The notes beneath the pieces were generated by a model. That model saw only the letters and a list, made by a program, of their open reading frames with translations, did not search any database and was not told where the DNA came from. Below, one piece after another: positions 1-64,000 of a stretch of 64,000 nt of DNA; the first letter of the stretch is position 1, and each line of letters begins with the position of its first letter. This DNA is from Saccharofermentans sp. Lineage in GTDB: Bacteria; Bacillota; Clostridia; Saccharofermentanales; Saccharofermentanaceae. The DNA lies in NCBI GenBank assembly GCA_024688685.1, contig JAILDX010000008.1:1-64000 (forward strand). Reading direction: 5' to 3'. The translations under genes and the position numbers were made by a program.

Positions 1-3784
<3,784 letters not shown>

Positions 3785-3942
3785 AAAGTTCCTCTATCAC
3801 CTTTTATTAATCAAGCATATTATACTTCTAAAATATAGCAATAATAGTAAAAAATGCAACGCGCACACGTTATCCCTGTTGTGTAAAATCACATTCACGG
3901 TTAATATTATCAGCAAGCACATTACATTTGGGAGTCACTTGA

Positions 3943-4767
3943 ATGAATTACAGGTATTTAATGGCAACAGACATGGACCTCACATTACTGATGCCCGGTC
4001 AGGATGTACCCGAGGAAAACCTCAGAGCCTGCAGGGCTCTTAAGGAAAACGGAGTTGCTCTTACCATAGCGACCGGAAGGTCCTCCTTTCTTGTCGACAA
4101 GTTTGCCTCGATAATGGATATAGACGTTCCTCTGATAACCGGAAACGGAAGTGCCCTGTGGGACAGCAGAACACGTACCCACGTTTATTCCGCTGACTTT
4201 CCGCGAGAGAAGTTCCTTCATCTTGCCAATCTCTTTATGGACAGAAATGTCGACTGCACATTATACAGCACAGAAGGAGTCTTCCTCTGCCCCGCAAGTT
4301 CGAGACAGTGGTTCTGCGATGCTTATAACGAAGGGCTTCCCGAGGATAAAAAGGCTCCTGTTTATCACATAGACAAGAGCTATCTGGAAGAGGATATCCC
4401 TGATTTCAACAAGTTCCTTCTGATCAACGTCTGTGACGAGATAGCGGAAGAACTGAAAGATGATCCGGACCTTTATATCGTGTCGTCCGGACCGACATTT
4501 TACGATGTAATGGTGTCCGGAGTTTCGAAGGGGAAATGCCTCCTGAAGCTGGCAGACATGCTGGGGATACCGCGGGAGAACACTTTCGCGATCGGTGATT
4601 CCGAGAACGACCTTTCGATGATAGAAGATGCAGGATACGGGATCGCCATGGGCAATTCCGACCGAAGTCTTATCGAAGCAGCTTCATATATTACCGCCAG
4701 ATGTGAAGAAGACGGCTTTGCTAAAGCCGTCTTCGAGTATGTTCTTCCTATAGTCAGCAAAGGCTGA
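3943..4767 (+). CDS. HAD superfamily (Cof-type) hydrolase
   Basis: 274 aa; MATDMDLTLL motif I, TGNGSALWDS, KGKCLLKLADMLGIPRENTFAIGDSENDLSMIEDAGYGIAMGNS. Confidence 0.9.
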   Translation: MNYRYLMATDMDLTLLMPGQDVPEENLRACRALKENGVALTIATGRSSFLVDKFASIMDIDVPLITGNGSALWDSRTRTHVYSADFPREKFLHLANLFMDRNVDCTLYSTEGVFLCPASSRQWFCDAYNEGLPEDKKAPVYHIDKSYLEEDIPDFNKFLLINVCDEIAEELKDDPDLYIVSSGPTFYDVMVSGVSKGKCLLKLADMLGIPRENTFAIGDSENDLSMIEDAGYGIAMGNSDRSLIEAASYITARCEEDGFAKAVFEYVLPIVSKG

Positions 4768-4770
4768 TCG

Positions 4771-6561
4771 TCAGATCCCGAGCTTACCCTTTACGAATGT
4801 GCTCATCTGGTCGCAGACCTGTCCGAGACGGGCTTCTGCCGTTCCGCGGTCCTTATCGTAGATACCAAAGTAGATCTTGAGCTTGGGCTCTGTACCTGAA
4901 GGCCTTGCGCATGCCCAATCGATGCCCTTGTCGCCGCCGAGCTCATAGAGGAGCACGTTGGACTTGGGCAGTGTGATGGGAGATGTCTTAACGCCGTCAG
5001 CCGTGAACTCATACTTTACCGACTTCTGATAGTCGCGTACTGCAACTACGGCAGGTCCCCCGATAAGTGAAGCCGCATCTCCGAGGTTCTTTGCGCTCTC
5101 GAGCTCTGCTCTCATCGAAGACATTGAAGCACCGATCTTCTCGATTCCTTCCTTGCCCTCGAGCGTAAAGCTTACAGCCTTCTCAAAGCCATAACCGTAC
5201 TTTGCATATACTCTCTCAAGTCTGTCAACGAGTGTCTCACCCATATCGAAAGACTGTGCAGCCATACCGCAGATGAGCATTGCCGCAACAACAGCATCCT
5301 TATCTCTTACCTCAACACCGGAAAGATATCCGTATGATTCCTCGAAACCAAACTGGAAGTGCTTATTGCCCTGCTCATCGTCGAGCTTGATCCTCTCGCC
5401 GATAAACTTGAAGCCTGTAAGTGTCTCCTGAAGTTCAACGCCGAAAGCGTCACAGACTGACTTCGCAAGCTTTGTAGATACTACAGTAGTAACTGCGAAA
5501 GAGTTCTCGGGAAGTGTTCCGAGACGCTTCTTTGAATCAAGGATGTAATCGAGGAGCAGAAGGCCCATCTGGTTGCCTGTAAAGCACTTGTATGTTACTT
5601 CGCCGTTTACGACTGTCTTGGCAGCAACACCGATCCTGTCGGAATCGGGGTCTGTACCGAAAACGAGTGAAGCATCAACCTTCTTTGCAAGCTCGATCGC
5701 CATCGAAAGAGCCTCGGGGTTCTCAGGGTTGGGAACGCTTACCGTAGGGAACGAACCGTCCGGCTTCTCCTGCTCTTCCACGATGTGGATATTCTTAAAT
5801 CCTACACGGTCAAGGATCCTTCTTACGGGCTTGTTGCCTGATCCGTGAAGAGGTGTGTAAACGATGCTCATGTCAGCCTGACGGTTGATCGACTCCTGGT
5901 CGATAACGAGCTTTGAGAGCATCTCAGTATATGCAGCGTCAACTTCCTCGCCGTACTTGACTACAAGACCTGAGCTCATTGCTTCTGAAAGAGGCATGTT
6001 CCTGATAGTCCTTATATCCGTGATTGCCTGGATGCTCTTGAGGATAATGTCAGCTGCCTCCGGGGGAACCTGTCCGCCGTCCTCGCCGTAAACCTTATAT
6101 CCGTTGTACTTGGAAGGATTGTGGGATGCTGTGATCATGACGCCTGCGAAAGCATTGAAATATCTGATGCTGTAGCTGCAGACAGGGACAGGTCTGAGCT
6201 CATCGGAGAGCTTTACCTTAATGCCGTAAGCAGCAAGAGTAGTTGCTGTAACTTCAGCAAATTCAGGAGAGAAATGTCTTGAATCGTAGCAGATGACAAC
6301 ACCTCTGTTCATAGCCTCAGTACCGCATGAGATGATGTACTGGGCAAGACCTGCTGAAGCCTTTGCAACAATATAAACGTTCATCCTGTTTGTTCCGGCA
6401 CCAAGCACGCCTCTGAAACCTGCCGTACCGAATTCAAGATCCTTGTAGAATCTGTCTTCTATTTCCTTTGGATCATCCTTGATTGCTTCAAGTTCTGCCT
6501 TTGTATCGGCATCGAAAAAGGCGTCTGTGCGCCAGAAATTATACGTGTCGAGATAACTCAT
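4771..6561 (-). CDS. pgcA: Phospho-sugar mutase (phosphoglucomutase/phosphomannomutase family)
   Basis: TAGFRGVLGAGTNRMN, active-site MITASHNPSKYNGYKVY, FGTDPDSDRIGV, ARPSGTEPKLKIY. ORF opens at 6600; MSYLDTYNFW at 6561 is the likelier start. Confidence 0.92.
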   Translation of the reverse strand: MSYLDTYNFWRTDAFFDADTKAELEAIKDDPKEIEDRFYKDLEFGTAGFRGVLGAGTNRMNVYIVAKASAGLAQYIISCGTEAMNRGVVICYDSRHFSPEFAEVTATTLAAYGIKVKLSDELRPVPVCSYSIRYFNAFAGVMITASHNPSKYNGYKVYGEDGGQVPPEAADIILKSIQAITDIRTIRNMPLSEAMSSGLVVKYGEEVDAAYTEMLSKLVIDQESINRQADMSIVYTPLHGSGNKPVRRILDRVGFKNIHIVEEQEKPDGSFPTVSVPNPENPEALSMAIELAKKVDASLVFGTDPDSDRIGVAAKTVVNGEVTYKCFTGNQMGLLLLDYILDSKKRLGTLPENSFAVTTVVSTKLAKSVCDAFGVELQETLTGFKFIGERIKLDDEQGNKHFQFGFEESYGYLSGVEVRDKDAVVAAMLICGMAAQSFDMGETLVDRLERVYAKYGYGFEKAVSFTLEGKEGIEKIGASMSSMRAELESAKNLGDAASLIGGPAVVAVRDYQKSVKYEFTADGVKTSPITLPKSNVLLYELGGDKGIDWACARPSGTEPKLKIYFGIYDKDRGTAEARLGQVCDQMSTFVKGKLGI

Positions 6562-6635
6562 ATTCGGACCTCCGTTTTTACTTACGCCAAATATTACCAT
6601 AGAGATGCTTTATATAAAAGCCGAAAAACCGATTA

Positions 6636-9485
6636 TTATTTCTTTTTGCGGAGTAAATCCACAACGGCAAATGAGATCATGCCGGCTATGCCTGCAGCCG
6701 ATCCGATCAAGCCTGCCTTAAATCCGGGGGCCGTGAACTTCAGTTCGCAGGTGTGTGTGCCTGCAGGAACATCAAATGATATAAATGCCTGCTGATAAGG
6801 CTTGATCTCCGCTTCCTGTCCGTCGATATAGAGCGTCCATCCGTCTTCGTACGGCACAGTCGTAAGAACCATCTCACCCTGCTCCACATTCGATGTCAGG
6901 TTAACATAACCGTCGACCGCCTCGTTTACGGTAACCTTTGTCTTGTCGATCTGATCAAACTGGCTGTCAAATGTCTCATAGTCAAGGTATCCGAAATATG
7001 CGCTGAGGTATGAAAACTCTTCCTCATCAGCCGAGACAGTAACCCTGATCTCATCTCCCTCACTGAATGTTCCGAGTCTGTAGATCTGCGAGAAATAAGT
7101 GCCGGCAGAAGCATGACCGATGAATATATCATTGACATAAACGTTGTGCTCACCTGATGTTGTGGGGAAAGACAGATTGAAGTAATACTCTCCGTCGCGC
7201 TCAGCAGCTGTCGTGAAATTAATGTAGATCGGGATCTTCTTGTTGATCCTGTAATACTTTGTTATGTTATCCTTTGCCTCATCCGCACAAAGGTCCTCAA
7301 GGCCGAGAGTGTCGCGGTCAAATGACTTCTCTTCGTCTGCCTCGCCTGATTCGCCGGAGCTCCTCATCTCCTTAGCCTTGATATCAGCCATCGTTGTAAG
7401 ATCAACATCCACGGTCATTCCGTTGAGGACCTCCGAAGTTACAAGCTCATCGCTAACCGTAATGAAATAGTCCTCCGTAAAAAGAGACGGGAACAGCGAC
7501 CTGAACCAGAGATTGCGGAAAGCAAAATAATCCTTATCCTGACCCATTTTCTCAAGCTGATAGAAGTCGAAATTCCTCGCACTCCGGTCAGCCGCGAAAG
7601 CAAGCGGCAGGACATTCCCGTTTGCATAATACTGATATCCTATGTCATTAGGATCATTGATAACATACTTCGCACCGGAATAATCCCTCATCGTCGTCAT
7701 TGCGCCGATGGACATAAAAGCATCACTGTCAGGGGCACAGTATGAATATGCGACAGCGAAATAATTGTAGTTCGTTACGAAGCCAAGCTGCTTTATGAAC
7801 CTGTGAAGCGATTTATTTGAGCTTGAATTGAAGAATGTCATTCCATGGAAATTACCGTACATATTGGAATGCTCAAGCACGTAATTTGTCGTACCGTAAT
7901 CGGATATTGCCTCATTCTCCGCTCTGAATGAATCATTCTTCTCCGCAAGGATCTTCTGTGAATCAGCAAGATCCTTCATTGCCGTGATCGACTGGGAATA
8001 CTGCTCGGCATTGCCCTGATAGAGCGTCATTACGGACATATCCGTCGAGAGAAGCGGCTGAACATAAACGACTTCAAAGCAGACAATGACTGCCATGATC
8101 AGAGGCATTATCTTTGGCATGTCGGCAAATGCAGGTGTCCAGTCCTTCTTGTTCAGATAGAAAAGGATAGCAAATGTCGATACGATAAATGCGAGATTGA
8201 AAAGGAATGTCTGCCCGTCCTCCATATTGCCTATTCCCTGTGCAAGGAAAAGGAGCGCGACAACAATGCCGAGAGATATGAATATCTCTTTGCGCTTTAC
8301 TTCACCAAGAGCCTCATACATCTTTGCCGCGATAACAAAGAAGAGCGGAATGAACACAAAACTGTGTCTGTGCCAGAACCAGTTAGGCTCATCGAAGACC
8401 TGCCATGCAACATCAAACCAGTAAACTGCCGTAGACAGATAAACGCCTGCAAGACAGACTCCGTAGAATATCTTGTCCCTGTGCGATACAGCTTTGGTTA
8501 CAAAGAAGAGAACGATAAGCGCAAGAACGATCGAACTCGAAGCAAAGAACGGAAGGTTCGACGGCATTACGTCACCGAACTCTCCGGAAAGACCTACAAA
8601 GAGGTGATCCAGTATATCGTTGAGATTATAGAGGATAAGGTGTGAAGAATTCTTGCTTACGGTAGGATCTGAATTACCGATCGTTGCAAGGCCTACGGGA
8701 ACAAGGTAAGCGCAGAGCATAACCGCATCCAGACCTGCTATGAGAATGAACTTTCCGATCTTGCCCAGAGCCTTCCTGAATGATTTGAATTCGCCGAGAT
8801 ACCACATCCTGAAAACAAGGTAGAAGAATGTGAAGATACCGGCCATATAAGCAATGTAGAAATTGGAGTAGAACAGATAGAGAAGCGACAGTATGAGTCC
8901 AAGCTTCCTGTTATCCCTGATGAACCTCTCGGTAAAATAAAGTATGAGCGGAAGGATCATATATCCGTCCATCCACATTATCTGGAAAAGGAATCCCGTT
9001 ACGTATGCGGTAAATGCATACATAATGCCCCAGACTACGGGCCATAAGCACTTTTTATCCTCTGCTCTGAACGATATGAACCTGCACATGAAAGCTGATG
9101 CGAAACACATCTTAAGCACAAGGATCAGAAGAACAAAACCGCTTATGAAGTTGGTGTCAAACAGTGCGAAGAGAAGGTTGAACGGACTTGCAAGATAGTA
9201 ACCGTATGTGGCCATGTAGTTGCCGCCAAGTCCTTCATCGAATGAATACATGATCGATCCGTCAATGTCCATTCTGTTCCTGAAAAGGGCAAGGAACGGG
9301 GCGTACTGGGCATCAAGATCACTGATGCTCGTGGAGTAAGGTCCGAAGGGGTACTTCTGACAGATCAACGAAAGGATAAGGTAAAAGAATAATGTTGCCG
9401 CAAATGCGATAAGCGGTCTGAAATCTGTCTTTCCCTGACTGAGGCTGAGTTTTGGCTTGCTTTTAAGCGACGATATTTCCTGCAT
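6636..9485 (-). CDS. YfhO family multi-pass membrane protein (probable glycan/lipid-linked sugar transfer)
   Basis: 949 aa; about a dozen TM segments, long extracytoplasmic C-terminal region, YfhO-like motifs (PYGPYSTSISDLDAQYAPFLALFRNRM; VPYEDGWTLYIDGQEAEIKPYQQAFISFDVPAGTHTCELKFTAPGFKAGLIGS). Confidence 0.85.
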   Translation of the reverse strand: MQEISSLKSKPKLSLSQGKTDFRPLIAFAATLFFYLILSLICQKYPFGPYSTSISDLDAQYAPFLALFRNRMDIDGSIMYSFDEGLGGNYMATYGYYLASPFNLLFALFDTNFISGFVLLILVLKMCFASAFMCRFISFRAEDKKCLWPVVWGIMYAFTAYVTGFLFQIMWMDGYMILPLILYFTERFIRDNRKLGLILSLLYLFYSNFYIAYMAGIFTFFYLVFRMWYLGEFKSFRKALGKIGKFILIAGLDAVMLCAYLVPVGLATIGNSDPTVSKNSSHLILYNLNDILDHLFVGLSGEFGDVMPSNLPFFASSSIVLALIVLFFVTKAVSHRDKIFYGVCLAGVYLSTAVYWFDVAWQVFDEPNWFWHRHSFVFIPLFFVIAAKMYEALGEVKRKEIFISLGIVVALLFLAQGIGNMEDGQTFLFNLAFIVSTFAILFYLNKKDWTPAFADMPKIMPLIMAVIVCFEVVYVQPLLSTDMSVMTLYQGNAEQYSQSITAMKDLADSQKILAEKNDSFRAENEAISDYGTTNYVLEHSNMYGNFHGMTFFNSSSNKSLHRFIKQLGFVTNYNYFAVAYSYCAPDSDAFMSIGAMTTMRDYSGAKYVINDPNDIGYQYYANGNVLPLAFAADRSARNFDFYQLEKMGQDKDYFAFRNLWFRSLFPSLFTEDYFITVSDELVTSEVLNGMTVDVDLTTMADIKAKEMRSSGESGEADEEKSFDRDTLGLEDLCADEAKDNITKYYRINKKIPIYINFTTAAERDGEYYFNLSFPTTSGEHNVYVNDIFIGHASAGTYFSQIYRLGTFSEGDEIRVTVSADEEEFSYLSAYFGYLDYETFDSQFDQIDKTKVTVNEAVDGYVNLTSNVEQGEMVLTTVPYEDGWTLYIDGQEAEIKPYQQAFISFDVPAGTHTCELKFTAPGFKAGLIGSAAGIAGMISFAVVDLLRKKK

Positions 9486-9565
9486 CGGATAAAACTCCCT
9501 TTATTTACTGATTTTTAGATTATAATATATTAGAAGCAGTTTGTTTACTACCACCGGAGGCATTT

Positions 9566-10531
9566 ATGTTAATAAGTTTGATCGTTCCGTGCTACAACGA
9601 AGAACAGTCACTCCCCTTTTTGTACGAGGCTCTTTGTAATCTTAGAAACGAGCAGGAACCTTTGGGCAAGAGTTTCGAGTTTATATTTGTCAATGATGGA
9701 AGCACCGACAGGACAAAAGAAGTAATAAAGGATATGGCCTTCCTGGATAAGGATGTCAGATATATCTTCTTCTCCAGGAACTTTGGTAAGGAAGCTGCAA
9801 TGTATGCCGGTCTTGAAGCATCAAAGGGGGACTATGTTGCCATACTTGATGCCGATATGCAGGACCCGCCTTCACTTATCCCCGGAATGATCGAGTCACT
9901 TGATAAAGACGAGTGCGACATCGTTGCCGCAAGAAGAGTTACAAGGAAGGGCGAACCGAAGATACGAAGCTTTTTCGCGAGGATGTTCTACAAGCTCATC
10001 AACAGGATGGTCGAGGTTGAGATCGCAGACGGTGCAAGAGACTTCAGGCTTATGAGAAGGATCGTCGTTGATGCCATCCTTCAGTTATCAGAGAGACAGC
10101 GTTTCTCAAAGGGTATATTTGCATGGGTCGGTTTCAGGACAAAGTGGGTCGAGCACGTCAATGTCGAGAGAGTCGCAGGCGAGACAAAGTGGAGTTTCTG
10201 GAAGCTGTTCAAATATGCTATCGACGGTATCGTTGCTTTCACCACTGCGCCTCTCAGGCTTGCAACGATCGCAGGATTCTCTTCTGCTTTCGCGGCATTC
10301 ATCTACATGGTTTACTACTTCATCAGGGCCGTAATCCTCAAGATCTATAACGAAGTGCCCGGCTACCCTTCACTGCTCTGCTTCATTCTTTTTATCGGCG
10401 GTCTTATACTGATGGCTCTCGGAGTTCTCGGTGAATATATCGGAAGAACATATATCGAGACCAAGGGCAGGCCTATCTACATTAAGTCTGAAGACGAGAA
10501 TACCGGAAAGACTATTTCGCAAGATACTTAA
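9566..10531 (+). CDS. Glycosyltransferase family 2 (polyprenyl-phosphate glycosyltransferase, GtrB/YkcC-like) with two C-terminal TM segments
   Basis: LISLIVPCYNEEQSLPFLYEAL, FVNDGSTDRTKEV, DADMQDPPSLIPGM, C-terminal hydrophobic hairpin. Confidence 0.9.
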   Translation: MLISLIVPCYNEEQSLPFLYEALCNLRNEQEPLGKSFEFIFVNDGSTDRTKEVIKDMAFLDKDVRYIFFSRNFGKEAAMYAGLEASKGDYVAILDADMQDPPSLIPGMIESLDKDECDIVAARRVTRKGEPKIRSFFARMFYKLINRMVEVEIADGARDFRLMRRIVVDAILQLSERQRFSKGIFAWVGFRTKWVEHVNVERVAGETKWSFWKLFKYAIDGIVAFTTAPLRLATIAGFSSAFAAFIYMVYYFIRAVILKIYNEVPGYPSLLCFILFIGGLILMALGVLGEYIGRTYIETKGRPIYIKSEDENTGKTISQDT

Positions 10532-12029
10532 AGAAGAACTGATCCTCCGGCTTATCCGCAAAGAACTGATCTTCAATCTTCGCCGTGTAATACGGTGTTG
10601 ACTGATGTCCGAATGATACTATGTCTTTCTCCGGACGCTCCTCACCCATGATCGTCGCGGGGATGATGACAGACAGCATATACATTGCAACGAAGCCCAT
10701 GCCCATGACTGTCAGCGAGACTGCCAGCGTCTTCATAAAGACCTTCGGCTCGACCTGCTTTCCCTTCTCCCTGCTGAGCGCCACGATCTCCTTAACAAAA
10801 TCAGCAACGATCTCCGCCAGATATACGCACAGGATGAAGAGAGCGGGCATTGATGCTCTCATCGTGAGGTCATTGCTCTCCGTTATCTTGTAGAGAGGGC
10901 ATATCAGGAGAAGCGCGATGGCTCCCCAGTACATCGGATCCCTTTTCCGCGATGTGAAGGTCAGAGCAGCCGCCGGGAGGACCTCAACGATAAGAAGGAC
11001 CAGATATGCAAGGATGAATGTGAGCGGATTACCGTAGAATCCGGCCGTCAGCCCCTGCTCGCTCATCGCACCTGACTGAGACATATAGAACGAACCGAAG
11101 ACGAACGCCATGATGACAGGCATGACCAGGTTTGTCAGAGTGAATATATCCTTAACACGTCCCTTTGTCGTGAAGATCTTTACGGCGCAGATAATGATCA
11201 TTCCGATAGTGGCCCACGGAGAATATGCAAAGAGAAGCGATCCGATGAATCCGACGCTGCGCCTGTCTTTCATGAGCAGCAGCAGTGTGATTATGAGGTA
11301 ACAGGGTATTGCCTGCTGATAGACATTCTCAAGGTTATTGAAATTGCTTATGAACGACATATGAGGAACGCATCCGTCGACCCACATCCACTGTTCATCT
11401 ATCTGAAGGAAAAACTCATTGATGAAATAAGGAATGATATCAAGTCCGGAGAAACAGACCAGAAGGAAATGGCACGCATAGGAGACCTTTCCTATGAACA
11501 TCGTCATTCCTGTCACGATGAGGCACAGACCAAAAGAGTTCCACAGAATAAGGAATACATTCGCAGCCGTAAAACCAAAGACCTTGCCCACCAGCGCTGA
11601 AGGGAGCCAGTACGCGAAATAGTATATAAATCCCTGATCATTACTGCTCCTGAGCTGCATAATAACTTCAGGGATCGTCTGCGTTGAGGGATCATAAATG
11701 ACCGGCCACTTATACGTAATAAGGTCGTTCAGGATAGCTCTTCTGAAGGCATGGTCATATGTCGACCACACGAGTTCCCCGACGCCGGTCAGTACTGTAA
11801 CAAGGACAGCAAATACAGCCGTGACAATGAGGAAACTTACAGGGAGCTCTGTCTTCCCGCCTTCGCTTCCCCTTGCGGCAAGCACAAACAGGAATACCGA
11901 GACTGCTGTCAGCGGAAGCGCGATCAGGAGCTTAAGATAACCGAGAAAAAAGATAAGCACCGGCAGAAGAAGGTATATCCCCGCCGTAATAAAGAACGTC
12001 TTATAAGAGATGCTGATCTTTTTATCCAT
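10512..12029 (-). CDS. Polytopic membrane protein, candidate GT-C-like glycosyltransferase
   Basis: 505 aa with many TM segments; acidic residue after an early TM (STYDHAFRRAILNDLITYKWPVIYDPS) resembles GT-C topology; convergent with and overlapping the GT2 gene by 20 nt. Confidence 0.6.
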   Translation of the reverse strand: MDKKISISYKTFFITAGIYLLLPVLIFFLGYLKLLIALPLTAVSVFLFVLAARGSEGGKTELPVSFLIVTAVFAVLVTVLTGVGELVWSTYDHAFRRAILNDLITYKWPVIYDPSTQTIPEVIMQLRSSNDQGFIYYFAYWLPSALVGKVFGFTAANVFLILWNSFGLCLIVTGMTMFIGKVSYACHFLLVCFSGLDIIPYFINEFFLQIDEQWMWVDGCVPHMSFISNFNNLENVYQQAIPCYLIITLLLLMKDRRSVGFIGSLLFAYSPWATIGMIIICAVKIFTTKGRVKDIFTLTNLVMPVIMAFVFGSFYMSQSGAMSEQGLTAGFYGNPLTFILAYLVLLIVEVLPAAALTFTSRKRDPMYWGAIALLLICPLYKITESNDLTMRASMPALFILCVYLAEIVADFVKEIVALSREKGKQVEPKVFMKTLAVSLTVMGMGFVAMYMLSVIIPATIMGEERPEKDIVSFGHQSTPYYTAKIEDQFFADKPEDQFFFKYLAK

Positions 12030-12079
12030 AGTGTTAATTATAATCTTTTAACACTGAATATTGAATTCTTATTCAAAAC

Positions 12080-12107
12080 CTACTAAACTAGTAGTATTAT
12101 AGTACTA
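12080..12107 (+). promoter_or_regulatory. Candidate operator for the Rrf2 regulator (autoregulation)
   Basis: CTACT-AAACT-AGTAG inverted repeat (12080-12094) overlapping TAGTA-TTATAG-TACTA (12092-12107), 28 nt upstream of the Rrf2 ATG; shares ACCTACTA..C...TAG with the cysK element. Confidence 0.5.
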
Positions 12108-12134
12108 TGATTTCCGGACAGGGGGGTTGGCAGA

Positions 12135-12578
12135 ATGAAGATATCAACAAAAGGAAGATACGCATTGAGAATGCTCGTAGATCTTGCCTCAAGAGACAGA
12201 TCGGAATACATTGCACTTAAGGATATAGCAGCAGATCAGGAGATCTCAAAAAAATACCTCGAGCAGATAGTCCCGCTCCTTACAAGAGGCGGAATACTCT
12301 CTACAAACAGAGGTTATCAGGGCGGATACAGATTATCGAGAGATCCTTCTTCGATCACATGCGGAGAGATCCTCAGGCTCACCGAGGGAAGTCTTGCTCC
12401 CATCGCCTGCCTTGATAACGGCATCGAGAATAATGACTGCGAGCGCAAGGCTGACTGCATGACACTTCCCGTCTGGGTTGGTCTCACGAGACTGATAAAT
12501 GACTATCTCGACGGAATAACTCTTCAGGATATAATCGACCAGCATCAGACACTGGGCGGAGACGACTACGTGATCTGA
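12135..12578 (+). CDS. Rrf2 family transcriptional regulator (IscR/CymR-like)
   Basis: 147 aa; MKISTKGRYALRMLVDLA, YLEQIVPLLTRGGILSTNRGYQGGYRL; Cys cluster ACLDNGIENNDCERKADCMTLPVW. Confidence 0.93.
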   Translation: MKISTKGRYALRMLVDLASRDRSEYIALKDIAADQEISKKYLEQIVPLLTRGGILSTNRGYQGGYRLSRDPSSITCGEILRLTEGSLAPIACLDNGIENNDCERKADCMTLPVWVGLTRLINDYLDGITLQDIIDQHQTLGGDDYVI

Positions 12579-12580
12579 TA

Positions 12581-13978
12581 TTATTTGCTTCCCCTGCCTG
12601 AAAGGACTGCAGCAAAGGTCTTCATGAAGATCTCTATGTCGAGATCCAGACTGTAGTTTGTAATATACTGCGTATCAAGTGCTACAACCTTCTCGAAATC
12701 GGTAATGTCAGACCTTCCGGATATCTGCCACAGGCCGGTAAGACCCGGCTTCATTGCAAGTCTGCTCATGTGATGAGGCTTATATCTCTCAAACTCGTCA
12801 AGCGTCGGAGGTCTTGTTCCGACAATGCTCATATCACCCTTAAGAATGTTTATGAACTGAGGGAACTCGTCAAGGCTCATCCTTCTCATGAATCTTCCGA
12901 TCGGGATGACTCTCGGATCGTTCTCCATCTTGAACATCTGACCCTTCATCTCGTTTTCTTTCATAAGTTCCTTCTTATGCTCCTCTGCGTCGGGATACAT
13001 AGTCCTGAACTTGTACATCTTGAAATGTCTTCCGTTAAGTCCGACCCTTATCTGTGAGAAAATGACAGGGCCGGGGCTCTGGATATAGATAATGGGACCA
13101 AAGACGACAAAAATGACCGCTGTAAAAATGATGCCTATGATCGATATAACGATATCCGCAAATCTCTTTACCACCAGCTGACCTGCAGTGATCGGTGAGA
13201 TCGTAGAGGTAATGCATGTGCTGTCGCCTACCTTGTCTATCCTGACGTTCGGAACTTCGTGAACGAATACCTCTGTCATTATATGAACGATCACGCCCAT
13301 GGACAGGAACCAGTTGATCAGCTTTCCTACGTCTCTTGCCTTGGAACCGATATAGACCTCATCGACGATATGAGTTCTCAGATACTCCTGCATCTCCTTG
13401 CGCTGCATGATCTTGATACCCTCTATGGGAGTCATCCTCTTCTCCTGATCGAGAAGCATGAACCTGTCAACCTGAATATTCCTGGGGTGGCTCTTCATGA
13501 TCTGGGTAAGCGTATTGACCGCATTATCGCGGAAACAGACAATGATTATATGAGTCTTGTTATTGTTCTTCTTGAGTCTTCCGTAGATTATCTCCTTAAT
13601 GATTATCCTCAGGAGATAAGTGATGAGCAGATTGAATACGAACAGCATACCGATGAAAAGACGTGATATCTCGTCAGTCTCCTTCATAACGAAGAGTATG
13701 GTCAGGATTACCACGAGCATCTCGATATCCATTATCAGGACATTGTTGAACTCCTTCAGAAAACCTCGCTTGAGTATTCCGCTGTGAAGAGGCTGAACGA
13801 GGATTATGAACACATAAACTATAATGAGAACAAGGTTGAGCTGTCTGTAGTTTGCCGCTTCGCTTTCCTCGAACACAAATCTGAAAAAATAGGCAAACAA
13901 GAAAGAAATCTCCAATGCAAAAACATCGGAAATTATAAAATCGATATGCTTGGCTCTCGAACTTATCTTTCCTTCCAT
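12581..13978 (-). CDS. Sugar transferase (undecaprenyl-phosphate glycosylphosphotransferase, WbaP/PglC-like C-terminal domain)
   Basis: N-terminal TM bundle; KRFADIVISIIGI, FKMYKFRTMYPDAEEHK, RRMSLDEFPQFINILKGDMSIVGTRPPTLDEFERY, KPGLTGLWQISGRSDI. Confidence 0.92.
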   Translation of the reverse strand: MEGKISSRAKHIDFIISDVFALEISFLFAYFFRFVFEESEAANYRQLNLVLIIVYVFIILVQPLHSGILKRGFLKEFNNVLIMDIEMLVVILTILFVMKETDEISRLFIGMLFVFNLLITYLLRIIIKEIIYGRLKKNNNKTHIIIVCFRDNAVNTLTQIMKSHPRNIQVDRFMLLDQEKRMTPIEGIKIMQRKEMQEYLRTHIVDEVYIGSKARDVGKLINWFLSMGVIVHIMTEVFVHEVPNVRIDKVGDSTCITSTISPITAGQLVVKRFADIVISIIGIIFTAVIFVVFGPIIYIQSPGPVIFSQIRVGLNGRHFKMYKFRTMYPDAEEHKKELMKENEMKGQMFKMENDPRVIPIGRFMRRMSLDEFPQFINILKGDMSIVGTRPPTLDEFERYKPHHMSRLAMKPGLTGLWQISGRSDITDFEKVVALDTQYITNYSLDLDIEIFMKTFAAVLSGRGSK

Positions 13979-14111
13979 AACAACCTCGCGAAAATATTAG
14001 CATCTAAGCCGCCATTTGCGCGATATGAATACTGTACGAAAAAATACTGCCGTCTCAACGCATATCACGTCAAAACGGCAATAAAGAACCGGTTAATTAT
14101 GGTCTTAAATA

Positions 14112-15044
14112 TCAGTTCTCGGAGAAGAGAGGAGTTGATAGATATCTGTCACCTGTATCAGGAAGAAGTACAACGATATTCTTCCCCTCAAACTCAGGTC
14201 TTGAAGCAACCTCAAGAGCAGCCCAGAGTGCAGCTCCCGAAGATATACCTACGAGGACACCTTCTGATCTTGCAAATTCTCTTCCGGTCCTGAAAGCATC
14301 TTCATTCTCTACAGCAATTACTTCATCGTAAACAGAAGTATTAAGTGTGTCCGGTACGAAACCTGCCCCGATGCCCTGGATCTTGTGGGGACCTGCAACG
14401 CCCTTTGAAAGAACAGGAGATGTTGAAGGCTCAACAGCAAATACCTTAACCGCTGCATTCTGCTCCTTCAGGAACTCACCTGTACCGCTTACTGTTCCTC
14501 CTGTACCTACACCGGCGATGAAAGCATCAACGTTTCCGTCAAGATCCTTCCAGATCTCAGGACCTGTGGTAGCCTTATGGATCGCAGGATTTGCAGGGTT
14601 GACAAACTGTCCGGGGATAAAGCTTCCGGGTGTTGATGCTGCGAGTTCTTCTGCCTTGGCGATAGCACCCTTCATTCCCTTGCTTCCGTCTGTAAGAACG
14701 AGTTCTGCACCGTATGCCTTAAGAAGATTTCTCCTCTCAACGCTCATCGTCTCAGGCATCGTAAGGATGATCCTGTATCCCTTGGCAGTTGCGATAGCTG
14801 CAAGTCCGATACCTGTGTTTCCGCTTGTAGGCTCGATGATGACTGAACCTTCCTTAAGAAGTCCCTTTGCTTCCGCATCCTCGATCATCGCCTTTGCGAT
14901 CCTGTCCTTTACACTTCCGGCGGGATTGAAGTATTCAAGCTTTGCATAGATGTTAGCCTTAACGCCCTTATCTGCAATGAAATTATTAAGCTTAAGGAGC
15001 GGTGTGCCGCCTACAAGTTCTGTTACTGAGTTAACTAATGCCAT
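14112..15044 (-). CDS. cysK: Cysteine synthase A (O-acetylserine sulfhydrylase)
   Basis: [87 protein letters not shown]. Confidence 0.95.
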
Positions 15045-15083
15045 TTTGTGTTTTCCTCCTTGATCTAGTGGTCTGTTTTCAAT

Positions 15084-15133
15084 ACCTACTATTCATATAG
15101 GTTTTATTCTACCATCATTTTTCCTGTTGTCAA
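15084..15133 (-). promoter_or_regulatory. cysK promoter with inverted-repeat operator candidate
   Basis: Minus strand TTGACA (15133-15128), 16-nt spacer, TAGAAT (15111-15106), then ACCTATATGAATAGTAGGT (15102-15084), an inverted repeat with 5-bp arms ACCTA/TAGGT over the expected start site. Confidence 0.7.
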
Positions 15134-15137
15134 GCAT

Positions 15138-15162
15138 AAAAAAACTGCCCCCGGAGGGGCAG
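15138..15162 (-). terminator. Rho-independent terminator downstream of the peptidylprolyl isomerase gene
   Basis: Minus strand CTGCCCC-TCCG-GGGGCAG followed by TTTTTTT. Confidence 0.85.
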
Positions 15163-15180
15163 CCTGAATAAGCATATTAA

Positions 15181-15666
15181 TTACATCTGAACTGTCATTA
15201 CTTCAATGACCTGAGGCTCTAACGGCTTGTCAGCATAGTCAGTCCTTACGTTGGCGATACGGTCAACTACGTCCATACCCTCGATGACCTTTCCGAAAGC
15301 AGCATATGATCCGTCGAGATGAGGTGATGTCTCGTGCATGATAAAGAACTGTGATCCTGCAGAGTCGGGATCCATTGCTCTTGCCATGGACAGAACGCCG
15401 CGCTCGTGCTTCAGGTTGTTTACAACACCGTTTGCCGCGAACTCACCCTTGATCGTGTAACCCGGACCGCCTGTACCTGTGCCGTTGGGGCAGCCGCCCT
15501 GGATCATGAAGCCGGGAATGACCCTGTGGAATGTCAGTCCGTTGTAGAAGCCCTTGGATGCGAGCTTAATAAAATTGTCTACCGAAATAGGTGCGATATC
15601 GGGATAGAGCTCCGCCTTGATGATACCGCCGTCCTGCATTTCGATGGTGATGATTGGATTTGCCAT
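15181..15666 (-). CDS. Peptidylprolyl isomerase, cyclophilin type
   Basis: 161 aa; [72 protein letters not shown]. Confidence 0.95.
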
Positions 15667-15670
15667 AGTG

Positions 15671-17140
15671 TTATACTCCTTTTCTTATATGTCTGAACTG
15701 GTGCAGCATGTCGTCCTTTATCTTCCAGAGCTTGGGTGACAGGTCGACATAATATTCATGAGGATTCTCAAATCTCTTTACAGAATCCCAAAGTGAATCA
15801 AGCTCCTTCGTGCAGTAATTCCTGATCTCAGTGATAGAAGGCTTGTCATAGATAAGCTTGCCGTTATCGAAGATCTTAACGTAGAGCTTCCTTGTCGTAT
15901 AGTTCTCAAGAACCTTCGCCTTCCATGTCTCGTTGGGATCGAAGATCTCATAAGGTTCACCGTCCGGGATATCCTCGTCTTCAACAAACAGAACGTCAGC
16001 CATCGCCTTGCCCGTCGCATTATCGTAGAACCTTACGACTTCCTTGTTGCACGGTGTTGTAACCTTACCGATGTTCTCTGAGATCTTCATCTTCGGGATA
16101 ACGTTGCCCTCATCGTCTTCAACAGCGCTTATCTTGTAAACGCCTCCGAAAACAGGCTCCGCCTTTGATGTGATAAGTCTCTCGCCTACACCGAATGAAT
16201 CAATGCATGCGCCCTGGCTGATAAGATCCCTGATGAGGTACTCGTCAAGAGCATTCGAAACAGTGATCTTACAATCCTTAAGTCCTGCATCATCGAGCAT
16301 CTTCCTCGCCTTCTGAGTCATATATGTAAGGTCACCGCTGTCGATCCTTATGCCGAGGAGACGCTTGCCCATGGGCTCAAGTACTTCCTTCGCACATCTG
16401 ATCGCATTGGGGATACCACTCTTAAGAACATCGTATGTATCAACAAGAAGAAGTGTCTTGTCGGGATAAGATTCTGCATATGCCTTGAAAGCTTCAAACT
16501 CATCGTCAAAGAGCATTACCCAGCTGTGAGCCATTGTTCCCGACAACGGGATATTAAACTGCTGACCGCAGATAGTGCATGATGTTCCTGCAGCGCCTGC
16601 GATATAAGCAGCTCTTGCACCGAGAACAGAAGCGTCGAAACCCTGAGCACGTCTTGCGCCAAACTCCATTACCGGGCGGCCTTCAGCTGCTCTTACGATA
16701 CGGGCCGTCTTTGTAGCGATAAGGCTCTGATGGTTGATCGTACAGAGGAGCGCAGTCTCAAGGAGCTGTGCCTGTATAACAGGTCCTCTTACCTTGATCA
16801 GCGGCTCCCTGGGGAATACAACAGTACCTTCAGGGATTGCCCAGACGTCACACTTGAACTCGAAATGCCTCAGATAATCGATGAACTTGTCGTCAAATCC
16901 GTATTTGGAAAGGAATGTCAGATCATCTTCGGAAAACTTGAGATTATCAAGATAGTCAATAACCTGCTCCAGTCCTGCCATGATGGCATATCCGCCACTT
17001 TCCGGAACTGTACGGAAAAACATATCAAAGTAAACGATCTTATCAGCATTGCCGCCATCGAGATATCCCTTGCCCATAGTGAGCTCATAGAAGTCTGTCA
17101 GAAGGCTCATATTTGTCCTGTCATTCCACATACCGTTCAT
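15671..17140 (-). CDS. pncB: Nicotinate phosphoribosyltransferase
   Basis: 489 aa; [94 protein letters not shown]. Confidence 0.93.
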
Positions 17141-17162
17141 CTTTATCTACCTCACTTGAATT

Positions 17163-17212
17163 AAATAAAAGGCTCCGGGATGAGCCTTGTTCATAAAGGT
17201 TCCCGGAGCCTT
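17163..17212 (-). terminator. Rho-independent terminator downstream of the SPFH gene
   Basis: AAGGCTCCGGGA ... TCCCGGAGCCTT, 12-bp perfect arms (17169-17180 / 17201-17212), followed on the minus strand by TTTTATTT. Confidence 0.75.
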
Positions 17213-17237
17213 AATTATACCATATCAAAAGACTTTA

Positions 17238-18173
17238 TTATTCCTTGTCCTTGATGATCTCTTTGATGGAAGTTGCAAGTGAAGCCATTCCCTGGAGATC
17301 TGAAGGGATGATGATCTTTGTTGACTTGCCGTCGCCGACCTTCTCCAAAGCCTCGAGGCCCTTGATAGCGATAAGTCCCTCATCAGCTCCTACATCCTTG
17401 ATCATCTGGAGACCCTTTGCCGTAGCTTCCTGCACTGCAAGGATAGCCTGAGCCTGACCTTCAGCTTCCTTGATAGCTGCCTGCTTCTTAGCTTCAGCTC
17501 TGAGGATAGCAGCTTCCTTCTCACCTTCTGCGACTCTGATAGCGGATTCTTTCTGACCTTCTGCGATGAGGATCTGCTCTCTCTTCTCTCGCTCAGCCTT
17601 CATCTGCTTCTCCATCGCGTTCTGTATCTCTCTCGGAGGAATGATGTTCTTAAGCTCCACTCTGTTTACCTTGATACCCCAGGGGTCTGTTGCCTCGTCA
17701 AGGATCTCTCTCATCTTCGTGTTGATGATGTCACGGCTCGTCAGAGTCTGGTCGAGCTCGAGATCACCGATGATGTTACGAAGTGTTGTTGCAGAAAGGT
17801 TCTCGATAGCTATCAGAGGACGCTCGATACCGTAAGCATAGAGCTTAGGGTCGATGATCTGATAGAAGAGGACCGTATCGATCTGCATCGTAACGTTATC
17901 CTTTGTGATAACAGCCTGAGGCTGGAAATCAGCAACTTTCTCCTTAAGGCTTATCTTCTTTGCAACCTTGTCGATGATGGGCCACTTGAAGTGAATGCCT
18001 GTCTCCCATGTTGCACGGTAACCACCGAATCTCTCAACAATGAATGTTGTTGCCTGCGGAACGATCTTAATACAGCTGATAGCAATAACAAGAATGATTA
18101 CTGCCACGATGATGATAGCTACTACTGCTCCGCCTGCCAGCGTGCTTCCGCTGCGAATTACCAAATCTACCAT
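17238..18173 (-). CDS. SPFH/band-7 domain protein (stomatin/slipin family)
   Basis: N-terminal TM, IVPQATTFIVERFGGYRATWETGIHFKWPIIDKVAKKISLKE, RNIIGDLELDQTLTSRDIIN, long Ala/Glu/Lys coiled coil. Confidence 0.93.
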   Translation of the reverse strand: MVDLVIRSGSTLAGGAVVAIIIVAVIILVIAISCIKIVPQATTFIVERFGGYRATWETGIHFKWPIIDKVAKKISLKEKVADFQPQAVITKDNVTMQIDTVLFYQIIDPKLYAYGIERPLIAIENLSATTLRNIIGDLELDQTLTSRDIINTKMREILDEATDPWGIKVNRVELKNIIPPREIQNAMEKQMKAEREKREQILIAEGQKESAIRVAEGEKEAAILRAEAKKQAAIKEAEGQAQAILAVQEATAKGLQMIKDVGADEGLIAIKGLEALEKVGDGKSTKIIIPSDLQGMASLATSIKEIIKDKE

Positions 18174-18186
18174 TTTTTACCTCCTC

Positions 18187-18636
18187 TTATTCGTTGATTT
18201 CTTCAACTACTAACTTTACGCCTTCCATGCTGAGAACCTTAACCTTCTTATTCTCTGCGATGGAGGAATCTGCCTTTGCGCTCCAGACCTGGCCCATAAC
18301 CTTGATCTGACCCTTGCCGTCAACGGGATTTATCTCCTTGATGACTATCCCTTCCTTACCGATAACACGGTCGGCATTTGTCGGTTCAGCGACCTTGCCT
18401 TTTTTGTCGATCTTCGGTCTGATCCAGATGAAGCAGATTATGAAACTGATGATCGAGACTACTATCATTGTTATGATCTGTGCTGCCAGCGGAGCACCGC
18501 AAAGATCCATTACCATTGCGACGCCTGAACCGATAGCAAACCACACGGTAGCAAGGCCCAAAGTAGCTGCCTCAATAACGGCGAAAACGATCACCAGGAT
18601 CAGCCATACTACCCACATAGGAATATTCATACTCAT
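18187..18636 (-). CDS. NfeD family membrane protein
   Basis: 149 aa; TM segments plus small OB-like C-terminal domain (GKEGIVIKEINPVDGKGQIKVMGQVWSAKADSSIAENKKVKVLSMEGVKLVVE); adjacent to the SPFH partner. Confidence 0.88.
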   Translation of the reverse strand: MSMNIPMWVVWLILVIVFAVIEAATLGLATVWFAIGSGVAMVMDLCGAPLAAQIITMIVVSIISFIICFIWIRPKIDKKGKVAEPTNADRVIGKEGIVIKEINPVDGKGQIKVMGQVWSAKADSSIAENKKVKVLSMEGVKLVVEEINE

Positions 18637-18741
18637 ACCCTCCTTATCCTTTATTCTGCGGTAACTCTTTTCCCTATTCCGTTACCATAGAGAATTATAC
18701 AACAAGGATATTTCTGTTTTCAATAATAATCGGTCGGGACA

Positions 18742-19488
18742 TTAACAGTAGTAAACGCGCTCGAGAGTCAGCCCTTCCGGCGGCAGTGTCTTTCCTGCCT
18801 TTGACCTGTCACGTTCCTCGATTATCGAGGGGATATCAGAGGGTTCTATCTTCCCTGTTCCCACATAGTAAAGTGTGCCTGCGATGATCCTCACCATATT
18901 GTAGAGGAAGGCCTCTCCGGTCACCCTTATCTCGATCATTGACGGATCATTTTTGTCTCTGTCGACAGTGACCCCGGTAAGTCTTCTCACCGTGGTCTCC
19001 TGACTTCCGCCTGCGGCGCAGAATGCCTCGAAATCGTGTTCACCCGCGAAATACTTTGCCGCCTCTTTCATCCTCTCAACATCACACTCATAGGATGAGT
19101 AATAAGAGTATCTTGCGCGCAGCGGACTCCTCACAGGAGAACAGTAGATGCGGTAGCAGTATGTCTTTCCTTTACACGAGAATCTTGCTGAAAAATCATC
19201 GTCAACATACACTGCTTTCCTTACCGCAACATCGCAGGGCAGAAGTGCATTAAGCGCGAGCGGGATCTTATCTTCGGGAATGATAAACGGGGCGTCATAA
19301 GAACTCGCATGTTCCGCCGCATGAACGCCGGAATCGGTTCTCGAACACCCCGTGATCTTTAAATCTGTTTTGTAGAGTTCTGACAGAGCCTTCTGGATAA
19401 CTTCCTGTACTGACCTTCCGTTATTCTGTATCTGGTATCCGACAAAACCGGTACCGTCATATTCACAGAAGAGAAGTACTCTGTTCAT
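18742..19488 (-). CDS. truA: tRNA pseudouridine(38-40) synthase
   Basis: CEYDGTGFVGYQIQNNGRSVQEVIQKAL, TGCSRTDSGVHAAEHASSYDAPF, GEAFLYNMVRIIAGTLYYVGTGK. Confidence 0.95.
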   Translation of the reverse strand: MNRVLLFCEYDGTGFVGYQIQNNGRSVQEVIQKALSELYKTDLKITGCSRTDSGVHAAEHASSYDAPFIIPEDKIPLALNALLPCDVAVRKAVYVDDDFSARFSCKGKTYCYRIYCSPVRSPLRARYSYYSSYECDVERMKEAAKYFAGEHDFEAFCAAGGSQETTVRRLTGVTVDRDKNDPSMIEIRVTGEAFLYNMVRIIAGTLYYVGTGKIEPSDIPSIIEERDRSKAGKTLPPEGLTLERVYYC

Positions 19489-19497
19489 CAGTTCTCT

Positions 19498-20475
19498 TTA
19501 CTTGCCGTTGATACCGTCGATAGCGCAGGTCATACCCATCATGGCAGCACCTACGATACCTGCATCGTTGCCCATCTGTGCCAGTTTGATCTCAGTCTTG
19601 CGTACACCGGGGCCAAAGTAAGGACGGCTCATTGTCTTCTCCTTGATCGGGATCAGGAGCGGATCGCCCTCGTTGCAGACACCGCCGCCGATAACGAGTA
19701 CTTCAGGCATGAATGTGTTAACTGCATTTGCGAGACCGTCTGCGAGATAATCCATGTATGTCTCCAGTACTTCCTCAGCTTTCTTATCGCCGCGGCGCAT
19801 TGCAATGAATGCAACCTTTGCATTGGCGTGACCCTGCTCTGCAATAACCTCATTGAGCAGTGAATCAGGGTTTGCATCTGCTGCCTCCTGAGTCATCCTT
19901 GCGAGAGCTGAAGCAGAACCGTACTGCTCGAAGCAGCCCTTACGTCCGCACTTGCACTGGAGTCCGCCTGAAACGAGTACTGTATGACCGAACTCTGAAC
20001 CTGCCTGGTTAAAACCGGAATAGATCCTTCCGTTAACGATGACACCTGCACCTACACCCGTACCGAGTGTAATAGTAACAGAATCCTTTGTGCCCTTTGC
20101 AGCACCTGCAACTGCCTCAGCCATTGCAGCACAGTTTGCATCGTTGTCGATATATACAGGGAGATCTATTACCTCTCTGATAAGCTTTCTCATAGGGGCG
20201 TTATTGAAAGGAAGATTGCTGGAATAAACCAGGAGTCCTTCCATGTTGTCAGGTGTTCCGGGAGAACCGATTCCGATGGCTTCAACATCACTGATGTTCA
20301 TGCCTGCATCCTCGATAGCATCCTTTGCCAGCTTGCCCATATCGTGGATGATCTCTTCCATGGATCTCTCCGCATGAGTCTTGATGCTGAGCTTGTTGAT
20401 AAGTTTTCCTTCGCTGTCAACCACACCGGCTTTGATGTTTGTGCCGCCGAGATCTATGCCGACATAATATGCCAT
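19498..20475 (-). CDS. ROK family sugar kinase (glucokinase-like)
   Basis: YYVGIDLGGTNIKAGVVDSEGK, GIGSPGTPDNMEGLLVYSSNL, ITLGTGVGAGVIVNGRIYSG, CKCGRKGCFEQYGSASALAR (ROK Zn motif). Confidence 0.93.
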   Translation of the reverse strand: MAYYVGIDLGGTNIKAGVVDSEGKLINKLSIKTHAERSMEEIIHDMGKLAKDAIEDAGMNISDVEAIGIGSPGTPDNMEGLLVYSSNLPFNNAPMRKLIREVIDLPVYIDNDANCAAMAEAVAGAAKGTKDSVTITLGTGVGAGVIVNGRIYSGFNQAGSEFGHTVLVSGGLQCKCGRKGCFEQYGSASALARMTQEAADANPDSLLNEVIAEQGHANAKVAFIAMRRGDKKAEEVLETYMDYLADGLANAVNTFMPEVLVIGGGVCNEGDPLLIPIKEKTMSRPYFGPGVRKTEIKLAQMGNDAGIVGAAMMGMTCAIDGINGK

Positions 20476-20542
20476 AATTTATTCCGCCCTTTCGCTGAAA
20501 AAGTATTGATATACAACTTGTTAATTTTACCACACTAAACGG

Positions 20543-21352
20543 CTATCGTAAAACAAAATCAATTACGACTATTCCCGCCGCTATGAGAACAAAAACTGTT
20601 CCGAGACTGATGTCACTTTTCTTAAGTTTCAGAGGGTTGAGTTTTGTCCTTCCGACACCGCCTCTGTAACACCTCGCATCCATCGCGACGGCAAGTTCCT
20701 CAGCTCTCTTGAAGCTCGAAACAAACAGCGGGATCAGGACAGTTACATACCCCTTTACCCTCTTCACGAGACTGCCCGTATCATAGTCAGCTCCGCGGCT
20801 TATCTGAGCTCTCATTATCTTGTTTGTCTCATCGATCAGAGTCGGTATGAAACGGAGTGCGATGGACATCATCATCGCCATTTCGTGGACCGGGACCTTG
20901 ATCAGTTTGAGTGGTGAGAAAAGACTTTCGAGAGCGTCAGCGATCTTCAGCGGAGTTGTCGTGAGCGTCAGAAGGATGCTCGTCGAAACGATCAGAAACA
21001 GGAGCCTCAGCGCCATCAGTACCGCTCTGCTTACCGCATAGTCAGTTATGCTGAAGACCTTCCATTCCCACAGTGTATTTCCCGTTTTGATCGTGAACAG
21101 ATTGATCAGGAATATAAAGATGACGATCGGCAGCACAGGCAGCACCGTCGACCTGATAACCTTCATCGGAATACTCGCAAGTATGACCTGAAGGATGGTA
21201 ACGATCGCAAAGAGCGCCAGACCGCCTGCCGTATTGATCATGAAAATGGCAATGAGATAGACGATGTAAAGTATTATCTTTACCCTTGGATCTGCCTTGT
21301 GGAGGATAGATCCCGTATCGTAAAACCTTCCGAGACTGATATCCTTTATCAT
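20543..21352 (-). CDS. ecfT: Energy-coupling factor transporter transmembrane protein EcfT
   Basis: TM protein; LGRFYDTGSILHKADPRVKIILYI, ARGADY-type signature (ISRGADYDTGSLVKRVKGYVTVLIPLFVSSFKRAEELAVAMDARCYRG). MIKDIS at 21352 preferred over the 21400 start. Confidence 0.93.
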   Translation of the reverse strand: MIKDISLGRFYDTGSILHKADPRVKIILYIVYLIAIFMINTAGGLALFAIVTILQVILASIPMKVIRSTVLPVLPIVIFIFLINLFTIKTGNTLWEWKVFSITDYAVSRAVLMALRLLFLIVSTSILLTLTTTPLKIADALESLFSPLKLIKVPVHEMAMMMSIALRFIPTLIDETNKIMRAQISRGADYDTGSLVKRVKGYVTVLIPLFVSSFKRAEELAVAMDARCYRGGVGRTKLNPLKLKKSDISLGTVFVLIAAGIVVIDFVLR

Positions 21353-23157
21353 GACCGTCCACCGCCATACTTCAGTGCAGCATTGAACAGAAGCTCGCAC
21401 GATTCTCTTGGATCGAACGAGATATCATCAACCTTGATGTCAGGTACAGTTTCCCTGATCATGTGTCTCACTTTGCGCGAGAACGATGTTATCTTCGGAA
21501 TGTCGATTCCCATTGACTTGCACTTCGAATAATCGGAGAACATTTCCTCGGGGGACGTGACGCTTATTATCCTGCCGTCCTTTATACAGCATATCCTGTC
21601 AGCGTTTACGGCCGCCTCGTCCATGTTATGGGTGACGATTATTACTGTCGTTCCGTTCTCTCTCAGGTTGTGTATTATCTTAAACATCTCTTTCCTGCCG
21701 TGGGGATCAAGACCAGATGCGGGTTCATCAAGAACAAGGATAGAAGGCCTCATGACGAGGACACCCGCCATCGCCACTCTTCTCTTCTGACCTCCGGAGA
21801 GCTCGAAAGGACTCTTCTTCAGAACAGACTCATCAATACCGACAAGGGAGATCGCTTCCTTTATCCTTTTCTCGTGTTTCTCGGAGGGCACGCCCATCCT
21901 TATAAGTCCGTACTGGATATCTTTATAAACTGATTCTTCAAACAGCTGGTACTCAGGATACTGGAAAACAAGTCCTATCTTGCTCCTGATAGTCATTTTG
22001 TCCTTCTTGTTTGAAGTCTTATAATCACCTGTCTCAGTATGGATTATCACTTCACCCTTCTGCGGAGCGATAAGCGCATTGAAATGAGATATCAGCGTCG
22101 TTTTGCCACAGCCGGTCCTTCCTACTATGGCGAGTATCTCACCCTTTCTGACCTCAAGGTTTATATCCTTCAGCGCCAGCGTGGATTCATCATATCCGAA
22201 GGAAAGGTCCTTCACTTCAAGGATCGTGTTTCCTGCTTTATCATTTTTCTCTTTTTTCCTGAGATCGACAGGTCCCTTCGTCTTGACCGCCTCAAGTATC
22301 ATTTCGGAAGCCAGTCTTGATGCGGCTTCACGCGAATTGATATCGACGTTTTCAGGGATCTTTATGCCTGTTATCTCTTCAGTTGCGGACAGGAATCTGT
22401 AGTGAGCAGGTCGTTCGAGACCCGCGCTCTTTATCAGTTCTGAGTTTTTGAATATTTCGGACGGAGTACCCTTCCCCGCTACTTTTCCGTCTTTAATGAC
22501 GAATACTCTCTCACACCTTGCAGCCTCGTCCATATCGTGGGTGATCGAAACAACGGTCACGCCTTTGTCTCTGTGCATCATTTCGACAAGCGCAAGGAAT
22601 TCGTCGCGGCTTACAGGGTCGAGCATTGCGGTTGATTCATCGAGTATAAGGAGCTTGGGGTCCATCGCCAGAGCACCCGCTATGGCGAGCTTCTGTTTCT
22701 GGCCTCCGGAAAGGCTCGCGGCCGGCAGCTTTCGCTTGGTAAAGAGTCCCGTTACCTTTAAGGCGTCGTCGACACGATTTCGAAGCTCCGGATTGGGAAT
22801 GCCGAGATTCTCGGGTCCGAAGGCAACATCCTCCTCCACCGTTGTTCCAACGATCTGGTTATCAGGATTCTGAAAGACCACTGCACAGTTCTCTCTTATG
22901 GTCCAGAAATGAAGCGGGTCTGTCGTATCGCACCCGAAAACGGTTATCTTTCCTTCGTTTGGAACCTCTAGAACATCTATAAGCTTGGCGAGTGTGGATT
23001 TACCTGAACCGTTAGGGCCCAGAAAGGCTACATATTCGCCCTGGGCGATATCGATATCGAGACCCCTGATCGCAGGCGAGTCATATCCTTCCCCGTCATC
23101 TGAATGATAGGAAAATACAACATCCTTTGCCTCGATCAGTTTCGCTGTCTCACACAT
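21349..23157 (-). CDS. Energy-coupling factor ABC transporter ATPase, EcfA1-EcfA2 fusion (two ABC domains)
   Basis: 602 aa single ORF with two full ABC modules: GPNGSGKST/LSGGQKQKLAIAG/LLILDESTAMLDP and GRTGCGKTT/LSGGQKRRVAMAG/ILVLDEPASGLDP; overlaps ecfT by 4 nt. Confidence 0.93.
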   Translation of the reverse strand: MCETAKLIEAKDVVFSYHSDDGEGYDSPAIRGLDIDIAQGEYVAFLGPNGSGKSTLAKLIDVLEVPNEGKITVFGCDTTDPLHFWTIRENCAVVFQNPDNQIVGTTVEEDVAFGPENLGIPNPELRNRVDDALKVTGLFTKRKLPAASLSGGQKQKLAIAGALAMDPKLLILDESTAMLDPVSRDEFLALVEMMHRDKGVTVVSITHDMDEAARCERVFVIKDGKVAGKGTPSEIFKNSELIKSAGLERPAHYRFLSATEEITGIKIPENVDINSREAASRLASEMILEAVKTKGPVDLRKKEKNDKAGNTILEVKDLSFGYDESTLALKDINLEVRKGEILAIVGRTGCGKTTLISHFNALIAPQKGEVIIHTETGDYKTSNKKDKMTIRSKIGLVFQYPEYQLFEESVYKDIQYGLIRMGVPSEKHEKRIKEAISLVGIDESVLKKSPFELSGGQKRRVAMAGVLVMRPSILVLDEPASGLDPHGRKEMFKIIHNLRENGTTVIIVTHNMDEAAVNADRICCIKDGRIISVTSPEEMFSDYSKCKSMGIDIPKITSFSRKVRHMIRETVPDIKVDDISFDPRESCELLFNAALKYGGGRS

Positions 23158-23171
23158 ACGCCCAAGTATAA

Positions 23172-23209
23172 AAAAAACGCAGGAAATTGTAAACCCTTCC
23201 CTGCGTTAT
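23172..23209 (-). terminator. Rho-independent terminator after rplQ (end of the ribosomal protein supercluster)
   Basis: Minus strand AACGCAGGGAA ... TTTCCTGCGTT followed by TTTTTT. Confidence 0.8.
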
Positions 23210-23234
23210 GTTTACGATCTACAGATCAGTCAGA

Positions 23235-23759
23235 TCAGACGAACTCAAGGATCGCCATCTCGGATCCGTCGCCTCTTCTTGCACCGATCTTAACCACTCT
23301 TGTGTAACCGCCATTTCTGCCGGCATATCTGGGAGCGATCTCATCATAGAGCTTGTTGACAGGATTGATAACGATTCCCTCCTCGTCATGGCTCTTGTGC
23401 AGCCAGTACATAGCATCTCTTCTTGCAACAAGTCTTGAAGGTGCGTCTACTGTAACTGTCTTTGTCTTGATCTCACGGTCAACAACATCGTACTTTCTCT
23501 TGCCGTCCTTTGTTGTCTTAGTTGTAAGAACCTTCTTACCCTTACCGTCAAGCTTTGCGGAAGAAACTGTTACTTCCTTTGTTGTAAAATTATCTTTCTC
23601 TTTAACCGCTGCTGTAATGAGCTTCTCAACGATAGCACTTACTTCCTTGGCGCGTGCTGTTGTGGTCTCGAGCTTGCCGTTGATGACAAATGCTGTAACC
23701 ATGTTCCTCAGCATTGCAGTGCGCTGGTCGGATGCGCGGCCCATCTTTCTGTTAGGCAT
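23235..23759 (-). CDS. rplQ: 50S ribosomal protein L17 (long form with internal insertion)
   Basis: 174 aa; [40 protein letters not shown] ... [25 protein letters not shown]. Confidence 0.95.
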
Positions 23760-23787
23760 CTTTATATCCTCCTGTTAGGCTTTTACA

Positions 23788-24738
23788 TTAATCTTCTTTG
23801 TCTTTAAGGTGAAGGTCCATCTCAGCGAGCTTGTACTTAACTTCGTCAAGTGACTTCTTACCGAGATTCCTTACCTTGATCATCTCGTCTTCCGTACGGC
23901 AAACGAGATCACCGACTGTGTTGATAGCTGCTCTCTTAAGGCAGTTATATGTACGAACGGAGAAATCAAGTTCTTCGATCGCGATGCTGAACTTTGTGTC
24001 CTTCTCGCCAACTTCCTCAACGCTCTTGAAGCTGATGCTGCTGTCTGTCTCAGCAAGCTCAGTGAAGAAACGGAGGTGGTCGATGAGACATGTAGCTGCA
24101 GATGAGAGTGCTTCGTCAACCTCAATTGTACCGTCAGTCCAAACCTCAAGTGTAAGGCTGTCATAGTCAGTACGCTCGCCTACACGAGTATTCTCAACCT
24201 TGTAGTTTGCCTTCTTGATAGGTGTGAAGATAGAGTCGATCGGGATAACACCGATGATCTGTCTGTCGGGCTTGTTCTGCTCTGCTGTATTGTATCCGCG
24301 TCCTGCTGCGATAGTGAACTCCATGTAAACGTCAGCTTCACCGTTAAGATGTGCAATAACGTGATCAGGATTCATTATCTCAACATCGGGTCCATGAACG
24401 ATATCGCCTGCCTTCAGCTCGCCGGTCTTACCCTTTGCCACGCTGATGCTTACGATCTTGGAATCGGTGTGGATCTTTGCTCTGATTCCCTTGATATTGA
24501 GAATGATCTCAGTCATATCCTCAATGATACCCGGAACTGTGGAAAACTCGTGACTGATACCGTCAACCTTGATCGATATTACTGCCGCACCGGTGAGTGA
24601 TGACAAAAGAACTCTGCGAAGTGAGTTACCGAGTGTTGTACCGTAGCCACGCTCTAACGGGGAGATGACATACTTACCGTAGGAACGATCTTCGCTGATT
24701 TCAGTGCACTTAATGTTCGGCTGGCTAATTTCCATCAT
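23788..24738 (-). CDS. rpoA: DNA-directed RNA polymerase subunit alpha
   Basis: PLERGYGTTLGNSLRRVLLSSLTGAAVISIKVDG; C-terminal domain LDFSVRTYNCLKRAAINTVGDL...VRNLGKKSLDEVKYKL. Confidence 0.97.
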   Translation of the reverse strand: MMEISQPNIKCTEISEDRSYGKYVISPLERGYGTTLGNSLRRVLLSSLTGAAVISIKVDGISHEFSTVPGIIEDMTEIILNIKGIRAKIHTDSKIVSISVAKGKTGELKAGDIVHGPDVEIMNPDHVIAHLNGEADVYMEFTIAAGRGYNTAEQNKPDRQIIGVIPIDSIFTPIKKANYKVENTRVGERTDYDSLTLEVWTDGTIEVDEALSSAATCLIDHLRFFTELAETDSSISFKSVEEVGEKDTKFSIAIEELDFSVRTYNCLKRAAINTVGDLVCRTEDEMIKVRNLGKKSLDEVKYKLAEMDLHLKDKED

Positions 24739-24797
24739 TTCTTTTCCTCCTGAAGTCTATGCCCTCTTGAGGAGGGCGCTTTTGCTATTACGGGTTA

Positions 24798-25394
24798 TTA
24801 CTTGGAATACAACTCGACGATGGCAACCTCTTTTACAGGTACATCGATCTGATCTCTTCTCGGAACTGCAATAACCTTACCGCTGAGCTGCTCCTTGTTG
24901 GACTCAAGCCACTCCGGAACTCCTCTGGATGAAGTAACTTCAACGATATCCTTGAATCTCTGGGAACCCTTTGAGTTCTCCTTGATAACAATGGAATCAC
25001 CAACTCTTACGCTGTATGAAGGAATGTTAACTGTCTTGCCGTTAACCTGAACACATCTGTGGCTGACGATCTGTCTTGCCTCATCTCTTGTTCTTGCGAG
25101 ACCCATCCTGAAGATAACGTTGTCCAGTCTCATCTCCAGAAGGATCATAAGGTTTTCACCGGTTGTGCCATACTTAAGCTTCTGAGCCTTCTCGAAATAG
25201 TTTCTGAAAGGCTTCTCAAGTACGCCATAAATAAACTTGGCCTTCTGCTTCTCCTTGAGCTGCATACCATATTCACTGGTCTTCTTGGCCATTTTTCCAT
25301 GTCTTGTTGACTTCTTCTTCTCAAGTCCCAAGTAAGCCGGCTCAATATCGAGAGCTCTGCACTTCTTAAGGACAGGTGTCATATCTCTAGCCAT
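24798..25394 (-). CDS. rpsD: 30S ribosomal protein S4
   Basis: RLDNVIFRMGLARTRDEARQIVSHRCVQVNGKTVNIPSYSVRVGD. Confidence 0.97.
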   Translation of the reverse strand: MARDMTPVLKKCRALDIEPAYLGLEKKKSTRHGKMAKKTSEYGMQLKEKQKAKFIYGVLEKPFRNYFEKAQKLKYGTTGENLMILLEMRLDNVIFRMGLARTRDEARQIVSHRCVQVNGKTVNIPSYSVRVGDSIVIKENSKGSQRFKDIVEVTSSRGVPEWLESNKEQLSGKVIAVPRRDQIDVPVKEVAIVELYSK

Positions 25395-25438
25395 TACTTT
25401 AACCTCTTTTCTATAATCTGATAAACAAGCGGAAAAGA

Positions 25439-25837
25439 TTAAACTCTTCTGCGCTTAGGAGGACGGCAACCGTTATGAGGAACGGGTGTTACATCCTTGA
25501 TCATCGTTACCTGCAAACCAACTGTTGCAAGTGCACGGATCGCAGATTCACGTCCTGAACCGGGACCCTTTACGAAGACCTCAACAGTCTTCATTCCGTG
25601 ATCAACTGCCTTCTTTCCTGCTTCCTCAGAAGCAACCTGAGCTGCGTAAGCTGTTCCCTTACGTGAACCCTTGTTGTTCATACCGGCGGAAGCCCAGGAA
25701 ATAGCATTTCCTGATTTATCAGTAATGGTAATGATCGTGTTGTTAAATGTTGCATGAATGTGAGCCTGACCGTCAACAACGTTCTTGCGTTCACGTCTTC
25801 TGGGTCTGACTGCTGTCTTCTTAGCTGCTTTTGCCAT
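25439..25837 (-). CDS. rpsK: 30S ribosomal protein S11
   Basis: [27 protein letters not shown] ... [15 protein letters not shown] ... [16 protein letters not shown]. Confidence 0.97.
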
Positions 25838-25852
25838 TTATAGAATCCTCCC

Positions 25853-26221
25853 TTACTTCTTCTTGCCTGCAACAGTACGCTTAGGTCCCTTACGGGTACG
25901 AGCGTTTGTCTTTGTGCGCTGGCCTCTTACGGGAAGTCCCATTCTGTGACGGCGGCCTCTGTAGCAGCCGATCTCTGTAAGACGCTTGATATTCAGGGCA
26001 ACCTCTCTCTTAAGGTCACCTTCTACTGTGTAATGATTCTCAATCCTGTCACGGATCTTAGCAACTTCGTCCTCGGAGAGATCCTTAACACGTGTATCGG
26101 GATTGATACCTGTCTCTCTGATGATGTCGGAAGCGCTTGTTCTGCCAATGCCGTAAATGTAGGTGAGAGCGATCTCGACTCTCTTGTCATTCGGCAAATC
26201 AACACCGGCTATACGAGCCAT
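25853..26221 (-). CDS. rpsM: 30S ribosomal protein S13
   Basis: [30 protein letters not shown] ... [36 protein letters not shown]. Confidence 0.97.
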
Positions 26222-26252
26222 TTTGTTACCTCCATTAATTGAATAATGATTT

Positions 26253-26417
26253 GTTTTAATCTATATAAAACACGCGGCGTAAGGAACTCGATCGGGTTAG
26301 GAACGAGCAGCCGCCCCTACATTTACGTGTAATATTCGATTCTTTTTGTTTGCAATTCTGTTGTTCGTGGCGAAGCAGTGCCACTCTGATCCTGCGGGGC
26401 TAAATCCGCTGGGTCAG
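26253..26417 (-). ncRNA. Candidate structured cis-regulatory RNA between rpmJ and rpsM
   Basis: Consecutive inverted repeats in an unusually long intra-operon gap: GTTTTA/TAAAAC (26253-26271), GCGGC...CTCG...CGAG...GCCGC (26274-26314), GTGGC/GCCAC (26367-26384), CTGA-CC-GCGG/CCGC-GG-TCAG (26386-26417). Confidence 0.4.
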
Positions 26418-26437
26418 TCAAATCGTTCTCTTCTGCA

Positions 26438-26551
26438 TCAACCCTGCTTCTGCTTGTGCTTAGGGTCGGAACAGATGACCATGACTTTACCGTTACGACG
26501 AATGACTTTGCACTTCTCGCACATCGGCTTTACTGACGGTCTAACCTTCAT
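26438..26551 (-). CDS. rpmJ: 50S ribosomal protein L36
   Basis: Translated by eye: [37 protein letters not shown], 37 aa; absent from the ORF track because of size. Confidence 0.97.
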
Positions 26552-26696
26552 TGCCTTAGAACCTCCTGACAATTACTTATTTGTTGTCATTTTTGCTCAA
26601 CAAAACTCACGCTTTTACGCGCAGGCTATACTATTGTATCAGATTATTTTGTAAATTCAATAAGTATTTACTGTTGAAAGCAGTAAATATCGAAGA

Positions 26697-26924
26697 TTAT
26701 CTCTTCTTCTCGCCTCTCCATGTGATCCTGCCTCTGGAAAGATCATAAGGTGACAGTTCCATTGTTACCTTATCCCCGGGAAGAATCTTAATGTAATTCT
26801 GACGGAGCTTCCCTGACAGATGGGCAAGAACGATATGCCCGCTGTCGAGCTTAACCTTGAATGTTGCATTGGGCAACGCTTCGTCAACAATACCTTCTAC
26901 TTCGATTACATCCTCTTTTGACAT
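26697..26924 (-). CDS. infA: Translation initiation factor IF-1
   Basis: [63 protein letters not shown]. Confidence 0.96.
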
Positions 26925-27688
26925 TAAATACCCTCCTCAAAAGTTGTCATAACAGGTCCTTCTTCTGTAATAAGTACAGTATTCTCATAATGAGCTGCCG
27001 GCTTTCTGTCTCTTGTTACGATAGTCCAGCCATCGCTCAATTGCTCTATTTCCTTACGTCCGAGAGTAATCATCGGCTCAATGCATATAGCCATTCCTGC
27101 TCTCAGCTTATATCCGTGTCCCGCCTTGCCGTAATTAAGCACCTCGGGATCCTGGTGAAGTGATGTTCCGATACCGTGGCCTGTGAGTTCTCTTACAACT
27201 CCGTAACCAAAGCCTTCGCAGTATTCCTGAACTGCGTGTCCGATATCACCGGTCCTCATTCCTGCCTTCGCATACTTGAGTCCCTCAAAGAAAGACTGCT
27301 TTGTCCTCTCAACAAGATCAACAACTTCCTGATCAACCTCGCCTACAAGGAATGTTCTGCATGCATCGGAATGATATCCTTCAAGGATCGCTCCGACATC
27401 CACCGAAATGATATCCCCATCCTTAAGGACTCTCTTCTTTGACGGAATGCCGTGAACAACCTCCTCATTCACAGAAGCACAGATGGAACCCGGGAACGGC
27501 GGCTCGCCGTAATTAAGGAATGACGGTGTCGCACCATGACCGGTAATGATATCATTTGCGATCTTATCGACATCATATGTTGTCATTCCCGGCTTGATCT
27601 CTTTCTGACATACTCTGAAGACCTCCTGAAGTATCTTGCCGGAAGCCTTCATCAGTTCAAACTCTTCTGCAGTCAAAAACTCAACCAT
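26924..27688 (-). CDS. map: Type I methionyl aminopeptidase
   Basis: [79 protein letters not shown] opens at 27718; [14 protein letters not shown] at 27688 is the likelier start. Confidence 0.95.
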
Positions 27689-27717
27689 AGGAAAAAACCT
27701 TTCTAAGAAACCTGCCA

Positions 27718-28371
27718 TCAGATACCCAAAGCCTTAAGGCCCTCTTCGATAGATCTGACACAGCTTTCCGAATCAACATTATTATCGCCTTCAACAATAA
27801 GACCTTTTGCCTGATAGAAATCGATCAGAGGTCTTGTATTTTCATAATAAGTAACAAGTCTTGCAGCTACTGTCTCTTCAGTATCATCTGCACGCTGAAC
27901 AACATTGCCGCCGCAAAGATCACATACGCCCTCAACCTTTGTAGGCTTGAACTTAACGTTAAAGCTTGCTCCGCACTTCTCACAGACGCGTCTTGTTGTA
28001 ACACGCTCCTTGATGATCTCATCATCAACCTTGATGGACAGAACTGCATCGATCTTCTCGCCCTTTGCAGCAAGCATCTCGTCAAGTGCCTGAGCCTGAG
28101 CGAGAGTCCTCGGGAAACCGTCAAGGATATAACCTGCCTTGCAGTCATCCTCAGCCAGTCTTGCTTCAACCATTCCGATCGTGATGCTGTCGGGAACGAG
28201 CTGGCCCTTATCTATGTAGGACTTTGCCTCGATTCCAAGAGGTGTTCCTGCCTTGATATTGCTCCTGAAGATATCGCCTGTCGAAATGTGAGCAAGTGAA
28301 TACTTATCTCTGAGAACAACTGCCGTTGTACCTTTGCCGGATCCCGGAGCACCTAAAATAATGAGTCTCAT
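27718..28371 (-). CDS. adk: Adenylate kinase (zinc-type LID)
   Basis: RLIILGAPGSGKGTTAVVL, DGFPRTLAQAQALD, Cys4 LID CEKCGASFNVKFKPTKVEGVCDLCGG. Confidence 0.95.
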   Translation of the reverse strand: MRLIILGAPGSGKGTTAVVLRDKYSLAHISTGDIFRSNIKAGTPLGIEAKSYIDKGQLVPDSITIGMVEARLAEDDCKAGYILDGFPRTLAQAQALDEMLAAKGEKIDAVLSIKVDDEIIKERVTTRRVCEKCGASFNVKFKPTKVEGVCDLCGGNVVQRADDTEETVAARLVTYYENTRPLIDFYQAKGLIVEGDNNVDSESCVRSIEEGLKALGI

Positions 28372-28393
28372 GATTACACCTCCTGCTTAATGA

Positions 28394-29701
28394 TTATTTG
28401 AATGCCTTTGAAGACTTTGACGGCTTGTTAGCCTTCTTCTTGTCTTCGTTCTCTTTTATACCGTTCTCGAGCAGCGTGATCATATCGTTCACTACTGAAG
28501 ACAGGATCACTACCGCAATACCTCCGTACCATACCTCTCTCATTCCGGGAATAAGCGCAACGAGGACAGGAATGACACACATTGCGAAAAGGAATACCGC
28601 ACCGGCGTAGTTCATGTTCGCAAACATTGAAGTCAGGAACTGTGCCGTAGGCTTGCCCGGCTTAACTCCCGCGATATAACCGTTGTTATTCTTGAGTTCG
28701 CCTGCGAGCTCTCCGGGATTAAACTGCATGATGGCAAATGCGTTGGAAAAGATAACCACGAGGAAAGCAAACAGCACGATGTATGAGGGACTTGTCATGA
28801 AGTTGACGAAACCCTTTACCCATACATTGCTGCTTCCCGGATTATAGAAAGCAATGATAAGAGCCGGAGTAGTGATGAGCATCATCGTATAGATGATCGG
28901 CAGTATTCCGGACTGTGTGATCTTTATGGGAAGCGATGTGTTCTGTCCCATATACTGCTTCATACCGAAGCTTCTCTTGTTGAAAAGGAGCTTTATCCTT
29001 CTCTCGGAGTTCTGAACATATATGCAGAAGACCAGAGCTGCAAGGCTGATGATAACTGCAAGAACTGTAAACACGATCGCCCAGACGAGACCGAGCTTGC
29101 CGTTTGTCTTTGTAAAGACTGTCTTGAAAACATGAGGTACATTGCGGCAGATAGCTGCGAAGATAACTACGGAGAAACCATTGCCAAGACCCTTTGATGT
29201 GATGAGCTCACAGATCCATGATACAAGAGCTGATCCGATAGTGAATCCCAGGATCGCAAGGCTCATTGCAAGCCAGAAATTGAGGTTTGCCGAGAGAGCT
29301 GATCTTGAACCTGTAACGAGAAGGATAGAGAAAACAAATCCTGCGCCGATCGCAGCCCATCTTGTATACTTTGTTACCCTGCGCTGTGCAGCTTCGCTCT
29401 GATAATTGAGATTGCGGAGAGCAGGGATCGTAGCGGTAAGGACCTGAACAACGATCATTCCGAAAAGATACGGATATACAGAAAGAGAGATGATCGATGC
29501 ATTATAGATTCCCTTGCCGGACAGTATTCCCATAAGAGTTCCGACATCTCCCCAGCCATTTACAAGTTCAGAAAACTTTGCAACATTCATTCCGGGAGAA
29601 GGTATAAGTGAAGCTACCGCCAGAACAAATATCATAAGAAATGTAAAAATGACCTTCTTACGAAGTTCCGGTATCTTAAAAGCTTTTGTGATCAATGACA
29701 T
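28394..29701 (-). CDS. SecY-family protein translocase channel, second (diverged) copy
   Basis: 435 aa; SecY-like throughout (KVIFTFLMIFVLAVASLIPSPGMN, GLGNGFSVVIFAAI, CIYVQNSERRIKL, LPIKITQSGILPIIYTMML, GELAGELKNNNGYIAGVKPGKPT), clearly distinct from the upstream copy. Confidence 0.92.
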   Translation of the reverse strand: MSLITKAFKIPELRKKVIFTFLMIFVLAVASLIPSPGMNVAKFSELVNGWGDVGTLMGILSGKGIYNASIISLSVYPYLFGMIVVQVLTATIPALRNLNYQSEAAQRRVTKYTRWAAIGAGFVFSILLVTGSRSALSANLNFWLAMSLAILGFTIGSALVSWICELITSKGLGNGFSVVIFAAICRNVPHVFKTVFTKTNGKLGLVWAIVFTVLAVIISLAALVFCIYVQNSERRIKLLFNKRSFGMKQYMGQNTSLPIKITQSGILPIIYTMMLITTPALIIAFYNPGSSNVWVKGFVNFMTSPSYIVLFAFLVVIFSNAFAIMQFNPGELAGELKNNNGYIAGVKPGKPTAQFLTSMFANMNYAGAVFLFAMCVIPVLVALIPGMREVWYGGIAVVILSSVVNDMITLLENGIKENEDKKKANKPSKSSKAFK

Positions 29702-29741
29702 CTAATGCCCTCCGAGTTCTATTCAACATAATCCTTAACCC

Positions 29742-29757
29742 ACCTATTATAATAGGT
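29742..29757 (-). promoter_or_regulatory. Perfect 16-bp palindrome with embedded TATAAT upstream of the second secY
   Basis: ACCTATTATAATAGGT, 41 nt upstream of the second secY start and just after the terminator that follows the first secY. Confidence 0.5.
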
Positions 29758-29796
29758 ATTCGCACATTTTTCATTATTTATTTTATTTTTATATAA

Positions 29797-29829
29797 ACAA
29801 AAGGGGCTGCCTCTTCGTGAGACAACCCC
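29797..29829 (-). terminator. Rho-independent terminator between the two secY genes
   Basis: Minus strand GGGGTTGTCTC-ACGAA-GAGGCAGCCCC followed by TTTTGTTTAT; 11-bp stem with two G-U pairs. Confidence 0.7.
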
Positions 29830-29856
29830 GTTGTTGTTATTCAAATTAGGGAAAGA

Positions 29857-31203
29857 TTACTTTCTCCTGCCCTTGAGCAGAGCAACATCGTCAAGGAAGC
29901 CCTTAGGACTTCTGACCTCGAGTTCGCTCTCGACCTGATTGATCAGATCATTTGCAACACCCGTAAGGATGAGAACTGAAGTTCCTGCGAACCAGACATT
30001 CTCAAGACCTGTCAGGATACCAACAACTGTAGGAACGATACATACGAGTGAAAGGAAGAATGCATCTACCCAGTTCAGTCTGTGAGCGATAGCTGCGATG
30101 AAATCAGAAGTAGGCTTACCTGCTCTGATACCGCTGATCGCACCACCGTTCTTGTTGATGTTGTTAGCTATCTCGATCGGGTGGAACTGAATAGCGGAAT
30201 AGAAGAATGTGAATCCGATGATCAGGAGGAAGTAAACTATGTAGTAGTAAACGCTTCCCGTGAAATCTGTTCCAAACCATTTCGCTACCGGGCTCTCGCT
30301 GTTCCTGAAGAAGAATGTAACGATCATTGAAGGGATTGCGAGGATACTCATCGCAAAGATGACAGGCATAACGCCGGACTGGTTAACCTTGAGAGGTATA
30401 TAGTCCTTGTTGCCGCCACGCTGATTTCTTCCGATAACCTTCTTGGAATACTGTACCGTAAGTCTTCTCTCCGCATTCTGAACATAGAGAACGAATACGA
30501 TGATTCCGATAGATACAATAGTTACAGCGACGAACACCAGAACACCCATAAGTATTCCGATTGCTCTGTTATCAAAGTTCGTGCTTACATCAGTTGCAGT
30601 GTTGTACAGAGTCCTTACCATGTCGGGAAGTCTTGTAACGATACCTGCGAAGATGATAAGCGAAACACCATTTCCGATGCCGATATCATTTATCTTCTCA
30701 CCGAGCCATACAACGAGACAGGTACCTGCTGTAAATGACAGGACAACCAGGATCGCGTTGAGCCATGTGGGAAGTGAGGATACCATGGCGGATCTTGTCG
30801 AATAGCAGAAAAGGCAGGACTGAACGAGTGCCAGGCCAATTGCCGAGTATCTTGTGATCTTAGTGAGCTTCTTTCTTCCTGACTCACCTTCCTTGGACAT
30901 ATCCTCGAGAGCGGGGATAACGACCTGAAGGAGCTGGATGATGATCGAAGCGTTGATATAAGGTGAGATACCCATCGCAAAGATCGTCGCATGGAATAAT
31001 CCGCCACCGGATACAACGTCCATGATGCTTGCAAGCTGTCCCCACTGGCGGACGAGCTCGGTGAACTTGTCACCGTCAAGTCCGGGTACAGGAACGAGGC
31101 CGCCAAGCATGAAGATGCCGAGGATCAAAAAGGTATAGAGTAATCTTTTACGTATGCTTTCAACGCGAAAAGCGTTTACTGCGGTATCAAAAATACCTCT
31201 CAT
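29857..31203 (-). CDS. secY: Preprotein translocase subunit SecY (canonical copy)
   Basis: 448 aa; KRLLYTFLILGIFMLGGLVPVPGLD, ATIFAMGISPYINASIIIQLLQVVIPALE, GIGNGVSLIIFAGIV, VLYVQNAERRLTVQYSKK, PLKVNQSGVMPVIFAMSI, ISGIRAGKPTSDFI. Confidence 0.95.
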   Translation of the reverse strand: MRGIFDTAVNAFRVESIRKRLLYTFLILGIFMLGGLVPVPGLDGDKFTELVRQWGQLASIMDVVSGGGLFHATIFAMGISPYINASIIIQLLQVVIPALEDMSKEGESGRKKLTKITRYSAIGLALVQSCLFCYSTRSAMVSSLPTWLNAILVVLSFTAGTCLVVWLGEKINDIGIGNGVSLIIFAGIVTRLPDMVRTLYNTATDVSTNFDNRAIGILMGVLVFVAVTIVSIGIIVFVLYVQNAERRLTVQYSKKVIGRNQRGGNKDYIPLKVNQSGVMPVIFAMSILAIPSMIVTFFFRNSESPVAKWFGTDFTGSVYYYIVYFLLIIGFTFFYSAIQFHPIEIANNINKNGGAISGIRAGKPTSDFIAAIAHRLNWVDAFFLSLVCIVPTVVGILTGLENVWFAGTSVLILTGVANDLINQVESELEVRSPKGFLDDVALLKGRRK

Positions 31204-31206
31204 ACC

Positions 31207-31650
31207 TTAAACCTCCTCTGCAGTGCCTCCGGCTTTCTCGATCTTCTCTTTTGCAGCAGCCGTAAACTTTGCAGCCTTTACATCGAGTTTCTTTGTAAGA
31301 TTACCGTTACCAAGGATCTTGACACCGTCATTGTTCTTGGGAAGTGTAATGATACCAGCCTCTGCAAGAGACTCTGCTGTTACTGTGCTTCCTGCTTCAA
31401 GCTTCTCGAGGTCACAAACGTTAACCTCGATGTATGCGGGTGCAAAACGCTTATTGTTGAATCCGCGCTTAGGCAGTCTTCTGTAAAGGGGCATCTGGCC
31501 ACCTTCAAAGCCGGGACGTACACCGCCGCCGGAACGTGCATTCTGACCCTTGTGTCCGCGGCCTGCTGTCTTACCGTTGCCGGAACCGGCACCACGACCC
31601 TTACGATAAGCGGTCTTGTTGCCGAGTGAAGTCATTTCATTGAGCTTCAT
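31207..31650 (-). CDS. rplO: 50S ribosomal protein L15
   Basis: [64 protein letters not shown]. Confidence 0.96.
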
Positions 31651-31665
31651 TTAACTGTACCTCCA

Positions 31666-31845
31666 TCAAACTTCTTCAACAGAAACGTAGTTCACAGCAG
31701 TCTTGATCATACCGCGAATCGCTTCGTTGTCAGGCTTCTCAACTGTCTGTCCGATCTTCTTGAGACCTAAAGCAGCAACTGTAGCCTTGGGCTTTCTCTG
31801 AGCCTTGTTAGTACTCTTTACGAGTGTAATCTTCAGATTAGACAT
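31666..31845 (-). CDS. rpmD: 50S ribosomal protein L30
   Basis: Translated by eye: MSNLKITLVKSTNKAQRKPKATVAALGLKKIGQTVEKPDNEAIRGMIKTAVNYVSVEEV*, 59 aa; absent from the ORF track because of size. Confidence 0.96.
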   Translation of the reverse strand: MSNLKITLVKSTNKAQRKPKATVAALGLKKIGQTVEKPDNEAIRGMIKTAVNYVSVEEV

Positions 31846-31859
31846 TGGTTACACCCTCC

Positions 31860-32372
31860 TTAGCCTATTTCTTCTACTGACTTACCGCGGAGCTTTGCAA
31901 CTTCCTCGGCAGACTTCAGGCTCTTAAGACCCTCGATAGTAGCATTTACCATGTTGTTAGGGTTATTCGAGCCGATTGACTTTGTACGGATATCCTTGAT
32001 ACCTGCGAGCTCACATACTGAACGTACAGGACCGCCTGCGATGACACCGGTACCTGATGCAGCGGGCTTCATAACGATCTTTGAAGCGCTGAAGACACCA
32101 AGAGTCTCGTGAGGGATCGTTCCGTTGAGGATTGTAACATCGATGATGTTCTTCTTAGCCTCTTCGATACCCTTACGGATAGCCTCGGGAACCTCTGCAG
32201 CCTTACCGATACCCTTACCGATGTGACCATTCTTGTCACCAACGATAACGAGAGCGGCGAAACGCATATTCTTACCACCTTTTACGGTCTTGGAAACACG
32301 GCCGATGTGAAGGACTCTCTCCTCGTAGCCGCTTTCGTTCTCTTTGGAATAGTTATTCTTATCAAAAGCCAT
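31860..32372 (-). CDS. rpsE: 30S ribosomal protein S5
   Basis: [53 protein letters not shown]. Confidence 0.97.
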
Positions 32373-32389
32373 TTAATTACTCCTTCCGC

Positions 32390-32758
32390 TTAGAATGAGA
32401 GACCGGCTTCTCTTGCCGCCTCTGCCAAAGCTGCTACTCTTCCGTGATAGAGATATCCGCCACGATCGAAAACAACCTCTTTGATCTCCTTAGCCTGTGC
32501 GCGCTCTGCGATGAGCTTGCCTACAAGCTTTGCTGTCTCAATGTTTCCGCAATTATTAACGGCAGACTTAACATCCTTGTCAAGTGAAGAAGCACTGGCA
32601 ATTGTCTTACCCGTTACATCGTCAATAACCTGAGCATAGATGTGAGCGTTACTTCTGTAAACGCAGAGACGGGGGCACTCTGTTGTTCCTGCAATCTTCT
32701 TTCTTACACGAACGTGCTTTCTCTTACGGATCTCGTTCTTATCAATCTTGTTAATCAT
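32390..32758 (-). CDS. rplR: 50S ribosomal protein L18
   Basis: [47 protein letters not shown] ... [28 protein letters not shown]. Confidence 0.97.
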
Positions 32759-32778
32759 TTGATCTTTACCCCCTTACC

Positions 32779-33321
32779 TTACTTCTTAGCTCCGGTCTTA
32801 CCTTCCTTAATGATAAGGTGCTCATCGGCATACTTGATACCCTTGCCCTTATAAACATCAGGAACTCTGAACGAACGGATCTTTGCTGCTGTCTCGCCAA
32901 CGAGCTGCTTATCAGCGCCCTTAACGATGACCTTGTCCTGAGAAGGAACCTCAAGAGTGATACCCTTAGGCTCAACGATCTCAATGGGGTGTGAGTAACC
33001 GAGATTGAATACAACCTTGTTACCCTGCTTTGTTGCCTTGTAACCTACACCATTGATCTGGAGTTCCTTGGAGAAGCCCTCGGATACACCTACGACCATG
33101 TTGTTGATCAAAGCTCTTGTCAGACCATGAAGCGCTCTGTGCTGCTTCTCGTCTGACGGTCTCTCAACCGTAATCACGCCTGCGTCCATCTTAACTGTGA
33201 TATCAGGATGTACATCGAGCTCAAGTGTCTCCTTCGCACCCTTTACAGTGATGTGCTGTCCGTCGATCTTTACATCGACGCCTGCAGGAATCGTGATCGG
33301 TTTTCTACCAATTCTTGACAT
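32779..33321 (-). CDS. rplF: 50S ribosomal protein L6
   Basis: MSRIGRKPITIPAGVDVKIDGQHITVKGAKETLELDVHPDI ... VGETAAKIRSFRVPDVYKGKGIKY. Confidence 0.97.
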   Translation of the reverse strand: MSRIGRKPITIPAGVDVKIDGQHITVKGAKETLELDVHPDITVKMDAGVITVERPSDEKQHRALHGLTRALINNMVVGVSEGFSKELQINGVGYKATKQGNKVVFNLGYSHPIEIVEPKGITLEVPSQDKVIVKGADKQLVGETAAKIRSFRVPDVYKGKGIKYADEHLIIKEGKTGAKK

Positions 33322-33401
33322 AAAATTTTCCTCCTGCTCTTCAGATTGTGCGTCCTAAGACGCTTTTCAGAGTGTATTTATAGAAGCTTCTGCTCCTATT
33401 A

Positions 33402-33797
33402 TTACCATACGTATGCGAGAACCTCGCCGCCTACACCAAGCTTTCTTGCCTTCTTGTCGGTCATAACTCCCTTTGATGTGGAGATGATCGCAATACCTAA
33501 GCCGCCCAGAACGTTGGGAAGGCTCTCTTTGTCAGCATAAGCACGAAGACCGGGCTTGGAGATTCTCTTGATTCCGGAGATAACATGCTTCTTGCCGGAA
33601 TACTTCAGAGTGATCCTGATCATACCCTGCTTGTTATCCTCAACTACATCAAAACCAGCGATATAGCCTTCGTCGAGAAGGATCTGAGCGATAGCCTTCT
33701 TAAGATTGGAAGCAGGAACCTCTACTGTGGGGTGACCCGCATTACCTGCATTACGGATTCTCGTAAGCATATCTGCGATTGCATCTGTGATCTGCAT
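33402..33797 (-). CDS. rpsH: 30S ribosomal protein S8
   Basis: [46 protein letters not shown] ... [22 protein letters not shown]. Confidence 0.97.
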
Positions 33798-33822
33798 TTT
33801 TATTTCCTCCTATCCTTCGAAC

Positions 33823-34008
33823 TTACCAGCTAGCCTTCTTGACACCGGGAATCTCGCCCTTGTAAGCAAGATCACGGAAGCAGAGACGGCAAACACCATA
33901 CTTACGGATGTATGAATGAGGTCTGCCGCAGAGCTTACAACGGTTGTGCTGCTGTGTAGAAAACTTAGGAGTCCTCTGTGATTTATTGATCATTGACTTC
34001 TTAGCCAT
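33823..34008 (-). CDS. rpsN: 30S ribosomal protein S14, zinc-binding type
   Basis: 61 aa; [38 protein letters not shown]. Confidence 0.97.
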
Positions 34009-34024
34009 TTAATTCTCTCCTCCA

Positions 34025-34564
34025 TTACTTACGGAACGGCATTCCGATTAACTTCAGAAGCTCAAAAGCCTCTTCGTCTGTCTTAGCTGTTGTTACGATA
34101 ATGATATCCATACCACGGATCTTATCGATCTTATCGTACTCGATCTCAGGGAACATAAGCTGCTCCTTGATACCCATAGCGTAGTTACCGTGACCGTCAA
34201 ATGAGTTAGGATTGATGCCGCGGAAGTCACGAACACGGGGAAGAGCGATGCTGATGAGCTTGTCGAGGAAGTAATACATGTTCTCTCCACGAAGCGTAAC
34301 CTTACATCCGATCTTCATTCCGTCTCTGAGCTTAAAAGCAGCAACTGACTTGGAAGCAACTGTTGCAACAGGCTTCTGTCCTGCGATTATGCCCATATCG
34401 CGCATAGCATTATCAAGTGCCTTAGGGTTATCCTTAACCTCACCTAATCCCATGTTGAGAACGATCTTCTCGATCTTAGGGATCTGCATTACTGAATCGT
34501 ACTTAAACTGTTCAGCCAAAGCCGGTGCGACTTCAGATGTGTACTTTTCCTTCAATCTTGACAT
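34025..34564 (-). CDS. rplE: 50S ribosomal protein L5
   Basis: [42 protein letters not shown] ... [29 protein letters not shown]. Confidence 0.97.
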
Positions 34565-34568
34565 CTAC

Positions 34569-34916
34569 TTACTCCCCCTTAGCTTTCTTGACTGTGTTGA
34601 GGACTTCACCGGACTTCTTCGCATAGCGAACCTTGGATCCGTCCTCGTTTACCTTGAAGCCAACCTTTGTAGCTTCACCTGTCTTGGGATCTACGAGCAT
34701 AACATTGGAAGCATCGATAGAACCTTCTCTCTCGATGATGCCGGAAGGAGAAGTCTGTGTTCTTGCCTTCTGGTGCTTCTTAACGATGTTTACGCCCTCA
34801 ACATAGATCCTTCCTGTCTCGGGTTCTACCAAGAGAACCTTACCAGTCTTGCCCTTGTCCTTACCGGAAATGACAACGACCTGATCATCCTTCTTAACGT
34901 GAATCTTCTTAGCCAT
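34569..34916 (-). CDS. rplX: 50S ribosomal protein L24
   Basis: [46 protein letters not shown]. Confidence 0.97.
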
Positions 34917-34929
34917 TAGTCATTCCTCC

Positions 34930-35298
34930 TTACAGAACCTCGGGAGCGAGTGACAGGATCTTCATATAATCCTTGTCTCTGAGCTCTCTTGCGATGGGGC
35001 CAAAGATACGAGTACCACGGGGGTTCTTGTCATCCTTGATAATAACTGCTGCGTTCTCATCAAACTTGATGTATGAACCGTCAGCTCTTCTTACGCCTCT
35101 CTTTGTGCGTACGACGACTGCTCTGACTACGTCACCCTTCTTGACCATACCGCCGGGAGCGGCTGTCTTTACGGAGCAAACGATTACGTCGCCGATGTTG
35201 GCATATTTACGCCAGGATCCGCCGAGCACCTTAATGCAGGCAAGCTCTTTTGCGCCCGTATTGTCAGCAGATCTGAGTCTGGATTCAACCTGAATCAT
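34930..35298 (-). CDS. rplN: 50S ribosomal protein L14
   Basis: [27 protein letters not shown] ... [29 protein letters not shown]. Confidence 0.98.
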
Positions 35299-35323
35299 CT
35301 GATATATCCTCCTTTAGCCTGCA

Positions 35324-35581
35324 TTACTTGGCTTTCTCAACGATCTGTACAAGTCTCCATCTCTTATCCTTGGACAGAGGTCTTGTCTCCATTACCTGAA
35401 CCTTATCGCCTACCTGGCACTCGTTGTTCTCATCGTGTGCCTTGAGCTTATAAGTTCTCTTCATGATCTTTCCGTAGAGAGGGTGCTTAACGTGCTCTTG
35501 AACAGAAACTACGATCGTCTTGTCCATCTTGTCTGATGTAACAATACCCACTCTTGTCTTTCTGAGGTTTCTTTCTGCCAT
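35324..35581 (-). CDS. rpsQ: 30S ribosomal protein S17
   Basis: [45 protein letters not shown]. Confidence 0.97.
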
Positions 35582-35596
35582 ATTGCGTTATCCCCC

Positions 35597-35797
35597 TTAC
35601 TTTGCTGCCGTAAGCTCACGCTCACGGATTACTGTCATAACTCTTGCGATATCCTTCTTAACAGATGAGATCTGAGCAGGATTCTCGAGCTGGTTTGTGG
35701 AGTGCTGGAAACGAAGCTTAAAGAGTTCTTCCTTGAGGGAATTAAGCTCTGCAGCCAGCTCTTCATTGGACTTAGCGCGGATGTCTTCAACCTTCAT
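35597..35797 (-). CDS. rpmC: 50S ribosomal protein L29
   Basis: [61 protein letters not shown]. Confidence 0.96.
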
Positions 35798-36218
35798 TTA
35801 CCTTTTCCTCCTTCTCTCTTACTACAAACTTTGTCTTGCAAGGAAGCTTGTGTCCTGCAAGTCTCATAGCCTCTCTGGCCTGTTCCTCTGTAACACCGGC
35901 AATCTCGAAAAGTACTCTTCCGGGCTTAACAACTGCACACCAGTACTCGTTTGCCGCCTTACCTGAACCCATTCGAACCTGAGCAGGCTTCTTTGATACA
36001 GGCTTATCAGGGAATATCTTGATCCAAACCTTACCGCCACGCTTTACGTATCTGTTGATTGCGATACGGGCAGCCTCGATCTGGTTTGACTTGATCCAGC
36101 AGGGCTCTGTTGCCATAAGGCCGTATTCACCGTAGGAAACGTAGTTACCGCGTGATGCTTTACCCTTCATGCGGCCTCTCTGCTGCTTTCTGTATTTTGT
36201 TCTCTTAGGAAGTAACAT
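35787..36218 (-). CDS. rplP: 50S ribosomal protein L16
   Basis: [73 protein letters not shown]. Confidence 0.98.
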
Positions 36219-36982
36219 TAAGCTTCGCCTCCTTCTTCTTTGGTATTCTTAACGGGAATAATCTCACCCTTGTAGATCCATACCTTGACACCGATACGTC
36301 CGTATGTTGTGTTTGCCTCAGCAAAACCATAATCGATATCAGCACGGAGTGTCTGAAGAGGGATAGTACCCTCGTGGTATGTCTCGGATCTTGCGATCTC
36401 GGCACCGCCAAGACGGCCGGAGCACATTGTCTTGATTCCCTTGATGTCCTGCTTCATAGCCTGGGACATAGCTCTCTTCATAGCTCTTCTGAAAGAGATA
36501 CGGTTCTCGAGCTGTGATGCGATGTTCTGTGCGACGAGAACTGCGTTTGCATCTCTGTCCTTAACATCTTCTACATCGATAAGAACCTTCTTGCCGAACT
36601 TCTTCTCAACAGCCTGCTTGAGCTCAGTGAGGCTTGCGCCCTTTGAACCGATTACGAGAGCAGGGCTGCCTGTTCTGATCGTGAGCTTAACAGAATCTGC
36701 ATCCTTACGCTCGATAACGATATTAGCGATACCTGCAACGTTTGTCTTTGTCTCGTCGATAGGCTTCTTGCTGTTCTTGCTGTTCTTCTTAACGATTGCA
36801 TCCGCCTTCTTCATAACGAACTCACGGATGTTCTTGTCTTCTACAAGGTAGTCACCAAAAGTCTTCTTATCAGCGTACCAACGTGAGTTCCAGTTTCTGC
36901 GGCTGTACTCGCCTTCACTGCCGTTTGTACTTTCATTGATAATACCGACTCTAAGACCATGGGGGTTAACTTTCTGACCCAT
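36218..36982 (-). CDS. rpsC: 30S ribosomal protein S3
   Basis: [31 protein letters not shown] ... [50 protein letters not shown]. Confidence 0.97.
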
Positions 36983-36994
36983 GCTAAATCCTCC

Positions 36995-37471
36995 TTATAC
37001 TCTTTCCTTGAGAACAATCGTAACGTGACTTGTTCTCTTCTTGATGCTGCTTGCAGAACCTCTTGCTCTGGGAATATAACGCTTGATGATCGGACCCGGA
37101 TTAGCGTATGCATCTGCAACGTAAAGATTCTCTCTGTTCAAGCCGTTATTGTTAACAGCATTAGCCTCTGCTGACTTCAAAACCTTTGTGAGTACCGGAG
37201 AAGCGGCCTTAGGTGTATACATAAGGATCGCATATGCATCGTCGATTGACTGTCCCTTGATAAGATCTGCAACGATCTTAACCTTACGGGGAGTGATCCT
37301 GATGTACTTTGCCGTAGCAACGCCCATATCCTTGCCCAGACCGAGGAGCTTTCTCTGTCTCTTTGTAGGAACAGGAAGTCTGTTGCTTCTCTTCTGGGGA
37401 CCCTTGTAGGCCTCAAGAATAGCCTCGCGGTTATTCTCGATATTCTCTCTCTTTAAAATTATCTTATCCAC
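36995..37471 (-). CDS. rplV: 50S ribosomal protein L22 with N-terminal extension
   Basis: 158 aa from GTG; canonical L22 core starts at MGVATAKYIRITPRKVKIVADLIKG about 48 aa in; GGAGG precedes the upstream GTG. Confidence 0.93.
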   Translation of the reverse strand: MDKIILKRENIENNREAILEAYKGPQKRSNRLPVPTKRQRKLLGLGKDMGVATAKYIRITPRKVKIVADLIKGQSIDDAYAILMYTPKAASPVLTKVLKSAEANAVNNNGLNRENLYVADAYANPGPIIKRYIPRARGSASSIKKRTSHVTIVLKERV

Positions 37472-37488
37472 TTTGCAAGTCCTCCTTA

Positions 37489-37767
37489 TTAACGTCCGCC
37501 GGCGCTCTTCTCGCCACCGTGTCCGCCAAACTTACGTGTGGGAGCGAACTCACCCAACTTATGACCGATCATTTCCTCTGTAATGTATACAGGAACATGC
37601 TTACGACCATCGTAGACTGCAATTGTGTGTCCAACAAACTCAGGGAAGATTGTGGAAGCACGTGACCATGTCTGCACGATCTTCTTCTCGCCTGCATCGT
37701 TCATTGCAGTGATCTTCTTCATAAGGCTGTCCTGAACGAAATAGCCCTTGTGTGCTGATCTACTCAT
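37489..37767 (-). CDS. rpsS: 30S ribosomal protein S19
   Basis: [77 protein letters not shown]. Confidence 0.97.
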
Positions 37768-37780
37768 TTACGCTGCCTCC

Positions 37781-38611
37781 TTAACCCTTTCTGCCGCGAA
37801 CAATGTACTTGCTCGACTGCTTCTTCTTATTTCTTGTCTTCTTACCGAGTGTAGGAACACCCCAAGGTGTAACAGGACCCGGAAGACCGATAGGTGACTT
37901 ACCTTCACCACCACCGTGAGGGTGATCATTAGGGTTCATAACGACACCACGAACGGAAGGACGTACACCCTTGTGGCGGGACTTACCAGCCTTACCGAGC
38001 TTTACGTTCTCATGCTCTGCGTTGCCGATCTCACCGATCATTGCACGGCACTTAACAGATACCATACGAACCTCACCGGAAGGAAGACGAACCTGAGCGT
38101 AAGCGCCTTCCTTTGCCATGAGCTGTGCACCTGCACCTGCTGTTCTTACCATCTGTGCTCCCTTGCCGGGCTTAAGCTCGATGCAGGAGATCAGTGTACC
38201 TACAGGAATGGAAGAGATAGGAAGAACATTACCCTTGATGATATCTGCGTTCTCACCGCTCTCTACCTTATCGCCAACCTTAAGTCCGTTAGGTGCAAGG
38301 ATGTAGCTCTTTGTACCGTCAACATACTGAATAAGTGCGATAAATGCTGTTCTGTTAGGATCGTACTCCAGAGCCTTAACCTCTGCAGGGATACCATCCT
38401 TTGTTCTCTTCCAGTCGATCACACGGATCTTCTGGCGGTTTCCGCCGCCCTGATGACGAACGGTGATACGGCCATAAGAGTTACGGCCTGCATTGTTCTT
38501 CTTTGTTACAAGAAGACTCTTCTCGGGCTCTTTCTTAGTAAGTACGGAATAGTCCGCAACTGCCATCTGTCTGACTGCCGGAGAAGTAGGATTGAATGTT
38601 TTAACTGCCAT
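37781..38611 (-). CDS. rplB: 50S ribosomal protein L2
   Basis: [16 protein letters not shown] ... [42 protein letters not shown]. Confidence 0.98.
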
Positions 38612-38633
38612 TTCTATTTACTCCTTATCTGAC

Positions 38634-38987
38634 TTACTGTCCAAAGCCGAACTCTTCGATAGATGTCTTGAACTTGTCGGAAGACTTTACAGCCTTGCCG
38701 CCCTTGCCAAGATAGGACACTTCCTTACCCTCAGTGTCGATTGTAACGATTGCCTTCTTGTAAGCAGGTGTTCTACCGAATGTGTAACGCTGTCTCTTTA
38801 CCTTACCGTCGTAGTTTGCAATGTTTACGCCGATAACCTTTACTCCGAAAAGCTTCTCTACAGCTTCCTTGATCTCAGTCTTGTTTGCACCGACTGCAAC
38901 CTTGAAAGTGTACTTGCCGTCATCAATAACGCCGGCAGACTTCTCGGTGATGACAGGTGTTAAGATTACGTCCTGTGCTGCCTTCAT
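38634..38987 (-). CDS. rplW: 50S ribosomal protein L23
   Basis: DVILTPVITEKSAGVIDDGKYTFKVAVGANKTEIKEAVEKLFGVKVIGVN. Confidence 0.96.
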   Translation of the reverse strand: MKAAQDVILTPVITEKSAGVIDDGKYTFKVAVGANKTEIKEAVEKLFGVKVIGVNIANYDGKVKRQRYTFGRTPAYKKAIVTIDTEGKEVSYLGKGGKAVKSSDKFKTSIEEFGFGQ

Positions 38988-39604
38988 ACGTACACCTCCT
39001 GAATCTTCTCTGCTGCAGCCTTTGTAACAACAAGGCTGTCATACTTCAAAATGTCAAATACGTTGATCGTATTAACGAGAGCTGTCTTTGTGTCAGGAAT
39101 ATTCCTTGCGGAAAGCTCTGCATTCTCATTCTTACCCTCGAAAACGATGAGTGCGGAATCAGTCTTAAGATCCTTAAGAGCCTTAGCCATAACCTGTGTC
39201 TTAACCTGCTCAAGGTTCATATCCTCAACAACGATGAGCTTACCTGCTGCAACCTTTGTTGAGAGAGCTGACTTCATAGCAAGTCTCTTGATCTTCTTGG
39301 GAACTGTGTAGTTGTAAGATCTCGGCTTGGGGCCAAAGATGATGCCGCCGCCAACGTACTGAGCAGATCTGTCAGAACCGTGACGAGCACGACCTGTACC
39401 CTTCTGTCTCCAGGGGCGCTTACCGCCGCCTCTTACTTCACTTCTTGTCTTTGTGCTCTGTGTGCCCTGTCTGCGGTTAGCGAGCTGGTTCCTTACAACG
39501 ATAGCCATAGCACTCTCATTGGGAGTAATTGCAAAGATATCGTCAGAAAGCTCGATAGAACCTGTAACGGCACCGCTGAGATTGTAAATATCTAATTTAG
39601 CCAT
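38984..39604 (-). CDS. rplD: 50S ribosomal protein L4
   Basis: RQGTQSTKTRSEVRGGGKRPWRQKGTGRARHGSDRSAQYVGGGIIFGPKPRSYNYTVPKK. Confidence 0.97.
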   Translation of the reverse strand: MAKLDIYNLSGAVTGSIELSDDIFAITPNESAMAIVVRNQLANRRQGTQSTKTRSEVRGGGKRPWRQKGTGRARHGSDRSAQYVGGGIIFGPKPRSYNYTVPKKIKRLAMKSALSTKVAAGKLIVVEDMNLEQVKTQVMAKALKDLKTDSALIVFEGKNENAELSARNIPDTKTALVNTINVFDILKYDSLVVTKAAAEKIQEVYV

Positions 39605-39621
39605 TATTTAGTCCTCCCGCC

Positions 39622-40248
39622 TTACTTAGCCTTAACAGATGTCTTAACAGTAACCATACCGCCCTTAGGACCAGGTACGGCACCTCTGAGGACAAGGATT
39701 CCTCTGTCGCCATCTACCATTACTACGCTGAGATTCTGAACTGTGCAGTTAACTGCGCCCATATGTCCAGGCATCTTCTTACCGGGCATAACACGTGCAG
39801 GTGTTGAGTTAGCACCCATGGAACCGACTCTTCTGTGGTACATGGAACCGTGACCTGAAGGACCACCCTTCTGGCCGTGGCGCTTTGTGTTGCCCTGGAA
39901 ACCCTTACCCTTGGAAATACCGGAAACATCAACGTGATCGCCAACTGCGAACATATCTGAAACCTTGATCTCCTGGCCAAGAGCAAATTCCTCATCCGCT
40001 TCGAACTCACGGATGTATCTCTTTACCTCTACGTCAGCATTCTTGAACTGACCCTTTACCGGCTTATTTACGAGCTTCTCGCGGATAACGCCGGATGCAA
40101 CCTTGACAGCATTGTAGCCATCTTTCTCTTCCGTCTTGTTCTGGAGCACATACATGGGCTCTACTTCGATGACGGTTGCCGGGATAGCGTTGCCATTCTC
40201 ATCAAACAGCTGAGTCATACCGGACTTTTTGCCAATAATGAATTTCAT
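39622..40248 (-). CDS. rplC: 50S ribosomal protein L3
   Basis: MKFIIGKKSGMTQLFDENGNAIPATVIEVEP ... GKGFQGNTKRHGQKGGPSGHGSMYHRRVGSMGANSTPARVMPGKKMPGHMG. Confidence 0.97.
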   Translation of the reverse strand: MKFIIGKKSGMTQLFDENGNAIPATVIEVEPMYVLQNKTEEKDGYNAVKVASGVIREKLVNKPVKGQFKNADVEVKRYIREFEADEEFALGQEIKVSDMFAVGDHVDVSGISKGKGFQGNTKRHGQKGGPSGHGSMYHRRVGSMGANSTPARVMPGKKMPGHMGAVNCTVQNLSVVMVDGDRGILVLRGAVPGPKGGMVTVKTSVKAK

Positions 40249-40349
40249 CTTGTATTCCTCCTTATTAGGTTATTGGTTCGCTTATCGATCAGCGAACGTG
40301 ACCTCGGACAGCAGTCTTGGCTTCTCCTGCCCGAAAATGCCCTTGGTGT

Positions 40350-40664
40350 TTACTTTGTTCCGTCGTTCTCGATGGACACACCTGCAGGCAGTTCGATCTT
40401 CTTAAGCTCATCCATTGTTGAAGCGGATGGTGTATAAACATCGATCAGTCTCTTGTGTGTTCTCTGCTCGAACTGCTCACGGGAATCCTTGTACTTGTGA
40501 GGTGAACGAAGGATCGTTACTACCTCTTTCTCTGTGGGAAGCGGTATAGGTCCTGAGTAGCTTGCTCCTGTACGATCGAGAACGTCTACTACTGACTTTA
40601 CTGCCTTGTCAAGAAGTCTGTGATCATAAGCTTTGAACTTGATTCGGATCTTCTGTGTTGCCAT
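40350..40664 (-). CDS. rpsJ: 30S ribosomal protein S10
   Basis: [82 protein letters not shown] 8 nt upstream of this ATG, so the ORF-track start at 40727 is too early. Confidence 0.97.
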
Positions 40665-40964
40665 TTGTTTTCCTCCATTTTCTGCTTTGATTTTCTCAAC
40701 CTGTTCGGGCGTTTCCTCGTGCCCCATTCAAAAACCCGGCTGTCCAGTTACTTCTATTGATATAAAAGCACTTTGGTCTATACCGGGAAGACGCTGCACT
40801 ATTAAACTGTACCGACACCTTCGCCGAGATCGCCGGAGATCATTGCCCCGACTTCGCTCCGAAGAAGTTCCCCGTCCGTCCGTGGCGCAGATGCCACAAG
40901 GCAACGGCAATCTTCATCATCAACGCTTTTGGCGCGCAGAAAGCCCCGTCGGACAAACCGCGCA
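40665..40964 (-). ncRNA. S10 operon 5' leader (candidate structured regulatory leader)
   Basis: About 300 nt between the predicted start site and rpsJ; GC-rich, with inverted repeats such as GTGGC-ATCTGC-GCCAC (40882-40897). Confidence 0.4.
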
Positions 40965-40970
40965 AAAGCG

Positions 40971-40999
40971 ATTGTACTATGGGATTGCAATATTGGCAA
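40971..40999 (-). promoter_or_regulatory. S10 operon promoter (sigma-A type)
   Basis: Minus strand TTGCCA (40999-40994), 17-nt spacer, TACAAT (40976-40971). Confidence 0.7.
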
Positions 41000-41053
41000 G
41001 CAAAAATGCTAAAAACATCAGATTCTACACCCTTATGGGCGTTCCAGCGGCGT

Positions 41054-41959
41054 TTATGCCTGATTTTCCTTAAGCAGAGCCCTTATGTCAGCAGGCTCAA
41101 AATGATATTTGCTGTTGCAGAATCTGCATTCGGTATCTATACCCTTCTCATCGGAGGCAAGCTCCTCAAGATCTGCCTTCCCGAGGGTGGCAAGACCTGC
41201 CGACATCTTCTCTTTGCTGCAGTTGCACCTAAAAGATACGGGCGCTCCCTCTATATACTTCATATCCGGATCACCGAGGAAAAGGTCAAGTATCTGCGCA
41301 GGAGAGAATCCCTCATCAAGGAAATATGTATAGTCAGGAAATCCCGAGGCCCTCTTCTCAAGATAGTCCACATCCTTCTCATCATAACCGGGCATAAGCT
41401 GGACCATCATTCCGCCGGCATGCTTTATCTTCCCTTTCTCAATGAGGACTCCAAGTGCCACGATGGAAGGAGTCTGTTCCGACGCCATCAGATAATATGT
41501 AAAATCCTCACCAATGCCGCCTGTCTTCAGTTCGACCTGTCCTCCGTATGGCTCCCTGAGACCGATATCTCTTATTACGGAAAGCGTTCCGCCCGCTACC
41601 GCGCCCTTGACATTCACGCTCTCATCGCCCTCGATCCTGCTCACAACGGGATATGCCCTGCAGTTAAACGACGAATCACATACGCATGTCATGCCGCCGA
41701 TTGGACCTTCCGCTTTGATTATCGTCGTCTGAGTATCCGTCGGGTTCTTCATATTCTCAGATAAAAGAAGGCTTCCCGTCATGAATCTGCCAAGCGCACA
41801 CATAACAGAAGGTGTCATGTTGTGATACTCCTGTGCCTGGCGGCAAAGATCGGTTGACCTTATCGCGCACGCTTTTACAAAGCCTCTGAGCGCACTCGCC
41901 TTAACGAAATGATCTTTATTTATATCAGTTATACCCGGAACGGAATACGGATCAGCCAT
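41054..41959 (-). CDS. hslO: Redox-regulated chaperone Hsp33
   Basis: VKASALRGFVKACAIRSTDLCRQAQEYHNMTPSVMCALGRFMTGSLLLSENMK; C-terminal zinc motif FRCNCSKEKM...TECRFCNSKYHF. Confidence 0.94.
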   Translation of the reverse strand: MADPYSVPGITDINKDHFVKASALRGFVKACAIRSTDLCRQAQEYHNMTPSVMCALGRFMTGSLLLSENMKNPTDTQTTIIKAEGPIGGMTCVCDSSFNCRAYPVVSRIEGDESVNVKGAVAGGTLSVIRDIGLREPYGGQVELKTGGIGEDFTYYLMASEQTPSIVALGVLIEKGKIKHAGGMMVQLMPGYDEKDVDYLEKRASGFPDYTYFLDEGFSPAQILDLFLGDPDMKYIEGAPVSFRCNCSKEKMSAGLATLGKADLEELASDEKGIDTECRFCNSKYHFEPADIRALLKENQA

Positions 41960-41960
41960 A

Positions 41961-42716
41961 TTACTCCTTTATAAATACCATAAATATTCTTTCTTCACCT
42001 TCATCCGGCGCTTCATCGGAAAGCTCGCCTAATGTCGCCAAATGAGTAAGACCCGCCTGTCTTCCCGCCTCAATAAAGAAGTCCTTGGGATAGTACCTCT
42101 CCACGAGGTTACCGTCATATCTTATATATCTTCCGCTGCCGTCGCTCTCGAAAAAGGTCAGCTCCGCCGTATTGATATTCTCTCCACTGTCATAATTGTT
42201 AACCCAGAGAAGGAGAAAATCCTCATAATCCTGATAGAAAACATTATCACCGAAAGTCTCCTCGAGATGCTTAAGTGTGATCACATCAAAGATGAATACA
42301 CCGCCGGACAGAAGATGATCGCTCACGTTCCTGAAGATCTTCAGCAGGTCGTTCGGATCCATAATGTGGTCCAGAGTATCCAGAAGGGATACGAAACAGT
42401 CGGCATCGTAATCCATTTCGAGATCCGTGATATCCCCCATGACGAAGCAGACCTTCTCAGAATTCTCCTTTGAAGCCGCCACCTCAAGCATTACCTGTGC
42501 ATTGTCTATGCCGGTGACATCAAATCCCTTCAGTGCAAGCGGAATATCAACGGAACCGGTTCCGCATCCGAGATCGACTATCTTCTTCTGAGAGGATGAT
42601 GTCCTGCAGAATCTTTTTATCAGGCCTTCGATATAATCAGCCCATCTGCCGCAGTCCATATCAGACTGCAGGGTATCATATCTTGCCGCCAAAATATCGT
42701 AGAATGTCTCGTCCAT
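41961..42716 (-). CDS. Class I SAM-dependent methyltransferase
   Basis: KKIVDLGCGTGSVDIPLALKGFDVTGIDNAQVMLEVA, FVSLLDTLDHIMDPNDLLKIFRNVSDHLLSGGVFIFDV. Confidence 0.85.
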   Translation of the reverse strand: MDETFYDILAARYDTLQSDMDCGRWADYIEGLIKRFCRTSSSQKKIVDLGCGTGSVDIPLALKGFDVTGIDNAQVMLEVAASKENSEKVCFVMGDITDLEMDYDADCFVSLLDTLDHIMDPNDLLKIFRNVSDHLLSGGVFIFDVITLKHLEETFGDNVFYQDYEDFLLLWVNNYDSGENINTAELTFFESDGSGRYIRYDGNLVERYYPKDFFIEAGRQAGLTHLATLGELSDEAPDEGEERIFMVFIKE

Positions 42717-42720
42717 CTTA

Positions 42721-43986
42721 TTAAGGCAGGTAAGATCTCGGGTTGACGGTCGAGCCGTTCACGCGAACCTCAAAGTGGAGATGAGGTCCTGTGGATGAAC
42801 CTGTGCTTCCTACTTCCGCGATCTTCTGTCCTCTTGATACAGACTGTCCGGAACTTACATATATGTTGCGGCAGTGACCGTACAGTGTGGTTACGCCGTT
42901 GCCGTGACTGATGATCAGATAATTGCCGTATCCCGAACCGCCGGTGTTGCGTCCCGGAACAGGAAGGTTGACCTGGATTACAGTACCGGAAGCTGCTGCA
43001 ACGATAGTGGAACCGTAGCTTGAACCGATATCCATACCGGTATGGAGCTTTCTGACTCCTGAGATAGGATGGATACGGTATCCGTAAGGTGAGGTAATGT
43101 TGCGGCTTGCAACAGGCCATGTAAAAGAGATGCCGCTGACGACCTTTGTTCCGCCGCCAGAGTAATTCTGCGCCTGCTGTACCTGATACTGTCTCGTAAG
43201 ATCTCTTACGCGCTGGTCAAGTCTTGAAGCTTCCGCATTAAGATTGTCTCTTTCTCTCTCTGCAGATGTTATCTGTGTGCTGACCTCTTCAAGCGCTGCG
43301 GTCGTTACACCGATCCTTCTCTCAAGCTCGTCGAGCTCAGCCTGCTTGGCATCGGCAATGCGCTGCATCTCATCAGCTTCTTCCATGGCGGCATCAGCCT
43401 GGAGCTGCGCATCATCCATAGCAATCTGGAGTTCGTCTATTGCCTGATTATCTGCATCCGCGATAAGCGCGATTATCTCGAGATTGGTAAAGAAACCTGC
43501 TATACTGTCAGATTCGAGCAGTACTTCCAGAGTTGATTTGTTCTGGAACTCAAACATTGCATTAACTCTGTTTGCAAACTGCTCCTGCTTTTCCTCAAGA
43601 TTCTCCTGAGCCGCAATGAACCTCTCCAGTGCAGCCTGTTTTGCCTCAAGTGCAGCCTGAAGCTGTCCCGCAATGATCTCGTACTGGGCTCTCTGCTCTG
43701 CCGACATCTGGTTGAGATTGGCAAGCTCGTTATTAAGTTCCGTCTGCTGTCCGTTGAGGGAATTGAGTCTTGAGTTTACTTCGTTCGCTCTTCTTCTCGC
43801 AGCATCCCTTTCCTGCTTTGCCCTGTTGATATCTTCCTGTGATACCTTGTATTTGATCGAAATGATCGAATCAGTGATCATGCCATCGGTAAGTGCCGCA
43901 GACGTGGATGATGTAAGCCCTGTAAGGAGCATACATCCGGTGATCACCGCCGCAGATATCCTTTTGACAATACTGTTTACTTTCAT
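42721..43986 (-). CDS. Murein hydrolase activator/peptidase, coiled coil plus M23 (LytM) domain (EnvC/PcsB role)
   Basis: Signal-like N-terminus, long coiled coil, ITSPYGYRIHPISGVRKLHTGMDIGSSYGSTIVAAASGTV...GNYLIISHGNGVTTLYGHC...GPHLHFEVRVNG; adjacent to ftsX. Confidence 0.92.
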   Translation of the reverse strand: MKVNSIVKRISAAVITGCMLLTGLTSSTSAALTDGMITDSIISIKYKVSQEDINRAKQERDAARRRANEVNSRLNSLNGQQTELNNELANLNQMSAEQRAQYEIIAGQLQAALEAKQAALERFIAAQENLEEKQEQFANRVNAMFEFQNKSTLEVLLESDSIAGFFTNLEIIALIADADNQAIDELQIAMDDAQLQADAAMEEADEMQRIADAKQAELDELERRIGVTTAALEEVSTQITSAERERDNLNAEASRLDQRVRDLTRQYQVQQAQNYSGGGTKVVSGISFTWPVASRNITSPYGYRIHPISGVRKLHTGMDIGSSYGSTIVAAASGTVIQVNLPVPGRNTGGSGYGNYLIISHGNGVTTLYGHCRNIYVSSGQSVSRGQKIAEVGSTGSSTGPHLHFEVRVNGSTVNPRSYLP

Positions 43987-43988
43987 AT

Positions 43989-44885
43989 CTACACCTTAAT
44001 ATACTTGCGGACAGATATTCCGCTTCCGATCGCACCTATGAACACACCGAAGATAACAACCATTATCAGAAGTGTCCACATAAGGCTTCTCGTATTCACA
44101 AGTGCATAAAAGCTCGTAGGATCAACAGAACCCATCATCTTGTCGTAAATCGCCTTGTAAGCAAATACGGTGATAGTCCATGAAATGATCGCACTGACTA
44201 ATCCTACTATCGCGCCTTCAGTTATATAAGGCATCCTTATATAATTGTTGGTCGCACCTACAAACTTCATTATCTCTATCTCTGATGATCTGGAATAAAC
44301 TGATATCCTGACCATGTTGGAAATAATAAATAGTGATATTACAAAGAGCACAGCGAAAGCCACGACCGTCGCAATATTGACTGCATCCGTCGCCTTTGAG
44401 AGGAACTTCATTACATTGCTTTCCTGCACGATTTTGCTGATCCCGTCGTAAGGTGTGATGGTCGTGATGACTTCATCTGCATCTCTGGGATCCTTAAGCT
44501 GGATGTTGAATGTATAAGGGAGAACCTGATTATAGTCGATCTCATCAAGGAGGGATGATCTGTCGCCCAGGTTTGCCTTGAAAGCATTGTAGTTCTGCTC
44601 GGGACTGTTAAGTGTCCAGTTAGCGATCCTCGTATCTGAGCTCAGAACCTGTGAGATGGTATCCAGCTGTTCCTGCTCACAGTTAAGGACCATATATACT
44701 TCGATGGGAGGCTTCTGACCGAGCTTTCTCATCATATTGCGCGCATTGGTCGCAAAGATGAAGAACGCGCTCATTACCACGAGCATGAGCAGGATCGTCG
44801 TTATCGAAGCCACCGTAACGAGAGGGTGTCTTATGATACCTATAAATCCTTCCTTTACCGAGTTAAAAAATGCTCTTACGCTCAT
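43989..44885 (-). CDS. ftsX: Cell division protein FtsX
   Basis: 298 aa, four TM; KEGFIGIIRHPLVTVASITTILLMLV, VRISVYSRSSEIEIMKFVGATNNYIRMPYITEGAIVGLV. Confidence 0.93.
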   Translation of the reverse strand: MSVRAFFNSVKEGFIGIIRHPLVTVASITTILLMLVVMSAFFIFATNARNMMRKLGQKPPIEVYMVLNCEQEQLDTISQVLSSDTRIANWTLNSPEQNYNAFKANLGDRSSLLDEIDYNQVLPYTFNIQLKDPRDADEVITTITPYDGISKIVQESNVMKFLSKATDAVNIATVVAFAVLFVISLFIISNMVRISVYSRSSEIEIMKFVGATNNYIRMPYITEGAIVGLVSAIISWTITVFAYKAIYDKMMGSVDPTSFYALVNTRSLMWTLLIMVVIFGVFIGAIGSGISVRKYIKV

Positions 44886-46009
44886 TCGTCATCATCCTCA
44901 AGAATATCGAGATCAGGGAACCTTACCTGAGGTGCCCTTACGTTACTCTTTTTATCATTCTTATCTGCTTTGGCTGCCTTAGCCGCCTTCTTCTCAGCTT
45001 TCCTCTCAGCCTTCAGAGCCTTTTTGTCAGGCTTTGTCTCTGCCGGAACTTCTGTTTCCGCTTCTTCGGGAACAGCCTTCAGCTCAGGAACAGACACTTC
45101 TGCAGGTGCTTCCTCAACCTTGCTCTCACCGAAAACAAAGGAATCATCTTCATGCACGATCGGCTTTCTTGCCGCCTGCCTTATGTACTGTTCATCATCG
45201 TAGTCATCGCCATAATCCCTGTCGTCCTCAAATGCCGGATCATCACCGAAGCTGATCGTGACAGGTTCCTGCATTCCTGCAGCTGCCAGCTGTCTGTCAT
45301 CGATGGGAGAAGGTCTTACCGTATCCTCTTCAGATGTATAGCTGCTCCTGTACTCGTCCCTGACTATCCTTCCGTCTTCGACTTCGATAACACGCTGCTT
45401 CATCCTGTCGACCATATTGCTGTCATGTGTACATACGATAACTGTTGTACCGCTCCTGTTAATCTCAAGGAGAAGCGCCATGATGCTCTCGCTCGTCTCA
45501 GGATCGAGGTTGCCGGTAGGCTCGTCAGCTACTATAAGCTTGGGGTTGTTCACCATCGCTCTCGCAATGGCAACTCTCTGCTGCTCACCGCCTGAAAGCT
45601 CCTGCGGATAAGTATTAGCCTTATCCTTAAGGCCTACAACGTTCAGAACGATCTTGACCGCCTGGTTAAGGCTCTTCTTCGGGATTCCGACGACCTCGCC
45701 GACAAAGGCGATATTCTCTTCTACGGTCTTTGTCTCAATAAGTCTGAAATCCTGATATATCATTCCGATGTTGCGGCGGAGAACAGGGATCAGCGCTCTG
45801 GACATATGGGTAATATCGAAATTGTCGATCGTAACCTTGCCTTCTGTCGGATCCTCCTCCTTGGTCATACACTTCAGGAGTGTGGACTTGCCGGAACCTG
45901 ACTTGCCAATAACAAAAACAAACTCTCCGGTCTCTATCTCGAAACTGACCCCCTTAAGGGCCTCTACTCCGGATTTGTATGTTTTTTTGACGTTATAATA
46001 ATGAATCAT
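44882..46009 (-). CDS. ftsE: Cell division ATP-binding protein FtsE with long acidic/Lys-Ala C-terminal extension
   Basis: GKSGSGKSTLLKCMTKEEDPTEGKV, LSGGEQQRVAIARAMVNNPKLIVADEPTGNLDPETS; ~145 extra residues after the ABC domain ending DLDILEDDDE. Confidence 0.93.
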   Translation of the reverse strand: MIHYYNVKKTYKSGVEALKGVSFEIETGEFVFVIGKSGSGKSTLLKCMTKEEDPTEGKVTIDNFDITHMSRALIPVLRRNIGMIYQDFRLIETKTVEENIAFVGEVVGIPKKSLNQAVKIVLNVVGLKDKANTYPQELSGGEQQRVAIARAMVNNPKLIVADEPTGNLDPETSESIMALLLEINRSGTTVIVCTHDSNMVDRMKQRVIEVEDGRIVRDEYRSSYTSEEDTVRPSPIDDRQLAAAGMQEPVTISFGDDPAFEDDRDYGDDYDDEQYIRQAARKPIVHEDDSFVFGESKVEEAPAEVSVPELKAVPEEAETEVPAETKPDKKALKAERKAEKKAAKAAKADKNDKKSNVRAPQVRFPDLDILEDDDE

Positions 46010-46018
46010 TCGCTGCCT

Positions 46019-47125
46019 TTATCTGATCATCTTGTCGTTGCCTTCATCAAGATAATCGATATATGTCCTTACCATAGTTGCCATCTTAAACAGAACGGCA
46101 TCTTCAAATAATCTGAGATCAAGACCTGTCTTGAGCTTGACCTTCTCGAGTCTGTATACAAGCGTATTACGGTGAACAAAGAGTTCACGGCTCGTCTCGG
46201 AACCGTTAAGGTCATTATCAAAGAATGTCTCGATGGTCATCTTTGTCTCTTCATCGAGCTGTTTGTAAGCTTCATCAGGGAATACCTCCTCGATGAACAT
46301 CTCACAAAGGCTTCTCGGGAGCTGATAGATGAGTCTGCCGAGACCCAGCTTATCATATCTCGAGATATGGCTGTCGCTCTCAAAGATCTTGGATACCTTA
46401 AGTGCCGTCATAGCATCACTGTAGGACTTGCTGATCTCCTGGAATGTCCTTACGAGAGAACCGACTGCAACCTTCGCATCACAGCCTTCTGAATTGAGAC
46501 ACGTGAGAAGTGACTTGGATACGTTCTCGATGAAATCATTCCTGGACTCTTCTGTCTCGTATGCTTCCTGCGCATTGACGATAACGATGGACGTTGACTC
46601 ATCCATAGCTATAACATTTGCAATGTCTTCGTCTGTATAGAAGTTCTGAAGGAGTTCAAGAGCATCCGCACCCTTCTCTGCAGTAGTCCTGACTACCATT
46701 ACGAGTCTCGGGATCTTGCACTCGATGTTGAACTCCCTTGCGGTCATGGGGATCTCTTCCCTGATCTCATTATCAAGAAGAACGTTACGGATGAAGATGA
46801 TCTTATCCGCATCTGTTCCTCTCTCCTTGAGAGAGGTCTTGATCCATTCTGACAAAAGCTGAAGTGATACCTTTGCCTCGGGATCATTGCTCTGGATATA
46901 AACGACGTATTTGGGCTGCTCACCGATAAGGATCTTGTGATAAGTCTTATCAGCTGTGCTCAGAAACTGATCATTAGACGTAAGGACTGATCTTACCGAG
47001 GAATCGACAGAATCAGTAATGTCTTCATCTGTAGCTGCGATCACTTTGCCTGTAAGATCGATAACACCTGCACCAAAAGGCAGTATTTCTTTGGCCTGAC
47101 GCATCAATTTCTTAATCTCTTCCAT
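46019..47125 (-). CDS. CdaR/PucR-type transcriptional regulator (C-terminal PucR HTH)
   Basis: N-terminal sugar-diacid-recognition-like region (LPFGAGVIDLTGKVIAATDED) and C-terminal TIETFFDNDLNGSETSRELFVHRNTLVYRLEKVKLKTGLDLR. Confidence 0.85.
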   Translation of the reverse strand: MEEIKKLMRQAKEILPFGAGVIDLTGKVIAATDEDITDSVDSSVRSVLTSNDQFLSTADKTYHKILIGEQPKYVVYIQSNDPEAKVSLQLLSEWIKTSLKERGTDADKIIFIRNVLLDNEIREEIPMTAREFNIECKIPRLVMVVRTTAEKGADALELLQNFYTDEDIANVIAMDESTSIVIVNAQEAYETEESRNDFIENVSKSLLTCLNSEGCDAKVAVGSLVRTFQEISKSYSDAMTALKVSKIFESDSHISRYDKLGLGRLIYQLPRSLCEMFIEEVFPDEAYKQLDEETKMTIETFFDNDLNGSETSRELFVHRNTLVYRLEKVKLKTGLDLRLFEDAVLFKMATMVRTYIDYLDEGNDKMIR

Positions 47126-47214
47126 ATTGTCACCTCGTTCATATCGCAGGTTTGCATACTTGCACTTTTAAATAATATTATTTTAAGAACAAAGACGCAA
47201 GTGAAAAACAAGGC

Positions 47215-47244
47215 AAAAAAGAGCCACTCCCGAAGGAGTGGCTC
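47215..47244 (-). terminator. Rho-independent terminator downstream of the sugar ABC ATPase
   Basis: Minus strand GAGCCACTCC-TTCG-GGAGTGGCTC followed by TTTTTT. Confidence 0.9.
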
Positions 47245-47268
47245 CTGTAATCTTCTGATGAACAGTTA

Positions 47269-48384
47269 TCAGGAAATGATGCTCTGCTCTGTATCCTTGT
47301 CGAAGATGTGGATACGGTTTGTATCGATAGCGAGATCGCAAACCATGCCAACCTGTGACTGGGATGTTGTAGGGTCAACTCTACATGTGAGAGGGAGTGA
47401 ACCGTTAACTGTAACATAGAGATATGTCTCAGCACCAAGCATCTCGACGACGTCAACGTCTGCTTCGAAAGCTGTCTCAGGGTGATCAGTAACGAATGTA
47501 GCTTCGTCTGTGATTGCCTCAGGACGAACACCGAAGATAACTTCCTGACCATCGCGCTCCATAACTTCCTCAACTGCATAACGATCGGGAAGCTTAACTG
47601 TAACGTTCTCGAATGTGATGTAAACATCTGTGCCGTCAACGTTGATCGTAGCATTGATGAAGTTCATAGGAGGCATTCCGATGAATCCTGCAACGAATGT
47701 GTTGATCGGGTTATCGTAGAGCTCCGTAGGAGAATCTACCTGCTGGATGAAACCATCCTTCATAACAACGATACGCGTACCCATTGTCATAGCCTCTGTC
47801 TGGTCATGTGTAACGTATACGAATGTTGTCTTAAGTCTGTGGTGAAGCTTTGTGATCTCGACACGCATCTGAACACGGAGCTTAGCATCCAAGTTGGAGA
47901 GAGGCTCGTCCATAAGGAATACCTTAGGATCACGAACGATAGCACGACCGAGAGCAACACGCTGTCTCTGACCACCGGAGAGAGCCTTAGGCTTTCTCTC
48001 GAGGAGGTGCTCGATCTCAAGGATCTTAGCTGCTTCTGATACACGACGGTCGATCTCTGCCTTAGGCATCTTGCGGAGCTTCAATGCGAAAGCCATGTTG
48101 TCACGTACTGTCATATGAGGATAGAGAGCGTAGTTCTGGAAAACCATCGCGATATCTCTGTCCTTAGGGAGAACGTCATTGATAAGACGATCGTCGATGT
48201 AGATCTCACCTTCGGAGATATCTTCGAGCCCTGCGAGCATACGCAGTGTGGTTGACTTACCGCATCCGGAAGGACCAACGAGGATAACGAACTCCTTGTC
48301 TGCTACTTCAAGATTAAAGTCTGAAACAGCAACAACGCCGCCGTCATACTTCTTGTAAACATGCTGGAAAGATAAACTTGCCAT
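47269..48384 (-). CDS. Sugar ABC transporter ATP-binding protein (UgpC/MsmK/MsmX family)
   Basis: 371 aa; [95 protein letters not shown]-terminal TOBE-like domain. Confidence 0.94.
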
Positions 48385-48642
48385 TTTTATAAAACCTCCA
48401 ATACGCCGATAAGTCGGCTTTTTTCCTACGGATATACTACCAAAGGGCAGTCTTTCTCTCCATATGACAATGTTGCCAAAAAAAAATATGGGTTTTTGTA
48501 GTTGTTAACTTGGATTTTTGTTTGATTTGCACACGTTCTCTCTGATAATTTGGGCAGTTTACTCAATTTTAGGTATAAAAATACAGTTTTAGCTCTTCCG
48601 ACGGCATTTCAAATCTTATGACAAATTGTACAAATGCGCTAT

Positions 48643-49992
48643 TTATATTATCTTCTTTACCCATTTATATTTCCTATAATGAAGATAAACAGCCGGGAGC
48701 TTGATTATCTCATCAAGGTTGAGGATAAAATACACGACCAGTACAGGAAGATCCAGGACAAACGCACAGAGGGCTCCGATCGGAACGATAAAGAACCACA
48801 TGGTAATACCGTCACATATCATGCCGAACTTTGTATCCCCGCCTGCACTGAATATTCCTCCTATCGTCATCGTGTTGATCGATCTGCCCATTATGTAATA
48901 AGTACACATGACCATCATCCACACAAGATAATGTGCCGCTGTGTCAGTAAGATCAAAGATGGAAAGGATTCCGGGAATAAGGCCGAGGGAAGCGAAACCT
49001 ATGATAAGGCCGCTTATGATCGCCATCTTGCAGAGCCTGCTGCCGTATTCCTTAGCCTTCTCAAGATTGCCTGCTCCGAGTTCGTTGCCAACGAGGATAC
49101 TGCCGCCTGCCGCAAGCGCCCAGCCAAAACTTGAGATGAGATCTTTTACAGTAGTTATTACGGCATTGGCGGCAACGACATCATCACCCATATGTCCTAT
49201 TATTACTGTAACCATATTGAATCCAAGTCCCCAGCTCATAGAGTTGAGGAATACAGGAAGCGCATATTTGAAAAAGATCTTTGCGACCTTCTTTGTCGGG
49301 TGGAACATATACTTAAGCCTGAACTTGATCGTGCATCTCAAAGCAAACACCACGATGATTATCACCAGCGAGACGAAGCACGAGATCGACGTGCCGAGAG
49401 CGGCGCCGTTCGCACCCATAGGCTTGAAGCCGAGCAGTCCGTAGATGAATACCGCATTGAGTACGATGTTCATGAATACCATGATCCCGCTTACGACAGT
49501 GGTGGTCTTGACCATTTCGGCATTCTTCATGATTATCTCGATGACCTGGGCTAGTCCGTTAAACAGATATGAGAAAGCAACTATCCTCAGGTAATTTATT
49601 CCAATCCCTATCAGGACCGGGCTGTCCGTATACATACCCATGACAAGTCCGGGGGCAAAGAATGCCACCCCGAAGAAGATGAGATCGATCGGAACAGTGA
49701 GAAGCAGGACGAGTCCGAAAAGCTTCTCAATGGAATTCTTATCGCCGTCCCCCCAGAGCTGTGCCGCATAGAGACTCGTTCCCTGAACTACCGCGGAAAG
49801 GAACAGGTTGAAGATGAAAAAGAACTGTCCGGCAAGTGATATCGCGGACATGGAATCCTGTCCGATTATTCCGAGCATGATCGTATCGCACACCGGCATA
49901 AGAGCAAACATGAAGTTCTGCAGTGTGATGGGAATAACGATCTTTACAAGTCTCGAGATGAACTCTTTTTTGTCAAAGACTGACTGTGTCAT
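48643..49992 (-). CDS. MATE family efflux transporter
   Basis: 449 aa, ~12 TM; KIVIPITLQNFMFALMPVCDTIMLGIIGQDSMSAISLAGQ; VNSMSWGLGFNMVTVIIGHMGDDVVAANAV. Confidence 0.93.
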   Translation of the reverse strand: MTQSVFDKKEFISRLVKIVIPITLQNFMFALMPVCDTIMLGIIGQDSMSAISLAGQFFFIFNLFLSAVVQGTSLYAAQLWGDGDKNSIEKLFGLVLLLTVPIDLIFFGVAFFAPGLVMGMYTDSPVLIGIGINYLRIVAFSYLFNGLAQVIEIIMKNAEMVKTTTVVSGIMVFMNIVLNAVFIYGLLGFKPMGANGAALGTSISCFVSLVIIIVVFALRCTIKFRLKYMFHPTKKVAKIFFKYALPVFLNSMSWGLGFNMVTVIIGHMGDDVVAANAVITTVKDLISSFGWALAAGGSILVGNELGAGNLEKAKEYGSRLCKMAIISGLIIGFASLGLIPGILSIFDLTDTAAHYLVWMMVMCTYYIMGRSINTMTIGGIFSAGGDTKFGMICDGITMWFFIVPIGALCAFVLDLPVLVVYFILNLDEIIKLPAVYLHYRKYKWVKKII

Positions 49993-50828
49993 TTGATAGG
50001 TTCCTTTGATGGCTTGCCTGCCTGTCTCGGATATCCTGCCGGAGTCTCTTTTACCTTTCTGATGACAACTATAGTTCTGTCAGCATCAGTGCCCGGAAGC
50101 TGAAACTCCTTTACGGTCTCGATCTTTCCTCCGAGAATACCGATAGCTTTCTCTGCATCCTTGAGTTCTTCCTCCATCTTTCCCTTCATAGCGACGAAGC
50201 AGCCGCCCTTTCTTACAAAAGGAAGGCAGTATTCACACAGGACCGGAAGGTTGGCAACAGCTCTTGCAGTTGCTATGTCAAACTTCTCTCTGTACTTCTT
50301 ATCTTTTCCCGCATCTTCCGCACGGCTGTGAACAAACTTAACGTTCTCAAGTCCAAGCTCACGGCAGACATCCTCAAGGAATGCAAGTCTCTTTGCCAGT
50401 GAATCAAGAAGAGTAAGATCAAGATCCGGCTTGTTTATCCTGAGCGGGATACCCGGGAAGCCTGCACCTGTTCCGACATCGATCAGCGACACCTTTCTTC
50501 CCTTTATCTTTGACTGCTCCTCATCAACATATGAAGCGATGGTAAGAGAGTCTATAAAATGCTTCAGAGCAATGCCTTCATCATCAGTAATGGAGGTCAG
50601 GTTCATGACCTTGTTCTTCTCCTTGAGCATCTCGGCATACTTCCTGAAGCTCAGTATTGTCTCTGCAGAAAGGGGCACACAGACCTCGTCCTTGTTCTCA
50701 ACGAGGATCTCCTCAATATCACGTGGTTGTCCCAGATCCATCCTTTTGGGAAGACTCGCCTTTATCTTTGCGATATCGGCTTTTGTAAGCCTCTTGGGAT
50801 GTATCATCTTATCTTCGTTATTACTCAT
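49989..50828 (-). CDS. rsmG: 16S rRNA (guanine527-N7)-methyltransferase
   Basis: MNLTSITDDEGIALKHFIDSLTIASYV, SLIDVGTGAGFPGIPLRINKPDLDLTLLDSLAKRLAFLEDVCRELGLENVKFVHSRAEDAG. Start MSNNEDKMIHPKRL at 50828 preferred over 50981. Confidence 0.94.
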   Translation of the reverse strand: MSNNEDKMIHPKRLTKADIAKIKASLPKRMDLGQPRDIEEILVENKDEVCVPLSAETILSFRKYAEMLKEKNKVMNLTSITDDEGIALKHFIDSLTIASYVDEEQSKIKGRKVSLIDVGTGAGFPGIPLRINKPDLDLTLLDSLAKRLAFLEDVCRELGLENVKFVHSRAEDAGKDKKYREKFDIATARAVANLPVLCEYCLPFVRKGGCFVAMKGKMEEELKDAEKAIGILGGKIETVKEFQLPGTDADRTIVVIRKVKETPAGYPRQAGKPSKEPIK

Positions 50829-52752
50829 TTCCTTTTCTCCTGTACTGCTCAAGATATACCATGAGCACTTCGCAGTCGGCCGGCGATACGCCCGATATCC
50901 TGGACGCCCTTCCGACATTCTCGGGTCTGATCTTTGAAAGCTTCTGCGTAGCCTCCAGACGCAGTCCCCTGATATTCTCATAATCGATATCTGCAGGTAT
51001 CACAGTTGACTCCAGTTTGCTGAATCTCTCTATCTTCTCAAGCTCCAGCTTCAGATATCCCTCATATTTAAGATCGGTCTCAACCAGCCTGATAACGGCC
51101 ACATCCAGCGGTTTCCTGTCAGGATCCACAAGCGTCAGGACTTCATAAGTCACCCCCGGTCTCTTTATCAGATCGGCAAGCGACACACCCGATTTCGGGC
51201 ACTCGTTGCCGCAGGACTCCAGTATCTCCTTCAGCGTCTCCGTGGGGCCGATATGTGTATTCTTCAGTCTGGCCTTCTCTTTCTCCGCATCAGATATCTT
51301 TTTCTCAAACAGAGCAAATCTCTCATCACTGACAAGACCTATCTTGTGACCTGAGGGCGTAAGCCTGATATCAGCGTTGTCCTGCCTCAGGAACAGTCTG
51401 TATTCAGCTCGTGAAGTCATCATGCGGTAGGGCTCGTTCGTTCCCTTCGTAACGAGGTCATCGATCAGGACTCCTATATATCCCATCGATCTGTCGATCA
51501 CGAAAGACTCTCTTCCCAGAACCTTAAGTGCGGCATTGATGCCTGCTACTATTCCCTGGCCTGCAGCCTCCTCATAACCTGATGAACCGTTTATCTGACC
51601 CGCCGTATAGAGTCCTGAAACAATCTTGGATTCCAGCGTCGGGCGGAGTGTCGTCGAATCGATCAGATCGTATTCGATCGCATAGGCACTTCTCTGGATA
51701 ACCGCTTTGGAAAGACCGGGAAGAGATCTTACCATCCTGATCTGTATCTCTTCAGGAAGGCTCGTCGAGAAGCCCTGCAGATACATCTCATTTGTATCCT
51801 TACCCATGGGCTCGATAAAGATCTGGTGTCTGTCCTTATCTGCAAATCTCGCAAACTTGTCTTCGATCGACGGACAGTATCTCGGTCCTATACCCTTTAT
51901 CACTCCGCTGTAGAGCGGGGATCTGTTCATATTACCCTTGATGACATTCTTCGTCTCTTCCGTTGTCCATACAGACCAGCACGGGATCTGTTCCTGAGGG
52001 ACCTTGTATCCGCGCATCTCGTTATCGAAAGAGAACGGAGGGCAGTCACACTCTCCGTCCTGCCTTGTCATCTCGTCTGTATTGATACTCCTGCTGTTGA
52101 CACGAACAGGAGTTCCCGTCTTGAACCTCAGGATGGGTATATTGAGCTTTGCAAGAGATGACGACAGTCCTTCCGATCTCGGAAGGCCGTCAGGTCCGGA
52201 TTCAACAATGACCTCACCCCTGATCGTCCTTGCTTCCATATATGTTCCCGAGCAAATAACAATGGCCTTTGCCTCATATATTCCAAGGCCTTCGGTCATT
52301 ACTCCGCTGACCTCTTTCTCACCGTCATCAGTGAGGAGTTCAGTAATATGCGCCTGTCTTATATCAAGGTTATCAGTATTCTCGAGGAGTTTCTTCATCT
52401 CTACGGAATACCTGCTCCTGTCCATCTGAGCTCTGGGAGAGAACACTGCAGGTCCTTTTGACCTGTTGAGCATCCTTGTCTGGATCGCACATTTATCTGC
52501 GACCTTTCCCATGACTCCGCCAAGCGCATCTATCTCTCTGACGATCTGCCCCTTCGCAGTTCCTCCGATGCTGGGATTGCACGGAAGATTTGCGAGGCTG
52601 TCGAGATGAAGCGTAAAGAGGATCGTCTTCAGTCCGAGATGAGCGCATGCTGCAGCCGCCTCGCAGCCGGCATGCCCGGCACCTACGACGGCAACATCAT
52701 AAGCTCCGGCCTCATAGCTCAGATCTAATGCTTTTGCTTCACTAAGTCTCAT
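50821..52752 (-). CDS. mnmG: tRNA uridine-5-carboxymethylaminomethylation enzyme MnmG (GidA)
   Basis: DVAVVGAGHAGCEAAAACAHLGLKTILFTLHLDSLANLPCNPSIGGTAKGQIVREIDALGG; PCWSVWTTEETKNVI. Confidence 0.96.
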   Translation of the reverse strand: MRLSEAKALDLSYEAGAYDVAVVGAGHAGCEAAAACAHLGLKTILFTLHLDSLANLPCNPSIGGTAKGQIVREIDALGGVMGKVADKCAIQTRMLNRSKGPAVFSPRAQMDRSRYSVEMKKLLENTDNLDIRQAHITELLTDDGEKEVSGVMTEGLGIYEAKAIVICSGTYMEARTIRGEVIVESGPDGLPRSEGLSSSLAKLNIPILRFKTGTPVRVNSRSINTDEMTRQDGECDCPPFSFDNEMRGYKVPQEQIPCWSVWTTEETKNVIKGNMNRSPLYSGVIKGIGPRYCPSIEDKFARFADKDRHQIFIEPMGKDTNEMYLQGFSTSLPEEIQIRMVRSLPGLSKAVIQRSAYAIEYDLIDSTTLRPTLESKIVSGLYTAGQINGSSGYEEAAGQGIVAGINAALKVLGRESFVIDRSMGYIGVLIDDLVTKGTNEPYRMMTSRAEYRLFLRQDNADIRLTPSGHKIGLVSDERFALFEKKISDAEKEKARLKNTHIGPTETLKEILESCGNECPKSGVSLADLIKRPGVTYEVLTLVDPDRKPLDVAVIRLVETDLKYEGYLKLELEKIERFSKLESTVIPADIDYENIRGLRLEATQKLSKIRPENVGRASRISGVSPADCEVLMVYLEQYRRKGNE

Positions 52753-54180
52753 TTATTTACCTATACAGAATCTGTCAAATATTGTCTTTGCAAGATCTGC
52801 AGATACAGTCTTGCCTGATATCTCACCCGTCTTGTCGAGAGCCGCTCTCACGATCGACGAAACAACATCGAGTCCTTCTCCCTTATCAAGAGCCGTGACT
52901 GCTGTTCTCAGTATACCGAGAGCACTGTCGAGTGTCTCATAATGACGTCTGTTCGTTATCACCAGCCCGCCGTCAGATACACCCGCATTATCGTAATGCG
53001 CCTTGATCGCTTTGCGCACTTCTTCTACATTTGTCCCGTCCGAAGCCGATATCGGGATAAACGATGAGGCTCCGTATCTCCTGCCGATCTCTCTTATCTC
53101 CTCCTCACCGGGATTGGAACCCAGATCAGATTTGTTGAAAAGAACTATCAGCTCAGCATCTTCTCTTATCTTTGCCCTTACATCGTGGAGCTGGTCTGAT
53201 ACCTGCTTAACGGTAGTATCAGGCGAAACCAGATAGAACACGATATCAGATTTTCCGTATTCCCTTATAGCTCTCTCAACGCCGAGGGCTTCTATTCTGT
53301 CGCTGCTCTTTGTGATGCCTGCAGTATCCGTAAGAATGACAGGAACTCCATAAATATCACATACGGCTTCGATCGTATCAGTCGTCGTTCCTGATATATC
53401 CGTGACGATCGATCTGTCATAACCTGCTATCGAGTTTAGAAGCGTGCTCTTTCCGCTGTTCGGAATGCCTGTAAAGGACACCTTCATCTTCTCTGAAAGC
53501 ATTCTTCCCTTGCGGTATGAAAGGACGATCCTCTCAAGTTCGGCAACCGAATCATTCAGGATTCCGGATACCTTTACTCTTGTATCGTCATCAGGAGAAT
53601 CATCGTCATCGAAATCAACGGCCATCTCGATCATTGCCATCATCTCATAGAGATCATTCTCTATCTTATCGGTTCTCTTTGCCAGAGCACCTTCTGAGAT
53701 GATATTTGCCGCCCTTAGTTCCTCACTGGAATCAGATGCGATTATGTCCATTACTGCTTCAGCAGATGACAGGCTCATCTTGCCGTTCATAAACGCTGTT
53801 TTTGTAAACTCACCGGGACCTGCAGCCCTTATACCAAGCCTGTAGAGAATATCAAGGATCTCCTTCTTTACCTCCGGAGAACCGTGACATGATATCTCCA
53901 CCATCTCATCACCCGTATAGGAGAATGGCGCTTCAAATCTTGTTATTACGACCTTATCTACTGATACTCCGGTATCGGGGTCTCTAAGATCAGCAAAGCA
54001 GCACGTGTATCCCGGGAGCTCTGATACTTTCCCATAACCGCCGCTGCTTCTGATTATCTTTACTGATCTGTCGATCGACTTCGCTGCACCGTTCCCGGAT
54101 ATACGGATAACGGCGATCCCCGATGTGCCGGCCGGAGTGGATACGGCACAAAACAGTTCGTCCGCTGAGCCGGTCATCAC
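52753..54180 (-). CDS. mnmE: tRNA modification GTPase MnmE (TrmE)
   Basis: AVSTPAGTSGIAVIRISG, GEFTKTAFMNGKMSLSSAEAVMDII, FTGIPNSGKSTLLNSIAGYDRSIVTDISGTTTDTIE, C-terminal FCIGK. Confidence 0.96.
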   Translation of the reverse strand: MMTGSADELFCAVSTPAGTSGIAVIRISGNGAAKSIDRSVKIIRSSGGYGKVSELPGYTCCFADLRDPDTGVSVDKVVITRFEAPFSYTGDEMVEISCHGSPEVKKEILDILYRLGIRAAGPGEFTKTAFMNGKMSLSSAEAVMDIIASDSSEELRAANIISEGALAKRTDKIENDLYEMMAMIEMAVDFDDDDSPDDDTRVKVSGILNDSVAELERIVLSYRKGRMLSEKMKVSFTGIPNSGKSTLLNSIAGYDRSIVTDISGTTTDTIEAVCDIYGVPVILTDTAGITKSSDRIEALGVERAIREYGKSDIVFYLVSPDTTVKQVSDQLHDVRAKIREDAELIVLFNKSDLGSNPGEEEIREIGRRYGASSFIPISASDGTNVEEVRKAIKAHYDNAGVSDGGLVITNRRHYETLDSALGILRTAVTALDKGEGLDVVSSIVRAALDKTGEISGKTVSADLAKTIFDRFCIGK

Positions 54181-54878
54181 ACAGGAGTTACAACAATATG
54201 CCTGTTGGGCTCTGTACCCTCGCTGTGGGTAGTAACGCCCTCGAAATCCTGGAGGTAAGCATGAACAAGCCTTCTCTGTGCAGGATTCATGGGTTCCATA
54301 TCCACCTTTCTTCCGGTACGTACAGCTCTGCTTGCAGCTTTGCCTGCGAGGTTCTTAAGAACCTGCTCCCTGTGCTTCTTGTAGCCGCCGACATCAAGAT
54401 GAACATGTACTCTCTCGTCGCTGTGCTTGTTAGCGATGAGGTTTGTCATATATGAGATCGCATCAAGTGTCTCACCGTGACGTCCGATAGCTGAAGCACA
54501 GTCAGAACCTGTTACTGAAATGTAGATAGTATCATCTTCCCTGTAGGAATCCATATTGCCGTGAATGCCGATGCCTGAAAGGACCTCTGCAACAAAGTTA
54601 ACTGCAGCATCCTCAGCCTCTGTAGCTGTATCGCCTTCGAAACTCTCATCGTCACCGTAATATGTGTCGTCGTCAGAATCATCACTGCTTGCAATGGGCT
54701 GCTCCTTATCGATAAGAGTAACCTTTACCTCAGCATCCTTCTTGCCTACACCGAGGAAACCTGCAGAGGGCTCCTGAATGACTTCAATATTGACCTGGTC
54801 CTTTGTTGCACCAAGCTCCTTCAATGCTGCCTTTACCGATTCTTCAACACTTTCTGCTGTCTTTGTTACTGTTGTCAT
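54177..54878 (-). CDS. jag: RNA-binding protein Jag/KhpB (Jag-N, KH, R3H domains)
   Basis: VEESVKAALKELGATKDQVNIEVIQEPSAGFLGVGKKDAEVKV; IGRHGETLDAISYMTNLIAN; MNPAQRRLVHAYLQDFEGVTTHSEGTEPNRHIVVTPV. Confidence 0.94.
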   Translation of the reverse strand: MTTVTKTAESVEESVKAALKELGATKDQVNIEVIQEPSAGFLGVGKKDAEVKVTLIDKEQPIASSDDSDDDTYYGDDESFEGDTATEAEDAAVNFVAEVLSGIGIHGNMDSYREDDTIYISVTGSDCASAIGRHGETLDAISYMTNLIANKHSDERVHVHLDVGGYKKHREQVLKNLAGKAASRAVRTGRKVDMEPMNPAQRRLVHAYLQDFEGVTTHSEGTEPNRHIVVTPV

Positions 54879-54910
54879 ATTGATATAAGCCTCCGTGCTT
54901 AATAATAGTC

Positions 54911-55948
54911 TTACTTCTTTTTCTTGTTCTTCTTGCCGCTCTTGGGCTGCTCTTCAGCGGATTCTTCCTTCGACTTCTTCTTGAAGATGGCTTCCTTCTT
55001 TGCCTCTATCTCTGCTTTCTTCTGCTCGTAAGGCTTTGTGAAGAGCACATAAACGAGAAGCTGTGTAAGGATACCCATGATACCGCCGATGATCCAGTAA
55101 AGACCCATCGCTGCAGGCATGGTAAATGTTGTAACGAGCATGATGAGAGGCATTGTCCAGTTCATCATCTTCATTGTCATTTCTGTAGAAGTGTTCTCCT
55201 GAACCTGACCTTCTCTTGCAGGGTTGTTCTTAGCTCTCTGCTTTGCTTCCTGCTCCTGCTTGTATCCGGGCTTCAGGAGCTTTGCAAACTGCATGGAGAA
55301 AACCTGTGTCAGGACTACGAGGATCGGGAACATCAGAAGGGGCAGATATACCTTGGGTTCTGCAATGATCTGTGCAGGATTGAATGAAGGTACCATCGTG
55401 AGATCGATGCCGAGGAAATGGAGATCCAGGAGCTGATCCAGTGCGATATAACCCTTGCTGATACACTGATTAAGAAACTCACCGTTATTGTTGAGAGCAC
55501 TGACAAGACCGATATGGATTTTCTCCGAAACAGCTCCGCTGAAGATGTTCATCTTCTCGCCAAGCTCGATCATGCTTGCAACGTTCTCGTTGGGAACCTG
55601 TGAAAGATAGATCAAAGGTCCGCTGACGATCCTGTAGATGGGCCAGATAAAGAACAGCTGAAGGAAAGGCAAAAGGCAGCCGGAAAGGCCCATCGCGCCA
55701 TTCTCCTGCTGCATCTTCATCATCTCTTCCTGAAGCTTCTGCTTATCGTCACCATACTTACGCTGCAGCTCTGCCTGCTTACTGGACAAAGCCTGCATCT
55801 TGATCATGGACTTCTGGGACCTGATGTTAAGCGGGATCAGGAGTCCCCTGATAAGAACGGTCAAAGCAATAATAGCAATACCGTAGTTGCCGAAAAAATC
55901 GTAAAATACTCTGGTTATCCAACCGAAAAGACTGTAAAGTAGGTCCAT
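54911..55948 (-). CDS. yidC: Membrane protein insertase YidC/Oxa1 (SpoIIIJ-like)
   Basis: YGIAIIALTVLIRGLLIPLNIRSQKSMIKMQALSSKQAELQRKYGDDKQKLQEEMMKMQQENGAMGLSGCLLPFLQLFFIWPIYR; Lys-rich tail. Confidence 0.95.
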   Translation of the reverse strand: MDLLYSLFGWITRVFYDFFGNYGIAIIALTVLIRGLLIPLNIRSQKSMIKMQALSSKQAELQRKYGDDKQKLQEEMMKMQQENGAMGLSGCLLPFLQLFFIWPIYRIVSGPLIYLSQVPNENVASMIELGEKMNIFSGAVSEKIHIGLVSALNNNGEFLNQCISKGYIALDQLLDLHFLGIDLTMVPSFNPAQIIAEPKVYLPLLMFPILVVLTQVFSMQFAKLLKPGYKQEQEAKQRAKNNPAREGQVQENTSTEMTMKMMNWTMPLIMLVTTFTMPAAMGLYWIIGGIMGILTQLLVYVLFTKPYEQKKAEIEAKKEAIFKKKSKEESAEEQPKSGKKNKKKK

Positions 55949-55966
55949 TATGTCTTCCTGTTACTG

Positions 55967-56179
55967 TTATTTGACGGGATCATATCCGCCTTTTGAGAAT
56001 GGATTGCACCGCAGAATTCTCCAGATACCCAAAGCCAGTCCCTTGATAACGCCATATTTCTCAAGTGCATCGATCATGTACTGAGAACATGTCGGAAGGT
56101 ATTTGCAGTGGTTACCGATTCCGGGAGAGATATATTTCTGATATCCCCTGATCAGTTTTATCAGAGCTTTCTTAATCAT
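55967..56179 (-). CDS. yidD: Membrane protein insertion efficiency factor YidD
   Basis: 70 aa; [61 protein letters not shown]. Confidence 0.96.
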
Positions 56180-56616
56180 CCCTGTTCCCTGTCTTTAAGC
56201 AATCCGAGCCGCGTCAGATTCAAAACCATATCCTTGGAGATCTCTTGGAAAGACGGAACCTCATCAGTGTTCCTTAACGTGAAAACAAGATCATTACCAA
56301 AAGGAATACCGCTTTCTATCAAACGGTACGACTCCCTCATGAGTCTTCTTGCTCTGTTGCGGCCAACCGCTCCGAGCTGTTTTTTGTTTGCACAGAATCC
56401 CACTCTGACCAAGTCTTCGGGGATCCGTGTAAGATTGTGCTTCAGTCCCGCCGGGCGTCTGTAACAATGGACTGTCAGATATCGTCCGGTACTGAACTTT
56501 CCACGCTTGTAGACCCTGGAAAATTCGTAGTTAAATCTCAGCGGGACAGACTGCACGCTTAACCCGGGATGATCAGGCAGCGAGCTGCTTTCTTCCCTTA
56601 AGTCTTCTCCTTGCAA
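56176..56616 (-). CDS. rnpA: Ribonuclease P protein component
   Basis: [55 protein letters not shown]. 5' end uncertain: TTG at 56616 lies inside rpmH; GTG at 56556 is the alternative. Confidence 0.92.
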
Positions 56617-56707
56617 GAACCTTTCTTCCGTTTGAAGTGCTCATTCTTGCACGGAAACCGTGAACCTTAGATCTCTGTCTCTTCTTAGGCTGAAATGTCA
56701 TCTTCAT
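56573..56707 (-). CDS. rpmH: 50S ribosomal protein L34
   Basis: Translated by eye: [44 protein letters not shown], 44 aa; absent from the ORF track because of size. Confidence 0.97.
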
Positions 56708-56759
56708 AGCCTTTATCCTCCATTCATATCCCTATAAAAGGGCATAGTTATAAACATAA

Positions 56760-56799
56760 TTAGCCCCAAAATTATAATGTCCCGGGGCTAATGTGTCAA
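56760..56799 (-). promoter_or_regulatory. rpmH promoter, consensus TTGACA-17-TATAAT, with inverted repeat around the -10
   Basis: Minus strand TTGACA (56799-56794), 17 nt, TATAAT (56776-56771); 8-bp arms TTAGCCCC/GGGGCTAA at 56760-56767 and 56784-56791. Confidence 0.8.
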
Positions 56800-56820
56800 G
56801 CGGATTATTCTCGGCGCTTA

Positions 56821-57231
56821 TCAGATGATAACGTGGCTTGCAGCAGAGAGCCATATTCCGAGCATGGATAAGAGCGTAGTGAAAACTCCCATTCCTATTA
56901 TGCCCAAGAGGAAAAGTATAATGATGAGCAGCGCGAAAGCGGAGAGCACTATGCCTATGATGGAACTGATCAGTCCTACCTTGCGGATATTGTCGTCATA
57001 ACCCTTTTTCTTTGCCTGCTGTGCAAGAATAAGACCTGCTATAGCAAAAGCCAGCGAAATTGTTCCCGAAAAGCCTCCGACAATACTGAGGAGACCAAAT
57101 ACAAGCGACAGAGTTGCCTCGCTCTCGGCTGCCGTCTCAGTCTGCTTGCTCTTGTTAACTGCTGCTGAACTGTCCAGGATCTTGGATGCATCTACTGAAT
57201 CCACTTTTTCCGTTCTTCCTTCTTCTGCCAT
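56821..57231 (-). CDS. Small membrane protein (DUF4190-like)
   Basis: 136 aa; acidic N-terminus then two to three TM segments (LSLVFGLLSIVGGFSGTISLAFAIAGLILAQQAKKKGYDDNIRKVGLISSIIGIVLSAFALLIII). Confidence 0.6.
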   Translation of the reverse strand: MAEEGRTEKVDSVDASKILDSSAAVNKSKQTETAAESEATLSLVFGLLSIVGGFSGTISLAFAIAGLILAQQAKKKGYDDNIRKVGLISSIIGIVLSAFALLIIILFLLGIIGMGVFTTLLSMLGIWLSAASHVII

Positions 57232-57288
57232 GTCTTTCTACCTCCCTTATTACATGTAATGATATTCTACTTCACCAGATTGGCGTGG

Positions 57289-58581
57289 TCAATCTCCGCC
57301 CTGTACTGCCGCAAACGATGTTGTGAATGTGACTGTACACGACTGCTTTTTTGTCACGGTGATCTTTGCTCCGTGCGACTCGGCTATCGCCTTTGCTATG
57401 GACAGTCCTATTCCGTAACCGCCCGTCTCAGAATTGCGTGACCTGTCTGCCCTGTAGAACCTGTCAAAGAAATGCTTCATCTCTTCTGATGAAATATCTT
57501 CTTTAGTGTCATTAGTCACTTCGAAAACAGCATACTTCCCTGTTCTTGAAAGCTTCGCCTTGACCTTCCCTTCTTCGGGACAGTATTTCACCGCGTTATC
57601 GAAAAGGATTGAGACAAACTCTTCGACAGTCTTCTTATCTCCTTTTATACGAACATTATCTGATATTGCTGTATCGAATCTCTTCCCTCCCGTGACGGCC
57701 ACAGCTTTAAATGACTCTGCCTGATCCGCGATCAAGCTCGAGAGATCGATATCTTCCATGACAAGGACAGAGGATCCCTCCTCCATCTTTGACAGAAGGA
57801 TCAGATCATTTGTGAGTTCGGTCAGTCTTGACGTCTGCTTCTTGATATCTGAGATCCATTCATTATCCTCTCCCATATCCATGGAGAGAACATCTGAATC
57901 AGCATTGATTATCGCAAGAGGTGTCTTTATCTCGTGACCCGCATCGGTGATAAATCTCTTCTGTTTCTCATAGCTTTCCGCAACCGGCTTGATGATCTTT
58001 CCCGAAGCAAAAAAGATGATGATGCTTACAAGAACGAGACCTATGAACGATATGATGACACTTATCAGAAGGAAGCTCCTGAAGTTTGAAAGGCTTCTTC
58101 CGCAGTCATAGAAGACGATAAGCCTGACGCCGTCAATATCCTTTGCACAGTATCTGTAATCGCCGATGAACCCGCTGGCCTTACCGGATCTGAACACCTG
58201 CATTCCGTATTCTTCCGCCGTATCTTTGCCGACCGCTGCGATCCTGCCGGTATTGGAAGAAGACACTGTTCCGTCCGCTGTTATCTCCACGGTGAAATAC
58301 CTTGACTCATAAGCGATCTCGGGAGAATTGATACGGTCTGTCCAGCCTCCCTGTCTGTCATCCGGGCCGCCGGGAACGCCGGGATTATCGGAAGGAGCCG
58401 GAGGCATGCCCATTTCCGGGAAAGAACCTCCATTGTCCATAAGGAGAGCAAGAACACCGTCACTGTCTGATACGACCTTCCTGTAGTTAAAAAGATTGAT
58501 CCCTCCGATCAGCACGGTCAGAACGATAAACACCGAGAGTATCGCGGTTAAGATAAATCTTGTCCTAAGTTTCTTTATCAT
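57289..58581 (-). CDS. Sensor histidine kinase, two TM with extracytoplasmic sensor region
   Basis: QKRFITDAGHEIKTPLAIINADSDVL (H box), FVSILFDNAVKYCPEEGKV (N box), DRFYRADRSRNSETGGYGIGLSIAKAIAESHGAKI. Confidence 0.94.
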   Translation of the reverse strand: MIKKLRTRFILTAILSVFIVLTVLIGGINLFNYRKVVSDSDGVLALLMDNGGSFPEMGMPPAPSDNPGVPGGPDDRQGGWTDRINSPEIAYESRYFTVEITADGTVSSSNTGRIAAVGKDTAEEYGMQVFRSGKASGFIGDYRYCAKDIDGVRLIVFYDCGRSLSNFRSFLLISVIISFIGLVLVSIIIFFASGKIIKPVAESYEKQKRFITDAGHEIKTPLAIINADSDVLSMDMGEDNEWISDIKKQTSRLTELTNDLILLSKMEEGSSVLVMEDIDLSSLIADQAESFKAVAVTGGKRFDTAISDNVRIKGDKKTVEEFVSILFDNAVKYCPEEGKVKAKLSRTGKYAVFEVTNDTKEDISSEEMKHFFDRFYRADRSRNSETGGYGIGLSIAKAIAESHGAKITVTKKQSCTVTFTTSFAAVQGGD

Positions 58582-59252
58582 TCTTCTATCTCCAGAGAAT
58601 AGCCGGCATTGCGTGTTGCTTTTATCTTTACATTTGCACCGACCTGAGCGAGCCTTTTTCTCAGATATGAGAGATTAGTCCACACGACGCTGATGTCAGC
58701 ATCGGAATCGAGTCCCCACACCTTATCCATAAAACGCTCGGTAGAAATAAGGACACCGGGATTTGCCATAAGGTATTCGAGCATCTGAAACTCTTTTGCT
58801 GCAAGCTTGACCGAACCCTTATCGGATGAAAGCTCGAAGTTTGCTCTGTTAAGTGTGATATTGCCGTACTTCAGCGTATTGTCAGCAGCTGGCGTAACGC
58901 TTCTCGTTATTGCGCGGAGCCTCGCCAGAAGTTCCCTGCTCTCGAAAGGTTTTGTCAGATAATCGTTCGCACCGAGATCGAGTCCTTCAACCTTATCATC
59001 GATCTGCGACTTTGCTGTAAGCATCATAACGGGAAGAGTCATGCCCTTTTTCCTGACATTCTTTAACACCTCGAAACCGTCCATCCCCGGCATCATCACA
59101 TCCAGGACCGCACAGTCATAATCACCAGTCAGGATATAGGAGAGAGCATCATCGCCGTTATATACCGCATCCACGGAATAATTATTCTTTGTCAGTATTG
59201 CAGTAAGCGCCCTTGACAGGGACTTCTCATCTTCTGCCAGCAATATGCGCAT
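58578..59252 (-). CDS. OmpR/PhoB-family response regulator
   Basis: MRILLAEDEKSLSRAL, DCAVLDVMMPGMDGFEVL, TKPFESRELLARLRAI, winged-helix C-terminus; GGAGG precedes the ATG at 59252. Confidence 0.95.
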   Translation of the reverse strand: MRILLAEDEKSLSRALTAILTKNNYSVDAVYNGDDALSYILTGDYDCAVLDVMMPGMDGFEVLKNVRKKGMTLPVMMLTAKSQIDDKVEGLDLGANDYLTKPFESRELLARLRAITRSVTPAADNTLKYGNITLNRANFELSSDKGSVKLAAKEFQMLEYLMANPGVLISTERFMDKVWGLDSDADISVVWTNLSYLRKRLAQVGANVKIKATRNAGYSLEIEE

Positions 59253-59279
59253 ACCCGTTCCTCCGCAGACTTTTTCTGA

Positions 59280-59332
59280 ATTATACAACAATTTCCGGCT
59301 TTAAGGTTTGTTTAAGGTTGCTCTTTTACAAT
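59280..59332. promoter_or_regulatory. Divergent promoter region with 11-bp-period direct repeat (candidate OmpR-family operator)
   Basis: TTTAAGGTTTG-TTTAAGGTTGC at 59300-59321; plus-strand TACAAT at 59327-59332; minus-strand TATAAT at 59285-59280. Confidence 0.6.
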
Positions 59333-59357
59333 GAGCTCAGAAACGGAGGACAGACAA

Positions 59358-60089
59358 ATGAAATACCAGAATGTTTTCAGGAGATATGAGATCAAATACA
59401 TCCTTTCATCTGCACAGAGAAGGAAGCTCATGGAAACGATGAAAGAAATAATGAAGATAGATGATTACGGACACACGACCATAAGGAATATATATTTCGA
59501 TACTGATAACTACCGGCTCATCAGAACATCACTTGATAAACCGGAGTACAAGGAGAAGCTCAGGGTCAGGTCCTACAGAAGGATAACGGAAGACGACGAC
59601 GTGTTTGTCGAACTCAAGAAAAAGTATGAGTCAGTCGTTTACAAAAGAAGGATCGCGCTTCCGGAATACCTCGCGATGGACTGGCTTGCGGCAGGCGGAG
59701 AACAGCCCGTTGAAAACCAGATCGGGGATGAGATCGAATACTTCAGGAACTTCTATGAAGGCATTGCCCCAAAGGTCTTTCTCTCCTACGAAAGAGAAGC
59801 TTATTACCCTGTTGACGGTTCGGATCTGAGGCTCACACTTGATTCAAACATCATAGCAAGAGATCACGATCTGTCACTGAGATCAGGCGTTTACGGAAGA
59901 AACGTGATCGACAGGGATCTGACCGTTATGGAAGTAAAGGTTACCGGCTCGATGCCGATGTGGCTAATAAGATTCCTGAAGGAGAACAACATACAGAAGA
60001 CATCGTTTTCGAAATACGGGATGTACTACCGGAACATGATGACCACATACTCAAAACACGAAACTCAAGGGGGACTTTTATATGCTTAA
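59358..60089 (+). CDS. VTC-domain (polyphosphate polymerase-like) protein
   Basis: FRRYEIKYILSSAQRRKLM, RNIYFDTDNYRLIRTSLDKPEYKEKLRVRSYRR, DVFVELKKKYESVVYKRRIAL, VMEVKVTGSMPMWLIRFLKENNIQKTSFSKYGMYY; GGAGG before ATG 59358 (ORF-track start at 59331 falls in the -10). Confidence 0.85.
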   Translation: MKYQNVFRRYEIKYILSSAQRRKLMETMKEIMKIDDYGHTTIRNIYFDTDNYRLIRTSLDKPEYKEKLRVRSYRRITEDDDVFVELKKKYESVVYKRRIALPEYLAMDWLAAGGEQPVENQIGDEIEYFRNFYEGIAPKVFLSYEREAYYPVDGSDLRLTLDSNIIARDHDLSLRSGVYGRNVIDRDLTVMEVKVTGSMPMWLIRFLKENNIQKTSFSKYGMYYRNMMTTYSKHETQGGLLYA

Positions 60090-60771
60090 TTCAATATTAG
60101 ATACACTGATGGGATCATCGACGATCACACTGACGGGATTCCTGCTCCCCGTCGGAGCATCGCTCATACTCGGACTGGTGCTGGCTCTTTTCCATATGTT
60201 CAGGAACAGATACAGCAGGAGCTTCATTGCAACACTCGCCATACTGCCCTCGATTGTCTGTGTTGTCATCATGGCGGTTAACGGAAACATCGGTGCGGGA
60301 GTTGCAGTAGCAGGAGCGTTCAGCCTTGTAAGGTTCAGATCGGCACCCGGAACGGCAAAAGAGATCGGAGCACTCTTCATGGCCATGACGACAGGACTTC
60401 TGACCGGTATGGGATACATCATCTACGCAGCAATATTTACACTGATAATCGGTCTTGCTACAGTCATTTATTCAGCAGCCGGATTTGGTGAGAGCAGGAA
60501 CGATGAACTGAAAAAGAGTCTGAGGATAACCATCCCTGAGGATCTGGACTACACCGGAGTGTTTGATGAGATTTTCGAGAAGTATACGACAGAGCATAAG
60601 CTCATATCCTCAAAGACTTCGAATATGGGATCGATGTTTAAGCTAACATACGATGTAACACTGAAAGACAGAGAGACAGAAAAGGATTTTATAGACAATC
60701 TCAGATGCCGCAACGGCAATCTTGAGATCAGCATATCAGCGCTGCAGCAGCACGAAGCAGCAGAATTATAA
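60082..60771 (+). CDS. DUF4956-family membrane protein
   Basis: 229 aa; N-terminal TM segments, GNIGAGVAVAGAFSLVRFRSAPGTAKEIGALFMAMTTGLLTGMGYI, cytosolic C-terminal domain; overlaps the VTC gene by 8 nt. Confidence 0.82.
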   Translation: MLNSILDTLMGSSTITLTGFLLPVGASLILGLVLALFHMFRNRYSRSFIATLAILPSIVCVVIMAVNGNIGAGVAVAGAFSLVRFRSAPGTAKEIGALFMAMTTGLLTGMGYIIYAAIFTLIIGLATVIYSAAGFGESRNDELKKSLRITIPEDLDYTGVFDEIFEKYTTEHKLISSKTSNMGSMFKLTYDVTLKDRETEKDFIDNLRCRNGNLEISISALQQHEAAEL

Positions 60772-60783
60772 GGAGATAAAAAT

Positions 60784-62004
60784 ATGAAAAAGTTTAAGAT
60801 CATTACCACAGCATTGGTTTTATCAGTAATGATGGCAGGATGCACTGCTCTCGCAAAGAATGAAACGCAGCAGACATCTGCAGAGGGAAATGTGATCTCT
60901 TCCGTTGAAGAACTCAGCATCACAGACAAAGACCTGGTAACAGATTACGAAGAATCCGAAGCAGAAGAGATAAGACTCACTGACAGCACAGGAACCGTAA
61001 AGATAACAGAAGCAGGAGCTTATATCATCACGGGATCCACATCTGACGGAATGATAATCGTTGAAGCGTCAGAAGAAGACGATGTACAGCTCATTTTGAG
61101 AGATGCATCGATAACAAGTTCATCCTCAGCGGCAATCTATGTTATATCTGCTGATGAGGTCTATATCACGCTCGAGGGTGAGAACAGTCTTGCAAACGGC
61201 GGCGCATTCGAAGCGATAGATGAGAACGACATAGACGCAGTCATTTACGCAAAAGACGATCTGACGATCAACGGTTCAGGTTCTCTTAAGATCACATCTC
61301 CTGCAGGCCACGGCATCGTGTGCAAGGATGACATGGTGATCGCTTCCGGAACGTTTGATATAACAGCATCGGAAGACGGTATCAACACGAACGAATCACT
61401 CGCGATAGTTGACTGTGATATGACAGTAAATGCAGGTGACGATGCAGTGCATACAGACGGTATGCTTCAGATCGGCGGCGGAACACTCAACATCACCGCA
61501 GCAGAAGGACTTGAAGGCACATATATCGTTATAAACGACGGAAAGATCAGCATCTCAGCAAGCGACGACGGTATCAACGCGGCACAGAAATCAGATGCAT
61601 ATGCACCTACGGTAGAGATCAACGGCGGCGAGATCACGATCGTAATGGGACAGGGCGATACTGACGGTATCGACTCAAACGGAAACATCGTGATCAATGG
61701 CGGAACAATCGATATTACAGGTCAGTTTGCTGTCGACTACATCGGAACAGCAACACTTAACGGCGGAACTCTGATAATCAACGGTGAAGAGACAGATACG
61801 ATCCCCAACCAGTTTATGGGCGGCGCAGGCGGCGGCATGATGAATGGCGCTCAGGGAGATCCCGGATTCGATCCCCGATCTTCCGGAGAGCGGCAGATGC
61901 CTGAGGATTTCGATCCAGAAAATATGCCGCAGATGCCTCAGGACGGCGGCAACGGCCTCGGAACGCCTGGCGAGAGATCTGACAGACAGCAGGAGGCAGG
62001 ATAA
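60784..62004 (+). CDS. Lipoprotein with DUF4353-like carbohydrate-binding beta-helix repeats
   Basis: Lipobox MMAGC; repeats such as GSGSLKITSPAGHGIVCKDDMVIASGTFDITASEDGINTNESLAI...INGGEITIVMGQGDTDGIDSNGNIVINGGTIDITG; Gly/Pro/Met-rich tail. Confidence 0.78.
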   Translation: MKKFKIITTALVLSVMMAGCTALAKNETQQTSAEGNVISSVEELSITDKDLVTDYEESEAEEIRLTDSTGTVKITEAGAYIITGSTSDGMIIVEASEEDDVQLILRDASITSSSSAAIYVISADEVYITLEGENSLANGGAFEAIDENDIDAVIYAKDDLTINGSGSLKITSPAGHGIVCKDDMVIASGTFDITASEDGINTNESLAIVDCDMTVNAGDDAVHTDGMLQIGGGTLNITAAEGLEGTYIVINDGKISISASDDGINAAQKSDAYAPTVEINGGEITIVMGQGDTDGIDSNGNIVINGGTIDITGQFAVDYIGTATLNGGTLIINGEETDTIPNQFMGGAGGGMMNGAQGDPGFDPRSSGERQMPEDFDPENMPQMPQDGGNGLGTPGERSDRQQEAG

Positions 62005-62006
62005 AC

Positions 62007-62936
62007 ATGAAACATTTACGTATTATCGCTCTCATAACTTGCATTGCAGTAACGCTTTCGTTTTCCGGCTGCGATAAGGATGACACCGGCACTGCTGAGG
62101 TCCCTGCCACGGACGAGACTGTTGAGGAAACAGCTGAGGAAACTGAAGAAGCAGACCGGGACCATCCTTCATCAGAAAACTCAAGATCCGCAAGGTCTTC
62201 TCAAGACGGCATAAAGAGACCCGAGGAAGACACGGAGGAAGAGACCTCTGAAGAAAGTGAGGATGACACGGAGGAAGAGTCCTCTGAAGAAAGTGAGGAT
62301 GAGCAGGACATCTCAGAACACAGAAGGAGCCATTCCGGGGATTCCGGACAGAGCAGTTCAGAAGGGAGTAATTCTCACTCTTCCGGATCCACAGGTTCTA
62401 CCGGAACTTCCGGTTCGGGCAGGTCATCAGGTACAACAAGCAGAAGAAAAAAGACGGATTCTTCATCAGTATCATCTTCTTCAACTGATACTTCAGTCCA
62501 GACAACGGAAGAAGCGGATGAAGAGCCTGTAGAAGAGACTGTGGAAGAGCTTGTGGAAGAATCATCTGAACAGGAGGATCCGGCTGAAGAAACAGTCACT
62601 GAAGATCCTGTCTCCGAAGACACTATAACCGGCGGAGCAGAATTACTCTACACGGTAACAGGAGACACATTCGCACTCGATATCGAAGTGGAAGGGGATT
62701 CATATCTTGAGCTCCACCTGAAGGACGGAATAACCTACAGCGGAACCATTACCATTGCACCTTCGGAAGATGCTGACGAGGAATACGATGTTGTTTATGT
62801 GGTCATCGACGAAGGCTGCACCTGGGAACTTACGGGAGACTGTGTTATCTCCGAAATAGAACTGAACGGAAATATCATTTTTAACGGCTTTACGATAACC
62901 ATGGCAGACGGAACAGTACTGTCAGAAGAAGCGTAA
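62007..62936 (+). CDS. Acidic low-complexity lipoprotein with C-terminal beta-rich domain
   Basis: 309 aa; signal peptide with LSFSGC, long Glu/Ser/Thr-rich region, C-terminal LHLKDGITYSGTITIAPSEDADEEYDVVYVVIDEGCTWELTGDCVISEIELNGNIIFNGFTITMADGTV. Confidence 0.65.
   Translation: MKHLRIIALITCIAVTLSFSGCDKDDTGTAEVPATDETVEETAEETEEADRDHPSSENSRSARSSQDGIKRPEEDTEEETSEESEDDTEEESSEESEDEQDISEHRRSHSGDSGQSSSEGSNSHSSGSTGSTGTSGSGRSSGTTSRRKKTDSSSVSSSSTDTSVQTTEEADEEPVEETVEELVEESSEQEDPAEETVTEDPVSEDTITGGAELLYTVTGDTFALDIEVEGDSYLELHLKDGITYSGTITIAPSEDADEEYDVVYVVIDEGCTWELTGDCVISEIELNGNIIFNGFTITMADGTVLSEEA
62229..62300 (+). repeat. Two tandem copies of a 36-bp unit in the acidic lipoprotein gene
   Basis: gacacggaggaagag[a/t]cctctgaagaaagtgaggat repeated at 62229-62264 and 62265-62300 with one difference. 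Confidence 0.9.
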
Positions 62937-62982
62937 TAAACTAACCATTCTTCTTTTCCCATTCCCTATCACTGAGGCGTCG

Positions 62983-64000
62983 TCATCCCTGGCGGCGCCT
63001 TATCAGTTCGAGAAGCGAATCCCTGTCATTCGGCACAAGCCCGTTAACATAATCATCAAAGGCTGCTTCCAGTATCCTGCCGACCTGAGGGCCGGGCTGA
63101 ACTCCGAGATCAAGGACATCTTTTCCCGATATCGCAAGATCCGACGCTCTGAATACCGCGCCGCTGTTTTCTATCTCTTTGGCAGTCTCAATGATCTCCG
63201 AAAGCAGGGTCAGTCTTTTCATTCCGGAGAACGAATGCGCAAGTAAATCAGCTCTCTGGAGGATTGCCAGTTTCTTAAGAAACTCAGGGCCGCAGTTGCA
63301 CATCATCCTGTGAACAGATGACCTGGACGGGTTCACATAATAGTCGTGATATCTGACGAGTCTGACCGTCTCCTCCCTGACCTCATTTGAATATCGCAGT
63401 TCCAGAAGAACACGCTCGCATATCTTCGCACTGACTTCCGGATGACCTTTCATATGACCTGTTCCCGAGATATCAGTATAAAAGCAGGCCGGTTTCCCTA
63501 TATCGTGAAAGAGCGCCGCAAGCGCAAGACAAAGGTCCCTTTTACCCGATCCGTCTGCCGGTATATTGTCAAGAACCGCAAGAGTGTGCTCCAGCACATC
63601 CTTATCGTGGTATGCCGACTTCTGATTAAAGCCCTCGCAATCCTTAAGCTCGGGAATGATATAAGCCAGGATCGCAACTGATCTTCTGATCACTCCCGTC
63701 GCAAACGGTGATACCACCAGACTGTTCAGCTCCGCCGCTATCCTCTCTCCCGAAATATTATGCAGAAGCGGTGCGGCCTTCTCCATCGCCGCAAATGTAT
63801 CCTTCTCTATCCCGAAACCAAGCTGTGCCGAGAATCTCAGGCACCTCAGGATACGCAGCGCATCTTCATTGAACCTCGCGTCAGCGTCACCGACTGCTCT
63901 GATAGTCTTTGTCCTTATATCCTCAAGACCTCCGACCTTATCCGTAACTGCTCCGTCCTTGTCGAGGTACATCGCATTGATCGTAATATCTCTTCTCGCG
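62983..64000 (-). CDS. cca: CCA tRNA nucleotidyltransferase (HD domain), partial (5' end outside window)
   Basis: Minus strand RRDITINAMYLDKDGAVTDKVGGLEDIRTKTIRAVGDADARFNEDALRILRCLRFSAQLGF; HD motif LAALFHDIGKPACF; open to the right edge. Confidence 0.92.
   Translation of the reverse strand, partial: ARRDITINAMYLDKDGAVTDKVGGLEDIRTKTIRAVGDADARFNEDALRILRCLRFSAQLGFGIEKDTFAAMEKAAPLLHNISGERIAAELNSLVVSPFATGVIRRSVAILAYIIPELKDCEGFNQKSAYHDKDVLEHTLAVLDNIPADGSGKRDLCLALAALFHDIGKPACFYTDISGTGHMKGHPEVSAKICERVLLELRYSNEVREETVRLVRYHDYYVNPSRSSVHRMMCNCGPEFLKKLAILQRADLLAHSFSGMKRLTLLSEIIETAKEIENSGAVFRASDLAISGKDVLDLGVQPGPQVGRILEAAFDDYVNGLVPNDRDSLLELIRRRQG

Follow-up and report, generated by a model that had tools for sequence, protein, structure and literature searches.

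The window considered here is the whole 64,000-nucleotide stretch that was analysed (positions 1 to 64,000 of contig JAILDX010000008.1, Saccharofermentans sp.). The S10-spc-alpha ribosomal cluster lies on its minus strand, as do all of the window features located below, and the interval between rplO (31207..31650) and adk (27718..28371) holds two full-length SecY open reading frames, both with ATG starts and free of stops: copy 1 (secY1, 29857..31203; 448 aa), which has rplO as its upstream neighbour and is an ordinary SecY, and copy 2 (secY2, 28394..29701; 435 aa), a diverged paralogue followed directly by adk and then by map (26924..27718), the next gene in a secY2-adk-map-infA unit. Both proteins match the Pfam SecY family (PF00344) over the full length of the profile, copy 1 with 341 bits and copy 2 with 218 bits (profile positions 1-305 of 306), and residues 4-413 of copy 2 match solved SecY structures with E ~1e-58, so that its membership in the SecY family is secure. 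The model for canonical SecY, TIGR00967, separates the two: copy 1 passes the cut-off of 253.6 bits with 373.6, while copy 2, at 226.7, falls below it. The first-pass annotation of this DNA had read two full-length secY genes between rplO and adk and had called copy 1 canonical; the coordinates, the full-length profile matches, the absence of stops and the TIGR00967 score bear out both statements. The two copies share 33% identity across 424 aligned columns and are the only SecY genes of the genome (this and all other genome-wide statements refer to family searches of the genome). No Rfam families were found in the region, and an AlphaFold model of copy 2, computed from only eight rows, has a pLDDT of 41, too poor for inspection of gate or plug.

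Is copy 2 an accessory SecY2? That identification was tried and rejected. Its score against the accessory model TIGR02920 is 110.1 bits, far under the cut-off of 249.6; its neighbours are spc-operon genes, adk and map, with no asp or SRRP genes among them; and it does not cluster with accessory SecY2 in the tree, where the single Asp-type protein included, that of Lactococcus, stands on a very long branch. The genome, which is 89.6% complete, encodes one SecA above the family cut-off, one SecE and one SecG (a second SecA match is weak, below the cut-off and within another protein), and the nearly complete two-copy relatives likewise have one of each. A second secA, secE or secG, which the first-pass annotation had proposed looking for, was thus found neither in the genome nor in these relatives. 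Copy 2, if it works, must consequently share all three partners with copy 1.

The origin of the pair is best read from the phylogeny. Copy 2 forms one clade (support 100/100) and copy 1 another (100/99), and both group in one clade with the SecYs of one-copy genus members, to the exclusion of all others in the order (100/100; 100/99.9 in a second tree). A duplication in situ, as first proposed, agrees with the nesting of copy 2 in the SecY clade of the genus, outside of which the Lactococcus SecY2 and the plasmid SecYs of lactobacilli fall, and with its location, everywhere, beside secY1 or at the adk end of that operon. Duplication within the genus lineage is accordingly supported by the trees. 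The grouping of the two copies as sisters is weak, with a support of just 42/72. With another sampling, the tree constrained to hold copies 1 and 2 together has a likelihood 8.9 above that of the free search (p-AU 0.815), and the rival grouping, copy 1 with the one-copy SecYs, is not rejected either (p 0.551). Duplication on the stem of the two-copy group is most likely; an older duplication followed by loss is possible.

Copy 2 sits on a long stem branch, and its rate of evolution is about three times that of copy 1 (the path from the window to Ruminococcaceae bacterium YRB3002 measures 0.52 for copy 2 and 0.15 for copy 1). Nei-Gojobori dN/dS is nevertheless low, 0.04-0.14 among copy-2 orthologues and 0.06-0.09 among those of copy 1, with no stops; several of the dS values are near saturation, and close pairs give agreeing ratios. 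Judged by these substitution patterns, copy 2 is a gene long retained under purifying selection. A pseudogene or an assembly duplicate is ruled out by the same ratios, by the intact frames and by the presence of copy 2 in about 50 separately assembled species. The low canonical score and the long stem branch are what one would expect of an accessory SecY2 brought in from elsewhere, or of a decaying or artefactual duplicate, and yet any such account is extremely improbable in the face of the poor accessory score, the lack of a second SecA and of asp genes, the placement within the genus clade, the strong purifying selection and the number of genomes.

The carriers of two SecYs are a group of gut and rumen Clostridia. 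Among the 42 genus members that are at least 90% complete, 28 have copy 2 and 14 do not (a tally in which the second SecY of G013, on a 3.4-kb contig resembling contamination, does not count). Three other families of the order (48 genomes sampled) have one SecY each, as does the one genome sampled from another genus of the same family. Most of the Clostridia sampled carry one SecY, in keeping with the first-pass premise that one is usual: outside the genus, the class sample yields second matches only in G296, G370, G378, G430, G446, G449 and G450. Those of G296 and G430 are sub-threshold fragments; that of G370 looks like one gene split across two contigs; that of G450 scores 136 bits; G446 has two full-length genes of similar score in a bin with 9% contamination; and those of G378 and G449 are accessory SecY2s adjoining an Asp1-like gene (these two genomes belong to another Clostridia genus, and the order at loci L161 and L160, respectively, was read by eye as accessory SecY2 followed by the Asp1-like gene). 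As a separate observation, twelve Clostridioides plasmid records (NZ_CP149680.1, NZ_CP149760.1 and NZ_CP149745.1 among them) contain secY; the gene may really be carried by plasmids there, or the records may represent pieces of a chromosome. The tandem pair itself is present in Ruminococcaceae bacterium YRB3002, in 'Mageeibacillus sp. UBA4314' and in a sheep duodenum MAG. No description of a second SecY in the spc operon was found in the search, which covered mainly open-access papers.

In every genome examined, whether the pair is in tandem or split, copy 2 lies immediately upstream of adk(-map). Three arrangements are found: (1) rplO-secY1-secY2-adk, in the window and about ten other genomes; (2) an operon broken between the copies, with secY1 ending the spc half and secY2-adk-map-infA-rpsM relocated, usually behind an alanine racemase-like gene; and (3), in G036, a pair whose copies are separated by an insert of three genes. 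(The G036 insert, at L053:3043-6708, is on the opposite strand and, by eye, reads like the hydrogenase maturation factors HydE/HydG/HydF.) One-copy members have a plain rplO-secY-adk. Tandem duplication in place followed by rearrangement is the simplest history that explains these gene orders.

Right after secY1 lies a terminator-like hairpin (29793..29829) with 11 pairs, 7 of them G-C, and a T tract (tail TTTTGTTTAT). Similar hairpins follow secY1 in tandem relatives and also secY in one-copy members, so the hairpin may predate the duplication. Upstream of secY2 is a promoter-like element, ATGAAA-17-TATAAT (29746..29774). A TATAAT at 43-58 bases before the copy-2 start occurs in 36 of 40 genomes, irrespective of whether the copies are in tandem or split, against about 5 expected in shuffles (the genomes are related, and the count is not one of independent cases); its context is usually TGCG(C/A)TATAATAC. 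This conserved box makes it probable that secY2 has a promoter of its own. Two further observations concern intergenic spacers. A perfect 16-base palindrome, ACCTATTATAATAGGT (29742-29757), surrounds the secY2 -10 box and overlaps the promoter-like element; its core is common to close relatives and absent from the wider clade. In the one-copy genome G021 (L123), adk is preceded, in its spacer from secY, by a terminator-like hairpin and a TTATAATAC box; the promoter would seem either to predate secY2 or to have outlived it.

Might expression be the whole of the gain? The two proteins would then do nearly equal jobs, and the secY2 promoter would keep up export capacity when the ribosomal operons are shut down. 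Such an arrangement fits the hairpin that follows secY1 and the promoter-like element conserved upstream of secY2, whether the pair is in tandem or split; it leaves unexplained the roughly threefold faster evolution of copy 2 and its loss of 28 conserved positions, at some of which the replacement is invariant in 40 species. We regard a purely regulatory gain as improbable.

The proteins themselves differ at a number of positions, given here in E. coli numbering. All 40 copy-2 proteins have Met at R255, in the C4 loop, where 60 of 62 ordinary SecYs have Arg; in the window this is the Met-247 codon of copy 2, at 28961..28963 (calculated from ORF residue 247). The first-pass annotation had singled out another change, Lys for R357 in the C5 loop. 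That Lys is real in the window and is not a family trait: 22 of the 40 copy-2 proteins have Lys and 18 have Arg, so that the site is basic throughout. Met-255 is the residue that replaces Lys-357 as the argument for changed coupling, and the canonical combination of conserved C4 and C5 arginines is not found in copy 2. All 40 copy-2 proteins also share Y248->Phe, F279->Tyr, Y332->Phe, E103->Arg and R372->Asn. The TM2-TM3 loop has lost the charges of E103, K107, E108 and R113, and polar sites of the lateral gate are changed (N87->V/I/F, S282->T/A/M, T404->I/V). Much is retained: K250, G359, K360, T362 and mostly K268, the well preserved 8/9 loop G-x-x-P-G-K-P-T, and a pore ring that is hydrophobic at all six positions. 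The plug region, which had been described as altered, has indeed diverged; a plug segment is still present.

Yeast has a second channel, Ssh1, beside Sec61. By analogy, copy 2 could be an insertase-type channel that has ceased to work with SecA and serves only membrane-protein insertion or assembly, alone or with YidC. The lost charges of the TM2-TM3 loop and the lost polar positions of the lateral gate fit such a role, as do the YidC-domain genes that adjoin secY2 in nine relatives. The preserved 8/9 loop and the basic residue at 357, however, are expected if coupling to SecA matters; loss of R255 should weaken ribosome docking, contrary to the needs of a co-translational insertase; and YidC-domain copy number does not track secY2. 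We consider an insertase rather unlikely. Genus members have 1-15 YidC-domain proteins each, many of 850-950 aa (examples of YidC-domain loci are G000:C15:174826-175386 and 178407-178964, G000:C39:26333-26890, and L039:13134-15719). One such protein that was tested combines a YidC/Oxa1 domain with a weakly sulfatase-like C-terminal region, and its gene adjoins a CDP-glycerol glycerophosphotransferase-like gene. A link between secY2 and the expanded YidC-sulfatase proteins was rejected; the counts do not follow secY2.

Copy 1 has not stood still either. Of 105 positions conserved among 38 one-copy SecYs, the reference set, 30 are kept in both copies. Copy 2 alone has lost 23, and copy 1 alone has lost 4, with a fifth that nearly qualifies. 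Those five (256, 258, 261, 338 and 358) lie without exception in the cytosolic loops C4 and C5. R255 and R357 are still present in copy 1, which has lost K256, Y258, Q261, N338, P354 and P358; copy 2 keeps K256, Y258 (mostly), Q261, N338 and P358. At the neighbouring basic pair 255/256, each paralogue keeps one residue and loses the other. The copy-1 losses at conserved sites fall 8/8 on the cytosolic face (p 0.0016) and 6/8 in C4/C5 (p 0.003), p-values that are a guide only, loop limits and grouping having been chosen by the analyst. Six control clades show 0-6 losses, fewer than copy 1 and lacking its cytosolic C4/C5 focus; the 28 losses of copy 2 are spread over the protein and are not enriched in the docking loops. 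A matching change in ribosomal protein uL29 was looked for among a few sequences, and none was striking.

Changes in the cytosolic faces of both copies after duplication, and the co-occurrence of the copies across the two-copy group, would also fit a copy 2 that works chiefly as part of a mixed SecY1-SecY2 complex and modulates copy 1 instead of forming a separate channel. In most structures, however, one SecY is a sufficient channel; this arrangement seems to us slightly less credible still than the regulatory one.

What the docking loops do is known from E. coli SecY and its complexes. R255E/R256E abolishes ribosome-induced channel opening (PMC5427846); loop 6/7 contacts uL29 and is close to both uL23 and the nascent chain, and R357 of loop 8/9 stacks on rRNA (PMC4737761); and R357E uncouples SecA from plug opening (PMC6021171).

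The account that we prefer, and to which we would give an even chance as a whole, is that of a duplicate, working SecY that shares SecA, SecE and SecG with the original, both having altered docking faces and dividing the labour. Copy 2 would have arisen as a working paralogue when secY was duplicated once, in tandem, in the spc operon of this genus. With a promoter of its own, secY2 would head the secY2-adk-map-infA transcription unit, and its product would most likely pair with the cell's only SecE and SecG to form an active channel. The only SecA and the same ribosomes would serve it as well, setting two channels in competition for one motor; with two channels kept and one export motor shared, the export work is probably divided between them. 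Altered gating or SecA coupling of copy 2, the first-pass suggestion, is a reading from residues: invariant substitutions in the loops that dock ribosomes and SecA favour altered coupling, and Met-255, though invariant, could come from drift on a fast branch.

Each paralogue appears to have changed different parts of the cytosolic docking face. Copy 1 would remain the general channel, and copy 2, its ribosome docking weakened, would be biased toward SecA-driven or other ribosome-independent export of a subset of proteins. This direction of specialization, taken alone, is a tentative proposal to which we give somewhat less than even odds; the changes of copy 1 in the same loops speak against ranking the copies by ribosome binding. 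A split of the general channel into two specialists, with one SecY tuned to ribosome-coupled and the other to SecA-driven transport, both drawing on the same SecE, SecG and SecA, where elsewhere a single SecY does both, is more doubtful again. SecY, the export channel found universally, is an essential protein that is nearly always encoded by a single gene, and the same loops serve ribosomes and SecA. A lineage with two SecYs lets one ask whether the two modes of transport are separable, and two long-kept SecYs with one motor offer a direct route to finding which residues serve which partner. The lineage also shows that the origin and long maintenance of a second SecY do not require SecA2/Asp accessory machinery.

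How does copy 2 compare with known SecYs? With the canonical SecY of the spc operon (TIGR00967) it has in common the full-length domain, the place between rplO and adk, the hydrophobic pore ring, the 8/9 loop and the G-x-G-N-G motif; it differs in being a second copy that scores under the cut-off, in Met for R255, in the lost TM2-TM3 charges, in its faster evolution and, probably, in having its own promoter. The accessory SecY2 of streptococci and staphylococci (TIGR02920) is likewise a diverged second SecY of a Gram-positive-type bacterium, and R255 is also absent, as Ile, from the only one aligned, that of Lactococcus; in contrast to these proteins, copy 2 is encoded in a ribosomal operon, lacks a SecA2/Asp/SRRP locus and has another phylogenetic origin. 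The plasmid SecA/SecY systems of lactobacilli (L. reuteri, L. helsingborgensis) also provide a second SecY that has lost R255 (Thr there), but they are plasmid-borne with their own secA and secG-annotated genes, and their SecYs branch separately in the tree. Yeast Ssh1 and plastid SCY2, likened to copy 2 by arrangement and not by sequence comparison, are second SecY/Sec61 channels beside a main one, as in the two-copy genomes; they are eukaryotic, however, and SCY2 has its own SECA2 and Ssh1 its own beta subunit.
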